Shown: piece after piece, positions 1 to 64,000 of the stretch
Layout of the letters: each line of letters opens with the position of its first letter
Position numbering within the stretch: the first letter of the stretch is position 1
Assembly (NCBI RefSeq): GCF_002156385.1
Contig: NZ_MVJM01000003.1
Coordinates: 414,751 to 478,750 of the forward strand
DNA length: 64,000 nt
Reading direction: 5' to 3'
DNA from: Halalkalibacter urbisdiaboli
Lineage (GTDB): Bacteria; Bacillota; Bacilli; Bacillales; Bacillaceae_D
The notes under the pieces: model-generated
What the model was told of the DNA's origin: nothing
What the model saw: only the letters and a program-made list of their open reading frames with translations
Database searches by the model: none
Position numbers and translations under genes: made by a program

Positions 1-995
1 CTGGTATGACTGGATACCAAGAAATTTTGTCTGACCCTTCCTATTGTGGTCAAATCGTCATGCTAACGTATCCGTTAATCGGGAATTATGGAATTAATCG
101 TGATGACTTTGAATCAATTTCACCTGCGATTCACGGACTCATTGTCAAGGAAGTTGAGTTGGAGCCGAGTCATTGGCGTTGTGAAGAATCTCTTCATAGC
201 TTGCTTGAGGCAAAAGGAATTCCAGGATTAGCTGGAATTGATACACGTAAATTAACACGCTCAATCCGTGAACACGGTACGATAAAAGGGCGTATATGTT
301 CATTAGATGTCAATGTTGATGAAGTCGTATCAGAACTAAAAGAATCAACGTGGATGACAGATCAGGTTGAAAAAGTCTCAACAAAAGACCCTTATCATGC
401 ACCTGGAAAAGGTCACCGAGTCGTACTTGTTGACTTCGGGATGAAGCATGGTATTTTACAAGAGCTTATTGAACGTCATTGTGATGTTGTTGTCGTGCCT
501 TACAATACTCCAGCTGAAGAAATTATCCGTCTTGGAGCTGATGGCATCATGTTAAGTAATGGTCCTGGTAACCCTGTGGACGTCCCAGAAGCGATTCAGA
601 TGATTCAAGATTTACTTGGTAAGGTTCCGATTTTTGGTATCTGCTTAGGACACCAATTATTAGCACTTGCATGTGGAGCGAAAACAGAGCGACTTCGTTT
701 CGGACACCGTGGTTCAAACCACCCTGTCCGTGAGCTTGCAACTGGAAAGATTGATATTACTGCACAAAATCACGGCTATACAGTTGTCGAGGATTCATTA
801 GAAGACACTCGTTTAGAAGTTACGCATGTAGCAGTAAACGATGGAACAGTTGAAGGAATTAGACACCTTGATTATCCTGCATTTAGTGTGCAGTATCATC
901 CTGAGGCTTCACCGGGGCCACATGATGCTAACCACTTATTTGATGAGTTTATTGCAATGATGGAAGCAAAGGTAAAATCAAAAGTAACGGTATAA
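1..995 (+). CDS. carA: Carbamoyl-phosphate synthase small subunit, 5' end cut by the window
   Basis: Glutaminase subunit (pyrimidine type, also pyrAA) that hydrolyses glutamine and passes ammonia to CarB for carbamoyl phosphate, the first step of UMP synthesis. The reading frame is already open at base 1, and the visible protein begins inside the conserved N-terminal domain (TGMTGYQEILSDPSY), so roughly 35 residues lie outside the window and the ATG at 6 is an internal methionine. The C-terminal class I glutamine amidotransferase domain is intact: the nucleophile elbow GICLGHQ carries the catalytic Cys, and QYHPEAS carries the His and Glu of the triad. carB starts 18 bases downstream, as expected for a pyr operon. 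Any PyrR attenuator would lie outside the window. Confidence 0.97.
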   Translation, partial: GMTGYQEILSDPSYCGQIVMLTYPLIGNYGINRDDFESISPAIHGLIVKEVELEPSHWRCEESLHSLLEAKGIPGLAGIDTRKLTRSIREHGTIKGRICSLDVNVDEVVSELKESTWMTDQVEKVSTKDPYHAPGKGHRVVLVDFGMKHGILQELIERHCDVVVVPYNTPAEEIIRLGADGIMLSNGPGNPVDVPEAIQMIQDLLGKVPIFGICLGHQLLALACGAKTERLRFGHRGSNHPVRELATGKIDITAQNHGYTVVEDSLEDTRLEVTHVAVNDGTVEGIRHLDYPAFSVQYHPEASPGPHDANHLFDEFIAMMEAKVKSKVTV

Positions 996-1013
996 TGATG
1001 GGAGCGAATAAAA

Positions 1014-4000
1014 ATGGGAAAGCGTACTGATATAAATAAGATTCTCGTAATTGGTTCTGGTCCAATTGTCATTGGACAAGCGGCGGAGTTTGACTATGCT
1101 GGTACACAAGCTTGTCAAGCATTAAAAGAAGAGGGCTATGAAGTCATTTTAATTAACTCCAATCCGGCGACAATTATGACCGATACGACGATGGCTGATC
1201 GTGTTTACATTGAGCCAATTACTCTTGAATTTGTTAGTCGTATCATTCGTCAAGAGCGTCCAGATGGTATTCTAGCAACTTTAGGTGGACAAACAGGTTT
1301 AAACATGGCAATGGAACTTGAAGAGTCTGGAATATTAGACTTATACAATATTGAGTTACTTGGAACGAAGTTAGATGCGATTAAAGAAGCTGAAGACCGT
1401 GAGAAATTCCGTTCTTTAATGAATCGCCTAAATGAACCAGTTCCTGAAAGTGAAATTGTTCATACATTAGCTGAAGCACAAGACTTTGTTAAGGAGATTG
1501 GTTACCCAGTAATTATTCGTCCCGCTTATACATTAGGTGGAACTGGTGGGGGGATCGCTCATAATGATGAAGAGCTTTATGAATTCGTCTCAAGTGGCTT
1601 AAAGTATAGCCCGGTTACACAATGTTTAGTTGAAAAGAGTATTGCAGGCTTTAAAGAAGTTGAATATGAGGTAATGCGTGACGGAAAAGACCAAGCGATT
1701 GTTGTTTGTAACATGGAAAACTTTGACCCAGTTGGCGTTCACACGGGTGATTCAATTGTTTTTGCACCGAGTCAAACGCTAACAGATAGAGACTATCAAA
1801 TGCTTCGAAATTCTTCATTGAAAATTATTCGCGCCCTAGGAATCGAGGGAGGTTGTAATGTCCAGTTTGCCCTTGATGCTGAAAGTAACGATTATTATAT
1901 TATTGAAGTTAATCCACGTGTAAGTCGTTCATCAGCACTTGCGTCTAAAGCAACAGGGTATCCAATTGCGAAAATCGCTGCGAAAATTGCGGTCGGATAT
2001 AGTCTAGATGAGTTGAAAAATCCAGTTACTGGAACAACATATGCAAGTTTTGAGCCTGCTTTAGACTATGTAGTTTCGAAAATTCCACGTTGGCCATTTG
2101 ATAAATTCGAGGCGGCAAACCGTTCACTTGGAACACAAATGAAAGCAACGGGAGAAGTAATGGCGATTGGACGTAATGCTGAAGAATCACTACTTAAAGC
2201 AGTTCGTTCTTTGGAGGCTGGTTATGACCATGTCTATGATGCTGATGTTTCGGCATTATCAACGGAAGAGCTTCAAGCAAAAGTCGTGAAGCCAGATGAC
2301 CAACGTTTATTCGCACTTTCTGAATTATTACGCCGTGGTATTACAGTGCAAGAAATGAACGAATCTACGAAAATTGACCGTTTCTTTTTGCAAAAGCTAG
2401 AGCGTATTATTGCAATTGAAAAAGAATTACGTGATGCACCAAATGATTTAGACGTATTAAGAAAAGCAAAAGACCGTGGGTTCTCAGATTCTGCTATTGC
2501 TGGATTCTGGAATACAGAAGAAATCGACATATATAACCTACGTATGAATAATGAAATCAAGCCAGTTTATAAAATGGTTGATACGTGTGCAGCAGAATTT
2601 GAATCTGCTACTCCGTATTTTTATGGAACGTACGAGGATGAAACTGAATCAATCATTACGGATAAGAAAAGTATTCTCGTTCTTGGTTCTGGTCCAATCC
2701 GTATCGGGCAAGGAATAGAGTTTGACTATGCAACGGTTCATACGGTTTGGGCAATTAAAGAAGCTGGTTATGAAGCAATCATCATGAATAATAACCCAGA
2801 AACCGTATCAACGGACTTTAGTACGTCTGATAAACTTTATTTTGAGCCATTAACTATTGAAGATGTTATGCATGTTGTCAATCATGAGCAACCAGAAGGC
2901 GTAATCGTTCAGTTTGGTGGACAAACAGCGATTAACTTAGCAGCTGACTTAGAAGCACGTGGTGTGAAAATTATCGGAACATCTCTTGAGGATATGGACC
3001 GTGCAGAAGACCGTGACAAGTTTGAGCAAACCCTAATGTCACTTGAAATTCCACAACCACTTGGAAAAACTGCAACTTCTGTAGAACAAGCAGTAGCCAT
3101 CGCAACAGAAATTGGTTATCCAGTTCTTGTTCGTCCTTCATATGTTCTTGGTGGACGTGCGATGGAAATTGTTTATAAAGAAGAAGAACTATTAAACTAC
3201 ATGGCAAATGCCGTGAAAATTAATCCGAAGCACCCTGTATTAATTGATCGTTATTTAACAGGGAAAGAGCTTGAAGTTGACGCAATTTCAGACGGAACGA
3301 ATGTATATATTCCAGGAATGATGGAGCATATTGAGCGTGCTGGTGTCCACTCTGGTGACTCGATTGCGGTTTACCCACCACAAACCGTACCAGAGCATTT
3401 AAAGCAAAAGCTAGTTGACCGTACGATTGCAATTGCAAGAGGTCTAAACATTGTAGGACTTCTTAACATTCAGTTTGTATGGCATCAAGATGAAGTATAT
3501 GTACTTGAAGTTAACCCACGTTCAAGTAGAACGGTCCCATTTTTAAGTAAAATTACAGGTGTTCCAATGGCGAACCTTGCAACAAAGGTAATGCTCGGAA
3601 AAACATTACCTGAATTAGGATATGAAACAGGCTATCATCCAGAAGCTGATGTTGTATCTGTTAAGGTCCCAGTGTTCTCCTTTGCGAAATTACGTCGTGT
3701 GGACATTACACTTGGACCAGAAATGAAATCAACTGGGGAAGTAATGGGGCGTGACAAAACGCTAGAAAAGGCACTTTATAAAGGGTTAATCGGTGCAGGG
3801 ATGAACATTCCAAAACACGGTGCAGTGTTATTTACGATTGCGGATAAAGACAAAGACGAAGCGATGAGTCTTGTCGAGCGCTTCCACCGTATCGGTTATG
3901 ATATTTTAGCTACTTCTGGAACAGCAAGCATGATTCAAGAAGCGAACATTCCAGTAACTGTTGTGAATAAAATTGGTGATGAAAGTCCACATTTACTAGA

Positions 4001-4205
4001 TGTTATTCGTCAAGGAAAAGCTCAATTTGTGATTAACACTTTAACAAGAGGGAAACAGCCTGCGCGTGATGGCTTCCGTATCCGAAGAGAGTCTGTTGAA
4101 AATGGCGTTGTATGTTTAACATCGATTGATACAGCGGCAGCATTATTATCGGTACTTGAATTAATTACTTTCTCATCAGAAAGTATGCCAGCAATGCAAT
4201 CGTAA
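1014..4205 (+). CDS. carB: Carbamoyl-phosphate synthase large subunit
   Basis: Synthetase subunit (pyrAB), 1063 residues, normal for the pyrimidine-specific Bacillus form. It makes carbamoyl phosphate from bicarbonate, ammonia from CarA, and two ATP. The sequence shows the internal duplication: two ATP-grasp halves, each opening with a similar motif ([12 protein letters not shown] near residue 12 and [12 protein letters not shown] near residue 560). Each half has the EVNPR metal/ATP motif ([12 protein letters not shown] and [11 protein letters not shown]). The last ~130 residues form the MGS-like allosteric domain, where UMP and PRPP act in relatives. Start is ATG with GGGAG upstream; pyrK follows after 11 bases. 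Confidence 0.98.
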
Positions 4206-4216
4206 GAGGAGGAATC

Positions 4217-6614
<2,398 letters not shown>

Positions 6615-6616
6615 GT

Positions 6617-7249
6617 ATGAAAGAAGTAATTGCGAAACACCTATTAACGATAAATGCAGTTAGCCTAAGTCCGAATGAGCCTTTTACGTGGACATCAGGT
6701 ATTAAATCACCAATTTATTGTGATAATCGGATGACACTATCATATCCTGAGGTTCGTCGAGACATTGCACAAGGATTATCACAAATAATTAAAGAAAAAT
6801 TTTCAGATGTTGATGTGATTGCCGGAACAGCAACTGCGGGAATTCCTCATGCTGCATGGGTGAGTGAAATTCTTGATTTACCGATGGCCTATATTCGTGG
6901 CTCTGCTAAAGGCCATGGCAAGCAAAATCAAATAGAAGGTAAGATTGAAAAAGGCCAGAAGGTTGTTATCGTTGAAGATTTAATTTCAACTGGAGGAAGT
7001 GTCATAACATCTGCGGAAGCTGTTCGTGCTGTTGGAGCTGAGGTTGTTGGTGTTGTCGCTATTTTTACATATGAACTAGAGAAAGCAGCAAACAATTTTG
7101 CAGAAGCTGAGTTAACGACTGAAGTTCTTACTAATTATTCAACATTAGTAGATGTAGCAAAACAATTTGAGAGAATTACTGAGGAAGAATGGACGAAGCT
7201 TGTTCAATGGCGTAAAGATCCAACTTCTGAAGCATGGATGACGATTTAA
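6617..7249 (+). CDS. pyrE: Orotate phosphoribosyltransferase
   Basis: Joins orotate to PRPP to give OMP, 210 residues. The PRPP-binding motif [13 protein letters not shown] (near residue 115) and the flexible-loop region [15 protein letters not shown] (near residue 95) are intact. The ribosome site GGGAGGGG overlaps the pyrF stop. In B. subtilis this is the last pyr gene; here a methyltransferase frame overlaps or abuts its 3' end, so the operon seems extended by one gene. Confidence 0.97.
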
Positions 7250-7914
7250 ATATGACAATGAAGAAGATGGAAGCAAGTGACTTTGATTCCCTCGTCGGAT
7301 TTTTTGATGCCATGGCCCAAACGCCATGGCTCTCTCACGTTCATGATGAGTTAAAGGCAATGTCTGGTTCTTGGCTTAATAAAGATGTTTTAGATGTTGG
7401 TTGTGGTACAGGAAGACTGCTTGCACGCGGTGTAAACGAGGCAAGAAGCTTAACAGGTGTCGACCTTTCAAAAGAAATGGTCAAAGCAACAACTTCACTG
7501 TTAGATGCAAAAGCAGGGGGGATAAAAACTAACGTTGCTGTAGCGGATGCATATGGCTTACCATTTGATGATGAATCGTTTGATAGCAGCATGTCAACAT
7601 GTGTGATGTTTTTGCTTCCTGAGCCTGAACGTGGCCTTAGAGAATTGTTTCGTGTCACCCGTGTAAACGGAGTCATTTGTATGCTTAATCCTACACCGAA
7701 AATGAATCCTAAAGCAGCGAGTGATTATGCAAAAAGACATCAAATAACCGGTTTCGAGGAACGTGCATTATTAAGCTGGTCTACTATCTCAACAACGAGA
7801 CATCGTTATGATAAACAGTCTTTTTCGGATTTACTTATAAAGGTAGGGGCAGCTAATGTTGAACATAAAGCTGTTTTGGACGACTTAGCGCTAATTACTG
7901 TTGCAAGAAAGTAA
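7234..7914 (+). CDS. Class I SAM-dependent methyltransferase, substrate unknown
   Basis: A UbiE/Methyltransf_11-like protein of up to 226 residues. The SAM-binding motif I is clear ([15 protein letters not shown], near residue 50). It is followed by an acidic strand end ([12 protein letters not shown]), motif II ([14 protein letters not shown]) and motif III ([17 protein letters not shown]). The start is uncertain: ATG 7234 overlaps pyrE by 16 bases, while ATG 7252, 7258 and 7267 also lie in frame; none has a strong Shine-Dalgarno sequence, so coupling to pyrE translation is likely. It ends directly at a strong terminator and looks like the last gene of the pyr transcript. Nothing in the sequence identifies the methyl acceptor. 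A role in pyrimidine or quinone metabolism would be a guess. Confidence 0.85.
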
Positions 7915-7916
7915 AA

Positions 7917-7946
7917 AAATCCGAGCTTACTCTTAAGCTCGGATTT
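7917..7946. terminator. Bidirectional intrinsic terminator
   Basis: A perfect 13-bp stem (7917-7929 with 7934-7946) encloses a four-base loop. A-rich sequence precedes it and T-rich sequence follows, so it can stop transcription both from the pyr operon and from the minus-strand oxidoreductase gene that converges on it. Confidence 0.93.
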
Positions 7947-7950
7947 CTTC

Positions 7951-10308
7951 TTAGTTAGCCTCCATTTCTAAATCATCAATACGCTTTTCTAAATACTCGG
8001 TATCCTTACGTGCATTAAAACGGTCAGCTTTTTCAACTTTTACAGCAATGCTGTAATCAGGAATACCGGCAAATTTCTCGTAACGCCCTTTTGGTAAAAG
8101 GAAGTTTCCTTCCGGGAAAAGCACGCCAAGATTTCCACGTGAAATCGATACAAACTTCGCGCGACCTTGGAAGACACCAAATTGATTGTATACGACAATC
8201 CCTTCGCCTTCATTGATGCTTAATTCTTTAGCATCATCTTCGTTTATTAACACATCGTAACGACCTGATAGATTAAATGGGTCTGTTTCACTATAAACCA
8301 TCGAGTTAAATTGCTTTCCACGTCTCGTTGTAATATAAAAATCACCTGGTTTTTTATTTAAGTCAGGAATCTCAACGGAAATCAAGTTTCCTTTTCCATC
8401 TTGTGTAGGACAAATTCCGTCTTCACATAACCAAGCGCCACCCCATTGGAATACATCCCCTTGTTTTTTCAAATATTGAACCCCATCGTAATTTGGATTT
8501 GCTACAGCAATTTCGTCACGAATTGCTTGACCATCTGCGAAGTCAACTAAGTGAGCTGTTTCTGGTTTAACGCGCTTCGCCAAATCTATATAAATCTTCC
8601 ATTCAGAACGAGCTTCTTTAATTTCATTTTTATTTCCCTCAATTTTTGGTGAGAAATAGACCATTCGTTCAGTAGAAGTAGATGTTCCACCGCCATCTTG
8701 CTCATAACGAGTTTTGGCAGGTAATACAATAACGGCTTCTTTGGCATCAACAAGTGTAGAGGTGTTTAAAATAATATCTTGATGAACACGAATGTCCAAT
8801 TCAGATAATGCCTTTTCTACGAATTCAGGATCTGGCATCGTTTCAAGGAAGTTACCACCAGACATATAGTAAAGTTTAATTTTGCGTTCATTTTCTTCAG
8901 GTAGAACGATATTTTCTAAAGTTACCCCGACGATATCACCTTGCCATTTTGGAAGCTCAAATCCCCAAATCTTTTCAATTCGTTCGATATTTTCACCTTT
9001 AAAGTCGCCTCCAGGAAGAACAAATGGATCGGCACCCATTTCTCCGCTTCCTTGTACAGAAGAGTGGCCACGGAACGGCATTAATCCACTGTGCTTTCTT
9101 CCTAAATAACCACGTAGGAGAGCTAAATTTGCCACTTGTGAGATGTTATCTGTAGCAAAAGAATGCATTGTTAAGCCTAATGCCCAAGCAAATACGGCAT
9201 TTTTACTTTTTGCTAAAAGCTCTGCTAATTCAAAAATGCGTTCCTTAGAAACACCAGAGGATTCAACAATGTTGTCCCAAGAATGATTTTGAACCGTTTC
9301 TTTTAATTCTTCATATCCATTTACATGTTCGTTCACAAAAGCATGGTTTATGGCAGAGCCATGTTCTTGTTCTTCCATATCAAACCAATGCTTCATAATG
9401 CCGTGCATAAAAGCAATATCTCCACCAATATTCACTTGATAGAAGTCATCGGCTACTTTCGTTCCAAAAATGGCAGACTCGGGAACAGAAGGAACCCAGT
9501 ACTTGTCCATAGCTGGTTCTTTATAAGGATTGATTACAATGATTTTTGTTCCCTTTTTCTTTGCTTCAAGCATGTATTTTGTAGATACAGGAGATGCGTT
9601 TGAAGCAACACTTCCCCAGAACAAGAGCACATCTGTTCCAATCCAATCTTGGTAGTTCGCTGTAGATGCTCCAACACCAATGGAGCGCTTTAGTGCAGTT
9701 TTACTTGGTGAGTGACAAATACGAGATGCATTATCGATATTATTAGTTCCTAAGAACCGAGCAACCTTTGCAGCTACATAATACGACTCGTTCGTAATAC
9801 CACGAGATGTTAAATAAAAAGCATATTGCTTAGGGTTCAATTTTTTCATTTTATCTGCGATCATATCCATTGCTTCATCCCATGAAATCCGAGAAAACGT
9901 TCGCTCACCAGGTTTACGGATCAATGGATAAGGAATTCGTCCCAATTTACGAAGTTCCGTACTTGAATATTTACGTAATTCATCAATATCTGAATGAAGA
10001 ATGTCTTCTTTAATTGCAGGTGCTGTGTTTAGTCGTAAAACATTAAAGCGAGTTGTACACATATGTGGCCCTGTTAAAGTTTGGTCATATAACCCTGAAA
10101 CACCGAGAGCACAGCCATCACAAACACCTTTTGTAATGATATTCGCCGCATAGCTAAGATTATCCTTATTTTCCCATACTGTTTTTAACGAATCACGAAT
10201 ATGTTTCGGTTTAACCTTACCTAAGCCAAAAGGAATTGGACTAACCCAATGTTCCGGTGCAGGCATTTTTGACTTTTTCATAGGTCCGGGATGTTTTGTT
10301 TTCCCCAT
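7951..10308 (-). CDS. FdhF/YdeP-family molybdopterin oxidoreductase (formate dehydrogenase alpha-like)
   Basis: A 785-residue oxidoreductase of the DMSO-reductase superfamily, closest in layout to the YdeP/FdhF-like group. RICHSPS places Cys198-His199 where E. coli FdhF has SeCys-His, so Cys is the predicted molybdenum ligand. GVCDGCALGV (Cys63, Cys66) and Cys84 sit where the N-terminal iron-sulfur site is expected. There is no N-terminal ferredoxin-like extension of the kind in the ~980-residue Bacillus formate dehydrogenases, and no Tat signal, so it should be cytoplasmic. The C-terminal ~140 residues fit the molydopterin-dinucleotide-binding beta-barrel (TTRRGKQFNSMVYSE). Start ATG follows AGGAGTG. 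Neighbours fdhD, moaA and an OFA transporter support a formate-related role, but the substrate is not proven by sequence. Confidence 0.88.
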   Translation of the reverse strand: MGKTKHPGPMKKSKMPAPEHWVSPIPFGLGKVKPKHIRDSLKTVWENKDNLSYAANIITKGVCDGCALGVSGLYDQTLTGPHMCTTRFNVLRLNTAPAIKEDILHSDIDELRKYSSTELRKLGRIPYPLIRKPGERTFSRISWDEAMDMIADKMKKLNPKQYAFYLTSRGITNESYYVAAKVARFLGTNNIDNASRICHSPSKTALKRSIGVGASTANYQDWIGTDVLLFWGSVASNASPVSTKYMLEAKKKGTKIIVINPYKEPAMDKYWVPSVPESAIFGTKVADDFYQVNIGGDIAFMHGIMKHWFDMEEQEHGSAINHAFVNEHVNGYEELKETVQNHSWDNIVESSGVSKERIFELAELLAKSKNAVFAWALGLTMHSFATDNISQVANLALLRGYLGRKHSGLMPFRGHSSVQGSGEMGADPFVLPGGDFKGENIERIEKIWGFELPKWQGDIVGVTLENIVLPEENERKIKLYYMSGGNFLETMPDPEFVEKALSELDIRVHQDIILNTSTLVDAKEAVIVLPAKTRYEQDGGGTSTSTERMVYFSPKIEGNKNEIKEARSEWKIYIDLAKRVKPETAHLVDFADGQAIRDEIAVANPNYDGVQYLKKQGDVFQWGGAWLCEDGICPTQDGKGNLISVEIPDLNKKPGDFYITTRRGKQFNSMVYSETDPFNLSGRYDVLINEDDAKELSINEGEGIVVYNQFGVFQGRAKFVSISRGNLGVLFPEGNFLLPKGRYEKFAGIPDYSIAVKVEKADRFNARKDTEYLEKRIDDLEMEAN

Positions 10309-10330
10309 GTTTATTCACTCCTAAAGCGTA

Positions 10331-10359
10331 TATTTAAATGTATGAATCCCTAGTTTCAA
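10331..10359 (-). promoter_or_regulatory. Weak candidate promoter for the oxidoreductase
   Basis: On the minus strand TTGAAA (10354-10359) and TAAATA (10331-10336) are separated by 17 bases. The -10 matches the consensus poorly. If used, it would lie downstream of the attenuator and bypass it, so it matters for interpreting the leader. Confidence 0.3.
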
Positions 10360-10392
10360 AGGGTCTTATTTACATATTTATGGTTATTCTTG

Positions 10393-10438
10393 AAAAAAAC
10401 CACCGCTCTTTTCTGTAAGAAAGAAAAGGACGGTGGTT
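10393..10438 (-). terminator. Leader terminator upstream of the oxidoreductase
   Basis: Read on the minus strand, a long GC-rich-based stem (AACCACCG pairing with CGGTGGTT, with further pairing of CTTTTCT and AGAAAAG) is followed by a run of U. It lies 84 bases before the oxidoreductase start and 42 bases after the DUF2294 stop. Its first four bases (AACC) are shared with the closing stem of the upstream structured motif, as in an attenuator. Confidence 0.85.
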
Positions 10439-10473
10439 AAGTCTTGAGCAGGGGCGCTACCAAGTGCCAAACC
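10435..10473 (-). promoter_or_regulatory. Structured leader motif, copy A (candidate riboswitch or antiterminator)
   Basis: Minus-strand RNA that begins GGUUUGGCACUUGG, continues with the core UAGCGCCCCUGCU and closes CAAGACUUAACC. GGUU pairs with the final AACC, CUUG with CAAG, and the conserved core fills the apical loop. The same core, UAGCGNCCCUG, occurs twice more in the window, both upstream of the co-oriented OFA transporter. The 3' AACC is also the first arm of the following terminator, so the two folds exclude each other. I do not recognise it as TPP, SAM, FMN, purine, THF, Moco, ykkC, preQ1 or fluoride type. Confidence 0.6.
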
Positions 10474-10479
10474 TTATTA

Positions 10480-10845
10480 TTATAAAAACTTTTTTTCAAT
10501 ATTTTCATCAAAAACGAAAATGGACATTCCAAAATCACGTTCAATATCAATATCAACAAATAAATCAAGGTATTTACATCCTAAAAACTCTTCCATTTCA
10601 GTAGGATGATTTTTGCGATACATATCTTTAACCATTTCAGTTCTGGCTGCTCGGAGCATTTGTTTCCCATCATCTGCAGAGGCAATAAATTTTTCGATTG
10701 GTGATAAATTTCCTTCCATCTCGCAAATAGCCCAATTTTTACAAAATGTTGTATTAATTTTGCTCGGACCTTTTCCCATATGTTTTTTACGAAAAGCCCG
10801 AACTAAATTACTAAATTCCGCTTCGTATTTATTCATCGACTTCAA
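10480..10845 (-). CDS. DUF2294-family protein
   Basis: A 121-residue soluble protein with the pattern of the DUF2294 family: an N-terminal helix with KHMGKGP (residues ~21-27), a central FCKNWAICEMEGNLSPIEKF segment and a C-terminal hydrophobic strand (DLFVDIDIERDFGMSIFVFD). No signal peptide or membrane segment is present. It lies 47 bases after the OFA transporter and is transcribed with it; its stop codon is followed within 7 bases by leader motif A and then the oxidoreductase gene. The family has been labelled Na-translocating in some databases, but I see nothing in this sequence to support ion transport. Biochemical function is unknown; position suggests a role tied to the formate/oxidoreductase system. 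Confidence 0.8.
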   Translation of the reverse strand: MKSMNKYEAEFSNLVRAFRKKHMGKGPSKINTTFCKNWAICEMEGNLSPIEKFIASADDGKQMLRAARTEMVKDMYRKNHPTEMEEFLGCKYLDLFVDIDIERDFGMSIFVFDENIEKKFL

Positions 10846-10892
10846 CCCTTTTTTTATTCTAAAGAAAAGGGTAGTGTTTGTTAGTCAAAAAG

Positions 10893-12155
10893 TCAACTTG
10901 CATGCTTAACCGTTTTGTCCTTTTCTGCGCGGAGTTTCTTCACATCAATTGCAGTGAAAATCGAAACAATCAATGCAACGACAAACAGTCCACCAAAGAA
11001 TGATAAGCTTCCTGAGTAGCTACCAGTTGTATCTTTAATCCATGCAGCGAATAGTGGACCGACAAGACCGGCTGCTGCCCAAGCTGTTAAGATATAGCCG
11101 TGGATGGCTCCCAATTGCTTCGTTCCAAATACATCACCGATAAAGGCTGGGATTGAAGCAAAACCTCCACCGTAGCAAGTATAAACGATAACAACAAAAA
11201 TCGAGAAGATCACTTGACTCGTGATGGTTGGCAATAGGAAGAAGATAGGGATTTGCAGGACGAAAAATGTAATATACGTATTAACTCGTCCGATGTAGTC
11301 TGAGATTGAAGCCCAGGCAAGGCGACCAATTCCATTTGCAATACCTAACGCTCCAACTAATGTTGCTGCCTCGCCAGTAGATAAGCCAATGCTTTCCTCT
11401 GCTAATGGTTTCATCGCAGAAATAATGGCGATACCACAGGTAACATTTATAAATAACATGATCCACAAGAAATAAAAACGTTTTGTCTTTATTGCTTCAT
11501 TTGCTGTTAATTGAGATAAGTCTTCTCTAACTTTTTTAGCTCCTGATTGAACTTTTTCTTTAAATCCTTCAGGTGCCCATCCCTCAGGTGGTTTTTCTAA
11601 ATAAAGAGAGGATAATATCATTATAATAAAATAAGAACCACCTAAAATATAAAATGTTTGTGCAATTCCTACACTCGAGATTAATGAATTCATAATTGGG
11701 CTAGCGATAGCAGCAGCAAATCCAAATCCCATAATAGCCAGTCCAGTGGCTAGGCCTCTACGATCCGGGAACCATTTTACTAAAGTTGAAACGGGTGCGA
11801 TATAGCCTACCCCTAAACCAACTCCACCTAAAACACCATAAAATAAATAGAGTAATGGCAGTGAACTCATACTTACAGCAAAACCTGATCCCGCGATTCC
11901 AATCGCAAAAAAGATTGTTGATACAAGACCTGCTTTTCTTGGACCGTGTTTCTCTACAAAGTGCCCCATAAAAGCAGCTGATAACCCTAAAAATAAAATG
12001 GCAATACTAAAGGTTAATTGTACTTGACTAGATGACCAGCCAAATTGTTCAATAAGTGGAGTTGTAAAATTACTCCAGGCATAAACAGATCCAATTGAAA
12101 TATGAATTCCAACGGCTGCTAATGCAATTAGCCAACGATTTTTCACTTTTTCCAT
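10893..12155 (-). CDS. OFA-family MFS transporter (oxalate/formate antiporter-like)
   Basis: A 420-residue major facilitator protein with about twelve hydrophobic helices. The opening NRWLIALAAVGIHISIGSVY and the following YAWSNFTTPL are typical of the oxalate:formate antiporter family, and the cytoplasmic loop after helix 2 has the MFS-type GHFVEKHGPRKA. The central loop (~195-225) is polar. In the cell it would move small carboxylates such as formate or oxalate across the membrane, which fits its position ahead of a formate dehydrogenase-like enzyme. The substrate is inferred from family and context. ATG follows GGAGAGG, 20 bases after the leader terminator, so its expression should depend on read-through of that terminator. 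Confidence 0.9.
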   Translation of the reverse strand: MEKVKNRWLIALAAVGIHISIGSVYAWSNFTTPLIEQFGWSSSQVQLTFSIAILFLGLSAAFMGHFVEKHGPRKAGLVSTIFFAIGIAGSGFAVSMSSLPLLYLFYGVLGGVGLGVGYIAPVSTLVKWFPDRRGLATGLAIMGFGFAAAIASPIMNSLISSVGIAQTFYILGGSYFIIMILSSLYLEKPPEGWAPEGFKEKVQSGAKKVREDLSQLTANEAIKTKRFYFLWIMLFINVTCGIAIISAMKPLAEESIGLSTGEAATLVGALGIANGIGRLAWASISDYIGRVNTYITFFVLQIPIFFLLPTITSQVIFSIFVVIVYTCYGGGFASIPAFIGDVFGTKQLGAIHGYILTAWAAAGLVGPLFAAWIKDTTGSYSGSLSFFGGLFVVALIVSIFTAIDVKKLRAEKDKTVKHAS

Positions 12156-12175
12156 CTACTACCTCTCCTTTTCAC

Positions 12176-12236
12176 AAAAAAACCGTCGCCTTTCCTTTTT
12201 GGAACATCGTGATCCCAAAAAGAAATTGCGACGGTT
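12176..12236 (-). terminator. Leader terminator upstream of the OFA transporter
   Basis: On the minus strand AACCGUCGC pairs with GCGACGGUU across a long A/U-rich upper stem (pairing of UUUCUUUUUGG with CCAAAAAGGAAA), followed by seven U. It ends 20 bases before the transporter start codon, leaving room only for the ribosome site. The first AACC is shared with the closing stem of the motif at 12233-12266. Confidence 0.87.
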
Positions 12237-12266
12237 AGTATCTAGCAGGGACGCTACTATCAAACC
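12233..12266 (-). promoter_or_regulatory. Structured leader motif, copy B2 (gene-proximal of a tandem pair)
   Basis: Minus-strand RNA GGUUUGAUAG, then core UAGCGUCCCUGCU, then AGAUACUAACC. GGUU pairs with AACC, and AGUA can pair with UACU. The core matches copy A in ten of eleven bases and the outer GGUU/AACC clamp is identical. As in copy A, AACC is reused by the terminator that follows at once, so formation of the motif should favour read-through into the transporter gene. Confidence 0.6.
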
Positions 12267-12293
12267 AACAGTAATCGCTTTCAACTGCAACTT

Positions 12294-12330
12294 ATTTGAC
12301 CGAAAACAGGGTCGCTATCTCGTATCAAAA
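12294..12330 (-). promoter_or_regulatory. Structured leader motif, copy B1 (promoter-proximal of a tandem pair)
   Basis: Minus-strand RNA with UUUGA pairing with UCAAA, CGA pairing with UCG, and the loop core UAGCGACCCUGUU. The stem bases differ from copies A and B2 while the core is kept, which is the pattern expected if pairing and core are both selected. It has no terminator of its own: 27 bases of spacer lead straight into copy B2. It lies about 20 bases after the predicted transcription start. Confidence 0.5.
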
Positions 12331-12358
12331 TTGTTACAGATTTTTGAACTGCATTTGT

Positions 12359-12387
12359 ATAATAACGTGAAATGGACACAAATTCAA
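12359..12387 (-). promoter_or_regulatory. Candidate sigma-A promoter for the OFA transporter transcript
   Basis: On the minus strand TTGAAT (12382-12387), a 17-base spacer and TATTAT (12359-12364). Transcription would start near 12352 and give a leader of about 200 bases holding both motif copies and the terminator. The gene-free stretch 12156-12518 is explained mainly by this leader. Confidence 0.6.
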
Positions 12388-12439
12388 CACTTTTTTATTA
12401 AGAATTTACAGTCATCAAACACGATTCTATTTCCTTTTT

Positions 12440-12463
12440 AACTTGAGAAATCAAGTTTTTTAT
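12440..12463 (+). terminator. GAAA-capped hairpin with T run upstream of fdhD
   Basis: AACTTGA pairs perfectly with TCAAGTT around a GAAA tetraloop, followed by TTTTT on the plus strand. It is shaped like a small intrinsic terminator, 56 bases before fdhD. No gene ends here on the plus strand, so it may be a leader attenuator of fdhD, or a barrier to antisense transcription. Confidence 0.5.
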
Positions 12464-12518
12464 GTTTTCATAAAGCGTAAACGAATGGTTTGTATCTATA
12501 AAAAGTAGGTGTACGAAA

Positions 12519-13310
12519 ATGGATTTATTGTCTACCCAACGCTTAATTCAGCGATATAATCATAAAGAATGGACAGAAGAATTCGATGATATTGTAAAAG
12601 AATATCCACTAACGATACATGTAAATGACCAAGAATTCGCGACAATTGTTTGTTCACCAGAATATCTAGAAGAAATGGTTGTTGGTTTTTTAGCTTCAGA
12701 GGGAATGCTCCGAATTCATGAACAAGACGTGAAAAAAATAATAATTGATGAAGAAAAGGGTTTTGCATATGTGACATTAACGAAAGACCATGTTGCGAGC
12801 CAAGATTTTTATTCTAAGCGCTTTATCGGATCTTGTTGTGGGAAAAGTCGGCAATCCTTTTATTTTCAAAATGATGTGAAAACAGCAAAAACATCCATGA
12901 CAAAGACAACAATAAAAGCTGAGCGGTGTTTAGCATTGATGAAACAAGTGCAGCAAGACAGTGAAGTATTCCTAGCAACTGGTGGGGTTCATAATGCCGC
13001 AATTGCTACACAAGATGATATAATAGTGACAAGAGCAGATATTGGTCGACATAATGCGCTTGATAAATTATTTGGTCATTGCTTAATTAACCGAGTAGCA
13101 GTCCGAGACAAAGTTCTTTTGTTTAGTGGTCGAATTTCTTCTGAAGTTTTGCTTAAGGCTGCAAAGATGGGGGTGGGGATTATGCTCTCTAAATCTGCAC
13201 CGACTGATTTGGCATTAGCAATGGCTGATGAATTAAATATGACAACGGCTGGATTTATTAGAGGCGAACGGATGAATGTGTATACGCACGCTCATCGAAT
13301 CGTTCGATAA
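12519..13310 (+). CDS. fdhD: FdhD, sulfurtransferase for formate dehydrogenase maturation
   Basis: A 263-residue FdhD-family protein. In E. coli FdhD carries sulfur from IscS to the molybdenum cofactor before insertion into formate dehydrogenase. Family signatures seen: [13 protein letters not shown] (near residue 150), [12 protein letters not shown] (near residue 170), [16 protein letters not shown] and the C-terminal [17 protein letters not shown]. The cysteine motif is unusual: instead of CxxC there are adjacent Cys106-Cys107 in [15 protein letters not shown] at 12519 follows AGGTG nine bases upstream. It diverges from the OFA transporter and precedes moaA by 20 bases, forming a short cofactor operon that serves the nearby oxidoreductase. 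Confidence 0.94.
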
Positions 13311-13336
13311 TACTTTGCGCTAGAAGGAGGATGGAG

Positions 13337-14365
13337 ATGATGAAACTTAAAGAGGCTAAAATGTTCGATAAGCTGAAACGACCACTTCGGGATTTACGGA
13401 TATCTGTTACGGATCGCTGTAATTTTCGTTGTCATTACTGTATGCCAGCGGAACTCTTTGGCCCAGACTATCCTTTTTTAAAGAAGGATGAAGTCTTAAG
13501 CTTTGAAGAGTTAAATCGCCTTGTTTTCCTCTTTCATGAAGCAGCATCACTTGAAAAGCTTAGAATAACCGGTGGGGAGCCGTTGATGCGTAAAGACGTT
13601 GACAAGCTCATTGAGATGCTTTCCAAAACGACAGGAATTACTGATATTGCGATGACAACGAACGGCATCCTTTTACCTAAATATGCGCAGAAGTTAAAAA
13701 ATGCAGGTCTGAAACGGGTGACAGTTAGTTTAGATAGTTTAGATAGTAAACGATTTGGAGAAATTAACGGTCGAGGAATCGGAATTGAACCAGTTCTTGA
13801 AGGAATGGAAGCAGCAAGTCAGGCTGGACTCGGTGTGAAAGTCAATATGGTCGTTCAAAAAGGGGTTAATGACCAGGATATTATACCGATGGCTAAATTT
13901 TTTAGAGAAAAAGGTTACATTCTTCGGTTTATTGAGTATATGGATGTCGGTAATACAAATGGTTGGTGTTTTGATGATGTGATATCCAAAAAAGAAATTA
14001 TCTCAAAAATTGACGAAGAAATGCCACTTGAACCAATTGCGCCGAATTATCCTGGTGAGGTTGCTACAAGATTTCGCTACAAGGGTTCAGATGATGAAAT
14101 TGGTGTGATTTCATCCGTGTCTGACGCTTTTTGTGGAGCATGTAACCGAGCACGTTTATCAGTAGAAGGTAAGCTATATACTTGTTTATTCGCAACAAAA
14201 GGATTTGATTTTCGGGAACTACTTCGTTCTGATGCAACGGATGAGGACATAAAAGCAACTTTGGTTGATTATTGGGAAAAGCGAGAGGACAAATATTCTG
14301 AAGAACGATCGGAAGAATCATCTAAAACTCGAGCGAAAATTGAAATGTCACATATCGGTGGGTAA
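13337..14365 (+). CDS. moaA: GTP 3',8-cyclase MoaA (molybdenum cofactor synthesis)
   Basis: Radical-SAM enzyme for the first step of molybdopterin synthesis, converting GTP to 3',8-cyclo-GTP. With the start used here the N-terminal radical-SAM cluster motif is Cys28-x3-Cys32-x2-Cys35 (CNFRCHYC). The second 4Fe-4S site is [18 protein letters not shown] near residue 262, and the chain ends in the conserved Gly-Gly (HIGG) needed for activity in this family. Length (342) is normal. An in-frame ATG at 13331 directly abuts the AAGGAGG site (13324-13330) and is too close; ATG 13337 or 13340 is better spaced. No moaC, moaE or mogA is nearby, so the rest of the pathway must be elsewhere. Confidence 0.95.
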
Positions 14366-14372
14366 TAGAAAA

Positions 14373-14507
14373 GGTGTGTCCTAGGATGGGGAGCACTGAA
14401 AAACTCGTTTCACGTAGCTCTCTAAAGGCGCAACGTGCGAAGCCATTACTTCTTCTTTGAGTTACAAGAAGTAGTTTTTCAGTGGCCTTCCTATGATGGA
14501 CACAACT
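14373..14507. repeat. Imperfect inverted-repeat element between convergent genes
   Basis: Arms of about 33 bases (14373-14405 and 14473-14507) share GTGTCC, TAGGA and CACTGAAAAAC in inverted order around a centre of about 70 bases that holds further hairpins (ACTTCTT with AAGAAGT; CACGT with ACGTG). It lies between the 3' ends of moaA and rqcH and could act as a two-way terminator. The CACTGAAAAA arm recurs in a hairpin at 48716-48758, suggesting a dispersed MITE- or REP-like family. Confidence 0.6.
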
Positions 14508-14525
14508 CTTTTTGAGTGAACTCTC

Positions 14526-16232
14526 TTAACGACTTCTTAAAGTTAAAGCGAGGTCTTCGCTTGGGGTGACATATAACGTCGTTTGATTATCATAGATTAC
14601 AAAACCTGGTTTCGCCCCGTTTGGTTTTTTTACATGTCGAATTTTCGTGAAATCAACAGGGACGGAGCTTGATTGCTTTGCTTTACTGAAATAGGCAGCT
14701 ATTGTAGCTGCTTCCTTAAGGGTTACTTCGTCTGGGTCCGTGCTTCGAATAACAACATGTGAGCCAGGGATGTCCTTTGTATGTAACCAAATTTCATCTT
14801 GCCTAGCAAAGCGGTTCGTTAAATATTCATTTTGTTTATTGTTTTTTCCAACAAAAAATTCAAGGCCAGTAGAGGAGACATACTTCTCAAATTGTGGCTT
14901 TTCGTCTTTCCGTTTTTTCTTTTGTTTTTGGCGACGACGTATATAGCCTTCCTCAATTAATTCTTCACGTATCTCTTCAACATCCTTTGGTGATGCACTT
15001 TCCATTTGTTGCGTCAATTGCTCAAAGTAGTCAATTTCTGCGTTTGCTTTTTCAATTTGTTCTTCAACTATAGCAACAGAGTTTTTGGCTTTGTTGTATT
15101 TTTTAAAATAAGATTGAGCATTATCTGAAGGAGATTTCAAAGGATCAAGGGGAATATCAATCATTTTTCCTTCTTCATCATAGTAATCAATAACTTCAAT
15201 TGATTTATCTCCACGCTTCACCGCATGTAAATTCGCAGTTAGAAGTTCTCCAAGTTTTTGAAACGTTTTTGCTTGTTCTGCTTGGCTAAGAGTTTGTTCG
15301 AGTTTTTTAATTTTCTTTTTGTTTTTCTGTAATTCATTTCGTAAAAAGCGTTCTAAATCAAATGCTTGCTGCTTGACACGGTCTCTTTCGGCTTTACCGT
15401 AATAGAAACGATCGAGCATGTCACTTGTTGTAGAAAATGTTTTTCGTTCGCCTTCAACCTGAGTAAGCGTAACAACTGAGAAGTATTCTTTTCCTGCAAA
15501 CACGATTTCCGGTTTATAGCGATGTTGTCTAATTGGTTCAATAACGTCTTCAAAAGCCTTAGGCAAGGATTGTCGGTTAATCATCCCCGCTCTCGTTGTG
15601 ATTTCCTTAGCAATCAGTGGAGAGAGTCCTGCAAATTTTTCAAGCAATTGTCGATCAATTTTGCCAGAGTTGAAATCAATGCGTTTTAGTAATTCTTCCG
15701 CATTCACATCAAGTGGATTCACTTTTTCTTGCTCCGGAGGGAGTTTATACGTCTGCCCAGGTAATACGGTTCGATAGCTGCTTTGGGCTAAACCGATATG
15801 CTTAATACTATCTAGGATGAGATTTGATTTTCGGTCAATTAAAATAATATTACTGTGACGTCCCATAATTTCGACAATTAATTGTTTGTAGGTAACATCA
15901 CCTAATTCATCTTTATTCTTGACGTCAATAGTGATAATCCGTTCCATTCCAATTTGCTTAATATTCTCAATAATACTTCCCTCTAAGTGCTTACGTAATA
16001 ACATACAAAACATAGGTGGTTCTGCTGGGTTTTCATATTTTTCATTAGTTAAGTGAGCTCGAGCAAAATTTGCATTGGCTGAAAGCAATAATTGATGATT
16101 TTTTCCATTTGCTCGTATTGTTAAAATAAGCTCTGTTTTGTATGGCTGATATATTTTCGAAATTCTCCCTGTTGTTAACGCATCCGTTAATTCTTTTGTA
16201 ATGGCCCGCGTCATAATACCGTCAAATGACAT
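14526..16232 (-). CDS. rqcH: RqcH, ribosome quality control NFACT protein
   Basis: Homologue of B. subtilis YloA/RqcH (568 versus about 570 residues). It binds stalled 50S-peptidyl-tRNA and directs C-terminal alanine tailing for proteolysis. Older annotations call the family fibronectin-binding protein. Layout: NFACT-N domain (1-~190), helix-hairpin-helix segment, long charged coiled coil (~270-430; LEQTLSQAEQAKTFQKLGEL), then NFACT-R (YVSSTGLEFFVGKNNKQNEY, IWLHTKDIPGSHVVIRS). At residues 97-98 it has Glu-Arg where B. subtilis has Asp-Arg. The start used, ATG 16232, follows GAGAGGTG; an in-frame ATG at 16328 would add 32 residues with no family match and is rejected. It is the only gene of the housekeeping run here on the minus strand, and it has the same place and orientation relative to yloB as expected for Bacillus. 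Confidence 0.94.
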   Translation of the reverse strand: MSFDGIMTRAITKELTDALTTGRISKIYQPYKTELILTIRANGKNHQLLLSANANFARAHLTNEKYENPAEPPMFCMLLRKHLEGSIIENIKQIGMERIITIDVKNKDELGDVTYKQLIVEIMGRHSNIILIDRKSNLILDSIKHIGLAQSSYRTVLPGQTYKLPPEQEKVNPLDVNAEELLKRIDFNSGKIDRQLLEKFAGLSPLIAKEITTRAGMINRQSLPKAFEDVIEPIRQHRYKPEIVFAGKEYFSVVTLTQVEGERKTFSTTSDMLDRFYYGKAERDRVKQQAFDLERFLRNELQKNKKKIKKLEQTLSQAEQAKTFQKLGELLTANLHAVKRGDKSIEVIDYYDEEGKMIDIPLDPLKSPSDNAQSYFKKYNKAKNSVAIVEEQIEKANAEIDYFEQLTQQMESASPKDVEEIREELIEEGYIRRRQKQKKKRKDEKPQFEKYVSSTGLEFFVGKNNKQNEYLTNRFARQDEIWLHTKDIPGSHVVIRSTDPDEVTLKEAATIAAYFSKAKQSSSVPVDFTKIRHVKKPNGAKPGFVIYDNQTTLYVTPSEDLALTLRSR

Positions 16233-16372
16233 GGTTTCTTCACCTCTCGTAATTCCAGCTTTCATGAGTATAGCATGTTTTTGCAAGTGACTGAATAAGA
16301 TGGCTTGTATAAACAGGAAGTGAGACAAAATGTCACGCTACCAGTAAGAAAGGGAAGATGTGGGGTGGAGGA

Positions 16373-19075
16373 ATGAATTGGTTTGAAATGGACGAAAAAC
16401 AGGTTCTCTCTTCGACAGGAACGAGTAAGGAAAAAGGATTAACAGAAAAGGAAGTGCAAAAAAGACTTAGGGCGCATGGTGCCAATAAATTGGACGAGGG
16501 CGAACGACCTTCTGCGTTATTTGTTTTCCTTGGACAATTTAAAGACTTTATGGTGTTGGTTCTTTTGGCTGCAACGCTAATTTCAGGTCTCTTAGGAGAA
16601 TACATTGATGCCATTACGATTATGTTTATTGTTCTTATTAATGGGATTTTAGGTTTTGTTCAAGAACGTAAGGCGGAGAAGTCACTTGATGCATTAAAAG
16701 AACTTTCTGCACCGCAAATGAATGTTCTTCGTGACGGTATATGGCAAAAAGTTCTTTCCTCTCAAGTTGTTCCAGGAGACATCGTGAAATTGATAAGTGG
16801 AGATCGGATTGGAGCTGATCTTCGACTTATTGAAACGAGTGGTTTGCGTGTAGAGGAATCTTCATTAACAGGTGAATCCGTTCCCGTTCAGAAGCATGAG
16901 CGCCCATTAATAGGACAGCATATTGAAATTGGTGATCAGGATAACATGGCTTTTATGGGAACCATGGTTACCCAAGGAAGTGGAATTGGTATTGTTGTTG
17001 GGACAGGGATGAAAACTGAAATGGGAAAGATTGCCCATCTGCTGCAATCAACTGAAACATTAATGACTCCTTTACAGCGAAAGCTTGAACAGCTTGGAAA
17101 AATACTTATCGCTGTAGCCCTATTATTGACCGCACTTGTTGTTTTGTTTGGAGTGCTACAAGGTCATGACATGTATACGATGTTTCTATCAGGGGTTTCT
17201 CTAGCAGTTGCCGCAATTCCGGAAGGGCTGCCTGCTATTGTAACTGTAGCACTAGCACTTGGAGTACAACGAATGATTAGGCGAAAAGCGATTGTTCGAA
17301 AATTACCAGCAGTTGAAACTTTAGGGTGCGCATCGGTTATTTGTTCTGATAAAACAGGAACACTTACACAAAACAAAATGACGGTTACCCATTTATGGAG
17401 TGGTGGAAAGCTGTGGAATGTATCAGGTACTGGTTTTGAGCCGATTGGAAAGTTTAGCGAAAATGGAAAAACAATTACACCTGATCAAAATAGAATGTTT
17501 CAACAGTTATTAAGCTACGGCCTGCTTTGTAATAACGCAACGATTCAGACGACAACAAAGAAACAAGGGATGCTACGTAAACCATCAATTGAGTATGTGC
17601 TAGATGGGGATCCAACGGAAGGAGCTTTAGTCGTAGCTGCCGAGAAGGCTGGATACAGTATTAACGGTTTAAACAAACAATTTACACGAGTAAAAGAATT
17701 TCCGTTTGATTCAGCACGGAAAATGATGAGTGTGATTGTAAAAGATCGCCAAGGACGTTCGTTCATCATTACAAAAGGCGCACCTGATGTAGTCCTTGGC
17801 CAATGTACAAAGCTCACGTATGATAATCGGGCCGAGGCATTGACAACGAAGCGTAAAGAAGAAGTCAGTGAAGTGATTACGTCACTTGGAAGTCAGGCTT
17901 TACGTACAATTGCGGTTGCTTTTCGACCTTTGGAAACAAACGAGACGTGTTCAAGTGCGTTTGAAGCGGAGCGCTCCTTAACATTAATAGGACTACAAGG
18001 CATGATTGATCCGCCGAGACCAGAAGTAAAAGACGCCATTCATGAATGCCGTCAAGCTGGAATTAAAACGGTGATGATAACAGGTGATCACCAAATTACA
18101 GCAGCCGCGATTGCTAAGCAACTTCATATTCTCCCACAAGGTGGAAAAGTTCTTGATGGTCAAGCATTATCTAGCATGAGTGTAGAAGAATTACAGGATG
18201 TTGTCGATGATGTTTATGTCTATGCAAGAGTGTCTCCTGAACACAAATTGAAAATCGTAAAAGCCTTACAAGCAAAGGGGCATATTGTTGCAATGACGGG
18301 AGATGGTGTGAACGATGCCCCAGCGATAAAAGCAGCAAATATTGGTATAGCCATGGGGATAACAGGAACTGATGTGGCCAAAGAAGCATCGTCGCTCATC
18401 TTAAGTGATGATAACTTTTCAACAATTAAAGCAGCGATTAAAGAGGGAAGAAACATTTATGAGAACATCCGTAAATTTATTCGTTATATGATGGCTTCAA
18501 ATGTTGGAGAGATTCTTGTCATGTTATTTGCAATGATGCTCGGAATGCCACTTCCTTTAGTCGCAACACAAATTCTTTGGATAAACCTAGTAACAGATGG
18601 TTTACCTGCTATGGCACTAGGGATGGATCAGCCAGAAGGGGACGTTATGAAACGCGCCCCTCGTAATCCGAATGAAGGCGTATTTGCAAGAGGTCTAACA
18701 TGGAAAATTCTAAGTCGTGGTTTTATGATCGGTGTTGTCACTTTAGTAGCCTTTTGGATTACACTACAAGCAAATCCAGATGATTTAACGAGGGCACAAA
18801 CCGTTGCTTTTATCACACTTGTCATGGCACAACTGATTCATGTATTTGATTGTCGTAGTGAATACTCAGTTTATCACCGAAATCCATTTGAAAATCGTTA
18901 TTTAGTCGGTGCGGTGATTATTTCAACCTTGTTAATGTTGGCTGTTATTTATTACCCACCTTTACAACCAATCTTTCATACAGTTTCGGTGACGGGGAGA
19001 GAGTGGTTACTAATTTTAGCAATGGCTTCTATTCCGACTGTTGTGCTCGGTGGTTTTCGTTTATTTAAAAAATAA
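16373..19075 (+). CDS. yloB: Calcium-transporting P-type ATPase (YloB type)
   Basis: A 900-residue P2A (SERCA-like) ATPase of the cytoplasmic membrane, predicted to export Ca2+; in B. subtilis YloB contributes to calcium handling and spores. Motifs: actuator TGES at residue 166, transmembrane PEGL at 283, phosphorylated Asp326 in DKTGTLTQNK, nucleotide domain KGAPD, hinge TGDGVNDAPA, then six C-terminal helices ending at VLGGFRLFKK. ATG 16373 aligns with the B. subtilis start (MNWFEM); an ATG at 16358 adds five residues. The GGTGGAGG close to 16373 is oddly tight, so the upstream ATG is not excluded. Diverges from rqcH. Confidence 0.95.
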   Translation: MNWFEMDEKQVLSSTGTSKEKGLTEKEVQKRLRAHGANKLDEGERPSALFVFLGQFKDFMVLVLLAATLISGLLGEYIDAITIMFIVLINGILGFVQERKAEKSLDALKELSAPQMNVLRDGIWQKVLSSQVVPGDIVKLISGDRIGADLRLIETSGLRVEESSLTGESVPVQKHERPLIGQHIEIGDQDNMAFMGTMVTQGSGIGIVVGTGMKTEMGKIAHLLQSTETLMTPLQRKLEQLGKILIAVALLLTALVVLFGVLQGHDMYTMFLSGVSLAVAAIPEGLPAIVTVALALGVQRMIRRKAIVRKLPAVETLGCASVICSDKTGTLTQNKMTVTHLWSGGKLWNVSGTGFEPIGKFSENGKTITPDQNRMFQQLLSYGLLCNNATIQTTTKKQGMLRKPSIEYVLDGDPTEGALVVAAEKAGYSINGLNKQFTRVKEFPFDSARKMMSVIVKDRQGRSFIITKGAPDVVLGQCTKLTYDNRAEALTTKRKEEVSEVITSLGSQALRTIAVAFRPLETNETCSSAFEAERSLTLIGLQGMIDPPRPEVKDAIHECRQAGIKTVMITGDHQITAAAIAKQLHILPQGGKVLDGQALSSMSVEELQDVVDDVYVYARVSPEHKLKIVKALQAKGHIVAMTGDGVNDAPAIKAANIGIAMGITGTDVAKEASSLILSDDNFSTIKAAIKEGRNIYENIRKFIRYMMASNVGEILVMLFAMMLGMPLPLVATQILWINLVTDGLPAMALGMDQPEGDVMKRAPRNPNEGVFARGLTWKILSRGFMIGVVTLVAFWITLQANPDDLTRAQTVAFITLVMAQLIHVFDCRSEYSVYHRNPFENRYLVGAVIISTLLMLAVIYYPPLQPIFHTVSVTGREWLLILAMASIPTVVLGGFRLFKK

Positions 19076-19084
19076 AATGAATGT

Positions 19085-19125
19085 AGGATGTCTTTAAAGA
19101 GTTTACTTTACAGACATCCTTTTTC
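19085..19125 (+). terminator. Intrinsic terminator after yloB
   Basis: AGGATGTCT (19085-19093) pairs with AGACATCCT (19112-19120) and is followed by TTTTTC. Confidence 0.88.
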
Positions 19126-19192
19126 TTGTCTAAAGGTTGTAAAGTTGAAACCTTTCAGTTGGAATTTAAGTAAAAGATATTAAGCTTCCTAC

Positions 19193-19221
19193 TTGTTGGC
19201 GAGAATAAAGTTCGTTAAAAT
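19193..19221 (+). promoter_or_regulatory. Candidate sigma-A promoter for yloC-remA
   Basis: TTGTTG (19193-19198), 17-base spacer, TAAAAT (19216-19221), 22 bases before the yloC start. Confidence 0.55.
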
Positions 19222-19243
19222 AGAAAAGTGGATGTGATATAAA

Positions 19244-20128
19244 ATGCATAGTATGACTGGTTATGGACTTGCCAAAATTGAAAAAGAAAATATTAAAGTT
19301 ATTGTTGAAGCAAAATCTGTCAACCATCGTTTTTTAGAATGCTCCATTCGAATTCCGCATTCTTTTTTATTTTTAGAGGAACAAATTCGAAAAGTAATAA
19401 AATCAATCCTTTATCGCGGGAAAATTGACCTATTTATTAGTGTTGAGGGTGAAGGGCTTGTTTCGAAAAAACTGGAACTTGACGTTAACTTATTGAAGGA
19501 ATATAAGGAGGCTGCTGCTGTAATTGAATCCGTAATCGGTACTTCAACGCCACTAGATGTGAACAGGCTTCTTCAAAATGAGCGGATTGTAGCAATGGTA
19601 GAGGAAGAAACAGAGCAAGTTGATCTTGTGAGTTCTTTAGTCTTAGCTGGGGTTGAGGATTGTCTTCAAAAATTAATGGTAATGCGGAAAAAGGAAGGAG
19701 AATTTATTCACAACAATTTTGAGCAGATACTAGTCGAATTAGAAGCTTCGGTAGCGTCAGTTGAACAGCTTGCTCCTCAGATGGCTGAACATTACAAAGA
19801 ACGCCTTGAAAAACGAATGCGTTCCTTTACAAAAGATTTAGATATGGATTTAGACGAAGGCCGTCTTTTAACAGAGATTGCGATATTTGCTGAGAGAGTT
19901 GATATTTCTGAGGAACTCGTGCGGTTGTTAGCTCATATTGAACAATTTCGTCAAATTTGTAATGAGAATCAGACGATAGGCCGAAAATTAGATTTTCTTG
20001 TTCAGGAAATGAACCGTGAAGCCAATACGCTAGGGTCAAAAGCAAACCATACAGAAATTCGTCAGTGTGTAGTAGAAATGAAAAGTTTAATTGAGAAGCT
20101 TAAGGAACAAGTACAAAATGTTGAATAA
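19244..20128 (+). CDS. yloC: YicC/YloC-family endoribonuclease
   Basis: A 294-residue member of the YicC family (YloC in B. subtilis), endoribonucleases that act on RNA ends and small RNAs in E. coli. The N-terminal signature MHSMTGYGLAKIEKE, followed by VEAKSVNHRFLECSIRIP, is diagnostic. The C-terminal DUF1732 segment (LVRLLAHIEQFRQI, GRKLDFLVQEMNREANTLGSKA) is also complete. Its Shine-Dalgarno sequence is weak. It precedes remA, gmk and rpoZ as in B. subtilis. Confidence 0.94.
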   Translation: MHSMTGYGLAKIEKENIKVIVEAKSVNHRFLECSIRIPHSFLFLEEQIRKVIKSILYRGKIDLFISVEGEGLVSKKLELDVNLLKEYKEAAAVIESVIGTSTPLDVNRLLQNERIVAMVEEETEQVDLVSSLVLAGVEDCLQKLMVMRKKEGEFIHNNFEQILVELEASVASVEQLAPQMAEHYKERLEKRMRSFTKDLDMDLDEGRLLTEIAIFAERVDISEELVRLLAHIEQFRQICNENQTIGRKLDFLVQEMNREANTLGSKANHTEIRQCVVEMKSLIEKLKEQVQNVE

Positions 20129-20221
20129 ATCGTAGAATTGGAACGGATTTTCGTATATAGTAAGATTAGTTTGGATAAAAATGATGAGAGTGGTAAGCTG
20201 CACTCAAGTGGGGGAAATTGG

Positions 20222-20485
20222 ATGAATATTAAACTAATTAATATCGGTTTTGGAAACATCGTTTCAGCAAATCGTATTATTTCGATTGTAAGTCCAGAAT
20301 CGGCGCCAATTAAAAGAATTATTCAAGATGCTAGAGATAGAAATATGCTTATTGATGCAACCTATGGACGTCGAACAAGGGCAGTTATTATTGCAGATAG
20401 TGACCATGTTATTTTGAGCGCTGTACAGCCTGAAACGGTCGCACAACGGTTAACTAATAAAGATGATTCTAATGAGGATGCTTAA
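20222..20485 (+). CDS. remA: RemA, extracellular matrix regulatory protein
   Basis: An 87-residue DNA-binding protein (YlzA) that in B. subtilis activates biofilm-matrix operons and osmoprotection genes; the purified family forms ring-like octamers. The entire family core is present: [20 protein letters not shown], then [15 protein letters not shown], then [19 protein letters not shown]. The Arg-rich loop GRRTR contributes to DNA binding in the family. ATG 20222 follows GGGGGAAA; an in-frame TTG start at 20138 would add 28 unrelated residues and is rejected. Confidence 0.96.
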
Positions 20486-20641
20486 TTGATTTCATTTAAT
20501 AAAGAAAACTGTATGTAGAACTCGGGAAAAAGGAAAAACTAGTCCTACTTCATCTGTTGAAAGGCTTAGTAAGTTTTCTCTGTTATACATAAGTCAATAC
20601 ATAATTTATGTAAGGTTCTTCGAAAAATCTAGGAGGTTTTC

Positions 20642-21256
20642 ATGAAAAAAGAAAAAGGATTATTAATCGTGTTGTCTGGCCCAGCAGGTGTTGGAAAAGG
20701 CACGGTTTGCGGAGCGCTTCGGAGAGAAAACACCTCAATCCAATACTCCGTTTCTGCAACAACTCGGGCACCAAGAGATGGAGAAGTTAATGGTGTAAAT
20801 TATTTCTTCAAAACGCGTGAACAATTTGAAACGATGATTGCAAACGATCAACTATTAGAATGGGCAGAATATGTTGGCAATTATTATGGAACACCGATTG
20901 ACTATGTACGTGAAACGATCAATAATGGTCAGGACATCATTCTTGAAATCGAAGTACAGGGTGCTTTGAAGGTTCGGGAACGTTTCCCGGAAGGTATTTT
21001 TATCTTTTTAATGCCTCCAAGTCTAGCCGAGTTAAGAAACCGTATTGTTGGTAGAGGAACTGAGACTGAGGATGTTATAGATAAACGAATGACTGTGGCT
21101 AGAGATGAAATTGAAATGATGAAGAGATATGACTACGTTGTTGAAAATGATCAAGTTCATCTAGCGGTTGAACGCATAAAGGCTATTGTCACTGCTGAAC
21201 ATTGCAAGCGAGAACGTCTTATTGAAAAATACAAAGAGTTAGTGGAGGTCAAATAA
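20642..21256 (+). CDS. gmk: Guanylate kinase
   Basis: Phosphorylates GMP to GDP, 204 residues. The P-loop is GPAGVGKGT (near residue 13), with Ala where most relatives have Ser. GMP-binding residues are in [21 protein letters not shown] (residues ~37 on), and the lid has [19 protein letters not shown] follows AGGAGG with good spacing. rpoZ begins one base after the stop, so the two are coupled. The 156-base gap after remA holds only A/T-rich sequence with no clear feature. Confidence 0.96.
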
Positions 21257-21257
21257 T

Positions 21258-21479
21258 ATGTTATACCCTTCAATCGATTCCTTAATGGAAAAGTTAGATT
21301 CAAAATATACACTTGTCACCGTTTCTTCAAAAAGAGCTCGAGAAATTAAAGAAGACACGAAGCGCGGGCCACTTATTGCTCGTCCAAGCTCATATAAACC
21401 AGTTGGAATGGCCTTGGAGGAAATTGTTGAGGAACAGCTTCGTTTTGAACGTTTTGATACTGAATCAGAAAAAGAATAG
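21258..21479 (+). CDS. rpoZ: RNA polymerase omega subunit
   Basis: A 73-residue omega subunit that helps assembly of beta-prime into RNA polymerase. It shows the short Firmicutes pattern: [27 protein letters not shown] and [15 protein letters not shown]. It starts next to the gmk stop with GTGGAGGTC as ribosome site inside gmk, and is followed by a strong terminator that closes the transcript. Confidence 0.96.
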
Positions 21480-21485
21480 TCTTTC

Positions 21486-21520
21486 AAAACAACCTATTTT
21501 GAATAAAAATAGGTTGTTTT
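21486..21520 (+). terminator. Intrinsic terminator after rpoZ
   Basis: AAAACAACCTATTTT pairs with AAAATAGGTTGTTTT around a five-base loop, ending in TTTT. Confidence 0.9.
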
Positions 21521-21554
21521 CATATCAGTTTGAACAGGGAAAGGTGGGAGAGGT

Positions 21555-22766
21555 TTGTTAACAAATAAGAAAATATTGTTATGTGTCTGTGGGGGAATCG
21601 CAGCATTTAAAGCAGCAGCTTTAACTAGTAAGCTTGTTCAAGAGGGAGCCTCCGTTAAAATCATTATGACTGAATCTGCTAAGGAATTTGTCACGCCACT
21701 TACCTTTCAAGCGCTATCACGTCAACCAGTGTATGATTATACGTTTTATGAACCAAATCCAGAGAATATTGCTCATATCGATCTTGCAGATTGGGCAGAT
21801 GTCGTCTTGATTGCACCTGCTACAGCAAATGTTATAGGCAAGCTAGCGAATGGGATAGCAGATGACATGTTAACGACGACACTCCTAGCTACGAAAGCAC
21901 CTGTCTATATAGCCCCAGCTATGAATGTAAATATGTATAACCATCAAGCTGTTCAAAAAAATATGCAGATATTAAGGCAGTACGGTTATCACTTTGTTGA
22001 GAGTGGAGAAGGCTTTTTAGCTTGTGGTTGGATTGGTAAAGGGAGATTAGCAGAGCCGGAGGACATTCTCGAAGTGTTGAAGAAGCATTTTCAACCAACG
22101 ATAGGGGGATTATCTGGAAAGCGTGTCGTCATTACAGCTGGTCCAACACAAGAAAAAATCGATCCTGTTCGTTATTTTACGAATCACTCTTCTGGAAAAA
22201 TGGGGTATGCGTTAGCGAAAGCAGCTAAGGAGCGTGGCGCGAACGTGCTCCTTATTTCTGGGCCTGTCACACTGTCACCTCCTTATGGTGTAGAAGTAGT
22301 CCCGGTGACATCGGCAAAAGACATGTATGAAGCTGTCATGACTCATTTTGAACAAGCGGACATTGTAATAAAGTCCGCTGCAGTTGCAGACTACCGCCCA
22401 AAGGAAACGTTTGAACAGAAACGAAAAAAGCAGCCGGGGGTTTGGAGTATCGAAATGGAGAGGACGACCGATATATTACAAACGCTTGGTGAACAAAAGG
22501 ACGCACAAATCCTTGTTGGCTTTGCAGCTGAATCGGAACAAGTTGAATTTTATGCGAAGGATAAGCTTAAAAGGAAAAACCTTGACATCATCATTGCCAA
22601 TGATATTTCCGCCGAAGGGGCTGGTTTTAAATCAGATACGAATATTGTGACGGTGATAACACGAGATCACCGTAAAAAGACGTACCCGCAGCTTTCAAAG
22701 GATGAGGTTTCATTTAATATATTAAATGAAATTGAGTTGTATATGGAAAGGAATGCTATTAAATGA
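21555..22766 (+). CDS. coaBC: Bifunctional phosphopantothenoylcysteine decarboxylase/synthetase
   Basis: A 403-residue CoaBC (Dfp) that makes 4'-phosphopantetheine for coenzyme A. The N-terminal FMN-dependent CoaC half has PAMNVNMY (near residue 118) and the substrate-clamp segment ACGWIGKGRLAEPEDI (near residue 156). The C-terminal CoaB half begins near residue 185 with VVITAGPTQEKIDPVRY and contains AAVADYRP. The start codon is TTG at 21555, preceded by GGTGGGAGAGG. The stop overlaps the priA start (ATGA), so the two are coupled. Confidence 0.95.
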   Translation: MLTNKKILLCVCGGIAAFKAAALTSKLVQEGASVKIIMTESAKEFVTPLTFQALSRQPVYDYTFYEPNPENIAHIDLADWADVVLIAPATANVIGKLANGIADDMLTTTLLATKAPVYIAPAMNVNMYNHQAVQKNMQILRQYGYHFVESGEGFLACGWIGKGRLAEPEDILEVLKKHFQPTIGGLSGKRVVITAGPTQEKIDPVRYFTNHSSGKMGYALAKAAKERGANVLLISGPVTLSPPYGVEVVPVTSAKDMYEAVMTHFEQADIVIKSAAVADYRPKETFEQKRKKQPGVWSIEMERTTDILQTLGEQKDAQILVGFAAESEQVEFYAKDKLKRKNLDIIIANDISAEGAGFKSDTNIVTVITRDHRKKTYPQLSKDEVSFNILNEIELYMERNAIK

Positions 22767-25174
22767 TAGCAAGAGTCATTGTAGATGTACCAGCATCTCA
22801 GACGGACCGACTATTTGATTATAAAATTCCTGAAAAATGGGTTGATTTCGTTCAACCGGGTATGCGTGTCATCGTTCCTTTTGGCCCAAGGCAAATCCAA
22901 GGCTTTGTTGTTGAACTAAGTGAAGGAACGAATGTTGACAAAGTAAAACCTTTGTCAGATGTGTTAGATATAACCCCTGTTTTAACAAATGAACTTATTT
23001 CTTTAGGAAATTGGTTAACGGAACAAACACTTTGTTTTAAAATATCTGCTTATCAAGTAATGCTACCTGCTGCATTACGGACAAAGGTAAAGAAAGAACT
23101 GCATCGGTCAGTTGCTGTTGAAAAGCTTGACCCGTTTATTAAGCCGCTGTTCAGTGAGAGCGCATGTGTTGATTGGGCGAAGGTAACAGAGGCATTCCCT
23201 ACTCAATTAAAAAAGGTTCAACAGCTAATTGAAAAAGGTGATCTTGAGGTTCGCTACATTGTAAAAGAAAAAGGTAATAAGAAGACAGAAAAGGTCATTT
23301 CGCTTGCCAATAAGGAAATGTCTTTGTCAGCCATTCTTGACCAAGTGTCAAAACGGGCTCAAAAGCAACGGGACGTTCTTGAATTTTTGTATGAGCAGGA
23401 GGGCCCTTTAAGAACCCAGGACTTACTTTCGCAATTAAAAATTAGCCGAGCAACATTAAAACCATTGTTAGAACAAGAAATCCTTGTAGAAAATGACAAT
23501 GAAATTTACCGTGATCCATTAATGGGAATTCAACATAAAAAAACCGAACCCCTCCCCCTTACACCTTCGCAACAATCTGTTATAACACCGATTATAGCGG
23601 CGCTTGAGGAGAAAAAGCATGTTCCGTTCCTATTACATGGAGTGACAGGGAGCGGAAAAACAGAAATCTACTTACAAGCCATTCAAGAGTCATTAAAAAC
23701 TGGACGTGAAGCGATCGTTCTCGTCCCTGAAATCGCGTTAACCCCACAAATGGTGGAACGATTTAAAGGGAGGTTTGGTTCTCTAGTAGCTGTTTTACAT
23801 TCAGGGTTATCAATGGGTGAAAAATACGATGAATGGCGGAAAATTCATCGAGGTGAAGTGAAAGTTGTTGTCGGAGCAAGGTCAGCTATCTTCGCTCCTT
23901 TTAAGAAGCTAGGGATTATTATTATCGATGAAGAACATGAGACAAGCTATAAACAGGAAGAAAATCCGCGTTATCATGCCCGTGAGGTTGCCCTATATCG
24001 TGGGCGTTATCATCAATGTCCGGTTGTTTTAGGTAGTGCGACCCCTTCTCTTGAATCGTTTGCTCGAGCAAAGAAGGAACTGTATACATTACTTCCTCTA
24101 CATGAACGTGTTGGGAATCGACCAATGCCAAAAGTAGATGTAGTAGATATGCGAGAAGAGTTAAGACTTGGGAATCGGTCGATGTTTTCTAGGGCATTAC
24201 TAGAAAAATTACAGGAACGTTTAAAACGAAATGAACAAAGTGTTTTATTTTTAAATCGACGTGGGTATTCAACGTTTGTCATGTGTCGAGACTGTGGATA
24301 TGTAGCAACCTGTAATCATTGTGATATTTCATTTACTTATCATCGAAGTCATCATGCACTTAAGTGTCATTATTGCGGGCACGAAGAACCGATGCCAAAG
24401 ACATGTCAATCATGTGAAAGTGAGCATATTCGCTTTTTTGGCTCTGGGACGCAAAAAGTTGAAGAAGAGTTGACGAGAGTTCTTCCAGAAGCTCGAGTAA
24501 TTCGAATGGATGTAGATACAACAAGGAGAAAAGGTGCCCACGAAAAATTACTGTCTGCTTTTGGTCAAGGGGAGGCGGATATTTTACTCGGAACGCAAAT
24601 GATTGCAAAAGGATTAGATTTTCCAAAAATAACGCTTGTCGGAGTGTTGGCGGCTGACTCTATGCTTCACATCCCTGATTTTCGTTCAGCGGAGCGAACA
24701 TTTCAATTAATGGAACAGGTAAGTGGTAGAGCGGGAAGGCATGATTTATTAGGCGAAGTTGTGATTCAAACCTATACGCCTGAGCATTATAGTATTGAGC
24801 TTGTTACATCACATAATTATGAGCACTATTTTCAGATGGAAATGCTTCAACGTAAAAGAGGTGGTTACCCACCATATTTTTATATGGTGCTAATCAATGT
24901 CTCACATCCGGAGTTAACAACCGTTATATCGGTAACGGAAAAAATCGCTCATTTTCTTAAAAGCGAGCTGTCCGAAGAGACAATGGTTTTAGGCCCAGTC
25001 GTGTCGCCAATTGCAAGGATAAAAGATAGATATCGCTATCAATGCATGATAAAATACAAAAATGAACCAAAATTGACCAAAACGCTACGCGATATACAGC
25101 AACATTACATAAGAGAAACAAATCAGGGACAACTACAAATTAGCATTGACCTGAATCCGTATTTGTTTATGTAA
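22763..25174 (+). CDS. priA: Primosomal protein N', replication restart helicase
   Basis: An 803-residue 3'-5' helicase that reloads the replicative helicase at stalled forks. The N-terminal DNA-binding domain (1-~110) is followed by a winged-helix region, then Walker [12 protein letters not shown] (near residue 294) and DEEH (near residue 392). Zinc cysteines occur in [13 protein letters not shown] and [17 protein letters not shown] (residues ~510-555), and helicase motif VI in QVSGRAGR. Start overlaps coaBC. In B. subtilis a deformylase gene comes next; here fmt follows after only 22 bases. Confidence 0.96.
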
Positions 25175-25196
25175 GAATGAAAGGCAGGATCTTAGT

Positions 25197-26144
25197 ATGA
25201 ATATTGTTTTTATGGGGACACCAGATTTTTCTGTTCCAGTTTTAAAGCAGTTAATAAATCAGTATAACGTAACAGCAGTTGTTACACAGCCTGATCGACC
25301 TGTAGGACGTAAAAAAGTGTTAACACCCCCACCCGTTAAAGCCGAAGCGTTAAAACACAATGTTTCAATCTTACAGCCGGAAAGAATTCGTGAAAGTGAT
25401 GAGATTGAACACGTTCTTTCACATAAACCAGATTTGATTGTAACTGCAGCTTTTGGTCAAATCTTACCAAAAGAGCTGCTTGACTATCCTAAATATGGTT
25501 GTATTAATGTTCATGCTTCATTACTACCTAAATATCGTGGAGGGGCCCCGATTCATCAAGCGATAATTGACGGTCAACAAGAATCAGGTGTCACGATTAT
25601 GTATATGGTGGAAAAGTTGGACGCTGGTGATATGATAAGTCAGGTCTCTGTACCAATCGAGGAACGCGATCATGTGGGGACATTACATGATAAGCTTAGT
25701 GAGGCTGGAGCAACCCTTTTAATGGAGACGATCCCTAAACTACTTGACGGAACGGCTTCCCCCGTAAAACAGAATGAAAATGAAGTGACGTTTGCTCGAA
25801 ATATTACTCGTGAAATGGAACTAATAGATTGGGGGAAAACTGGAGAAGATTTATATAATCAAGTAAGAGGCCTCCATCCATGGCCTGTTGCTTATACCAT
25901 TCTTGAAGGAAAACCTTTAAAGGTTTGGTGGGCTGAAAAAGTATCAAAGGGCCAACAGGGTGAACCGGGGACTATTTTGTCTATTGAAGAGGATGGCATG
26001 ATTGTCGCGACTGGAAATGAAACAGCTCTAAAGCTCATTGATATTCAGCCTTCAGGTAAGAAAAGAATGGATGCTGGTTCCTTTCTTAGAGGAGCCGGTT
26101 CACATCTTGTAAGTGGAATGAAGCTAGGAGTGGGACATGACTAA
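25197..26144 (+). CDS. fmt: Methionyl-tRNA formyltransferase
   Basis: Formylates initiator Met-tRNA using 10-formyl-THF, 315 residues. The N-terminal Rossmann domain begins [16 protein letters not shown]. The folate/catalytic region is [20 protein letters not shown] (residues ~107-126), containing the conserved Asn, His and the tRNA-contacting loop. The C-terminal domain (from ~205; [16 protein letters not shown]) is complete. It overlaps rsmB by eight bases. Confidence 0.96.
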
Positions 26145-27483
26145 ACAAGTTCGTGAGGTAGCAGTTGAAGTGCTACTACAAATCGAGAAAAACCAGGCAT
26201 ATAGTAACCTATTATTAAATCAAACAGTCAATCGAACAAAGCTCGAGCGGCGAGACATTGGATTATTAACTGAATTAGTTTATGGAACAATTCAACGTCG
26301 AGATATGCTGGACTTCTTTTTGACCCCATTTGTAAAAAAAGGTCTCCATACTTTAGAAGACTGGGTCAGGATTTTGTTACGATTATCTGTTTATCAATTA
26401 GCTTACCTTGACCGCGTACCAGATCGGGCAGTTGTCCACGAGGCGGTTAATATCGCGAAAAAACGTGGGCACAAAGGAATTAGTGGTATGGTCAATGGGG
26501 TATTAAGGTCAATTCAACGCGAAGGTCTTCCAACATTTGAAACAATTACGGACCCAATAGAAAGACTTGCCATTGAAACAAGTCACCCCCTTTGGCTAGT
26601 AAAGCGCTGGGTTGAACAATATGGGTTTGAAGAAACGACTTTAATATGTCAGTCAAGTCTGATTCCCCCGTCGGTAACGGTTCGTGTAAATCGGATAAAG
26701 GCTACGCCCGAAGAAGTAATTGAGAAATTAGCACATGAAGATATTACTGCTAGAAAAGGGGAACTTTCTGAAGACGCGATTGTCATTGAATCGGGAAATG
26801 TATTTGAGACGGCGGTATTTAAGGACGGTTTTGTAACGGTTCAGGATGAAAGTTCTATGCTCGTAGGTCGTGCCCTTGGAGCTTTAAGTGGGATGTCAGT
26901 GCTTGATGCATGTGCAGCACCAGGGGGGAAATCCACTCATATTGCGGAGCAGATGGATAATATGGGGAGGCTGTTTTCAGTCGATTTGCATGAGCATAAA
27001 GTTAAGCTGATTGTAGAGCAGGCAAATCGTTTAGGACTGTCGATGATTGAAACAAAGGTGTCTGATTCTAGGAAGTTAGATACGATTTTTGAGAAAGAAA
27101 CATTTGATCGGATATTAATTGATGCACCGTGTAGTGGATTTGGTGTTATTCGACGTAAGCCTGATATTAAGTGGGCAAAAAGAGAAAAAGATATTGACGC
27201 AATTAAGCGAATTCAGCAAGAGATTTTAACGGCCGTGGCACCATACTTGAAAAAAGGTGGGACGCTTGTATATAGTACTTGTACTGTGGATAAAGATGAA
27301 AATGAGGAAACCGTTCGGGAATTCCTTACAAAGCATCATGATTTTGTGCATGACGATACGCTACAGGAGCGGTTACCGGAAAAGGTCGTTGCATCCTCTA
27401 GATACCAATCTGGAATGGTTACGATTCTACCACACGATTTTCAATCAGATGGTTTTTTCATTGCGGGTTTTAAAAAAAAGTGA
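26137..27483 (+). CDS. rsmB: 16S rRNA (cytosine-967) C5-methyltransferase
   Basis: A 448-residue RsmB (Sun/YloM). The N-terminal NusB-like helical domain (1-~140) binds RNA. The SAM domain has [17 protein letters not shown] (near residue 253), the motif IV Cys in [13 protein letters not shown] (near residue 330) and the catalytic Cys in VYSTCTV (near residue 382). ATG lies within the end of fmt after GGAGTGGG. This fits the fmt-rsmB-rlmN operon order of Bacillus. Confidence 0.95.
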
Positions 27484-27508
27484 AATATAGAGCGAAAGGT
27501 GTGTCATT

Positions 27509-28597
27509 GTGGAAGAACTAAAAAAAGAAGTTGAACGACCGGAAACTAGTCAACTTCGTTCGATTTACTCTCTACAATTAGAGGAATTACAAAGCTGGCT
27601 AAAGGAACAAGGGGAGCCGAAGTTTCGTGCAACTCAAATTTTTGAATGGCTCTATCAAAAAAGAGTCGTAAATTTTGAAGAGATGTCAAACTTATCAAAG
27701 GATTTGCGAACGAAATTAGCGAATCATTTTATGTTGACAACATTAAAAACGGTCACCCAACAAACATCGTCTGATGGAACTGTAAAGTTTTTATTTGAAC
27801 TACATGATGGTTTTTCTATCGAGACCGTCGTTATGCGTCATGATTATGGGAACAGTGTATGTGTAACAACTCAAGTTGGTTGTCGGTTAGGGTGTACATT
27901 CTGTGCATCAACATTAGGTGGGTTAAAACGGAATTTAGAAGCCGGTGAAATTGTTGCTCAAGTACTCGAGGCTCAAAGAGTAATGGATGAACTAGGAGAG
28001 CGTGTAAGTTCTGTCGTGGTAATGGGAATTGGTGAACCGTTTGACAATTACAATGAACTATTATCGTTCTTAAAAACGATAAACCATGAAAAGGGTTTAA
28101 ATATCGGTGCTCGCCATATTACCGTGTCAACAAGTGGGGTTGTTCCAAAAATCTATCAGTTTGCAGATGAAAAAATGCAAATTAATTTTGCAATTTCTCT
28201 TCATGCGCCAAATACGGAAATTCGTAGCAAATTAATGCCAGTAAACCGTGCATGGCCTTTGCCTAAGTTAATGGAATCAATTCGCTATTATATTGAAACA
28301 ACTGGAAGACGTGTTTCCTTTGAGTACGGCTTATTCGGTGGAGTAAATGACCAAGTCGAGCATGCCGAAGAACTAGCTGACTTAATTAAGGGGATAAAGT
28401 GCCATGTGAACTTGATTCCAGTAAACTATGTGTTAGAGCGCGACTATGTACGTACACCTCGGGAGCAAATCTTTGCCTTTGAAAAAATATTAAAAAAACG
28501 TGGTGTCAACGTTACGATTCGTCGCGAGCAAGGGCATGATATTGATGCTGCCTGTGGCCAACTTCGCGCTAAGGAGAGAAAAGAAGAGACGAGGTGA
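27509..28597 (+). CDS. rlmN: Dual-specificity RNA methyltransferase RlmN
   Basis: Radical-SAM enzyme methylating C2 of A2503 in 23S rRNA and A37 of some tRNAs, 362 residues. The iron-sulfur motif is Cys125-x3-Cys129-x2-Cys132 ([12 protein letters not shown]). SAM contacts include [16 protein letters not shown], and the C-terminal DIDAACGQL carries the second catalytic Cys. GTG start at 27509 follows GCGAAAGGTG. prpC begins six bases after its stop. Confidence 0.96.
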
Positions 28598-28603
28598 TCG
28601 GGA

Positions 28604-29353
28604 GTGGAGAAAAAGTTTACGTTCAGAACAGATGTAGGACAAGTGCGCTCACATAATGAAGATAATGGTGGTATTTTTACGAACCAGATAGGCATCTTAG
28701 CTGTTGTGGCCGATGGAATGGGTGGACACCGGGCAGGGGATGTCGCTAGTTCAATGACAATAACCTTATTGAAAGAAGCGTGGGAACAGCATCCAGCTCT
28801 TAAGACGGTTGTAGAAGCTGAGACATGGTTAAAAGAGCAATTTACATTAGTAAATGACGCTCTTTTTCAACATGCAAGTGAGCATGAAGAGTGTCAAGGT
28901 ATGGGGACAACGTTAGTTGCTGCAATATGTACGGATGATTTTATTACAATAGGCCATATTGGTGACAGCCGAGCCTATCTATCGAATGAATACGGCTTTT
29001 CTGTCAAAACAGACGATCATTCACTTGTTCATGAACTTGTTCGAACAGGGCAAATATCAGAGGAAGAAGCTGAACATCATCCTAGAAAGAATGTCCTGCT
29101 ACGTGCGTTAGGTACAGAACGAGATATTAAAATTGATATCCTTACTCTACAAGCTGATGAATATCAAACACTGATGCTTTGTTCAGATGGGTTATCAAAT
29201 AAACTAACGACCGATGAAATGAATGATGTTCTTCAGGGTGAAGGGACGCTTGAACAAAAGGCGGATTCATTTATTAAGATAGCGAACGAACGTGGTGGAG
29301 AGGATAATATCTCAGTGGCACTCATTCAATATTTGAATGAGAGTAAAAGGTGA
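28604..29353 (+). CDS. prpC: PP2C-type protein phosphatase PrpC (Stp)
   Basis: A 249-residue PPM phosphatase that reverses phosphorylation by PrkC. Metal-binding motifs are intact: RTDVGQVRSHNEDN (near residue 6), VADGMGGHRAGDVAS (near residue 33), GHIGDSRAYL (near residue 120), LCSDGLSN (near residue 193) and EDNISVALI near the C-terminus. GTG start with GAGGTGATC upstream. Its stop lies within the ribosome site of prkC, coupling the phosphatase and kinase. Confidence 0.96.
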   Translation: MEKKFTFRTDVGQVRSHNEDNGGIFTNQIGILAVVADGMGGHRAGDVASSMTITLLKEAWEQHPALKTVVEAETWLKEQFTLVNDALFQHASEHEECQGMGTTLVAAICTDDFITIGHIGDSRAYLSNEYGFSVKTDDHSLVHELVRTGQISEEEAEHHPRKNVLLRALGTERDIKIDILTLQADEYQTLMLCSDGLSNKLTTDEMNDVLQGEGTLEQKADSFIKIANERGGEDNISVALIQYLNESKR

Positions 29354-29358
29354 AGCCT

Positions 29359-31356
29359 ATGATTGGAGAAAGAATTAGCGGTCGTTATCAAATCCTTGAA
29401 ACCATCGGCGGGGGCGGAATGGCAAATGTATATAAAGCATTGGATGTTATTCTAGACCGTCATGTTGCAGTGAAAGTATTACAACCACAGTTTTCAGATG
29501 ACGAGCAATTTATTAAACGATTTCGTCGTGAAGCACAAGCTGCAACAAGCTTAGCTCACCCTAATGTCGTTAGTATTTATGATGTGGGTGAAGAAGGAAA
29601 TATTTATTATATTGTTATGGAATACGTAAGAGGACAAACCTTGAAAGAAATGATCCAGAAAAACGGTCCTCTTCCAGTAGAGCAAGCATTGAATTTTTTT
29701 GAACAAATGATGTCGGCATTATCTCATGCACACGCAAATCAAATTGTCCATCGTGATATTAAACCTCATAACATTTTAGTTTCTGAAGAAGGGGTTGTTA
29801 AGGTAACTGATTTTGGTATTGCACGTGCGATGTCATCCGCAACAATAACACATACGAATTCTGTAATGGGTTCGGTGCACTATTTATCCCCTGAGCAAGC
29901 AAGGGGAGGGCATGTAACGAATAAATCAGATATTTATTCGTTAGGAATCGTTTTATATGAAATGGTGACCGGCACGCTTCCTTTCTCTGGAGATACTGCT
30001 GTGTCCATTGCGATAAAACATCTCCAAAATGAAATTCCATCGGCAAAAGCCATCGTCCCAGCTCTACCACAGAGTGTCGAGAATATTATCCGAAAAGCAA
30101 CGGTAAAAGATCCACTTAAACGTTATGAATCCATTCACGAGATGGAAGAGGATGTTGAAACAGCCCTCGAGCCTAGACGTATACACGAGAAGCCGTTTGT
30201 TTTAGAACATGAAGACGAAGAAGCGACAAAGGCGATTCCGATTGTCGGGAAAATGACAAGCCATGATCCGGATCAAACGATTGTTAACACTCCGAAGGAA
30301 AATCGGTCGTTAGAAGAGACGGGAGCGGAAGAGAAACAAGATAAAAAGAATAGAAAAAAGTGGTTTTTTGTCCCTATAATCATTCTTACTTTATTTATTG
30401 TGTCTGCCATAGTAGCCTTCGCGTTACTGCCGAATCTTCTAAAGGTTGATGAAGTTGAAGTTCCTGATGTAACAGAGTTATCATACGATGAAGCTGAAGA
30501 ACAACTTATAGCCTTAAATTTAATCGTTAAACGTGAGGATGTCCCTGATGAAACCGTCCCTTTAGACCATGTCGTACGACAAAATCCACGTCCGGGCTCA
30601 ATGGTGAAGGAGCAGGCTACTGTTAGATTATATGTAAGTTCAGGTAAGGAACAGGTGAAAGTTGAAAACTATGTAGGACTGGAAATTGACCGTGCAGAGT
30701 CGATGCTCAAGTCCCTAGATTTTAATGTAGAGAGGATTGAACGTGAAACGGATGAGCAATCGCCGGGGGTAGTCCTGTCCCAATCGCCAGTTGAGGGAGA
30801 GATGGTCGTTGCAGAAGAAACAACGATTTATTTGACATATAGTGTCGAGCCGCAGATTCGCTTAAATAATCTTGAAGGTGAAACGGATGAGCGAGTACGC
30901 GATTACTTTAACCGAGTTGAGTTGCGGGGACGCTTCCAAATGCAGCATCATGACCAGGTTGAAAAAGGTCGCGTAATTTCCCAAGATCCTGCTCCTTTTA
31001 CGATGTTGCATAAGGGTGATGAGGTAAAGGTAGTCATATCGGAAGGGCCGAAACCAGAACAAGAGCCGGTTCAACCTCCAGCAGAGTCGGAAGAAGAGCA
31101 AACGAGGTTGTTTGAGGTTAACCAGCCTGTTGAGGTTAAGGAAGAAGATCGTGAAGCAGGGAAAACATACACGATTCGTATCGTGTATCGCGATTTCACA
31201 ACGGATGGTCAAGAGCGTCAGTTTGTCGATGAGACAATCAATGAATCGAAAAAATATACGATCCCACTTCGTGTAAGCCGAAGTCAAAGTGGTTCATTTG
31301 AAGTATACGTTAATGATGAACTAGCACATAAATCAAAGGAATATACGTACGAATAA
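29359..31356 (+). CDS. prkC: Serine/threonine protein kinase PrkC with PASTA domains
   Basis: A 665-residue membrane kinase that senses muropeptides and controls germination, cell wall and stationary-phase functions in Bacillus. The kinase domain has GGGGMANVY, Lys39 in AVKVLQ, HRDIKPHN with Asp133, DFG at 151 and an activation loop TITHTNS. A juxtamembrane acidic stretch precedes one transmembrane helix (~335-357). Outside are three PASTA repeats (from ~370) and a C-terminal beta-rich tail. The ATG at 29359 matches the family start and is well spaced from AAAGGTGA; a GTG at 29350 would add three residues. Confidence 0.96.
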   Translation: MIGERISGRYQILETIGGGGMANVYKALDVILDRHVAVKVLQPQFSDDEQFIKRFRREAQAATSLAHPNVVSIYDVGEEGNIYYIVMEYVRGQTLKEMIQKNGPLPVEQALNFFEQMMSALSHAHANQIVHRDIKPHNILVSEEGVVKVTDFGIARAMSSATITHTNSVMGSVHYLSPEQARGGHVTNKSDIYSLGIVLYEMVTGTLPFSGDTAVSIAIKHLQNEIPSAKAIVPALPQSVENIIRKATVKDPLKRYESIHEMEEDVETALEPRRIHEKPFVLEHEDEEATKAIPIVGKMTSHDPDQTIVNTPKENRSLEETGAEEKQDKKNRKKWFFVPIIILTLFIVSAIVAFALLPNLLKVDEVEVPDVTELSYDEAEEQLIALNLIVKREDVPDETVPLDHVVRQNPRPGSMVKEQATVRLYVSSGKEQVKVENYVGLEIDRAESMLKSLDFNVERIERETDEQSPGVVLSQSPVEGEMVVAEETTIYLTYSVEPQIRLNNLEGETDERVRDYFNRVELRGRFQMQHHDQVEKGRVISQDPAPFTMLHKGDEVKVVISEGPKPEQEPVQPPAESEEEQTRLFEVNQPVEVKEEDREAGKTYTIRIVYRDFTTDGQERQFVDETINESKKYTIPLRVSRSQSGSFEVYVNDELAHKSKEYTYE

Positions 31357-31382
31357 GCCGCAGAATCTTTGTAAAAAAGAAC

Positions 31383-31420
31383 AGGAGCACCCTAAAAGAT
31401 AATGGATTAGGGCTCCTCTT
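31383..31420 (+). terminator. Intrinsic terminator after prkC
   Basis: AGGAGC-CCTAA pairs with TTAGGGCTCCT with a small bulge in the 5' arm, followed by a T-rich stretch. Confidence 0.78.
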
Positions 31421-31463
31421 CTTCGGTTCTTGTTAGTATTTGTGAATAAATAGGAGGTCATGC

Positions 31464-32351
31464 ATGGCAACAGGAATGATTGTAAAGGCGTTAAGTGGAT
31501 TTTACTATGTTCAAAGTGAAGATGGTTTTTTCCAATGTCGCGGTAGGGGGAATTTTCGTAAACGTAATATTAAACCTCTTGTCGGAGATGAAGTTGAGTT
31601 TGAGGCTGAGAATCGTACTGATGGTTACATACTCGAAGTGTTTGAACGAAAAAATGAATTAATTCGTCCTCCAATATCAAATGTTGATCAAGCATTGCTC
31701 GTTTTCTCAGCTTTAGAACCTGATTTCAGTACGCTCTTATTAGATCGTTTTCTAGTGCATATTGAGGCAAATGAAATTGAGCCGATGATTATTATTAGCA
31801 AAACAGATTTATTGACAGATGATCAACGAGCGGAGATGGTGAAGTATAAACGAGATTATGAAAACATCGGATATAATGTACTTTTTACATCAACAGTAGC
31901 AGAGGATGGAGTTGCAGACATTTTTCCGTATCTTAAGAACAAAGTCTCAGTTATAGCTGGCCAATCAGGTGTTGGGAAATCATCTCTTTTAAACAGTTTA
32001 AAACCGACACTTGAAATTGAAACAAATGAAATCTCTACCCACTTAGGTCGAGGTAAGCATACAACAAGACATGTTGAACTTTTATCCATAGGGGAAGGGC
32101 TAATCGCTGATACACCTGGTTTTAGTTCTTTGGAATTTCATGAGATGGATGCGGAAGATTTATCACTTTGTTTTCCTGAAATGGCTGAACGTGTTCCTGA
32201 TTGCAAATTTCGTGGTTGTACGCATACTTCCGAACCTCACTGCGCAGTAAAGCAGGCGTTAGAGAACGGAGAAATTATTCAGTATCGATATGATCATTAT
32301 CAACAATTTTTAGAAGAAGTAAAGAACCAGAAGCGGAGGTATGACAGGTGA
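31464..32351 (+). CDS. rsgA: Ribosome small subunit GTPase RsgA (CpgA)
   Basis: A 295-residue circularly permuted GTPase for late 30S maturation; CpgA in B. subtilis also affects cell wall. An N-terminal OB fold (1-~65) precedes a GTPase domain in which G4 (ISKTDLL) comes before G1 ([12 protein letters not shown], near residue 165) and G3 (DTPGFS). The C-terminal zinc motif is visible as [17 protein letters not shown] follows AGGAGGTC. It overlaps rpe by four bases. Confidence 0.96.
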
Positions 32352-32992
32352 TAAAAATCGCTCCATCAATTTTAGCAGCAAATTTTGCCCAATTAGGAGA
32401 GGACATTCTCGATGTTGAACAAGGAGGGGCTGACTACATTCACGTTGATGTAATGGATGGCCATTTCGTTCCGAATATCACATTTGGACCGTTAGTTGTC
32501 GAGGCTATTCGTCCAAAAACAAAGCTCCCATTGGATGTTCATCTTATGATTGAAAATCCAGATCGATACATTGAGGATTTCGCAAAAGCAGGGGCAGATA
32601 TTATTTCAGTTCACGTTGAAGCTTGTCCACACTTACATCGAACCATCCACTTAATTAAAGAACAGGGTGTAAAAGCAGGTGTAGTATTAAATCCAGCTAC
32701 ACCAGTATCCATGATCGAACCAATTTTAGAGGATGTGGATCTTGTTCTATTAATGACTGTTAATCCAGGCTTTGGTGGACAAACCTTTATTCATTCGGTA
32801 CTAGCCAAAATTGAAGCTGTCGCTAACATGGTGAAAGATAAAAATCTTAATATTGAAATTGAAGTGGATGGCGGGGTAACTCCTGAAACAGCAAAACTGT
32901 GTACGGGCGCTGGGGCAAACGTGCTAGTAGCTGGTTCGGCGATATACAATGAAAAAAAACGAGCACAGGCTATATCTAATATTCGTGGATAA
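32348..32992 (+). CDS. rpe: Ribulose-phosphate 3-epimerase
   Basis: Interconverts ribulose 5-phosphate and xylulose 5-phosphate, 214-residue TIM barrel. Signatures: [35 protein letters not shown] (metal His and catalytic Asp), [10 protein letters not shown] and [10 protein letters not shown]. Start is GTG within the rsgA stop (GTGA). B. subtilis has thiN next; no thiN-like frame follows here. Confidence 0.96.
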
Positions 32993-33003
32993 AAGGAAGA
33001 AGA

Positions 33004-33036
33004 GGATGATGCAGCAAACTGTCAGCATCCTTTTTT
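33004..33036 (+). terminator. Intrinsic terminator after rpe
   Basis: GGATG pairs with CATCC, with inner pairing of TG-CAG to CTG-CA around CAAA, followed by six T. It closes the rsgA-rpe transcript. Confidence 0.8.
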
Positions 33037-33364
33037 ATTTAGTTAAATAGTGCTTCGGTTGTTACATAAAAGAATATTTAAATCAATGAACATTCCTGCC
33101 TGCCTAGACATATATTGACCGTGGATGCATATGTATAGTGATAAGGAGACAAGGTAGCAACTACCACATTCTCAAAAAAAAAGGAATAGTTTGTCGCCTC
33201 TGAATATACTAGTAGAAATGAGCATTTGTTTTTATCCTTTTCATTATCCGATAAGTATTTATGGAACGAAAGGATGGAGACGACTTCGCTTAAGCCATTT
33301 AAGGTGGTAAGCTAAGTTTCTTTATCATTAATCCCCGTGGTATTCACGTTGAGGAGGAGGAGCT
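33037..33364 (+). promoter_or_regulatory. Gene-free leader of spoVM with a candidate sigma-E promoter
   Basis: No credible coding frame is present. GACATATA (33107-33114) and CATATGTA (33128-33135), 13 bases apart, resemble the mother-cell sigma-E consensus (-35 KMATATT, -10 CATACA-T). An AAGGAG at 33142 is not followed by a start codon. GCTTAA near 33289 can pair with sequence around 33312 (a GCC...GGT stem). The spoVM ribosome site GAGGAGGAGGAG is unusually strong. The promoter call is tentative. Confidence 0.4.
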
Positions 33365-33445
33365 ATGAAATTCTACACTATCAAGCTGCCAAAATTCCTA
33401 GGTGGGTTTGTGCGAGCAGTCTTAAACTCATTCAAAAAAGGGTAA
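33365..33445 (+). CDS. spoVM: Stage V sporulation protein M
   Basis: A complete 26-residue SpoVM, beginning MKFYTIKLPKFLGG and ending NSFKKG. This amphipathic helix marks the convex outer forespore membrane and anchors SpoIVA to start spore coat assembly; Pro9, important for its shape in B. subtilis, is present. It is far shorter than usual gene-calling cut-offs but the match to the family is near full length, and it has a very strong ribosome site. Position between rpe and rpmB is conserved. Direct evidence that the organism sporulates. Confidence 0.97.
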   Translation: MKFYTIKLPKFLGGFVRAVLNSFKKG

Positions 33446-33448
33446 TGC

Positions 33449-33478
33449 AAAAAAGCACCGTAGGAACGGTGCTTTTTT
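33449..33478. terminator. Bidirectional terminator between spoVM and rpmB
   Basis: A perfect 13-bp stem AAAAAAGCACCGT/ACGGTGCTTTTTT with an AGGA loop serves both convergent genes. Confidence 0.93.
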
Positions 33479-33492
33479 GTAAGCTTTTATTA

Positions 33493-33681
33493 TTATACGC
33501 GCTCTACTTTACCTGACTTAAGTGCGCGTGCAGATACGTAAACACGTTTTGGTTTACCATCTACTAAAATACGTACCTTTTGTACGTTAGCACCCCAACG
33601 GCGCTTTGTTTTATTTAGCGCGTGTGAACGCTTATTGCCACTGCGAGCCTGTTTCCCAGTAATATAACATTTACGTGACAT
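33493..33681 (-). CDS. rpmB: 50S ribosomal protein L28
   Basis: A 62-residue L28. It begins [16 protein letters not shown] and ends [13 protein letters not shown]. It has a single Cys and so is the zinc-free (C-minus) form, as is B. subtilis RpmB. The start used follows AGGAGGTG; an upstream in-frame ATG at 33690 lies inside that ribosome site region and is rejected. It is transcribed against the surrounding genes, as in other Bacillus. Confidence 0.96.
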
Positions 33682-33728
33682 TTCATGCACCTCCTCATAT
33701 AACGATGACTCTCAAATCATACTTGAAT

Positions 33729-33757
33729 ATAGTAGCATAGCCCCTATAAGATTGCAA
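33729..33757 (-). promoter_or_regulatory. Sigma-A promoter for rpmB
   Basis: Minus strand TTGCAA (33752-33757), 17-base spacer, TACTAT (33729-33734) with an extended TGC just before the -10. Confidence 0.65.
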
Positions 33758-33790
33758 TAGGGACAACAAAAGTTTATCAAGTATTATTGC

Positions 33791-33819
33791 TTGACAGCTT
33801 TACAGCTTTTAAATTAACT
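33791..33819 (+). promoter_or_regulatory. Candidate promoter for yloU
   Basis: A consensus TTGACA (33791-33796) is followed after 17 bases by a poor TTAACT; a better -10, TAAAAT near 33830, would need a weak -35. One of these should drive yloU-fakA-degV. Confidence 0.4.
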
Positions 33820-33871
33820 AAGAGTATAGTAAAATAAACGATAGCCTGTTTTGAAAGGGAGGAATTTCGAA

Positions 33872-34234
33872 ATGTCAATCGAAATGAAAACGCAATTAGG
33901 AACGGTTGATGTATCAAAGGAAGTTGTTGCAACAATTGCTGGTGGAGCAGCAGTAGATTGCTACGGAATTGTTGGGATGGCTTCTCAAAAGCAAATAAAA
34001 GATGGAATTACAGATCTACTAAAGAAAGAGAATTTTCGTCGCGGAGTAGTTATTCGTGAGGAAGAGGATGACATTCACATAGATATGTATATCATTGTTA
34101 GCTACGGTACTAAGATTTCTGAAGTGGCCTATAATGTCCAAACAAAAGTAAAATATCAACTAGAACAAATGTTAGGTCTTGATGTAGATTCGGTGAACAT
34201 TTTTGTTCAGGGAGTTCGCGTCACTAATCCTTAA
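33872..34234 (+). CDS. yloU: Asp23/Gls24-family envelope stress protein YloU
   Basis: A 120-residue Asp23/Gls24 protein. The family pattern is clear: GTVDVSKEVVATIAGGAAVDCYGIVGM, then IHIDMYIIVSYG and SEVAYNVQTKVKYQLEQMLG, ending VNIFVQGVRV. Members are soluble and often membrane-associated stress proteins; the molecular role is unsettled. Start ATG follows AAAGGGAGG at eight bases; an upstream TTG start is rejected. It precedes fakA, the common arrangement in Firmicutes. Confidence 0.93.
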   Translation: MSIEMKTQLGTVDVSKEVVATIAGGAAVDCYGIVGMASQKQIKDGITDLLKKENFRRGVVIREEEDDIHIDMYIIVSYGTKISEVAYNVQTKVKYQLEQMLGLDVDSVNIFVQGVRVTNP

Positions 34235-34259
34235 CCTAGAAAGTTAGGAGGAACTTTTC

Positions 34260-35942
34260 TTGTCATCAGTTAAACAAATTGAAGGTAAAAAGCTTGCGCA
34301 AATGTTTATCGAGGGAGCGTCTAATTTATCAAAACATGTGAAAGTTGTCGACTCTCTCAATGTGTTTCCTGTCCCTGACGGTGATACTGGAACCAATATG
34401 AATCTTTCTATATCTTCTGGAGTAAAAGAAGTAAAACAAAATGTGCATGAAGATTCCAGCAAAGTTGCTTCAGCCTTTGCAAAGGGACTTCTTATGGGGG
34501 CACGAGGTAACTCTGGTGTTATCCTTTCTCAGCTTTTTAGAGGCTTTTCAAAGGATATTGAAGGAAAGAAGACGATTACAACGTCTGACTTTGCGCATGC
34601 CTTAGATAAAGGTGTAGAGACAGCCTATAAAGCCGTCATGAAACCTGTTGAAGGTACAATTTTAACGGTAGCCAAAGATGTCGCGAAACATGCAATTAAA
34701 GTAGCAAAAAAACAACAGGATTTTGTTGTTTTGATTGATGAGATAGTAAGCGAAGCAAAGAAATCGTTGAAGCGGACACCTGATTTGCTTCCTGTGTTGA
34801 AAGAGGTTGGAGTTGTTGACTCAGGTGGCCAAGGTCTTGTCTATATATACGAAGGATTTTCTGCTGTTATAAAAGGTGAAAAGCTTCCTGATTCCCTACC
34901 AGAACAACCAAAGATGGAGGAGCTTGTTCGAATCGAGCATCATTCTGCCCAAAGTCATATTGCAACTGAAGATATTGAGTTCGGGTATTGTACAGAAGTC
35001 ATGGTTCGCTTTGAGGAAGAAAAGGTCGCCCAAAGACCATTTAATGAAGAGTCATTTCGTGAGGAACTAAGTGAGTGGGGAGATTCGTTACTCGTAGTTT
35101 CGGATGAAGATTTATTAAAAATACATATCCACGCTGAGCAGCCTGGGGAAGTCATCACGAAAGCGCAACGATATGGGAATTTAATCAATGTTAAAATTGA
35201 AAATATGCGTGAGCAACATACGCATCTACTTGAAGAAACAAAGGCTGTATACGGGGAAGAGGCTGAAAACGCTTCAAAAGAAAAAAGCGAATATGGCATC
35301 GTAACAGTCTCAATGGGTGATGGGATTGCTAAGCTCTTCAGAGGAATGGGCGCAGGTGTTGTTATTCAAGGTGGACAAACAATGAACCCGAGTACAGAGG
35401 ACATTGTTAAAGCAATTGAACAAGTTCATGCAAAGAAAGTTATCATCCTTCCGAATAACGGTAATATTATAATGGCTGCTGAACAGGCAGCTGAAGTTGT
35501 TGATGCTGAGGCTGTTGTTGTGCCTTCTAAAACAGTTCCACAAGGATTAGCAGCGCTACTCTCATTTAACCCATCACAAAGCTTAAATGAGAATGTTGCC
35601 GTAATGACTAATACGATGGCAGGTGTAAAGACTGGACAAGTAACGTTTGCAGTTAGGGACACGAGCATTGATGGAGTTAACATTAAAAAAGATGACTTTA
35701 TGGGGATTGCTGAGAAAAAAATAGTCACTTCAGGTCCAGATATGCTAGAGGTTGCCAAAACCTTACTAACACAAATGATTAAGGCTGACAGTGAGATTAT
35801 TACCATTCTCCAAGGAGAAGATGCAAGTGATGCTCAAAATGAGGCTTTACTTACTTTCCTAGAAGAGGAACACCCGGAAATTGAAGTCGATGTCCATAAA
35901 GGAAATCAGCCAATATACTCTTATATTTTCTCGGTAGAATAA
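34260..35942 (+). CDS. fakA: Fatty acid kinase ATP-binding subunit FakA (YloV)
   Basis: A 560-residue protein with an N-terminal DhaL kinase domain (PVPDGDTGTNMN near residue 40, the Mg-ATP aspartates; GARGNSGVILSQ near residue 80), a middle domain, and a C-terminal DegV-like domain ending YSYIFSVE. FakA phosphorylates fatty acids held by a FakB carrier to give acyl phosphate. TTG start at 34260 with AGGAGGA seven bases upstream. The next gene is a FakB-type DegV protein, a pairing that supports the assignment over the older dihydroxyacetone-kinase label. Confidence 0.93.
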   Translation: MSSVKQIEGKKLAQMFIEGASNLSKHVKVVDSLNVFPVPDGDTGTNMNLSISSGVKEVKQNVHEDSSKVASAFAKGLLMGARGNSGVILSQLFRGFSKDIEGKKTITTSDFAHALDKGVETAYKAVMKPVEGTILTVAKDVAKHAIKVAKKQQDFVVLIDEIVSEAKKSLKRTPDLLPVLKEVGVVDSGGQGLVYIYEGFSAVIKGEKLPDSLPEQPKMEELVRIEHHSAQSHIATEDIEFGYCTEVMVRFEEEKVAQRPFNEESFREELSEWGDSLLVVSDEDLLKIHIHAEQPGEVITKAQRYGNLINVKIENMREQHTHLLEETKAVYGEEAENASKEKSEYGIVTVSMGDGIAKLFRGMGAGVVIQGGQTMNPSTEDIVKAIEQVHAKKVIILPNNGNIIMAAEQAAEVVDAEAVVVPSKTVPQGLAALLSFNPSQSLNENVAVMTNTMAGVKTGQVTFAVRDTSIDGVNIKKDDFMGIAEKKIVTSGPDMLEVAKTLLTQMIKADSEIITILQGEDASDAQNEALLTFLEEEHPEIEVDVHKGNQPIYSYIFSVE

Positions 35943-35968
35943 GTCGAACGAGTTAAGGAGAGATTTAT

Positions 35969-36829
35969 ATGTCAAAAGTGAAAATTGTAACCGATAGTAC
36001 AGCTGATATTCCTAAGGAGCTTGCGGAGGAATTAAATATTACAGTTGTTCCTCTTAATGTCATATTCTCTGAAGAAGAGACCTATGAGGATGGGGTTACA
36101 CTCACCTCTCAAGATTTTTATCAAAAGTTGATGGTCGAAGAGACAATCCCAACAACGTCTCAACCGACACCTTTTCAATTTGAAGAAGTTTACCGTTCTC
36201 TCGCAGAGCAGGGTGAAACCAATATTATTTCCATTCACCTTTCCTCAAAGCTTAGTGGGACGTTTCAAGCCGCTTCAATAGCAAGCCAATCGTTTGATGA
36301 AGAAATCAGCCTCCATGTCGTCGATTCAAAGCTTGCCTCTTATGGAATTGGGATTATGGTTGTTGAAGTAGCTCGAATGGCCCAGCAAGGTAAGTCATTA
36401 GAGGAGTGCTTACAACGTTTAGAGGAATTATTACAAGATACGAAACTTTATTTTCTTGTTGATACATTAGAATATTTACAGAAAAATGGTCGAATTGGAA
36501 AGGCATCAGCCTTACTTGGTTCTTTATTAAAAATAAAGCCAATTCTATCAATAAATGAAGACGGTGAAGTATATCCGTTTGAAAAAGTTCGTGGCCAGAA
36601 AAAAGCGATAAATAGAATAATTGACGTGTTAAAAGAGGAGTATGGGGATGCCCCTGTTCATATTGGATCCCCTCATGCAGTGAATGATTCACTTGCCAAT
36701 GAGCTTCTTGAGCGTGCTCGTCAGGAGTTTAATGTGCAGTCAGAGGTACGAACGAATATCGGTGCTGTTATTGGGGCACATGCAGGTCCAGGAGCTGTTG
36801 CATTAGTCGTTACGAAAGCCAAATCATAG
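35969..36829 (+). CDS. DegV-family fatty-acid binding protein, probable FakB
   Basis: A 286-residue DegV protein. Signatures: VTDSTADIPKELAEELNITV at the N-terminus, TTSQPTPFQF (near residue 62), HLSSKLSGTFQAA (near residue 90), the LQKNGRIGKASALLGSLLKIKPIL segment and GAVIGAHAGPGAVAL near the end, where relatives hold the fatty-acid carboxylate. It would present exogenous or released fatty acids to FakA. In B. subtilis this position is held by the serine dehydratase genes sdaAB-sdaAA. ATG follows AAGGAGAG, 26 bases after fakA, so co-transcription is likely. Exact chain preference cannot be read from sequence. Confidence 0.88.
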   Translation: MSKVKIVTDSTADIPKELAEELNITVVPLNVIFSEEETYEDGVTLTSQDFYQKLMVEETIPTTSQPTPFQFEEVYRSLAEQGETNIISIHLSSKLSGTFQAASIASQSFDEEISLHVVDSKLASYGIGIMVVEVARMAQQGKSLEECLQRLEELLQDTKLYFLVDTLEYLQKNGRIGKASALLGSLLKIKPILSINEDGEVYPFEKVRGQKKAINRIIDVLKEEYGDAPVHIGSPHAVNDSLANELLERARQEFNVQSEVRTNIGAVIGAHAGPGAVALVVTKAKS

Positions 36830-36838
36830 CTTTTACAT

Positions 36839-36873
36839 ATTCCTGCCTCAAGTTAGGCGGGAATTATTTTTGT
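36839..36873 (+). terminator. Intrinsic terminator after the degV gene
   Basis: ATTCCTGCCT pairs with AGGCGGGAAT around six bases, followed by a T-rich run. Confidence 0.85.
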
Positions 36874-36928
36874 TTATTTAGGAGCGGATTAGAAAGGAGG
36901 GTAGTGATTTTCAATAATCACATCAAGT

Positions 36929-38977
36929 ATGAATGAATATATGAAATTACCGGTAACTGAGGTCAAGGGAATTGGCGATGAAACCGCAAAGCAACTTGAG
37001 GCTTTGGGAATATATTTAGTAGAAGAGCTAATTGAACATTTTCCTTTTCGTTATGAAGATTATAAATTAAAAGATTTACATGAAGTAAAACATGATGAAC
37101 GAGTGACGATCGTAGGTGTCGTTCAAAGTGAGCCATCTGTAAGATACTACGGTAAAAAGAAAAATCGCTTATCGTTTCGACTTTTAGTTAATCAATTACT
37201 CATCACAGTTACGTTTTTTAATCGTGCCTTTCTAAAAAAACAATTGAGTATCGGTCGTGAAGTTACTGTTACTGGAAAATGGGATCAACATCGTTTAACG
37301 ATTACTGGAACGGAATGTCGCCAAGGAAAAGAAGAACGCGACCAAACAATCGAACCGATTTATTCGGTGTCTGGAAGTATTACGTCAAAATCATTGAAAA
37401 AATTTATTTATCAAGCACTCTCCCAATTTGGTGAACAAATACCTGAACCACTTCCATTACACCTACGAGAACGGTACAAGCTCCTCGGCAAGAAAGAAGC
37501 TATTTATCGATTGCATTTTCCCCCGAACCAAGAGGCGGTTAAGCAGGCTAGAAGGAGAATTGTGTATGAAGAGTTTTTATTTTTTCAGCTGAAAATGCAA
37601 GCTTTTCGCAAGTCAAATCGTGAGCAATCAGTAGGTCAATCTTTACACATATCAAAGGAAAATATAACGGAGTTTATTGAAGGTTTACCGTTCCCGTTAA
37701 CATCAGCTCAAAAAAGGGTTGTTGATGAAATAAGTAGCGATTTAGCATCAACTTACCGGATGAATCGTCTATTGCAAGGAGATGTAGGCTCAGGTAAAAC
37801 AATTGTTGCAGCTACTTGTATGTATGCTGTTGCCAAGGCAGGTTATCAGTCTGCTCTCATGGTCCCAACTGAGATATTAGCTGAGCAGCATGTAACCTCA
37901 TTGCAGCAAGTATTGGAGCCGAAGGGGATCCGTGTTGAACTACTATCTGGCTCTATAAAAGGAAAAAAAAGAAAAGAACGACTAAAGGCATTAGAAGCAG
38001 GGGACATTCATATCCTTGTCGGTACACACGCTCTGATCCAAGAAGATGTGGTATTTCATCGATTAGGGTTTGTAATTACCGATGAACAGCATCGCTTTGG
38101 TGTTGAACAGCGGCGTGTTCTACGAGATAAGGGTGAGCATGTGAATGTGTTGTTTATGACAGCAACCCCGATTCCTCGAACATTGGCTATATCTGTATTT
38201 GGCGATATGGATGTTTCAATTATTGATGAAATGCCAGCAGGGAGAAAGGCGATAGAGACATACTGGGCTAAGCCTGACATGCTTGAACGAGTTCTTTCGT
38301 TTACGGAAAAAGAACTAACAGCTGGAAGACAAGCGTATGTAATCTGTCCATTAATCGAGGAGTCGGAAAAATTAGATGTCCAAAATGCGATTGATGTTCA
38401 TGCGATTTTACAGCAGCATTTTACGGGGCGGTACTCTGTAGGACTTATGCACGGGCGCTTGCATCCACAGGAGAAGGATGCGGTGATGGAGGCATTTAGT
38501 CGGAATGACACCCAAATTCTGGTTTCGACTACGGTAGTTGAGGTAGGGGTTAATGTACCAAATGCAACTGTTATGATCATTTACGATGCAGAACGTTTCG
38601 GACTTGCACAGCTTCATCAGCTTCGGGGGAGAGTTGGAAGAGGTGATGCACAGTCGTATTGTATTTTACTTGCTGATCCCAAATCCGAGGTAGGAAAAGA
38701 ACGGATGCGAATTATGACAGAAACGAATGATGGATTTGTTTTGTCTGAGCGAGATTTAGAGTTACGTGGTCCAGGTGATTTCTTTGGTGCGAAGCAAAGT
38801 GGTTTACCTGATTTCAAATTAGCAGATGTTGTTCATGATTACCGAGCGTTAGAAGTTGCAAGACAAGATGCCGTTAAAATAATCTCGCTTGACGAATTCT
38901 GGACTGCTGAACATTATAATTTCTTACGTACATTTCTAGAGGAACAAGGAGTATTAAATGGAGACAAGCTTGATTAA
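36929..38977 (+). CDS. recG: ATP-dependent DNA helicase RecG
   Basis: A 682-residue branch-migration helicase for fork reversal and recombination. N-terminal wedge/OB domain (1-~230), then Walker A GDVGSGKTIVAA (near residue 288), DEQH (near residue 386), SAT-equivalent TATPIPRT and motif VI HQLRGRVGR; the TRG region near GPGDFFGAKQSG is present. The ATG at 36929 lacks a good nearby ribosome site: GAAAGGAGGG is about 25 bases upstream, so initiation may be weak or at a non-standard codon. Confidence 0.95.
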   Translation: MNEYMKLPVTEVKGIGDETAKQLEALGIYLVEELIEHFPFRYEDYKLKDLHEVKHDERVTIVGVVQSEPSVRYYGKKKNRLSFRLLVNQLLITVTFFNRAFLKKQLSIGREVTVTGKWDQHRLTITGTECRQGKEERDQTIEPIYSVSGSITSKSLKKFIYQALSQFGEQIPEPLPLHLRERYKLLGKKEAIYRLHFPPNQEAVKQARRRIVYEEFLFFQLKMQAFRKSNREQSVGQSLHISKENITEFIEGLPFPLTSAQKRVVDEISSDLASTYRMNRLLQGDVGSGKTIVAATCMYAVAKAGYQSALMVPTEILAEQHVTSLQQVLEPKGIRVELLSGSIKGKKRKERLKALEAGDIHILVGTHALIQEDVVFHRLGFVITDEQHRFGVEQRRVLRDKGEHVNVLFMTATPIPRTLAISVFGDMDVSIIDEMPAGRKAIETYWAKPDMLERVLSFTEKELTAGRQAYVICPLIEESEKLDVQNAIDVHAILQQHFTGRYSVGLMHGRLHPQEKDAVMEAFSRNDTQILVSTTVVEVGVNVPNATVMIIYDAERFGLAQLHQLRGRVGRGDAQSYCILLADPKSEVGKERMRIMTETNDGFVLSERDLELRGPGDFFGAKQSGLPDFKLADVVHDYRALEVARQDAVKIISLDEFWTAEHYNFLRTFLEEQGVLNGDKLD

Positions 38978-39013
38978 CTATTGAAATAAGCAAGATCGAA
39001 TTATATACTACTC

Positions 39014-39030
39014 TTAGTACCTAGTCCTAG
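39014..39030 (+). promoter_or_regulatory. FapR operator
   Basis: TTAGTACCTAGTCCTAG closely matches the 17-base FapR box of Bacillus (TTAGTACCT plus an imperfect inverted half). A -10-like TATAAT lies at 39048-39053, about 120 bases before fapR, so FapR bound here would block the operon promoter; malonyl-CoA would release it. Confidence 0.82.
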
Positions 39031-39175
39031 AAGATAGTATTTAAGTGTATAATGACAATGAAATAGGTATGAAACGATTTATAAAATCTGAGGTTTTAAC
39101 CCTTTTACTAATCATTAAATTGATGACTGCTCCAATACTTCCTTTTCTAATTATGAACGTTGGAAGGTGCATAAC

Positions 39176-39763
39176 TTGAGACAAAGAAAAAAAGAGCGAC
39201 AAGCTAAGTTATTGGAAACAATTCAGAAGAATCCATTTATGACAGATGAGGCCCTTTCAGAAAAATTTTCAGTCAGTATTCAAACGATTAGGTTGGACCG
39301 AATGGAGCTTTCAATACCTGAACTGCGAGAACGAATAAAGGATGTCGCAAAGCAGCAGTTGGATGACATTAAAGCTCTTTCTCACGAAGAAGTAATAGGT
39401 GAAATCGTCGATTTACAGCTCGATGAGCGTGCGATCTCTATTTTAGATGTGAAAGAAGAGCATGTTTTTTCAAGGTCTGGGATTGCGAGGGGGCATCATC
39501 TTTTTGCACAAGCAAATTCACTTGCTGTGGCGATTATTAATGATGAACTTGCTTTAACTGCAAAAGCAACGATACGCTTTAAGCGACAAGTAAAAGCTGG
39601 GGAACGGGTAATTGCAAAGGCAAGTGTGATTGCTTTTGAGAAAGAACGGACAAATGTTGAGGTTAAAAGCTACGTTGACCAGGAGCTTGTTTTTGTAGGG
39701 GAGTTTGTCATGTTTCGTACAACACATTCAAATGAAAGACGGGAAAGGAGAGGTGACGAATGA
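39176..39763 (+). CDS. fapR: Transcriptional repressor FapR of fatty-acid synthesis
   Basis: A 195-residue regulator with an N-terminal DeoR-like helix-turn-helix ([19 protein letters not shown]-type region, residues ~20-45) and a C-terminal hotdog domain that binds malonyl-CoA ([20 protein letters not shown]). It represses lipid synthesis genes including its own operon; the operator at 39014 is present. TTG at 39176 gives MRQRKKERQ, matching the family start and spaced six bases from GGAAGGTG; GTG 39167 adds three residues. It overlaps plsX by four bases. Confidence 0.95.
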
Positions 39764-40758
39764 AGATAGCACTGGATGTCATGGGTGGGGATCATGCTCC
39801 TCAGGCTCCTGTAATTGCTGCACAAAACGCAGTGAAAACTTTTGATGATATTGAAATTACATTAGTTGGGCATGAAGAAGAAATAAAGAAATACTTAACA
39901 GATACTTCTAAAATTACGATTTTACATACAACGGAAAAAATTGAAGATACAGACCAACCGACAACGGCTGTTCGTCGTAAGAAAGATTCATCTATGGTAT
40001 TAGCTATGCGAGAAGTAAAGGAGGGACGTGCAGATGCATGTATTTCAGCAGGAAATACTGGAGCTTTAATGACTGCAGGCCTACTTTATGTTGGTAGAAT
40101 TCCAGGTATTGATCGCCCAGCTCTTTCACCAATGCTCCCGACAATGAATGGGAAAGGCTTTTTATTGCTTGATGTTGGTGCAAATATGGATGCAAAGCCA
40201 GAACACCTTTTACAATATGCAATTATTGGTAATACATATATGGAAATGGTAGCAAAACGAAAACAACCACGAGTAGGGTTGTTAAATGTTGGTACCGAGA
40301 GCGGGAAAGGCAACGAGTTAACGAAAGCTGCATTTCCATTACTTGAAGCAGCCAACTTTCAGTTTATCGGGAATGTCGAAGCACGCGATTTATTGAGTGG
40401 TGTGGCTGATGTTGTCGTATGTGATGGTTTCGCTGGAAATCTTGTCTTAAAATCGATTGAAGGAACAGCAGGAACTTTGTTTTCTTTGTTGAAGAAGGAA
40501 ATGACGAAATCCATAAAAAATAAACTTGCTGCAGGTGTTTTAAAATCTGATTTACAAGGTTTAAAAGGAAAACTTAGCTATTCCGAATATGGGGGGGCGG
40601 GTCTTTTCGGTTTGAAATCTCCTGTGATTAAAGCGCATGGATCTTCAGATGAAACAGCTGTTTTTCATGCGATTCGTCAAGCTAGAGAAATGGTTGACCA
40701 ACAAGTGGTCACTATTATTAAAAATGAAGTGTCAAAACTAAAAAAAGTAGAAGAATAG
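39760..40758 (+). CDS. plsX: Phosphate acyltransferase PlsX
   Basis: A 332-residue enzyme that converts acyl-ACP to acyl phosphate for PlsY, linking fatty-acid and phospholipid synthesis; it also lets FakAB-derived acyl phosphate enter the ACP pool. Signature [18 protein letters not shown] at the N-terminus, then [15 protein letters not shown] and [22 protein letters not shown] overlap with fapR shows coupling. Confidence 0.96.
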
Positions 40759-40771
40759 AGGGGGATGTAGA

Positions 40772-41719
40772 GTGGGGAAAATTGCGTTTATCTTTCCAGG
40801 TCAAGGTTCTCAGGCAGTTGGAATGGGGAAAACTCTTATTGAAGAAGAGCCAGTATGCGAGGATATTTTTAAAAGAGCTGATGAAAAACTTGGTTATTCG
40901 TTAACGGATATTATGTTGAATGGTCCAGAAGAAGCATTAAGAAGGACGGAGCATACGCAGCCAGCACTTGTAACAATGAGTGTAGCTGTTTTACAATTAC
41001 TCAAGGAAAAGGGAATAGAAGCTGACTATGTTGCGGGGCATAGTTTAGGAGAATATAGTGCATTAACGGCTGCTAATTCTCTTTCGTTTGAGGATGCAGT
41101 ATTTGCCGTTCGAAATCGTGGACTTTTTATGGAGGAAGCTGTGCCTTTTGGAGAAGGGGCAATGGCAGCTGTACTTGGGCTTGAAAGGGATGTATTAGAA
41201 AAAGTTTGTAAACAAGTACAAAACGCGGGTGAGGTTGCGGAATTAGCAAACTTGAATTGTCCGGGGCAAATCGTAATTTCAGGTTCAGCAGAAGGGGTAA
41301 AACAAGCCTCTGAGCAGGCAAAAGAAGCAGGGGCTAAACGGGTAATCCCCCTTCAAGTGAGTGGCCCGTTTCACTCTTCATTAATGAAACCAGCTGCAGA
41401 AAAGTTACATTCAATTTTAGATACTTTAACAATTCAGGATGCGTCCGTTCCTGTTATTGCAAATGTAACGGCAGGTGAAGTTGTACAGCAAGAAGAAATT
41501 CGGAAACGACTAGTCGAGCAAGTCTATTCTCCAGTTCTATGGGAGGACTCTGTTAAGAAGCTGTTAGATTTAGGAGTCGACACGTTTATAGAGGTTGGTT
41601 CGGGAAATGTACTTACAGGTCTTGTAAAAAAGGTAAATCGACGTGTTCGAGCGTTTGCAGTGAATGACCGCGAAAGTTTAATGAAGGTTGTTGAACAGTT
41701 GGAAGGAGTGACAGAATAA
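40772..41719 (+). CDS. fabD: Malonyl-CoA:ACP transacylase
   Basis: A 315-residue FabD that loads malonyl onto ACP. N-terminal [16 protein letters not shown] and the nucleophile elbow [11 protein letters not shown] with the catalytic Ser near residue 90 are intact; GPFHSSLM holds the catalytic His. GTG start at 40772 with GAGGGGGATG upstream. Its stop shares one base with the fabG start. Confidence 0.96.
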
Positions 41720-42462
41720 TGTTGCAAGGAAAAGTAGCAATCGTAACAGGTGCGTCTCGTGGGATCGGACGTGCGACTGCTTTAGAGCTTGCCCGTAATG
41801 GGGCTAACGTTGTCGTGAATTACGCAGGAAGCAAGGACCGTGCTGAGCAAGTCGTTATCGAGATAAAGGAGCTAGGTGCTGATGCCATTGCTATTCAGGC
41901 AGATGTTGCCAAGTCCGAAGAGGTGCAAGCCCTTGTTAAGGAAACGATTGAAGCGTTTGGACGTGTCGATATCCTAGTTAATAATGCTGGTATTACGAGA
42001 GATAACTTGTTAATGCGAATGAAGGAAGATGAATGGGACGATGTTATTAATACAAATTTAAAAGGTGTATTCAATTGTTCGAAGGCTGTAACTCGTCAAA
42101 TGATGAAGCAACGCTACGGTAGAATTATAAATATTGCGTCTGTAGTTGGTGTACTAGGTAATGCTGGACAAGCTAATTATGTTGCTGCAAAAGCTGGGGT
42201 CATTGGTTTAACAAAGACAATGGCACGTGAATTGGCAAATCGTAATATTCATGTAAATGCTGTTGCACCTGGTTTTATTGAAACTGACATGACAGATGAG
42301 TTAAATGATGACATGAAGGCACAGCTACTAGGACAAATTCCACTTGCAACATTAGGGAAGCCTGAACAAATTGCATCGGTTGTTCGTTTTCTTGCGAGCG
42401 CAGATGCAGATTATATGACAGGGCAAACTTTACATGTTGATGGTGGAATGGTTATGCCATAA
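41719..42462 (+). CDS. fabG: 3-oxoacyl-ACP reductase
   Basis: A 247-residue short-chain dehydrogenase using NADPH for the first reduction in fatty-acid elongation. [10 protein letters not shown] (cofactor), NNAGITRDN, and the Ser-Tyr-Lys triad in [22 protein letters not shown] are present. It ends [16 protein letters not shown], the normal family C-terminus. Last gene of the fapR-plsX-fabD-fabG block before acpP. Confidence 0.96.
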
Positions 42463-42484
42463 GGCGATAAAATATAATTGAGGC

Positions 42485-42513
42485 TTGACAGATGCTGGGG
42501 ATGTCGGTAAAAT
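42485..42513 (+). promoter_or_regulatory. Strong sigma-A promoter for acpP
   Basis: Perfect TTGACA (42485-42490), 17-base spacer, TAAAAT (42508-42513), 39 bases before acpP. This would give the abundant carrier protein its own transcript in addition to read-through from fabG. Confidence 0.78.
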
Positions 42514-42552
42514 TCTTCTAGCTTTTGAACCTTGAGAGGAGGTGAACGGAAC

Positions 42553-42786
42553 ATGGCAGATACATTAGAGCGTGTAGCGAAGATCGTTGTTGATCGTCTT
42601 GGTGTTGAAGAGGCAGAGGTTAAGCCTGAAGCATCTTTTAAAGATGATCTAGGTGCTGACTCATTGGATGTTGTTGAACTTGTTATGGAACTTGAGGACG
42701 AGTTTGATTTAGAAATTTCTGATGAAGATGCAGAAAAAATTTCGACTGTCGCTGATGTCGTTGAGTACATAAACAGCCGTCAGTAA
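42553..42786 (+). CDS. acpP: Acyl carrier protein
   Basis: A 77-residue acidic ACP. The phosphopantetheine attachment Ser37 is in [21 protein letters not shown] 42553 follows GAGAGGAGGTG at a good distance; an upstream in-frame start at 42532 would include the ribosome site and is rejected. Carries acyl chains for FabD/FabG and PlsX. Confidence 0.98.
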
Positions 42787-42792
42787 TAGGTA

Positions 42793-42821
42793 AAGTCCCA
42801 TATGTTTTACATGTGGGACTT
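42793..42821 (+). terminator. Hairpin after acpP
   Basis: AAGTCCCATATGT can pair with ACATGTGGGACTT with one weak pair; the following T run is short (CCTTT), so termination may be partial and allow read-through to rnc. Confidence 0.6.
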
Positions 42822-42875
42822 CCTTTAACTAGATCAATATTGAAAGGCTAATTTTTCTTTGTGTGGGAGGTCACA

Positions 42876-43661
42876 ATGCCACAATCGTCAAAAAATCATC
42901 GCAAACCACGATCCAATTACTATGACCGAAGACGAAATCAAAAACGTCTTATTTTAACAGAAGACCAGAAACGTCAATTTACGGAATTACTTGAGAGAAT
43001 TGGGCTGACTTTTGAAAACAGAAAGCTTTTAATACAGGCTTTCACCCATTCATCCTATGTGAATGAGCACCGTATTTATTCCTTTCAGGATAACGAACGT
43101 TTGGAATTTCTTGGAGATGCGGTACTTGAATTGGCCGTTTCGCAATTTCTCTTTAAGAAATTCGGAACAATGAGTGAAGGAGATATGACAAAGCTTCGTG
43201 CCTCGATCGTTTGTGAGCCTTCGTTAGCACGATTTGCGGAGGAACTCGAATTTGGTAAACTTGTGTTACTAGGTAAAGGGGAAGAAATGACAGGTGGTCG
43301 TACGAGACCCGCATTACTTGCTGATGTGTTTGAATCATTTATTGGAGCTCTTTATTTAGACCAAGGTTTAGAGGCCGTTTACCAGTTCTTGAATCAAACA
43401 ATGTATCCAAAAATAAATGAGGGTGCTTTTTCTCATATGATGGATTTTAAGAGTCAGCTACAAGAGTTTATTCAACGGGATAATTTAGGGCAAATTCACT
43501 ATGTGATTGTTCAGGAACGTGGACCGGCACATAATCGTGAATTTGTTTCAGAAGTTCATTTGAATGACCTTGCACTTGGAGTAGGGACGGGGCGTTCAAA
43601 GAAAGAAGCGGAGCAACATGCAGCTCAACAAGCATTAAGCAAGCTGAGCGAGCAAGCGTAA
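42876..43661 (+). CDS. rnc: Ribonuclease III
   Basis: A 261-residue dsRNA endonuclease for rRNA and small-RNA processing. The catalytic helix [17 protein letters not shown] (near residue 66) and the acidic site [13 protein letters not shown] are present, followed by a C-terminal double-stranded RNA-binding domain ([11 protein letters not shown] ... [16 protein letters not shown]). A basic N-terminal extension precedes the core. ATG follows GGGAGG; a GTG at 42861 is rejected as it precedes the ribosome site. Confidence 0.96.
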
Positions 43662-43676
43662 ACGGGTGATTATTTT

Positions 43677-43709
43677 AAAAAAAACGTGCTCAATTTGAGC
43701 ACGTTTTTT
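43677..43709. terminator. Bidirectional terminator between rnc and yfkK
   Basis: A-rich arm plus CGTGCTCAA pairs with TTGAGCACG plus six T, serving the convergent genes. Confidence 0.9.
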
Positions 43710-43714
43710 CCCCT

Positions 43715-43936
43715 TTATTTACGTAAGCGACCAAGCTCTGAAACAATCGCGTCAAGCTCACTTACAGAGAAGGATTGTTTTTTCTGAATCATTTCGTAAA
43801 TGTCACGTAGCTCTTCATATTGCTCTGTGTCAAAACTTTTAGCGTTTAAGGCACCTGCATTTACAATTTGAAGTTTATCTTTGATACGCTCTATCATGTA
43901 TTCAATGTTATCTCGGCTGTTAACAGATAAATCCAT
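43715..43936 (-). CDS. DUF1128/UPF0435-family protein (YfkK-like)
   Basis: A 73-residue helical protein. The conserved family stretches are [20 protein letters not shown] (residues ~9-28) and [18 protein letters not shown] (residues ~40-57), ending LGRLRK. Function is unknown. The B. subtilis homologue yfkK lies far away on the chromosome; here it is inserted, in reverse, between rnc and smc. The ribosome site is GAAAGGGTGG. Confidence 0.85.
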
Positions 43937-44040
43937 TATACCACCCTTTCTACTTGTACATTTTTATGATTTATATCGTACCATAGGAATGAGCATTTGT
44001 CGCTCATAGAAGGATAAAACCATAGTTACTTGTCAACTCA

Positions 44041-44069
44041 TTTAATTGAGGAGCTGAGTATGGTAAAAT
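44041..44069 (+). promoter_or_regulatory. Candidate sigma-A promoter for smc-ftsY
   Basis: TTTAAT (44041-44046), 17 bases, TAAAAT (44064-44069) preceded by TGG, an extended -10. Confidence 0.5.
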
Positions 44070-44104
44070 AGGACAGTTGTTATAAAAGAATAGGGGGAAG
44101 GAAT

Positions 44105-47100
44105 ATGTTCCTCAAACGACTAGAGGTCGTAGGGTTTAAATCCTTTGCAGAACAAATTTCCATCGATTTTGTTCCGGGTGTGACAGCAGTTGTCGGCCCT
44201 AATGGGAGTGGGAAAAGTAATATTTCAGATGGAATTAGATGGGTGCTAGGTGAGCAATCAGCAAAATCACTAAGAGGTTCAAAAATGGAAGACATCATTT
44301 TTGCCGGAAGTGATTCACGAAAACCTCTTAATTATGCTGAGGTTAGCTTAGTATTAGATAATGAAGACCAACATATTCCCATTGATTACAGTGAAGTAAG
44401 TGTGACTCGGCGTGTTTATCGCTCAGGTGATAGTGAATACTTTATTAATAAACAGACTTGTCGGCTTAAGGACATTGTAGAATTGTTTATGGATTCTGGT
44501 CTCGGACGAGAAGCATATTCAATTATTGGTCAAGGGAAAGTGGAAGAAATCTTAAGTAGTAAGGCAGAGGATCGTCGTGTAATTTTTGAAGAAGCGGCTG
44601 GTGTTCTAAAATATAAAACAAGAAAAATTCAGGCTGAAAAACGTTTAAATGAAACACAAGAGAATTTATTTCGTGTAGAAGACATTTTACACGAGTTAGA
44701 GGGACAAGTAGAACCATTAAAAGTGCAAGCGTCAATGGCAAAGGACTATCTAGAAAAACGTGAGCAATTAAAGGTCGTTGAAATTGCTCTTATGGTTTAT
44801 GAAATTGAAGAGCTTCATGAAAGATGGACGAAAGAAAAAGAGCAGCTTGACCAGTTACGCCTTCAATATACAGAGCGTTCTGAGAAGCTAGAAGAGATGG
44901 AGTTAGAATTAGGGAAGCTTCGTCAACGTTCATTCGAAGTTACTGAAAGTATTAACCAAGCACAGGATGAATTACTTTTAGCTAGTGAAGAATTAGAAAA
45001 AAATGAAGGCAAACGTGAAGTTTTAAAGGAACGGAAAAAAAATGCTTCACAGAATAAAGAACAATTAATAAAAGCAATTAACGAAAGAACGGAGCAAAAA
45101 AAGCAAATTGAAGTGGAATACCGGCTGCAATCGGAACGGTTAGCTGAAGCTAGAGAAACTCTTACTAAGTTAGAACAAAAGGTGAAGGAAAAAGAACAGC
45201 TTCTTTCGCTATCTGAAGCAGATGTGGAGCAGGAATTAGACAGGTTAAAGGCGGACTATATTGAAGTTTTAAATGAACAAGCATCTATCCGCAATGAAAG
45301 AAGGTATTTAGAAGAGCAACAACGTCAACAAAAAACAAAGCAAGAGCGTTTGTTATCGGAGAATGAAGGAATGCTTTCAACCCGAAAAGAAATGCAAGAA
45401 AAGCAAACTGCAGCAGTAGAGCGGTTGCAGGTAAAAGAAAAACAGTTAACGACCATTAGTGATAGGTTTCGTCAGCTTCAAAGAAGTCTAGAGCAGCAAA
45501 AAGAACGATATCATAAAAAGGAATCACAGCTTTATGAAGCATATCAGTTGATTCAAAAGCTACAATCAAGAGCAGATGTCCTTGAAGAGATGCAGGCTGA
45601 CTTCTCAGGGTTCTTTCATGGTGTTAAAGAGATACTAAAGGCTCGTGATGGTCACCTACAGGGGATTGTTGGGGCAGTTGCTGAACTGATTCAAGTTCCT
45701 AAACAATTTGAGACTGCTTTAGAAGTAGCACTAGGAGGGGCATCACAGCATATAGTTGTTGAAAGTGAAGCCGATGCAAGACAGGCTATCCAATTCTTAA
45801 AGAAGAACCGAATTGGGAGAGCGACTTTTTTACCTTTACCTGTTATGAAGCCTAGAACAATTCCAGACTTTCAATTACAAGAACTAAGTAAAAATGAAGC
45901 GTTTGTCGGTATTGCCTCTTCTCTTCTAACCTTTGATAAGCGATATCATGATGTTATCTCAAATTTACTCGGCCATGTTATTATTGCAAAAGATCTACAC
46001 GGTGCAAATGCGTTAGCTAGGATTGTAAATCATCGTTTTCGGGTTGTTACCTTAGATGGGGATGTTGTTAACCCTGGGGGTTCGATGACTGGAGGAAGTG
46101 TGAAGCAGTCCCAAACACCTTTACTCGGTCGAAAGCGTGAGCTAGAGGATTTACAGACGAAGCTTGTTAAACTGAAGGAATCATCCTATGATTTAGAGCA
46201 GGCCGTAAAGTTATTAAAGGAACAAGTAAAAGAATCAGAAACTGAGCTTGAGCATGTAAGGCAAGAAGGGGAAGACGCTAGAACTGAGCTTCAGGAAGCA
46301 AAAACAGTACTACGTGAATTAGAGTTAGAAGCGAATAATATGGAAGAACGATTTGTTCGTTATGATCGGGACCATGAAAGCTTTTTGAATGAGTATGAGC
46401 GTATAACAGACCGTCTAGCAGAGCTAGAAATTAGCTATGAGCATGCATTAACTGAAGCAGAACAGCTAGAGGCTGAGGTGAAGCGTCTTGAAGAAGAGCG
46501 AAAGCAGCAAAGAAGTTCTAAGGAAACATTACAGCAGGAACTCACGACTGATAAAGTCGAACTAGCTCAAGCTAAGGAAAGGTTTCATTTTATTCGCGAG
46601 CAAGTTCAAAGGCTTCAGTTAAATCAAGAGCAGAACCACAATGAACTTACTGACTTACAGGACCAATTTTCGTTGTTAGAGTCAGAGTTAACGGATGGGA
46701 CAACAGGTGAACATACGTTAGCGGATCGGATTGAATTAAATCGGAAAAAGAAACAAGATTTATCTGAAAAACTGCATGCTGCACGTAAGGAACGAGAAGG
46801 GTTAGAGCAAGAATATATCGAATTAGAAAAAAAGCTTAAACAACAACAAGGTGAAGCAACGTTAATGGCAGATGAGTGTCGACAAATTGAAGTTAGAGTT
46901 AATCGTCTTGATGTTGAATTAGACAACCGTTTAACGCATTTGCGTGAGGAATATGAGCTATCTTTCGAGGCAGCCAAGCAGGAATACGAACTGACAATCG
47001 AAGCTGAGGAGGCGCGTACAAAGGTGAAGCTCATTAAGTTAGCTATTGATGAGTTGGGTCATGTTAATCTGGGGGCAATCGAGGAATATGAACGAGTGCG

Positions 47101-47671
47101 TGAACGTTTTGACTTTCTTTCTGAACAACAGAAAGATTTGCTTGAAGCAAAGGCAACATTACATGAGGTTATAGCTGAAATGGATGAGGAAATGACAAAG
47201 CGTTTTAAGGACACATATTCTCATATAAGACAGCATTTTCAAGTTGTTTTCCGAGAATTATTCGGTGGTGGAGAGGCCGACCTTGTTTTAACGCAACCAG
47301 ATGATATGTTAAACACGGGTGTTGAAATCATGGCTCGTCCACTCGGGAAGAAGCTACAAAATCTTGCCTTACTTTCTGGTGGTGAGCGAGCATTAACTGC
47401 GATAGCACTCCTTTTCGCCATTTTAAAGGTCAGACCTGTCCCATTCTGTGTTCTTGATGAAGTTGAAGCTGCATTAGATGAGGCAAATGTTAGTCGTTTT
47501 GCCCACTTCTTAAAAGATTTCAGTCAGGCAACACAATTTATTGTTATTACGCATCGAAAGGGTACGATGGAAGAAGCTGATGTGTTATACGGGGTTACAA
47601 TGCAAGAATCTGGAGTGTCTCGTCTAGTATCAGTTCGTTTAGAAGAGACAAAAGAATTAATTGAAAGCTAG
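44105..47671 (+). CDS. smc: Chromosome segregation protein SMC
   Basis: A 1188-residue condensin subunit, the normal Bacillus length. Head: Walker A GPNGSGKSN (near residue 32). Two long coiled coils (~170-500 and ~680-1010) flank a hinge (~520-670; GIVGAVAELIQVP, GGSMTGGSVKQ). The C-terminal head has ABC signature LSGGERALTA and Walker B FCVLDEVEAALDEANV. It works with ScpA/ScpB, encoded elsewhere. Start ATG follows GGGGGAAGG. ftsY follows after 11 bases. Confidence 0.97.
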   Translation: MFLKRLEVVGFKSFAEQISIDFVPGVTAVVGPNGSGKSNISDGIRWVLGEQSAKSLRGSKMEDIIFAGSDSRKPLNYAEVSLVLDNEDQHIPIDYSEVSVTRRVYRSGDSEYFINKQTCRLKDIVELFMDSGLGREAYSIIGQGKVEEILSSKAEDRRVIFEEAAGVLKYKTRKIQAEKRLNETQENLFRVEDILHELEGQVEPLKVQASMAKDYLEKREQLKVVEIALMVYEIEELHERWTKEKEQLDQLRLQYTERSEKLEEMELELGKLRQRSFEVTESINQAQDELLLASEELEKNEGKREVLKERKKNASQNKEQLIKAINERTEQKKQIEVEYRLQSERLAEARETLTKLEQKVKEKEQLLSLSEADVEQELDRLKADYIEVLNEQASIRNERRYLEEQQRQQKTKQERLLSENEGMLSTRKEMQEKQTAAVERLQVKEKQLTTISDRFRQLQRSLEQQKERYHKKESQLYEAYQLIQKLQSRADVLEEMQADFSGFFHGVKEILKARDGHLQGIVGAVAELIQVPKQFETALEVALGGASQHIVVESEADARQAIQFLKKNRIGRATFLPLPVMKPRTIPDFQLQELSKNEAFVGIASSLLTFDKRYHDVISNLLGHVIIAKDLHGANALARIVNHRFRVVTLDGDVVNPGGSMTGGSVKQSQTPLLGRKRELEDLQTKLVKLKESSYDLEQAVKLLKEQVKESETELEHVRQEGEDARTELQEAKTVLRELELEANNMEERFVRYDRDHESFLNEYERITDRLAELEISYEHALTEAEQLEAEVKRLEEERKQQRSSKETLQQELTTDKVELAQAKERFHFIREQVQRLQLNQEQNHNELTDLQDQFSLLESELTDGTTGEHTLADRIELNRKKKQDLSEKLHAARKEREGLEQEYIELEKKLKQQQGEATLMADECRQIEVRVNRLDVELDNRLTHLREEYELSFEAAKQEYELTIEAEEARTKVKLIKLAIDELGHVNLGAIEEYERVRERFDFLSEQQKDLLEAKATLHEVIAEMDEEMTKRFKDTYSHIRQHFQVVFRELFGGGEADLVLTQPDDMLNTGVEIMARPLGKKLQNLALLSGGERALTAIALLFAILKVRPVPFCVLDEVEAALDEANVSRFAHFLKDFSQATQFIVITHRKGTMEEADVLYGVTMQESGVSRLVSVRLEETKELIES

Positions 47672-47682
47672 GAGCGTGTGAG

Positions 47683-48687
47683 ATGAGTTTTTTCAAAAAG
47701 CTGAAAGAAAAGATTACGAACCAAACAACGGAAGTTACTGAAAAGTTTAAGACAGGTCTTGAAAAAACGAGAGATTCCTTCGTAGGAAGAATGAATGATC
47801 TTGTTTATCGTTACAGAAAAGTGGATGAAGACTTTTTTGAAGAGCTAGAGGAAATCTTAATTAGTGCTGATGTTGGGGTTACCACTGTTATGGAATTAAT
47901 CGATGAGCTAAAAGATGAAGTGCGTATTCGGAACATTAAAGATACAAAAGAAATCCAGCCAGTCATTTCCGAGAAATTAGCTGAGCTACTCCAAAAGGAA
48001 GAGGATGAAGCGACATTAAACTTACAAACAGATGGAATGACAGTTGTCTTATTTGTTGGTGTTAATGGAGTAGGGAAAACAACGACAATTGGTAAGCTAG
48101 CACACCAATTGAAGCAAGATGGCAAAAAAGTGATGCTTGCTGCCGGAGACACGTTTAGAGCAGGAGCTATTGAGCAACTTGAAGTATGGGGGGAGCGTGT
48201 TGGGGTTGATGTAATCAAACAACAAGCAGGTTCTGATCCAGCTGCAGTCATGTATGATGCTCTTCAAGCTGCAAAATCTCGAAACGTTGACGTTCTCTTA
48301 TGTGATACAGCAGGCCGCCTTCAAAACAAAGTAAATTTAATGAATGAGTTAGAAAAGGTAAAGCGTGTAATTGAACGTGAAGTTCCAGGAGCGCCACATG
48401 AAGTATTACTCGTACTTGATGCGACAACTGGACAAAATGCAATGTCTCAGGCAAAAACGTTTGGTCAATCGACTGACGTATCAGGAATCGTATTAACGAA
48501 GCTTGATGGAACGGCTAAAGGTGGAATTGTGTTGGCCATTCGCCATGAGTTAGATATTCCAGTGAAATATGTCGGCCTTGGTGAAAAAATGGACGACCTT
48601 CAAGCCTTTGATGCTGAACAATTCGTGTATGGCTTGTTTAAGGATGTATTGGAGGAAGAAGAGGAAGAAGGAGAAAAACAAGAATAG
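47683..48687 (+). CDS. ftsY: Signal recognition particle receptor FtsY
   Basis: A 334-residue SRP receptor GTPase. A short amphipathic basic N-terminus (SFFKKLKEKITNQ) for membrane contact replaces the long acidic A-domain of E. coli. NG domain motifs: GVNGVGKTTTIGKL (near residue 125), DTAGRLQNK and TKLDGTAKGG. It meets Ffh at the membrane to deliver nascent membrane proteins. The chain ends in an acidic run. Confidence 0.96.
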   Translation: MSFFKKLKEKITNQTTEVTEKFKTGLEKTRDSFVGRMNDLVYRYRKVDEDFFEELEEILISADVGVTTVMELIDELKDEVRIRNIKDTKEIQPVISEKLAELLQKEEDEATLNLQTDGMTVVLFVGVNGVGKTTTIGKLAHQLKQDGKKVMLAAGDTFRAGAIEQLEVWGERVGVDVIKQQAGSDPAAVMYDALQAAKSRNVDVLLCDTAGRLQNKVNLMNELEKVKRVIEREVPGAPHEVLLVLDATTGQNAMSQAKTFGQSTDVSGIVLTKLDGTAKGGIVLAIRHELDIPVKYVGLGEKMDDLQAFDAEQFVYGLFKDVLEEEEEEGEKQE

Positions 48688-48715
48688 AGTGCAGGTACTG
48701 AAAAGGCGAATATCA

Positions 48716-48758
48716 GAGGGCACTGAAAAAGGGTGCTTTTCCCTTTTTCAGTGCCCTC
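48716..48758. repeat. Perfect 18-bp hairpin after ftsY, part of a hairpin-rich intergenic region
   Basis: An 18-bp perfect stem (48716-48733 with 48741-48758) has a seven-base loop; it carries CACTGAAAAA, also present in the inverted repeat at 14373-14507. No T run follows, so it is not a classic terminator. TTGCTCG/CGAGCAA (48761-48781) and GGCTCTTCGGAAGCC (near 48820) form two further hairpins before the ylxM promoter. Confidence 0.65.
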
Positions 48759-48878
48759 CGTTGCTCGGGACATACGAGCAAGGAAGTTTATTCAAGTAGT
48801 AGCGAATGCTCCTGCGCGGGGCTCTTCGGAAGCCAGCAAGGAGGTATTTCAATGCAGTTGGCTTGTTAAGAAAAAAAC

Positions 48879-48907
48879 TTGACACTTGTTTTTTAGTAAT
48901 GTATCAT
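48879..48907 (+). promoter_or_regulatory. Sigma-A promoter for ylxM-ffh
   Basis: Perfect TTGACA (48879-48884), 17 bases, TATCAT (48902-48907), with CATAAT overlapping. It lies 43 bases before the ylxM start. Confidence 0.75.
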
Positions 48908-48949
48908 AATATCTCGTAAAGGGAAATCACTTAACAAGGGGATGGTTTC

Positions 48950-49279
48950 GTGTTAGATAAGACGCTCCGAATGAATTTTTTATTCGATTTTTATCAGTCC
49001 TTGCTAACACCGAAGCAGCGTAAGTACATGTGGTTGTATTACCTTGACGATTTCTCACTTGGTGAAATTGCCGAAGAATTTGAAGTGAGTCGCCAGGCCG
49101 TTTATGATAATATTAAACGAACAGAAGCGATGCTTGAGGAGTACGAACAGAAGTTACAACTGCTTGAAAAGTTTGAAAAGCGTTCGGCTCTTATTGCTCA
49201 ATTGAAAGAAGCAGCCAAAAGCAACGCGACTCCTGAAGAGATGACAGAGCTTATCGATTCTCTTGAGAAATTGGATTAG
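48950..49279 (+). CDS. ylxM: YlxM, helix-turn-helix SRP-associated protein
   Basis: A 109-residue YlxM/p13 protein. The N-terminal half is a sigma-70 region 4-like helix-turn-helix ([19 protein letters not shown], then [19 protein letters not shown]). The C-terminal half is a charged coiled coil. Relatives in streptococci modulate SRP GTPases. GTG start at 48950, ribosome site AAGGGGATGG. It precedes ffh by 11 bases. Confidence 0.94.
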
Positions 49280-49290
49280 GAGGCGACATC

Positions 49291-50649
49291 ATGGCATTTG
49301 AAGGTTTAGCGGAGCGATTGCAAGAAACATTAACAAAAATCCGTGGTAAAGGTAAAGTAACTGAACAAGACGTGAAGGATATGATGCGTGAAGTTCGTCT
49401 AGCATTACTAGAAGCGGATGTTAACTTTAAAGTAGTAAAACAATTTATTGCAACTGTTCGAGAAAAAGCACTTGGGCAGGAAGTTATGAAAAGTTTAACG
49501 CCTGGACAACAAGTCATTAAGGTGGTAAATGAAGAATTAACAGCTTTAATGGGTGGCGAACAAAGTAAGATTGCGGTGGCTAATAAACCACCAACTGTCG
49601 TCATGATGGTTGGTTTACAAGGTGCCGGTAAAACAACAACAACCGCAAAGCTTGCAAATCATCTTCGCAAAAAGCATAATCGCCAACCGCTCTTAGTTGC
49701 AGCCGATATTTATCGACCAGCCGCTATTAAGCAATTAGAGACACTTGGAAAGCAGCTTAATATGCCTGTTTTCTCATTAGGTGACCAAGTTAGCCCAGTT
49801 GAAATTGCCAAGCAAGCGATCGCAAAGGCAAAAGAAGATCATCATGACTATGTTCTTATCGATACAGCGGGGCGTCTTCATGTAGACGAAACGTTAATGG
49901 ATGAGTTGAAGCAAGTGAAAGAGATTGCCAGTCCAGATGAGATTTTGCTTGTTGTCGATGCTATGACGGGACAAGATGCTGTAAATGTTGCGGAGAGTTT
50001 TAATGAACAACTCGATGTGACTGGTGTTGTTCTAACAAAATTAGATGGTGATACTCGTGGTGGTGCAGCGATTTCTGTAAAGGCTGTTACGAATACACCA
50101 ATTAAGTTTGCTGGTATGGGTGAAAAGATTGATCAGCTTGAACCGTTTCATCCTGAAAGAATGGCATCAAGAATACTCGGTATGGGTGACGTGCTAACGC
50201 TAATTGAAAAAGCACAAACAAATGTCGACGAAGAAAAAGCTCGTGAATTAGAAAAGAAAATGCGTAATAACGAATTTACGTTTGATGATTTTCTTGAGCA
50301 GCTTGACCAAGTTCGAAATATGGGACCATTAGATGAGCTATTAAATATGATGCCTGGCTTTAATAAAGCAAAAGGAATGAAAGATTTACAAGTTGATGAT
50401 AAACAGATTAGTCGAGTAGAAGCCATTGTTCGCTCGATGACGAAACAAGAGAAACAAGAGCCGAGTATGATTAATGGAAGTCGTCGTCGTCGAATTGCTA
50501 AAGGAAGTGGAACATCGATTCAAGATGTAAACAGATTACTAAAGCAATTTGAAGATATGAAGAAAATGATGAAGCAGATGACAAACATGACGGCAGGAAA
50601 AGGGAAGAAAAAAGGCAAAGGCCTTGGAGGTTTCAAACTTCCATTTTAA
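49291..50649 (+). CDS. ffh: Signal recognition particle protein Ffh
   Basis: A 452-residue SRP54. N domain, then G domain with [14 protein letters not shown] (near residue 104), [10 protein letters not shown] and [10 protein letters not shown]. The C-terminal M domain is methionine-rich and binds SRP RNA and signal sequences ([31 protein letters not shown]). Start ATG follows TTAGGAGGCG. The SRP RNA gene is not in the window. Confidence 0.97.
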
Positions 50650-50669
50650 TTGGAAATCGTTTTTTCTAG

Positions 50670-50697
50670 TTGACTCTAGAAAAATTGATGATATTAT
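50670..50697 (+). promoter_or_regulatory. Candidate promoter for rpsP
   Basis: TTGACT (50670-50675), 16 bases, TATTAT (50692-50697), 37 bases before the rpsP start. Confidence 0.55.
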
Positions 50698-50734
50698 AAA
50701 TTATTGTGTGAATATTTTTGGAGGTGTCCTACGA

Positions 50735-51007
50735 ATGGCAGTAAAAATTCGTTTAAAGCGTATGGGTTCTAAGAAAGCCCCATTTTATCGTGTAGTAGTT
50801 GCAGATTCTCGCGCTCCGCGTGATGGTCGTTTCATTGAAGAGATTGGAACGTACAACCCACTTACTCAACCAGCTAAGGTTGATATTCAAGAGGAAAAAG
50901 CAGTGGATTGGATGTTAAAAGGTGCAAAGCCATCTGATACAGTACGTAACCTTTTCTCTAAAGCTGGTTTAATGGAAAAGCTACACAACTCAAAAAACCA
51001 AAAGTAA
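50735..51007 (+). CDS. rpsP: 30S ribosomal protein S16
   Basis: A 90-residue S16: [20 protein letters not shown], then [20 protein letters not shown] and the C-terminal half ending [11 protein letters not shown] 50735 follows GGAGGTG; an upstream in-frame start at 50624 overlaps the ffh 3' end and adds 37 non-homologous residues, so it is rejected. Confidence 0.97.
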
Positions 51008-51063
51008 TTCTTTCGGGTTTATAGGAGTGTAGAGAATCCTATTAAGGCATGAAGGAGAATGCG

Positions 51064-51294
51064 ATGAAAGCGTTAGTTGAACATATTGCGAAATCGCTTG
51101 TTGACCAACCCGATTATGTTCAAGTCGAGGAGCAGCAAGACGGACAAACCCTATGTTTACGATTATCCGTTCATCCTGATGATATGGGGAAGGTTATTGG
51201 TAAACAAGGTCGAACAGCTAAGGCCATGCGCTCGGTTGTTTATGCAGCGGCAACAACGCAAAACAAGCGAGTGCGATTAGACATCGTTGATTAG
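51064..51294 (+). CDS. khpA: KH-domain RNA-binding protein KhpA
   Basis: A 76-residue single KH-domain protein (YlqC). The RNA-binding GxxG loop is GKQG in GKVIGKQGRTAKAMRSVVYA. KhpA pairs with KhpB (Jag) and affects cell division and envelope in Firmicutes. ATG 51064 follows GAAGGAGA; an ATG at 51049 overlaps that site and is rejected. Closed by a strong terminator. Confidence 0.95.
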   Translation: MKALVEHIAKSLVDQPDYVQVEEQQDGQTLCLRLSVHPDDMGKVIGKQGRTAKAMRSVVYAAATTQNKRVRLDIVD

Positions 51295-51330
51295 CAAAAA
51301 GGGTGAGGGTAACCTCTCCCTTTTTGCTTT
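51294..51330 (+). terminator. Intrinsic terminator after khpA
   Basis: GCAAAAAGGG-TGAGG pairs with CCTCT-CCCTTTTTGC, ending in TTT. It begins at the last base of khpA. Confidence 0.88.
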
Positions 51331-51383
51331 TATGCTTGGTGGTTTTTGGACAAACTGTTGATAATACCTTTGGAGAGTGACTT

Positions 51384-51794
51384 ATGAAACTTTTGCGAAC
51401 GGTTGCAGTTAAGCATATGTTAACCGAAAAGAAAAAGGCTAACATGCTTAAAGAGTTTGAAAAAGATGTCATACAGGTAGAGCGAGAATTAGAGCAGTTG
51501 AAATTTCAGCTACATAAAGCGATAAGAGATGTTGAGGGAAACGAAGAGAGACGGTTACTTCGTGAACGTTTTAATCAAGAGATAGCATTGAGACAAGAAA
51601 AGCTGGCAGCAGTTGATTTTAAAATTCAACAGTTGCAAAAGCTTGAAATTGGAACGGAGCTAAATGAAGGCACAGTTGATGCTATTGTTGATGTTCGTGT
51701 AGGCGACCCTTGGCCTGATCAATCAAATGAAATTGAAATCATAATAAAAGATGGCATTATTCATGAATTTCGAGAAGGTAGGAATGAGACATGA
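51384..51794 (+). CDS. ylqD: YlqD-family protein
   Basis: A 136-residue protein matching YlqD of B. subtilis in place and pattern: N-terminal [17 protein letters not shown], a coiled coil (~30-85; [20 protein letters not shown]), then a small beta domain with [14 protein letters not shown]. Function is unknown; synteny with rimM-trmD suggests a link to ribosome or tRNA maturation. ATG follows TGGAGAGTG. It overlaps rimM by four bases. Confidence 0.87.
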
Positions 51795-52306
51795 CAGAAT
51801 GGTTTAAAGTAGGAAAAATCGTCAACACTCATGGTGTAAGAGGAGAAGTGCGGGTCATTTCATCTACAGATTTTGCAGAAGAGCGCTATGCAAAAGGAAC
51901 GGAGCTAATGATTCGTCTCGAAGACAAAGAAATACCTGTAATTGTTGCTCATCACAGAACACATAAAAATTTCGATTTATTGCAATTTGAAGGGTATCCA
52001 TCTATTAATGAAGTTGAAAAGTTTAAAGGAAGCCAGCTTTTCGTTTCTGGGGAATATTTAGAAGATCTAAATGAAGGTGAGTTTTATTATCACGAGATTA
52101 TTGGTTGTACGGTTGTAACAGAAGACGAAGAAGAGCTGGGAATAGTGAAGGAAATCATTGAAACGGGAGCCAATGATGTGTGGGTGATTCAACGAAAAGG
52201 TGGAGGCAAGGACGTGCTTATTCCTTATATTGAATCTGTTGTGCAAGAGGTAGATGTTGAACAGAAAAAAATTCACATTCATCTTCTAGAGGGGCTAATA
52301 GATTAA
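51791..52306 (+). CDS. rimM: Ribosome maturation factor RimM
   Basis: A 171-residue 16S rRNA processing factor binding S19 in the 30S head. The N-terminal domain starts [19 protein letters not shown]. The C-terminal PRC barrel has [19 protein letters not shown]. It begins within the ylqD stop and shares one base with trmD, so ylqD-rimM-trmD are coupled. Confidence 0.96.
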
Positions 52307-53046
52307 TGAAAATTGATGTATTAACACTATTTCCGGAAATGTTTACTGGGGTTTTTGGTTCATCGATCTTAAAGCATGCAGAACAAAATGGTGCGGTGTC
52401 TTTCGGAGTTGTAGATTTCCGGGAGTATGCGGATAATAAACATAAGAAAGTAGATGATTATCCGTATGGTGGAGGAGCAGGAATGGTTTTACGTGCGCAG
52501 CCGATTTTTGATGCGGTTGATGCCTTAACAGAAACAATTGAAGACAAACCAAGAATTATTATGCTTTGTCCACAAGGTGAACGTTATACTCAAGCAAAAG
52601 CAGAAGAACTAGCAAATGAGAAGCATTTAATCCTTCTTTGTGGTCACTATGAAGGCTATGATGAGCGTGTACGAACCCATTTAGTAACCGATGAGATTTC
52701 GATCGGTGACTATGTTCTCACTGGTGGCGAATTAGGGGCTATGGTGATTGCTGACAGTGTGACTCGATTACTCCCTGGTGTGTTAGGTAATGAAGAATCA
52801 GCCGTTACAGATTCTTTTTCGACGGGTTTACTTGAGCACCCTCATTATACACGTCCAGCGGAATTTCGTGGTTTAAAGGTTCCAGATGTATTACTTTCTG
52901 GTCATCATAAAAATATTGAAGAATGGCGAAAGCTCGAATCTTTAAGACGAACATGGGAGCGGCGACCTGAATTAATTAATCATGAACGTTTAACGGAGGA
53001 AGAGAGAAAATGGTTACAAGAGTTGGAACTGCCTGATAAAAAATAA
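52306..53046 (+). CDS. trmD: tRNA (guanine-37-N1) methyltransferase
   Basis: A 246-residue SPOUT enzyme that makes m1G37 to prevent frameshifting. [12 protein letters not shown] at the start, [26 protein letters not shown] and the trefoil-knot SAM loop [16 protein letters not shown] are all present. Followed by rplS, whose separate leader and promoter allow uncoupled expression. Confidence 0.97.
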
Positions 53047-53075
53047 CAACCTTGAAGAAAAACTTTTCTGAAACC

Positions 53076-53104
53076 TTGTGCTTCCATGTTCTCTATGCTA
53101 TTAT
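53076..53104 (+). promoter_or_regulatory. Promoter for rplS
   Basis: TTGTGC (53076-53081), 17 bases, TATTAT (53099-53104) preceded by TGC, an extended -10. The start would be near 53111. Confidence 0.6.
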
Positions 53105-53109
53105 AATCT

Positions 53110-53189
53110 TTGTGGCTTAGGCCAGTGATTACGATGTTCCGCTGCAGAGTTACCTGATAAGAGCATCTGTATGGAAGGAGTGGAATTAT
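53110..53189 (+). promoter_or_regulatory. Probable L19 ribosomal protein leader
   Basis: About 80 bases of 5' UTR with conserved-looking GATGTTCCGCTGC, GTTACCTGATAAGAGCATC; GATG can pair with CATC around the GTTACC segment. This resembles the autoregulatory L19 leader reported from Bacillus. I rely on memory of that motif rather than an alignment. Confidence 0.55.
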
Positions 53190-53534
53190 ATGAACAACAT
53201 TATCCGTGAAATTACTAGTGAGCAATTACGTAGTGATATCCCTTCGTTTCGCCCAGGTGATACGTTAGTGATCCACGTTAAAGTTGTTGAGGGAACTCGT
53301 GAACGTATCCAGTTATTCGAAGGCGTTGTTATTAAGCGTCGTGGTACTGGAATTAGCGAAACTTTCACAGCTCGTAAGGTTTCTTACGGTGTAGGCGTTG
53401 AACGTACATTCCCATTACATTCACCGAAAATCGCTAAGATTGAAGTGAAGCGTCGCGGTAAAGTACGTCGTGCTAAACTTTACTATCTACGTGCATTACG
53501 TGGAAAAGCGGCTCGTATTAAAGAAATTCGATAA
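53190..53534 (+). CDS. rplS: 50S ribosomal protein L19
   Basis: A 114-residue L19 at the 30S-50S interface. Core [39 protein letters not shown] and [14 protein letters not shown] are complete. ATG follows GGAAGGAGTG. A terminator follows immediately. Confidence 0.97.
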
Positions 53535-53542
53535 GTACAAAA

Positions 53543-53574
53543 GAAAGGAGCTTAGGCAACTAAGCTTCTTTTTT
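53543..53574 (+). terminator. Intrinsic terminator after rplS
   Basis: AAGGAGCTTAG pairs with CTAAGCTTCTT (one mismatch) around GCAA, followed by TTTTT. Confidence 0.85.
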
Positions 53575-53627
53575 CATCAAAGAAGCGTTTCATAAAAAAG
53601 TTAATCTGACCCGTCCTTCAAAGAGTA

Positions 53628-53636
53628 TGTTAAAAT
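53628..53636 (+). promoter_or_regulatory. Extended -10 element before the signal peptidase gene
   Basis: TGTTAAAAT matches an extended -10; no good -35 is visible at the usual distance. Confidence 0.4.
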
Positions 53637-53671
53637 AAAAAAATGAAATAGAATTCATGGAGGAAACCTAC

Positions 53672-54223
53672 ATGACAAAGGCCAAATCAGATTCATGGGA
53701 ATGGGTAAAAGCTGTTGCAATTGCACTTGTTCTTGCATTTGTTATCCGTTATTTTTTGTTTGCACCAATCGTCGTTGATGGGCAATCAATGATGCCAACA
53801 CTGGAACACAGTGATCGAATGATCGTTGATAAAATTAGTTATGTCATTGGTGAGCCTAATCGGTTTGATATTATTGTATTCCATGCTCCAGATGGTAAAG
53901 ACTATATAAAGAGGGTAATTGGCCTTCCAGGAGATAAGGTTGAGTATCGTGGCGATGTTCTTTATGTAAATGATGAACCGATAGAAGAACCTTATTTGGA
54001 CGAGTTAAAGCAGGTGTATAAAGGGGAAAGTTTAACAAGTGATTTTCAACTTGTGGAAGTCACTAGTGAAACGGTTGTTCCAGAAGAACATCTTTTTGTA
54101 TTAGGAGATAACCGTCGTCATAGTAAGGACAGTCGCGACATTGGAACCGTCCATATAGATAAAGTGGTAGGGAAAGCTAACGTTGTTTTCTGGCCAATTT
54201 CAGATATTCGAATCGCAAAGTAG
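53672..54223 (+). CDS. lepB: Type I signal peptidase
   Basis: A 183-residue SipS-type signal peptidase, anchored by one N-terminal helix (~10-31) with its active site outside. Catalytic Ser39 ([10 protein letters not shown]) and Lys80 ([12 protein letters not shown]) are present, with the [14 protein letters not shown] box near residue 148. ATG 53672 follows GGAGGAAA; an ATG at 53657 overlaps the ribosome site. B. subtilis lacks a signal peptidase here, but some other Bacillaceae carry one between rplS and rbgA. Confidence 0.95.
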
Positions 54224-54231
54224 GTGAAGAA

Positions 54232-55086
54232 GTGACGAAAACGATTCAATGGTTTCCGGGCCATATGGCTAAAGCTAGAAGAGAAGTTACGGAGAAGTTA
54301 AAATTAATTGATGTTGTCATTGAGTTATTAGATGCAAGGGTCCCACTATCGTCGCGTAATCCAATGATAGATGAGATTGTTGCTCATAAACCGCGTCTTA
54401 TTCTTTTAAATAAAACAGATTTAGCTGATCCAAATGTGACAGCTCAATGGAAACGTTGGTTTGAACAAAAAGGGGCAATGGTTCTTTCAATTAACTCACA
54501 AACAGGAAAAGGAACTGAACAAATCGCTGCCGCTTGTCAGCAGCTTGCTAGTGCATTACTGGAAAAGCTGAGGTCGAAAGGAATGAAACCCCGAGCGATC
54601 CGGGCAATGATATTAGGGATACCAAATGTAGGGAAATCAACTTTGATTAACCGTCTTGCCTCTAAGAAAATCGCAAAGGTTGGTGACAGACCCGGAATAA
54701 CAAAGCAACAGCAATGGATAAAGGTGGGTACAGAACTTGAATTATTAGATACCCCGGGGATTCTGTGGCCTAAATTTGAAGATCAAATAACGGGATTTCG
54801 TTTAGCTGCTACTGGGGCGATTAAAGATGAGTTACTTGATTTTCAGGATGTTGCTTTGTTTGTATTAAATTATTTAAAGGATGAATACCCTGACAGAGTC
54901 AAGGAGCGATACAAGTTAGAGCAAGTACCTGATGAAGGACTGGAGCTTTTCGACGCAATTGGTAGGAAAAGAGGATGTTTGCTTTCCGGTGGCTATATTG
55001 ATTACGACAAAGCTGCAGAGATTATTTTGAGAGAGCTTCGTTCTGGAACACTTGGACAGATTACGCTGGAGAAGCCATCTAATTAA
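54232..55086 (+). CDS. rbgA: Ribosome biogenesis GTPase RbgA (YlqF)
   Basis: A 284-residue circularly permuted GTPase needed for late 50S assembly with L6. Order: G4 LLNKTDLAD (near residue 61), G1 [14 protein letters not shown] (near residue 127), G3 DTPGILWP, then a C-terminal ANTAR-like helical domain. GTG start at 54232 with TAGGTGAAG upstream, eight bases after lepB. Confidence 0.96.
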
Positions 55087-55092
55087 TTGGAA

Positions 55093-55134
55093 GCCGTTAG
55101 AAAAACACTTTTCCGTTTTTCTAACGGCTTTTTT
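55093..55134 (+). terminator. Intrinsic terminator after rbgA
   Basis: A perfect 13-bp stem GCCGTTAGAAAAA/TTTTTCTAACGGC followed by six T. Confidence 0.92.
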
Positions 55135-55196
55135 ATGATGCCATAAAGTTTATGTTACATGATGACGATATAATAGATAGAAGAAAGGTGAGACGA

Positions 55197-55964
55197 ATGA
55201 AGCGACTGGCAATTAAAGAAATTGAAAAACTATTAGATTATGAAACAAATATTGAAATGGGTTTTATTGAAGAATTGCGATTAGATGAACGGAAAGGTGT
55301 ACAGCAATTACTTAGAAAATACGATAAGAAACGGGAGCATGTAGCAGCATTAGAAGCTATGCACGATAGTATGTGCGAACATGAGAGACAATTAAGAACA
55401 ACGGGGTATAGAGCAATTGCTGGACTGGATGAGGTAGGAAGAGGCCCTTTAGCAGGTCCCGTTGTTGCTGCAGCTGTTGTACTTCCACCCCAATTTCAAT
55501 TACTAGGTTTAACTGATTCAAAAAAGCTTTCAAAAGAAAAACGAGAACTATTTTACAAGGAAATAAAAAAACAAGCAACTGCATATTCCATTGCGACTGT
55601 AGATGCTCGAACTATTGATGAAATAAATATTTATCAAGCAACAAAGTTAGCCATGACTAAGGCGGTTAAGGGATTAGGTATTGATGTTGATTATTTACTT
55701 TTAGATGCAATTAATCTATCACTACCTATTAAACAACTTTCGTTAATTAAAGGTGACCAAAAAAGTCTTTCAATTGCTGCTAGTTCTGTTTTAGCGAAAG
55801 TAACAAGGGATCGATATATGGAAGAATTGGATCAAAAGTACCCAGAGTATGGTTTTTCAAAACATGTTGGTTATGGAACGAAAGAACATTTAGAGGCTAT
55901 TAACCAATATGGTATTACTCCGGAACATAGACGATCGTTTCGACCAATTAAAGAGGGCTGTTAA
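55197..55964 (+). CDS. rnhB: Ribonuclease HII
   Basis: A 255-residue RNase HII, same length as in B. subtilis, removing ribonucleotides from DNA. An N-terminal substrate-binding extension (~1-70) precedes the catalytic core with GLDEVGRGPLAGPV (Asp-Glu pair), DAINLSLPIKQLS (third Asp) and the late Asp in SVLAKVTRDRYM. ATG 55197 follows GAAAGGTGA; an in-frame start at 55152 adds 15 non-homologous residues. Confidence 0.95.
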   Translation: MKRLAIKEIEKLLDYETNIEMGFIEELRLDERKGVQQLLRKYDKKREHVAALEAMHDSMCEHERQLRTTGYRAIAGLDEVGRGPLAGPVVAAAVVLPPQFQLLGLTDSKKLSKEKRELFYKEIKKQATAYSIATVDARTIDEINIYQATKLAMTKAVKGLGIDVDYLLLDAINLSLPIKQLSLIKGDQKSLSIAASSVLAKVTRDRYMEELDQKYPEYGFSKHVGYGTKEHLEAINQYGITPEHRRSFRPIKEGC

Positions 55965-55984
55965 TACATATCAAAAAGGGAAGG

Positions 55985-57733
55985 GTGACCGAGGTGCTAC
56001 ATTCACAAATTCAGCATCAGAACATAAGAAAATCTGAGTGGCAATCCGTTAGGTCACTATCGTTTTCACAAGGTCAGGTTTTTAAAGGAAGGATTACCAA
56101 GCTTTATCCGAATAATCTTGCCTCATTAACAGTTCGAGGAATGGCTATAACAGCTAGACTCGAAGCGGCATTAACAGCAGGTCAAAGTTACTGGTTTGAG
56201 GTAGAGGAAAGCAGTGGGATTCCAAGGCTCAAAGTACTAGCCGACAACCGCCTTCAGAATCGAGAAGGTTCTCCAAGCCAAGAAATGCTTAAGCAGTTAG
56301 GGCTTCCACAAACAAAGGCAATGGAAGCACTAATAAAACAATTCTCGAGTGAACAAATACCTTTTACGAAAGATACGATTTTTTCAGCGGCTCAATTACT
56401 CACCAAATTAAACCGTTTTGATAAAGAGACACTCCTCCTTCTGCAAGGAATGATTCAAAGACAAATACCTTTGACAAGGGAGACATTTCTAGCTTTTCAA
56501 GCGACACAGCAGCAAGGCCCATTTAGTGAACAACTTTTTCAATTGGTTAGTGAAGCTAATCAGTTTAATCAACCGGGGGCCAAACAATTGGGAGAAGTAG
56601 TAAACCAGTTTTTAACGGCAAGCCAGCTTCCAAGTACACGTTCACCGATAAGTGAACTAATCATGATGTTTTCAAGCAATGGTTTTCCACAGCAGGTAAG
56701 AGAAGGTGCTCACACATTATTAGAACGGCTAGGGATAATTGAAGAAGGCGTTTCGAAGGAGCAAATTTACACACAATTTCGTGAGGCGTTGCTACGACCT
56801 GAAAACCGTATTCTAATCGAACAGCTTTGGCCTGATTTGGGAGGTGGAAGACAAGGACTAGATATCACTTCTTTTGATAAAAAAACGTTATTTGAGTTAT
56901 TCATGTCACGGTTAACAATTCCTGCTGGGAAAGAAGCGAATGCTTCACTCAAGCTTCTTATACAATTATTTCAACCGAATCTTACAATTGAGCGAGTTCA
57001 ACAGAATTGGAATCAATTACTTAATCAATCATTACCAGCTACAGAACGACTTGCTCTGCAACAGGCACTAGAAAGTACATTTACACAACAAACTCCAGGA
57101 CGACCTTTAACCAACCATTTTCAAAACGTTTTACAGCTTTTAGGGTATCAACATGAAAGCGAAATGATAACCTTATTACAGGGTGATGTAAGAGAGGGAG
57201 AGCAATCCGAAAGACTGAAAGCTTCATTATTGGCAATGCAACAGGAAGAGCTTCCTTCTGGGTTGAAAGATAAATTGAATCAGCTTATTAACCGGATTAC
57301 AGGTCAACAATTGCTTGCACAAGAGCAGGCAGGTCCTCTTCAACACATAGTCCTACAAGTTCCTTTGTCATTTGGGGCATTTAAAACTGACATGACAATG
57401 CACTGGGAAGGAAAAAAAACAAAAGATGGCAAACTAGATCCTAACCATTGTCGAATATTGTTTTATTTAACATTAGAAGGCTTAGAGGAGACGATTGTAG
57501 ATGTTCAAATTCATAATCGAGTAATGGCAGTTACGATTTTTAATGAAAGAGAGCGGCCTGAAGGACTTATTCAGTTATTACTACCATCTTTAAAAAAATC
57601 TTTAGCAAACCATGATTACCAACTTTTATCGTTGTCCTGGAAGGAAATGAAAGAAGTCAATGCACCACAGAGTAAGGCAAAAGAAGCGTATCAGCAACAA
57701 GTAGGTTATCAAGGGGTTGATGTTCGGATATGA
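55985..57733 (+). CDS. YlqG-like protein with a FliK-like C-terminal region
   Basis: A 582-residue, Gln/Leu-rich protein in the place of B. subtilis ylqG. The N-terminus (~20-90) looks like a small beta domain (GQVFKGRITKLYPNNLASLTV). The middle is helical and low in charge. The last ~120 residues (QVPLSFGAFKTDMTMHWEG, FYLTLEGLEETIVDVQIHN, PSLKKSLANHDYQLLSLSW) resemble the hook-length-control C-terminal fold of FliK. Start is GTG 55985, with GTG 55994 as alternative. It overlaps by four bases a gene for an FlhB-like protein, the natural partner of FliK. Function unproven; similarity judged by eye. Confidence 0.75.
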   Translation: MTEVLHSQIQHQNIRKSEWQSVRSLSFSQGQVFKGRITKLYPNNLASLTVRGMAITARLEAALTAGQSYWFEVEESSGIPRLKVLADNRLQNREGSPSQEMLKQLGLPQTKAMEALIKQFSSEQIPFTKDTIFSAAQLLTKLNRFDKETLLLLQGMIQRQIPLTRETFLAFQATQQQGPFSEQLFQLVSEANQFNQPGAKQLGEVVNQFLTASQLPSTRSPISELIMMFSSNGFPQQVREGAHTLLERLGIIEEGVSKEQIYTQFREALLRPENRILIEQLWPDLGGGRQGLDITSFDKKTLFELFMSRLTIPAGKEANASLKLLIQLFQPNLTIERVQQNWNQLLNQSLPATERLALQQALESTFTQQTPGRPLTNHFQNVLQLLGYQHESEMITLLQGDVREGEQSERLKASLLAMQQEELPSGLKDKLNQLINRITGQQLLAQEQAGPLQHIVLQVPLSFGAFKTDMTMHWEGKKTKDGKLDPNHCRILFYLTLEGLEETIVDVQIHNRVMAVTIFNERERPEGLIQLLLPSLKKSLANHDYQLLSLSWKEMKEVNAPQSKAKEAYQQQVGYQGVDVRI

Positions 57734-57996
57734 ATGAGAATACTAAGAAACGAGCAGTTGCACTTAAATATGATTCCAAAAATAGTGAAGCCCCAAAGGT
57801 GGTTGGAAAAGGGGCTGGCTTTGTTGCAGAGGAAATCTTAAAACGTGCTAAGGAACATCAAATACCGATACAAGAGGACCCGACTTTAATTGAATTACTA
57901 GGTCAGCTTGAGATTAATCAGACTATTCCTCCCGAGCTGTATGAAGTTGTTGCGGAAGTATTTGCGTTTTTATATCGGATAGATCGAAATTTATAA
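57730..57996 (+). CDS. ylqH: FlhB/EscU C-terminal-domain-like protein (YlqH)
   Basis: An 88-residue soluble protein equal to the cytoplasmic domain of FlhB-type export switches: KKRAVALKYDSKNSEAPKVV, GKGAGFVAEEILKRAKEHQI, EDPTLIELLGQL and the ending ELYEVVAEVFAFLYRI. The self-cleavage motif NPTH expected just before AVALKYD is absent, as is the membrane domain. Translationally coupled to the FliK-like gene (ATGA overlap). Outside any flagellar operon; role unknown. Confidence 0.85.
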   Translation: MNENTKKRAVALKYDSKNSEAPKVVGKGAGFVAEEILKRAKEHQIPIQEDPTLIELLGQLEINQTIPPELYEVVAEVFAFLYRIDRNL

Positions 57997-58001
57997 TTTT
58001 T

Positions 58002-58045
58002 GGTACTGTTAGTCTAAGCTGGACATACTAACAGTGCCGTTTTTT
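58002..58045 (+). terminator. Intrinsic terminator after ylqH
   Basis: GGTACTGTTAGT (58002-58013) pairs with ACTAACAGTGCC (58027-58038), followed by a T run. Confidence 0.88.
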
Positions 58046-58092
58046 GATCTGTATTGTAAAAAAACGGTCCAAACAGTAAGGAGGGAAGATAG

Positions 58093-58269
58093 ATGCAATC
58101 AAACAAGTTAGTCGTACCTGAAGTGGAGTCTTTTATTGAAACGTATAAAGAAGAAATTGCACATGAATTTGGTGTTTTTCATTCTGTGCAAGAAATGGAT
58201 GCTAAGGCAAAGGACATGACAAGAACGATTTTAACGAAATCGGAAAAACGTGATTGTCATGAAAAATAA
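58093..58269 (+). CDS. Short alpha/beta-type small acid-soluble spore protein-like
   Basis: A 58-residue protein, shorter than standard SASPs (60-75) and below common gene-calling limits. It contains VPEVESFIETYKEEIAHEFGV, in which EIAHEFGV matches the GPR protease site (E-I/F-A-x-E-F-G-V) of DNA-binding spore proteins. The second SASP block (normally TARxNGSVGGEITKRLV) is degenerate, seen only as DMTRTILTKSEK. AAGGAGGGAAGATAG upstream is a strong ribosome site. CATACTA at 58024-58030 resembles a forespore sigma-G -10 but lies in the terminator stem. Might bind spore DNA or have diverged. Overlaps the next small frame. Confidence 0.75.
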   Translation: MQSNKLVVPEVESFIETYKEEIAHEFGVFHSVQEMDAKAKDMTRTILTKSEKRDCHEK

Positions 58270-58453
58270 AAAGCAAGAAAATAGGCAAGCCGAACAAACA
58301 CCTCTTGATTATTGGGATGAAACTATAGATCCTGCAACGATGAGTGGAGATCATTGGGTAGAATCCAACCTAAAAGCAATGGAAAATCAGCATGATCCCG
58401 CTGCTATGTTTATGCACCCAACACAAAATAGTGAGGGAAAAGGTACCGAGTAA
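58259..58453 (+). CDS. Small hypothetical protein
   Basis: A 64-residue hydrophilic, acidic-aromatic frame (PLDYWDETIDPATMSGDHWV) with no signal peptide or membrane segment. I do not recognise it. ATG 58259 lies inside the 3' end of the SASP-like gene (11-base overlap), with no clear ribosome site, so it would rely on coupling; a GTG at 58250 adds three residues. The overlap suggests co-expression during sporulation. Confidence 0.5.
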   Translation: MKNKKQENRQAEQTPLDYWDETIDPATMSGDHWVESNLKAMENQHDPAAMFMHPTQNSEGKGTE

Positions 58454-58482
58454 ATTAAAAAATTGTAAAGAAATTGTCGCAA

Positions 58483-58500
58483 GGAGGGTATTTACCCTCC
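58483..58500 (+). terminator. Small GC-rich hairpin before sucC
   Basis: GGAGGGTA pairs with TACCCTCC around TT. Only a few bases follow before A-rich sequence, so termination is doubtful; it separates the small genes from the sucCD leader. Confidence 0.4.
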
Positions 58501-58602
58501 CAAAATGTTTAAAACAATGCTAAAATAAAGGAGGATTTAGCCATTCGTCCATATAATACTAGAATGGCAAGGCAAGTAAATTGATAGGAGGCTGGAGAGA
58601 GA

Positions 58603-59763
58603 ATGAATATCCATGAGTATCAAGGGAAAGAACTCCTACGCAAGTATGGAGTAGCTGTACCAAACGGAAAAGTTGCGTTCTCAGTTGACGAAGCTGTTGA
58701 AGCAGCAAAAGAATTAGGTACACAAGTATGCGTTGTAAAAGCACAGATTCATGCAGGTGGCCGTGGTAAGGCTGGCGGTGTTAAGGTTGCTAAAAACCTT
58801 GATGAAGTTCGTACATATGCTGATGAGATTTTAGGTAAAACACTAGTTACTCATCAAACTGGACCTGAAGGAAAAGAAGTAAAGCGCTTACTAATTGAAG
58901 AAGGCTGCGATATTAAAAATGAATATTACATTGGTCTAGTATTAGACCGTGCTACATCTCGTGTTGTTCTTATGGCATCTGAAGAAGGTGGCACAGAAAT
59001 CGAAGAAGTAGCTGAAGCAACTCCAGAAAAAATCTTTAAAGAAGTGATTGACCCTGCTGTTGGTTTACAAGGGTTCCAAGCACGTCGTCTTGCTTTTAAC
59101 ATTAACATCCCAAAAGAGCTTGTTGGCCAAGCTGTTAAGTTTATGATGGGACTTTATAAAGTTTTCGTAGAAAAAGATTGTTCCATTGCTGAAATTAATC
59201 CACTTGTAACAACAGGTGATGGAAAAGTAATGGCACTTGATGCAAAGCTGAACTTTGATTCTAATGCATTATATCGTCAAAAAGATATTCTTGAGTACCG
59301 TGATTTAGAAGAAGAAGATCCGAAAGAAATCGAAGCTTCAAAGTTTGACTTAAGCTACATTTCATTAGATGGAAACATCGGTTGTATGGTAAATGGAGCT
59401 GGTTTAGCAATGGCGACAATGGATATTATCAAACACTATAATGGTGATCCAGCTAACTTCCTAGATGTTGGTGGCGGTGCCACAGCAGAAAAGGTAACGG
59501 AAGCATTTAAAATCATTCTTTCTGATGATGCTGTTAAAGGAATTTTCGTTAATATCTTCGGTGGAATTATGAAGTGTGACATTATTGCTGAAGGTGTTGT
59601 AGAAGCTACAAAGCAAGTCGGTCTTGAAATTCCACTTGTTGTTCGTTTAGAAGGTACAAATGTTGATTTAGGAAAGAAAATTCTTTCTGAGTCAGGTTTA
59701 AATATTACTGCTGCAGATTCAATGGCGGATGGCGCACAAAAAATCGTATCACTAGTGAAATAG
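58603..59763 (+). CDS. sucC: Succinyl-CoA ligase, beta subunit
   Basis: A 386-residue ATP-grasp subunit making ATP/GTP from succinyl-CoA in the citric acid cycle. [46 protein letters not shown] and [12 protein letters not shown] are diagnostic. ATG follows GGAGGCTGGAGAGAG. The 149-base leader has no confident promoter. sucD follows after 18 bases. Confidence 0.97.
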
Positions 59764-59781
59764 AAAGGCGGGACGTGGAGA

Positions 59782-60696
59782 ATGAGTATCCTTATTAACA
59801 AAGATACAAAGGTCATTGTACAAGGGATTACTGGAGCAACTGGATTGTTCCATACGAAGCAAGCTGTTGAGTACGGAACAAACATCGTTGGTGGTGTAAC
59901 TCCTGGAAAAGGCGGAACAGAAGTAGAGGGAATTCCGGTATTTGATACAGTTGAGGATGCAGTAAAAGCAACAGGTGCAAATGCATCAGTTATTTATGTA
60001 CCACCTGCATTTGCTGCTGATGCAATTATGGAGGCTACAGACGCAGAATTAGATCTAGCTATTTGTATTACAGAAGGCATTCCTGTTATGGATATGGTTA
60101 ATGTAAAGCGTTACATGGAAGGTAAAAAAACACGTTTAATTGGACCGAACTGCCCAGGTGTTATTACACCTGAAGAATGTAAAATTGGTATTATGCCAGG
60201 ATATATTCACAACAAAGGTCATGTCGGCGTAGTTTCACGTTCTGGAACATTAACGTATGAAGCTGTACACCAACTTTCAACAAACGGGATTGGTCAATCT
60301 TCGGCAGTTGGTATCGGTGGAGACCCAGTAAACGGAACAGACTTCATTGATGTGTTAAATCTTTTCAACGAAGATCCCGACACTTATGCTGTAATCATGA
60401 TCGGTGAAATTGGTGGAACTGCTGAGGAAGAAGCAGCTGAATGGGTGAAAGCAAATATGACGAAACCTGTTGTCGGCTTTATCGGTGGTCAAACAGCGCC
60501 TCCAGGGAAGCGTATGGGGCATGCTGGTGCAATTATCTCTGGTGGTAAAGGTACTGCTGCTGAAAAAATTAAAACGATGGAAAGCTGCGGCATTAAGGTT
60601 GCTGAAACTCCATCGGTTATGGGTGAAACACTTATTTCAGTGCTAAAGGAAAAAGGATTACTTGAAAAGTGTATCACTCATGAAGTGGCAAAGTAA
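59782..60696 (+). CDS. sucD: Succinyl-CoA ligase, alpha subunit
   Basis: A 304-residue CoA-binding and phosphohistidine subunit. [20 protein letters not shown] (CoA-binding fold), [20 protein letters not shown], and [14 protein letters not shown] with the phosphorylated His are all intact. Ribosome site GGCGGGACGTGGAG. Works as a heterodimer or tetramer with SucC in the cytoplasm. Confidence 0.97.
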
Positions 60697-60703
60697 TTTT
60701 TTA

Positions 60704-60767
60704 TGAATGAGTGTTAACGCTCATTTCTTTAGGGGTGTCCCGATTTTAGTGGCACCCCTAATTTTAC
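60704..60767 (+). terminator. Double hairpin terminator after sucD
   Basis: First AATGAG-G/C-CTCATT (60704-60726) around TTAA, then AGGGGTG/CACCCCT (60731-60759) followed by a T-rich tail. Confidence 0.75.
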
Positions 60768-60797
60768 TTAGAAATATTAATAAAAGGATGTGCAAAC

Positions 60798-61682
60798 ATG
60801 TCGACGTTTACACAACGTATCGTTCACCTGCACAGCTGTCGTGGGTCAACCTGGCGTTTATTAGCAGCTATTTATGAAGCTGATCCATTTTTGGAGGAAA
60901 TTTATACGTACCGACTTAGCGAACTCGAAAAAAAATTTCAACTGCGTTCTAATCAAGCGCAACGATTTTATTATGACCTTCATCACTACTCCCCAGAAAA
61001 GATTTATCAAACCTACGTAAGTCAAGGGATCTCAATATTAACAGTCTTTGATAAAGGCTATCCTCTTCTTTTAAAACAAATCTATGATCCGCCTTGGGTT
61101 TTATATGCAATCGGTAATTTGTCCTTACTGACCTCCGCTAAACTTCTTGCCGTTGTTGGCACTCGCTATCCAACTGAGTATGGTTATACTAGTTTAAAAA
61201 AGCTAATTCCACCTCTAATAAAGGATGGCTGGACCATTGTAAGTGGGATGGCAAAGGGGATTGATCGATTTGCACATGAACATGCAGTTTACAGTCAAGG
61301 TCACACAATTGCTGTGTTAGGCTCTGGATTAATGCAACCTTATCCTACAGAAAATAATTCCCTCTTTCAATATCTCTCAAAACATCAACTTATTTTATCT
61401 GAATACCCGCCTTATGTACCTGCCAATAAGTGGCAATTCCCGGCGAGAAATCGAATTATTAGTGGTTTGTCAAAAGGTGTCCTTATTATTGAAGCAAAAG
61501 AGAAAAGTGGCTCTCTCATTACGGCAGATCAAGCCTTAGATCAAGGGAGAGACGTATTTGCTGTACCTGGTCCAATAGACTCACAACAATCTGATGGTAC
61601 GAATCATTTGATTCAGCAGGGCGCGATTTTAACAAGGACTGCAGAAGATATTATTTGTGAATATTATCATCGTCAAAAGTGA
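60798..61682 (+). CDS. dprA: DNA-processing protein DprA
   Basis: A 294-residue DprA (Smf), the mediator that loads RecA on single-stranded DNA during transformation. The Rossmann-like core is complete: LAVVGTRYPTEYG (near residue 116), IVSGMAKGIDRFAHEHA, GSGLMQPYPTENN, FPARNRIISGLSKGVLIIEAK and the closing VPGPIDSQQSDGTN. An N-terminal helical domain is present; no DML1-like C-terminal extension. It suggests at least a relic competence capacity. Confidence 0.95.
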   Translation: MSTFTQRIVHLHSCRGSTWRLLAAIYEADPFLEEIYTYRLSELEKKFQLRSNQAQRFYYDLHHYSPEKIYQTYVSQGISILTVFDKGYPLLLKQIYDPPWVLYAIGNLSLLTSAKLLAVVGTRYPTEYGYTSLKKLIPPLIKDGWTIVSGMAKGIDRFAHEHAVYSQGHTIAVLGSGLMQPYPTENNSLFQYLSKHQLILSEYPPYVPANKWQFPARNRIISGLSKGVLIIEAKEKSGSLITADQALDQGRDVFAVPGPIDSQQSDGTNHLIQQGAILTRTAEDIICEYYHRQK

Positions 61683-61766
61683 TCGCAATATTCCGTTCTT
61701 TTTAACAAAATATGTCGTTTTTTGTTCTTTTCTATTTAAATAGTGGGAACTTTTTCTAACTTCTGT

Positions 61767-61795
61767 TTGACAAATGCTAAAAAACTGTTTAATAA
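61767..61795 (+). promoter_or_regulatory. Sigma-A promoter for topA
   Basis: Perfect TTGACA (61767-61772), 17 bases, TAATAA (61790-61795), with AATAAT one base later. Confidence 0.72.
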
Positions 61796-61838
61796 TGAGG
61801 AAGATTTTATTTTATCTTTCGAGAGAGGGAGTTGCTTT

Positions 61839-63911
61839 ATGGCCGATTATTTAGTAATCGTTGAATCTCCCGCCAAAGCAAAGACCATTGGTAAGTATTT
61901 AGGGAAGAAATATATTGTAAAAGCTTCAATGGGACATGTTAGAGACTTACCGAAAAGTCAAATGGGAGTAAATGTCGAAGAAAAATTTGAACCAAAGTAT
62001 ATTACGATACGTGGAAAAGGTCCAGTATTAAAAGAATTAAAAACTGCGGCAAAAAAAGTAAAAAAAATTTATTTAGCAGCTGACCCCGACAGAGAAGGGG
62101 AAGCTATTGCGTGGCATCTTGCTCACAGCTTAGATATTGATGAAAATTCAGACTGCCGTGTAGTTTTTAATGAAATAACGAAGCAAGCGATAAAGGATGC
62201 ATTTAAGGAACCACGTCCAATCAATATGGATCTCGTTGATGCACAACAAGCCCGTCGTGTACTCGATCGACTTGTTGGTTATAATATCAGTCCATTATTA
62301 TGGAAAAAAGTAAAAAAGGGTCTTAGTGCAGGGCGAGTACAGTCTGTTGCAGTAAAAATGATAATAGACCGAGAAAAAGAAATTCAAGCCTTTGTTCCAG
62401 AGGAATACTGGAGTATTCAAGCTCAATTTGCTTTAGACAAAGAACCGTTTGAAGCAAAATTTTATGGCGTAAACGGTGAAAAAACAGATTTAAAATCTGA
62501 ACAAGAGGTCCAAGCGATTCTTTCCAAAATTAAAGGAGACGCTTTTAACGTTGTTTCTGTAAAGAAGAAGGAAAGAAAGCGAAATCCAGTTACTCCATTT
62601 ACGACATCCTCTTTACAGCAAGAAGCTGCTAGAAAGCTAAATTTCCGAGCGAAAAAGACGATGATGATTGCCCAGCAACTTTATGAAGGTATTGACCTTG
62701 GTAAAGAAGGAACCGTTGGGTTAATAACTTATATGCGTACGGATTCAACAAGAATATCCGAAACAGCACAAGTTGAAACGAAGGAATATATCGAAAAAAA
62801 CTTTGGACCAGAATATTGCCGCCAAGGTGAACGAACTGTAAAAAAAGATAAAAAAGCACAAGATGCCCATGAAGCCATTCGCCCGACGTCAGTATATTAC
62901 GATCCGAAAACGTTAAAAAGTTATTTATCAAGGGATCAGCTACGTTTATACAAATTAATCTGGGAACGCCTTGTTGCCAGTGAAATGGCGCCGGCAATTA
63001 TGGATACAATGACCGTCGATTTGGAGAATCAAGGGGTTATTTTTAGAGCAACAGGTTCAAAGGTTAAGTTTGCCGGGTTCATGAAAGTTTATATTGAAGG
63101 AAATGATGATGGAAAGAAGGAAGAAGATCGACTTCTTCCAAATTTAGAAGAAAACCAATCCGTACAAAAGACGGAGATTGAGCCAAATCAACATTTTACA
63201 CAGCCACCTCCACGTTACACCGAGGCTCGTTTAGTAAAAACGTTAGAAGAGTTAGGAATTGGACGTCCATCAACCTTTGCTCCTACTTTAGATACAATTC
63301 AACGTCGAGGATACGTAGCTCTTGAAGATCGGCGCTTCGTACCAACAGAGCTTGGTGAAATTGTTCTTGAATTAATTGTTGAATTTTTTCCAGAAATACT
63401 CGATGTGGAATTCACTGCTAAAATGGAAAATGACCTCGATTCAATTGAAGAAGGGCAGCATAATTGGATTGAGATCATAGACGATTTTTATAAAGGATTT
63501 GAAAAGCGTTTAACCGTAGCCGAAGAGGAAATGAAAGAAGTTGAAATAAAGGATGAACCTGCTGGTGAAGATTGTGAGAAGTGCGGGAATGAAATGGTTT
63601 ATAAAATGGGGCGTTACGGAAAGTTTATGGCGTGTTCAAATTTCCCAGACTGTCGAAATACAAAAGCCATCGTAAAGGACATTGGGGTTACATGTCCATC
63701 ATGTCATGAAGGAAGTATTGTTGAAAGAAAGAGTAAAAAGAGACGAACGTTTTTTGGTTGTAATCGTTATCCTGACTGTGAATTTGTTTCTTGGGATAAG
63801 CCAATTTCAAGACCATGTCCGAAATGTGAAAGTTTATTAGTTGAAAAGAAAACGAAAAAAGGTGTTCATGTTCAATGTACTTCTTGTGATTATAAGGAAG
63901 AGACAAACTAG
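61839..63911 (+). CDS. topA: DNA topoisomerase I
   Basis: A 690-residue type IA topoisomerase relaxing negative supercoils. TOPRIM has Glu9 (ESPAKAK) and DPDRE at 82-86; the catalytic Tyr298 lies in [11 protein letters not shown]. Three C-terminal four-Cys zinc modules follow (CEKCGNEM...[15 protein letters not shown]...[15 protein letters not shown]...CTSC). ATG 61839 follows GAGAGAGGGAG; an in-frame ATG at 61743 lies upstream of the promoter and is rejected. The final 89 bases of the window hold no gene start that I can support. Confidence 0.97.
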
Positions 63912-64000
63912 TTTTGTTGAACTGATTTGAAAAAAGTATTATGATGAAAAAAGATTTCGTTAACATAATGGAATAAAGACTGAGTGAGCCTTCACCTACA

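Follow-up and report, generated by a model that had tools for sequence, protein, structure and literature searches.

Organization of the locus

Within the 64-kb window, by which we mean the whole stretch of DNA that was analyzed, three genes lie on the minus strand: an OFA/MCT-type MFS transporter gene (10893..12155), a DUF2294/MpsC gene (10480..10836), and a gene for an FdhF/YdeP family molybdopterin oxidoreductase (7951..10308; TIGR01701, 812.9 bits with a cut-off of 582). On the plus strand, fdhD (12519-13310) and moaA (13331-14365), each above the cut-off of its family (TIGR00129 and TIGR02666, respectively), provide the divergent context. The OFA transporter matches MFS_1 and scores 469.9 bits against NF049980 (cut-off 320); it is above cut-off as an L-lactate MFS transporter and below cut-off as an oxalate/formate antiporter, so that formate is not assured as its substrate. 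The DUF2294 protein, of what we call type I below, belongs to PF10057 (MpsC) at 117.2 bits, the Pfam gathering cut-off being 23, and its co-occurrence with the RNA element described here makes it the candidate RNA-binding partner.

Three copies of a conserved core in the leaders

The initial annotation described three minus-strand copies of a core sequence, preceded by UUUG, in the leaders of the oxidoreductase and transporter genes. The copies themselves are as described: TAGCGNCCCTG occurs at 12317-12307 (copy A, distal, before the OFA gene), 12256-12246 (copy B, proximal, before the same gene), and 10459-10449 (copy C, before ydeP, between the DUF2294 and YdeP genes), and an exact match is found nowhere else in the 4.55 Mb genome, where the reversed control pattern occurs twice. 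With one mismatch allowed, three matches appear in 12 of 100 shuffles of the window, which is not rare; the count of cores in the window is thus unexceptional, and the case rests on structure, on clustering and position in leaders, and on conservation.

The preceding UUUG does not extend to the family as a whole. Among 120 relatives, the exact pattern TTTG-N(3-12)-core gave mostly chance matches, about as many as its reversed control, and the real matches were only those between DUF2294 and YdeP genes; a pattern scan of genome_contigs yielded 11 matches, 6 of them genuine, and a scan of viral_contigs yielded no match. What is conserved is a 4-bp stem, RYAG/CUGY, that closes a loop of 5-6 nt, with a near-invariant tip (the loop being CGNNC in 76 of 105 sequences and CGNNNC in 23). 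Below the tip, the lower stems vary freely in sequence while their pairs covary. From this combination of a conserved tip of about 13 nt and freely varying lower stems, we infer something nearer to a protein recognition site than to a ligand pocket.

Covarying hairpins that overlap intrinsic terminators

Each core is the tip of a minus-strand hairpin supported by folding and by covariance model R1: A at 12291..12333 (E 7.4e-9), B at 12229..12272 (E 2.9e-8), and C at 10431..10475 (E 1.7e-13). Hairpin A overlaps no terminator of its own. The 3' arms of B and C, by comparison, overlap intrinsic terminators recognized from sequence and folding, one in the OFA leader (12176..12236, minus strand; AACCGTCGC ... 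GCGACGGTT-T7) and one in the ydeP leader (10393..10438, minus strand; AACCACCG ... CGGTGGTT-T7). Since the 3' arm of the hairpin is in both cases the 5' arm of the terminator, hairpin and terminator are mutually exclusive, as is general for protein-dependent antiterminators; together they fold at -38.4 kcal/mol for B and its terminator and at -28.9 kcal/mol for C. Across 151 elements, an overlap of 7 net pairs or more with the terminator arm was found in 91 of 111 non-distal (B/C-type) copies and in none of the shuffles, and most distal copies lack such an overlap.

Covariation supports the paired stems at two depths of sampling. In a MAFFT alignment of 14 sequences, double-change cells numbered 18, compared with 6.0 in shuffles, and the covariation score of 0.280 (0.119 shuffled) was reached in 0 of 500 shuffles and dropped to 0.04-0.14 when the pairings were slid; most of these rows were found by a pattern that contains the tip, so that tip invariance in this set is partly a product of selection. 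Sequences added later were retrieved with the covariance model, and the resulting alignment of 107 sequences, which includes one false row (L102), gave 218 double-change cells against 75 and covariation of 0.415 against 0.177 in shuffles, counts that lean towards structure because the alignment was fitted to the model. The observation in the initial annotation that stem bases change while pairing is kept, as well as its readings of a selected RNA structure and of a possible antiterminator, are thus borne out by covariation, by conservation across genomes, and by the arms that B and C share with terminators.

Two further features of the OFA leader were noted. Upstream of hairpin A lies a promoter-like site found by consensus scan, TTGAAT-17-TATTAT (12359..12387, minus strand), which with 9 of 12 consensus positions is no better than regional chance and is suggestive only in its position. 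Between A and B, at 12270..12283 on the minus strand, is a cre-like site, TGAAAGCGATTACT, with one mismatch to TGWNANCGNTNWCA. The A-B linker is 13-42 nt long (median 22), and matches to the cre pattern with at most one mismatch occur in 7 of 40 such linkers, compared with 0.1% of shuffles. A CcpA site conserved in every A-B linker was considered and rejected, as the site is present in a subset only; in this genome and in some relatives, it suggests that possible CcpA-mediated catabolite control may be laid on top.

Phylogenetic range and gene context

A covariance model built from the 14 sequences, for the kind of search that the initial annotation had recommended, found matches in 77 of the 397 genomes surveyed from the order, spread over 35 of 135 genera; manual inspection brought the number to 79 of 397. 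A second covariance model gave matches in 49 of 399 genomes drawn from the class. In a control set of 299 genomes from the phylum, the only matches were in the home genome and, weakly, in G903 (E 0.003), where no homologue of the operon was found nearby. One match in the order, in G407, was rejected as false, as it lies inside an ABC-ATPase open reading frame on the opposite strand.

As the annotation had anticipated, matches associate with ydeP/fdhF-type, OFA, and DUF2294 genes. The usual order is a divergent fdhD-moaA pair followed by A and B, OFA, DUF2294, C, and YdeP. Variants of this layout include loci from which OFA is absent (L073, L077), one in which C precedes a genuine formate dehydrogenase alpha subunit (TIGR01591; L100), two in which C precedes fdhD-moaA (L141, L146), and two in which C is itself tandem (L140, L143). 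The usual layout and its variants together identify the targets of the type I element as genes of formate oxidation and transport and Moco-related genes. In Bacillus pinisoli, a second tandem A+B leader (L075, 5139-5033, minus strand) precedes a 56-aa open reading frame with no Pfam match.

The element follows the DUF2294 subtype

The PF10057 family is present in all 55 element-bearing genomes tested. A DUF2294 protein search of the 397 order genomes gave a bimodal distribution, with type I proteins at 76-100% identity (79 genomes) and type II proteins at 42-54%. Of the 77 genomes matched by the covariance model, 76 carry type I DUF2294, the exception being the false match in G407, and the remaining three type I genomes, G064, G195, and G309, which the model did not match, carry tandem cores in the OFA leader whose lower stems have diverged. 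After inspection, the element is therefore found in 79 of 79 type I genomes, and by this search in 0 of the 318 others (Fisher p ~1e-85, a value that overstates independence because the genomes are related, for an association that is inflated by linkage because type I DUF2294 is mostly encoded in the same operon as the element). In G336 and G356, the DUF2294 gene lies away from the element-bearing operon.

The metabolic genes provide the complementary comparison. Among 71 genomes without type I DUF2294, YdeP is found at 68-87% identity in 5 (one of them in the same genus) and OFA at 74-79% identity in 9, and at these 14 OFA/YdeP loci no type I element was found (best E 0.017). The element follows the DUF2294 subtype, not the metabolic genes. 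Some observations count against DUF2294 as the reader of the hairpins. PF10057 has a wide distribution that takes in genomes with neither type of element. In most Bacillaceae, C is single and the OFA leader has two copies. At the protein level, the strongly basic N-terminus found in both types (the first 35 residues have a pI of 10.1) speaks for the DUF2294 reading, and the whole protein, which is not basic (pI 6.1), against it. A structural model of the protein reached a pLDDT of 94.8, and fold comparison of that model returned no confident relative and none to an RNA-binding fold, an absence that shows nothing. Family size varies as well: one 3.1 Mb genome (G288, locus L094) has 24 PF10057 matches, an unusual expansion.

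A second element type has diverged together with its DUF2294

Genomes with type II DUF2294 have a divergent formate dehydrogenase gene whose leader carries a tandem hairpin and terminator of the same build. The type II hairpin B reads GGAUUGGU..UUUAGUA-N5/6-UGCUAA..ACUA.UCCACC, and UUGGU...UAGUA...UGCUA...ACUA is common to hairpin B of both types. The covariance models of the two types do not detect each other, and from the shared skeleton we infer that their hairpins are homologous. Model R3, for type II, matched 27 of the 31 genomes with type II DUF2294 (E<1e-6) and 0 of the 7 with type I; among 40 genomes with neither DUF2294 type, it gave one chance-level match and nothing better than E 0.03. 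Three type II genomes (G161, G291, G392) have no element by R3, which counts against the DUF2294 reading.

In genus g28, DUF2294 paralogues occur with elements placed before DUF2294-PsiE, before a Gly_transporter/TRIC-like gene, and before the Mrp-like ATPase gene of a Moco cluster; a further element stands before formate dehydrogenase. The differing tip of the type II element, which varies with its DUF2294, and the paralogues beside elements indicate that element and DUF2294 are linked in both movement and divergence, even at loci that lack a nearby formate gene. In G210, the gene for a DUF2294 of 54% identity lies ahead of an NAD-dependent formate dehydrogenase gene, and between the two are a diverged hairpin resembling an antiterminator (tip GUAC-CUA-GUGC) and a terminator (L205, 4826-4920); this hairpin is perhaps a third RNA subtype.

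Other arrangements were also seen. At two loci (L239, ~3959, minus strand; L242, ~3345, plus strand), the leader of the DUF2294 gene itself contains a type II element; a PsiE-family gene comes after DUF2294, and the neighborhood lacks formate genes. Two divergent DUF2294 genes (48% and 44%) are present in G443 (L193), where the element tip is UAGUG, not UAGCG (4808-4766 and 2928-2887, minus strand). At L208, L210, and L224, terminator-like hairpins with GATGGTGG arms lie between type II DUF2294 and a Moco gene cluster, with no recognized element.

Proposed mechanism and alternatives

The initial annotation could match the motif to no known class, and our comparison with Rfam 15 likewise found none that fits: the window gave nothing at gathering score besides an ordinary L19 ribosomal protein leader (RF00556, 53131-53169, plus strand, 42.5 bits), the leaders alone gave nothing relevant up to E 5, and four related loci matched no family. 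A candidate match to ErsA/Pseudomon-1 (27.9 bits, where 50 would be needed) was rejected, as it merely reflects a hairpin with a terminator. Text searches of the open-access literature found no match to the motif in papers on structured-RNA discovery in bacterial genomes. What emerges is an antiterminator RNA class in two subtypes that is real, widespread, and apparently undescribed. The RAT antiterminators of LicT/SacT/BglG are single protein-stabilized hairpins whose 3' arm overlaps a terminator. Hairpins B and C share that overlap with them, but the present element is also tandem, the RAT consensus appears to be absent, and no PTS genes lie near the element in the loci examined.

We consider it likely, though well short of certain, that A, B, and C belong to an undescribed class of cis-acting antiterminator RNA and that their reader is DUF2294 (MpsC), the product of the neighboring gene. 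In the default state, the transcript of the leader would fold into the intrinsic terminator, and transcription would end before OFA or YdeP. DUF2294 would bind the conserved tips, either of the tandem A+B or of C alone, probably on a formate-related or a redox/Moco signal, and the bound protein would stabilize the antiterminator and hold the 5' arm of the terminator, letting RNA polymerase read through. With the DUF2294 gene downstream of A and B, the proposed control would be positive autoregulation. For DUF2294 as the putative reader there is strong circumstantial evidence in the hairpins and their covariation, the terminator overlap, the range of the element, and its co-occurrence and co-divergence with the protein.

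The alternative that survives best, while still unlikely in our judgment, is a riboswitch that binds a small molecule directly, be it formate, oxalate/lactate, an oxyanion, or a Moco-related compound, with DUF2294 a mere member of the regulon. Tandem arrangement, as in A+B, is known in some riboswitches, and coupling of the leader to a terminator and the metabolic coherence of type I targets also fit. Against such a ligand, the conserved nucleotides are confined to a small hairpin tip, the type II tip differs though the targets are the same, type II targets extend to PsiE, TRIC-like, and Mrp-like genes, and the element tracks the DUF2294 subtype rather than the target genes. Of the annotation's suggestion that formate, oxalate, or molybdenum cofactor is the ligand, the association with formate- and Moco-type genes therefore stands, while the riboswitch reading becomes less likely. 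The Moco riboswitch candidate in Rfam, known from leaders of Moco and formate dehydrogenase genes (PMC2408646), shares with our element this gene context, but the element is far smaller and has no Rfam match.

We regard as distinctly improbable an antiterminator bound by some other RNA-binding protein encoded elsewhere, with DUF2294 an enzyme accessory factor travelling with the regulon. Linkage alone would yield much of the co-occurrence, given that type I DUF2294 is mostly intra-operonic, but the RNA co-diverges with the DUF2294 subtype, DUF2294 paralogues adjoin elements without any formate gene, and no other gene among those tested has the same distribution.

That the copies are chance repeats or ordinary terminators without regulatory structure is hardly credible: three one-mismatch cores are within shuffle expectation for the window alone, but exclusivity across the genome, covariation, terminator overlap, and a phylum control with one weak match besides the home genome speak against chance, and cross-genome matches together with covariation refute it. 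Least tenable of all, with next to no chance of being right, is the view that the element is an ANTAR target under the control of an ANTAR-domain regulator: the targets of EutV, NasR, and AmiR resemble A+B in being tandem hairpins with conserved apical loops, the second of which excludes an intrinsic terminator (PMC3369931), but their loop is a hexanucleotide, its first base an A and its fourth a G (PMC3369931), rather than CGNNC, C before ydeP is usually a single hairpin, the linker of 13-42 nt exceeds the 5-12 nt of eut leaders, and the identity was rejected because an ANTAR domain (PF03861) is missing from 37 of the 55 genomes that bear the element.

Implications for the DUF2294/MpsC family

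The proposed partner shares its Pfam family, PF10057, with MpsC of Staphylococcus aureus, whose gene lies behind a weak terminator and is dispensable for MpsAB function (PMC6689103). The open-access papers searched describe neither a regulatory nor an RNA-related role for the DUF2294/MpsC family. By a narrow balance, we favor the broader view that DUF2294 is an unrecognized family of sequence-specific RNA-binding antiterminators that responds to a redox or one-carbon signal and comprises at least two RNA-protein specificity classes, co-diverged across Bacilli; the two subtypes, with their different tips, offer a natural opportunity for a specificity swap. If the proposed mechanism is correct, DUF2294/MpsC, whose Pfam name comes from a bicarbonate-transport operon that works without it, would gain its first function, and the switching of formate and Moco enzyme genes in many Bacilli would be accounted for. 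A new RNA class and a family of RNA-binding regulators would then join the short list of protein-controlled antitermination systems, and, if the family consists of antiterminators, many uncharacterized DUF2294 genes elsewhere may be regulators.
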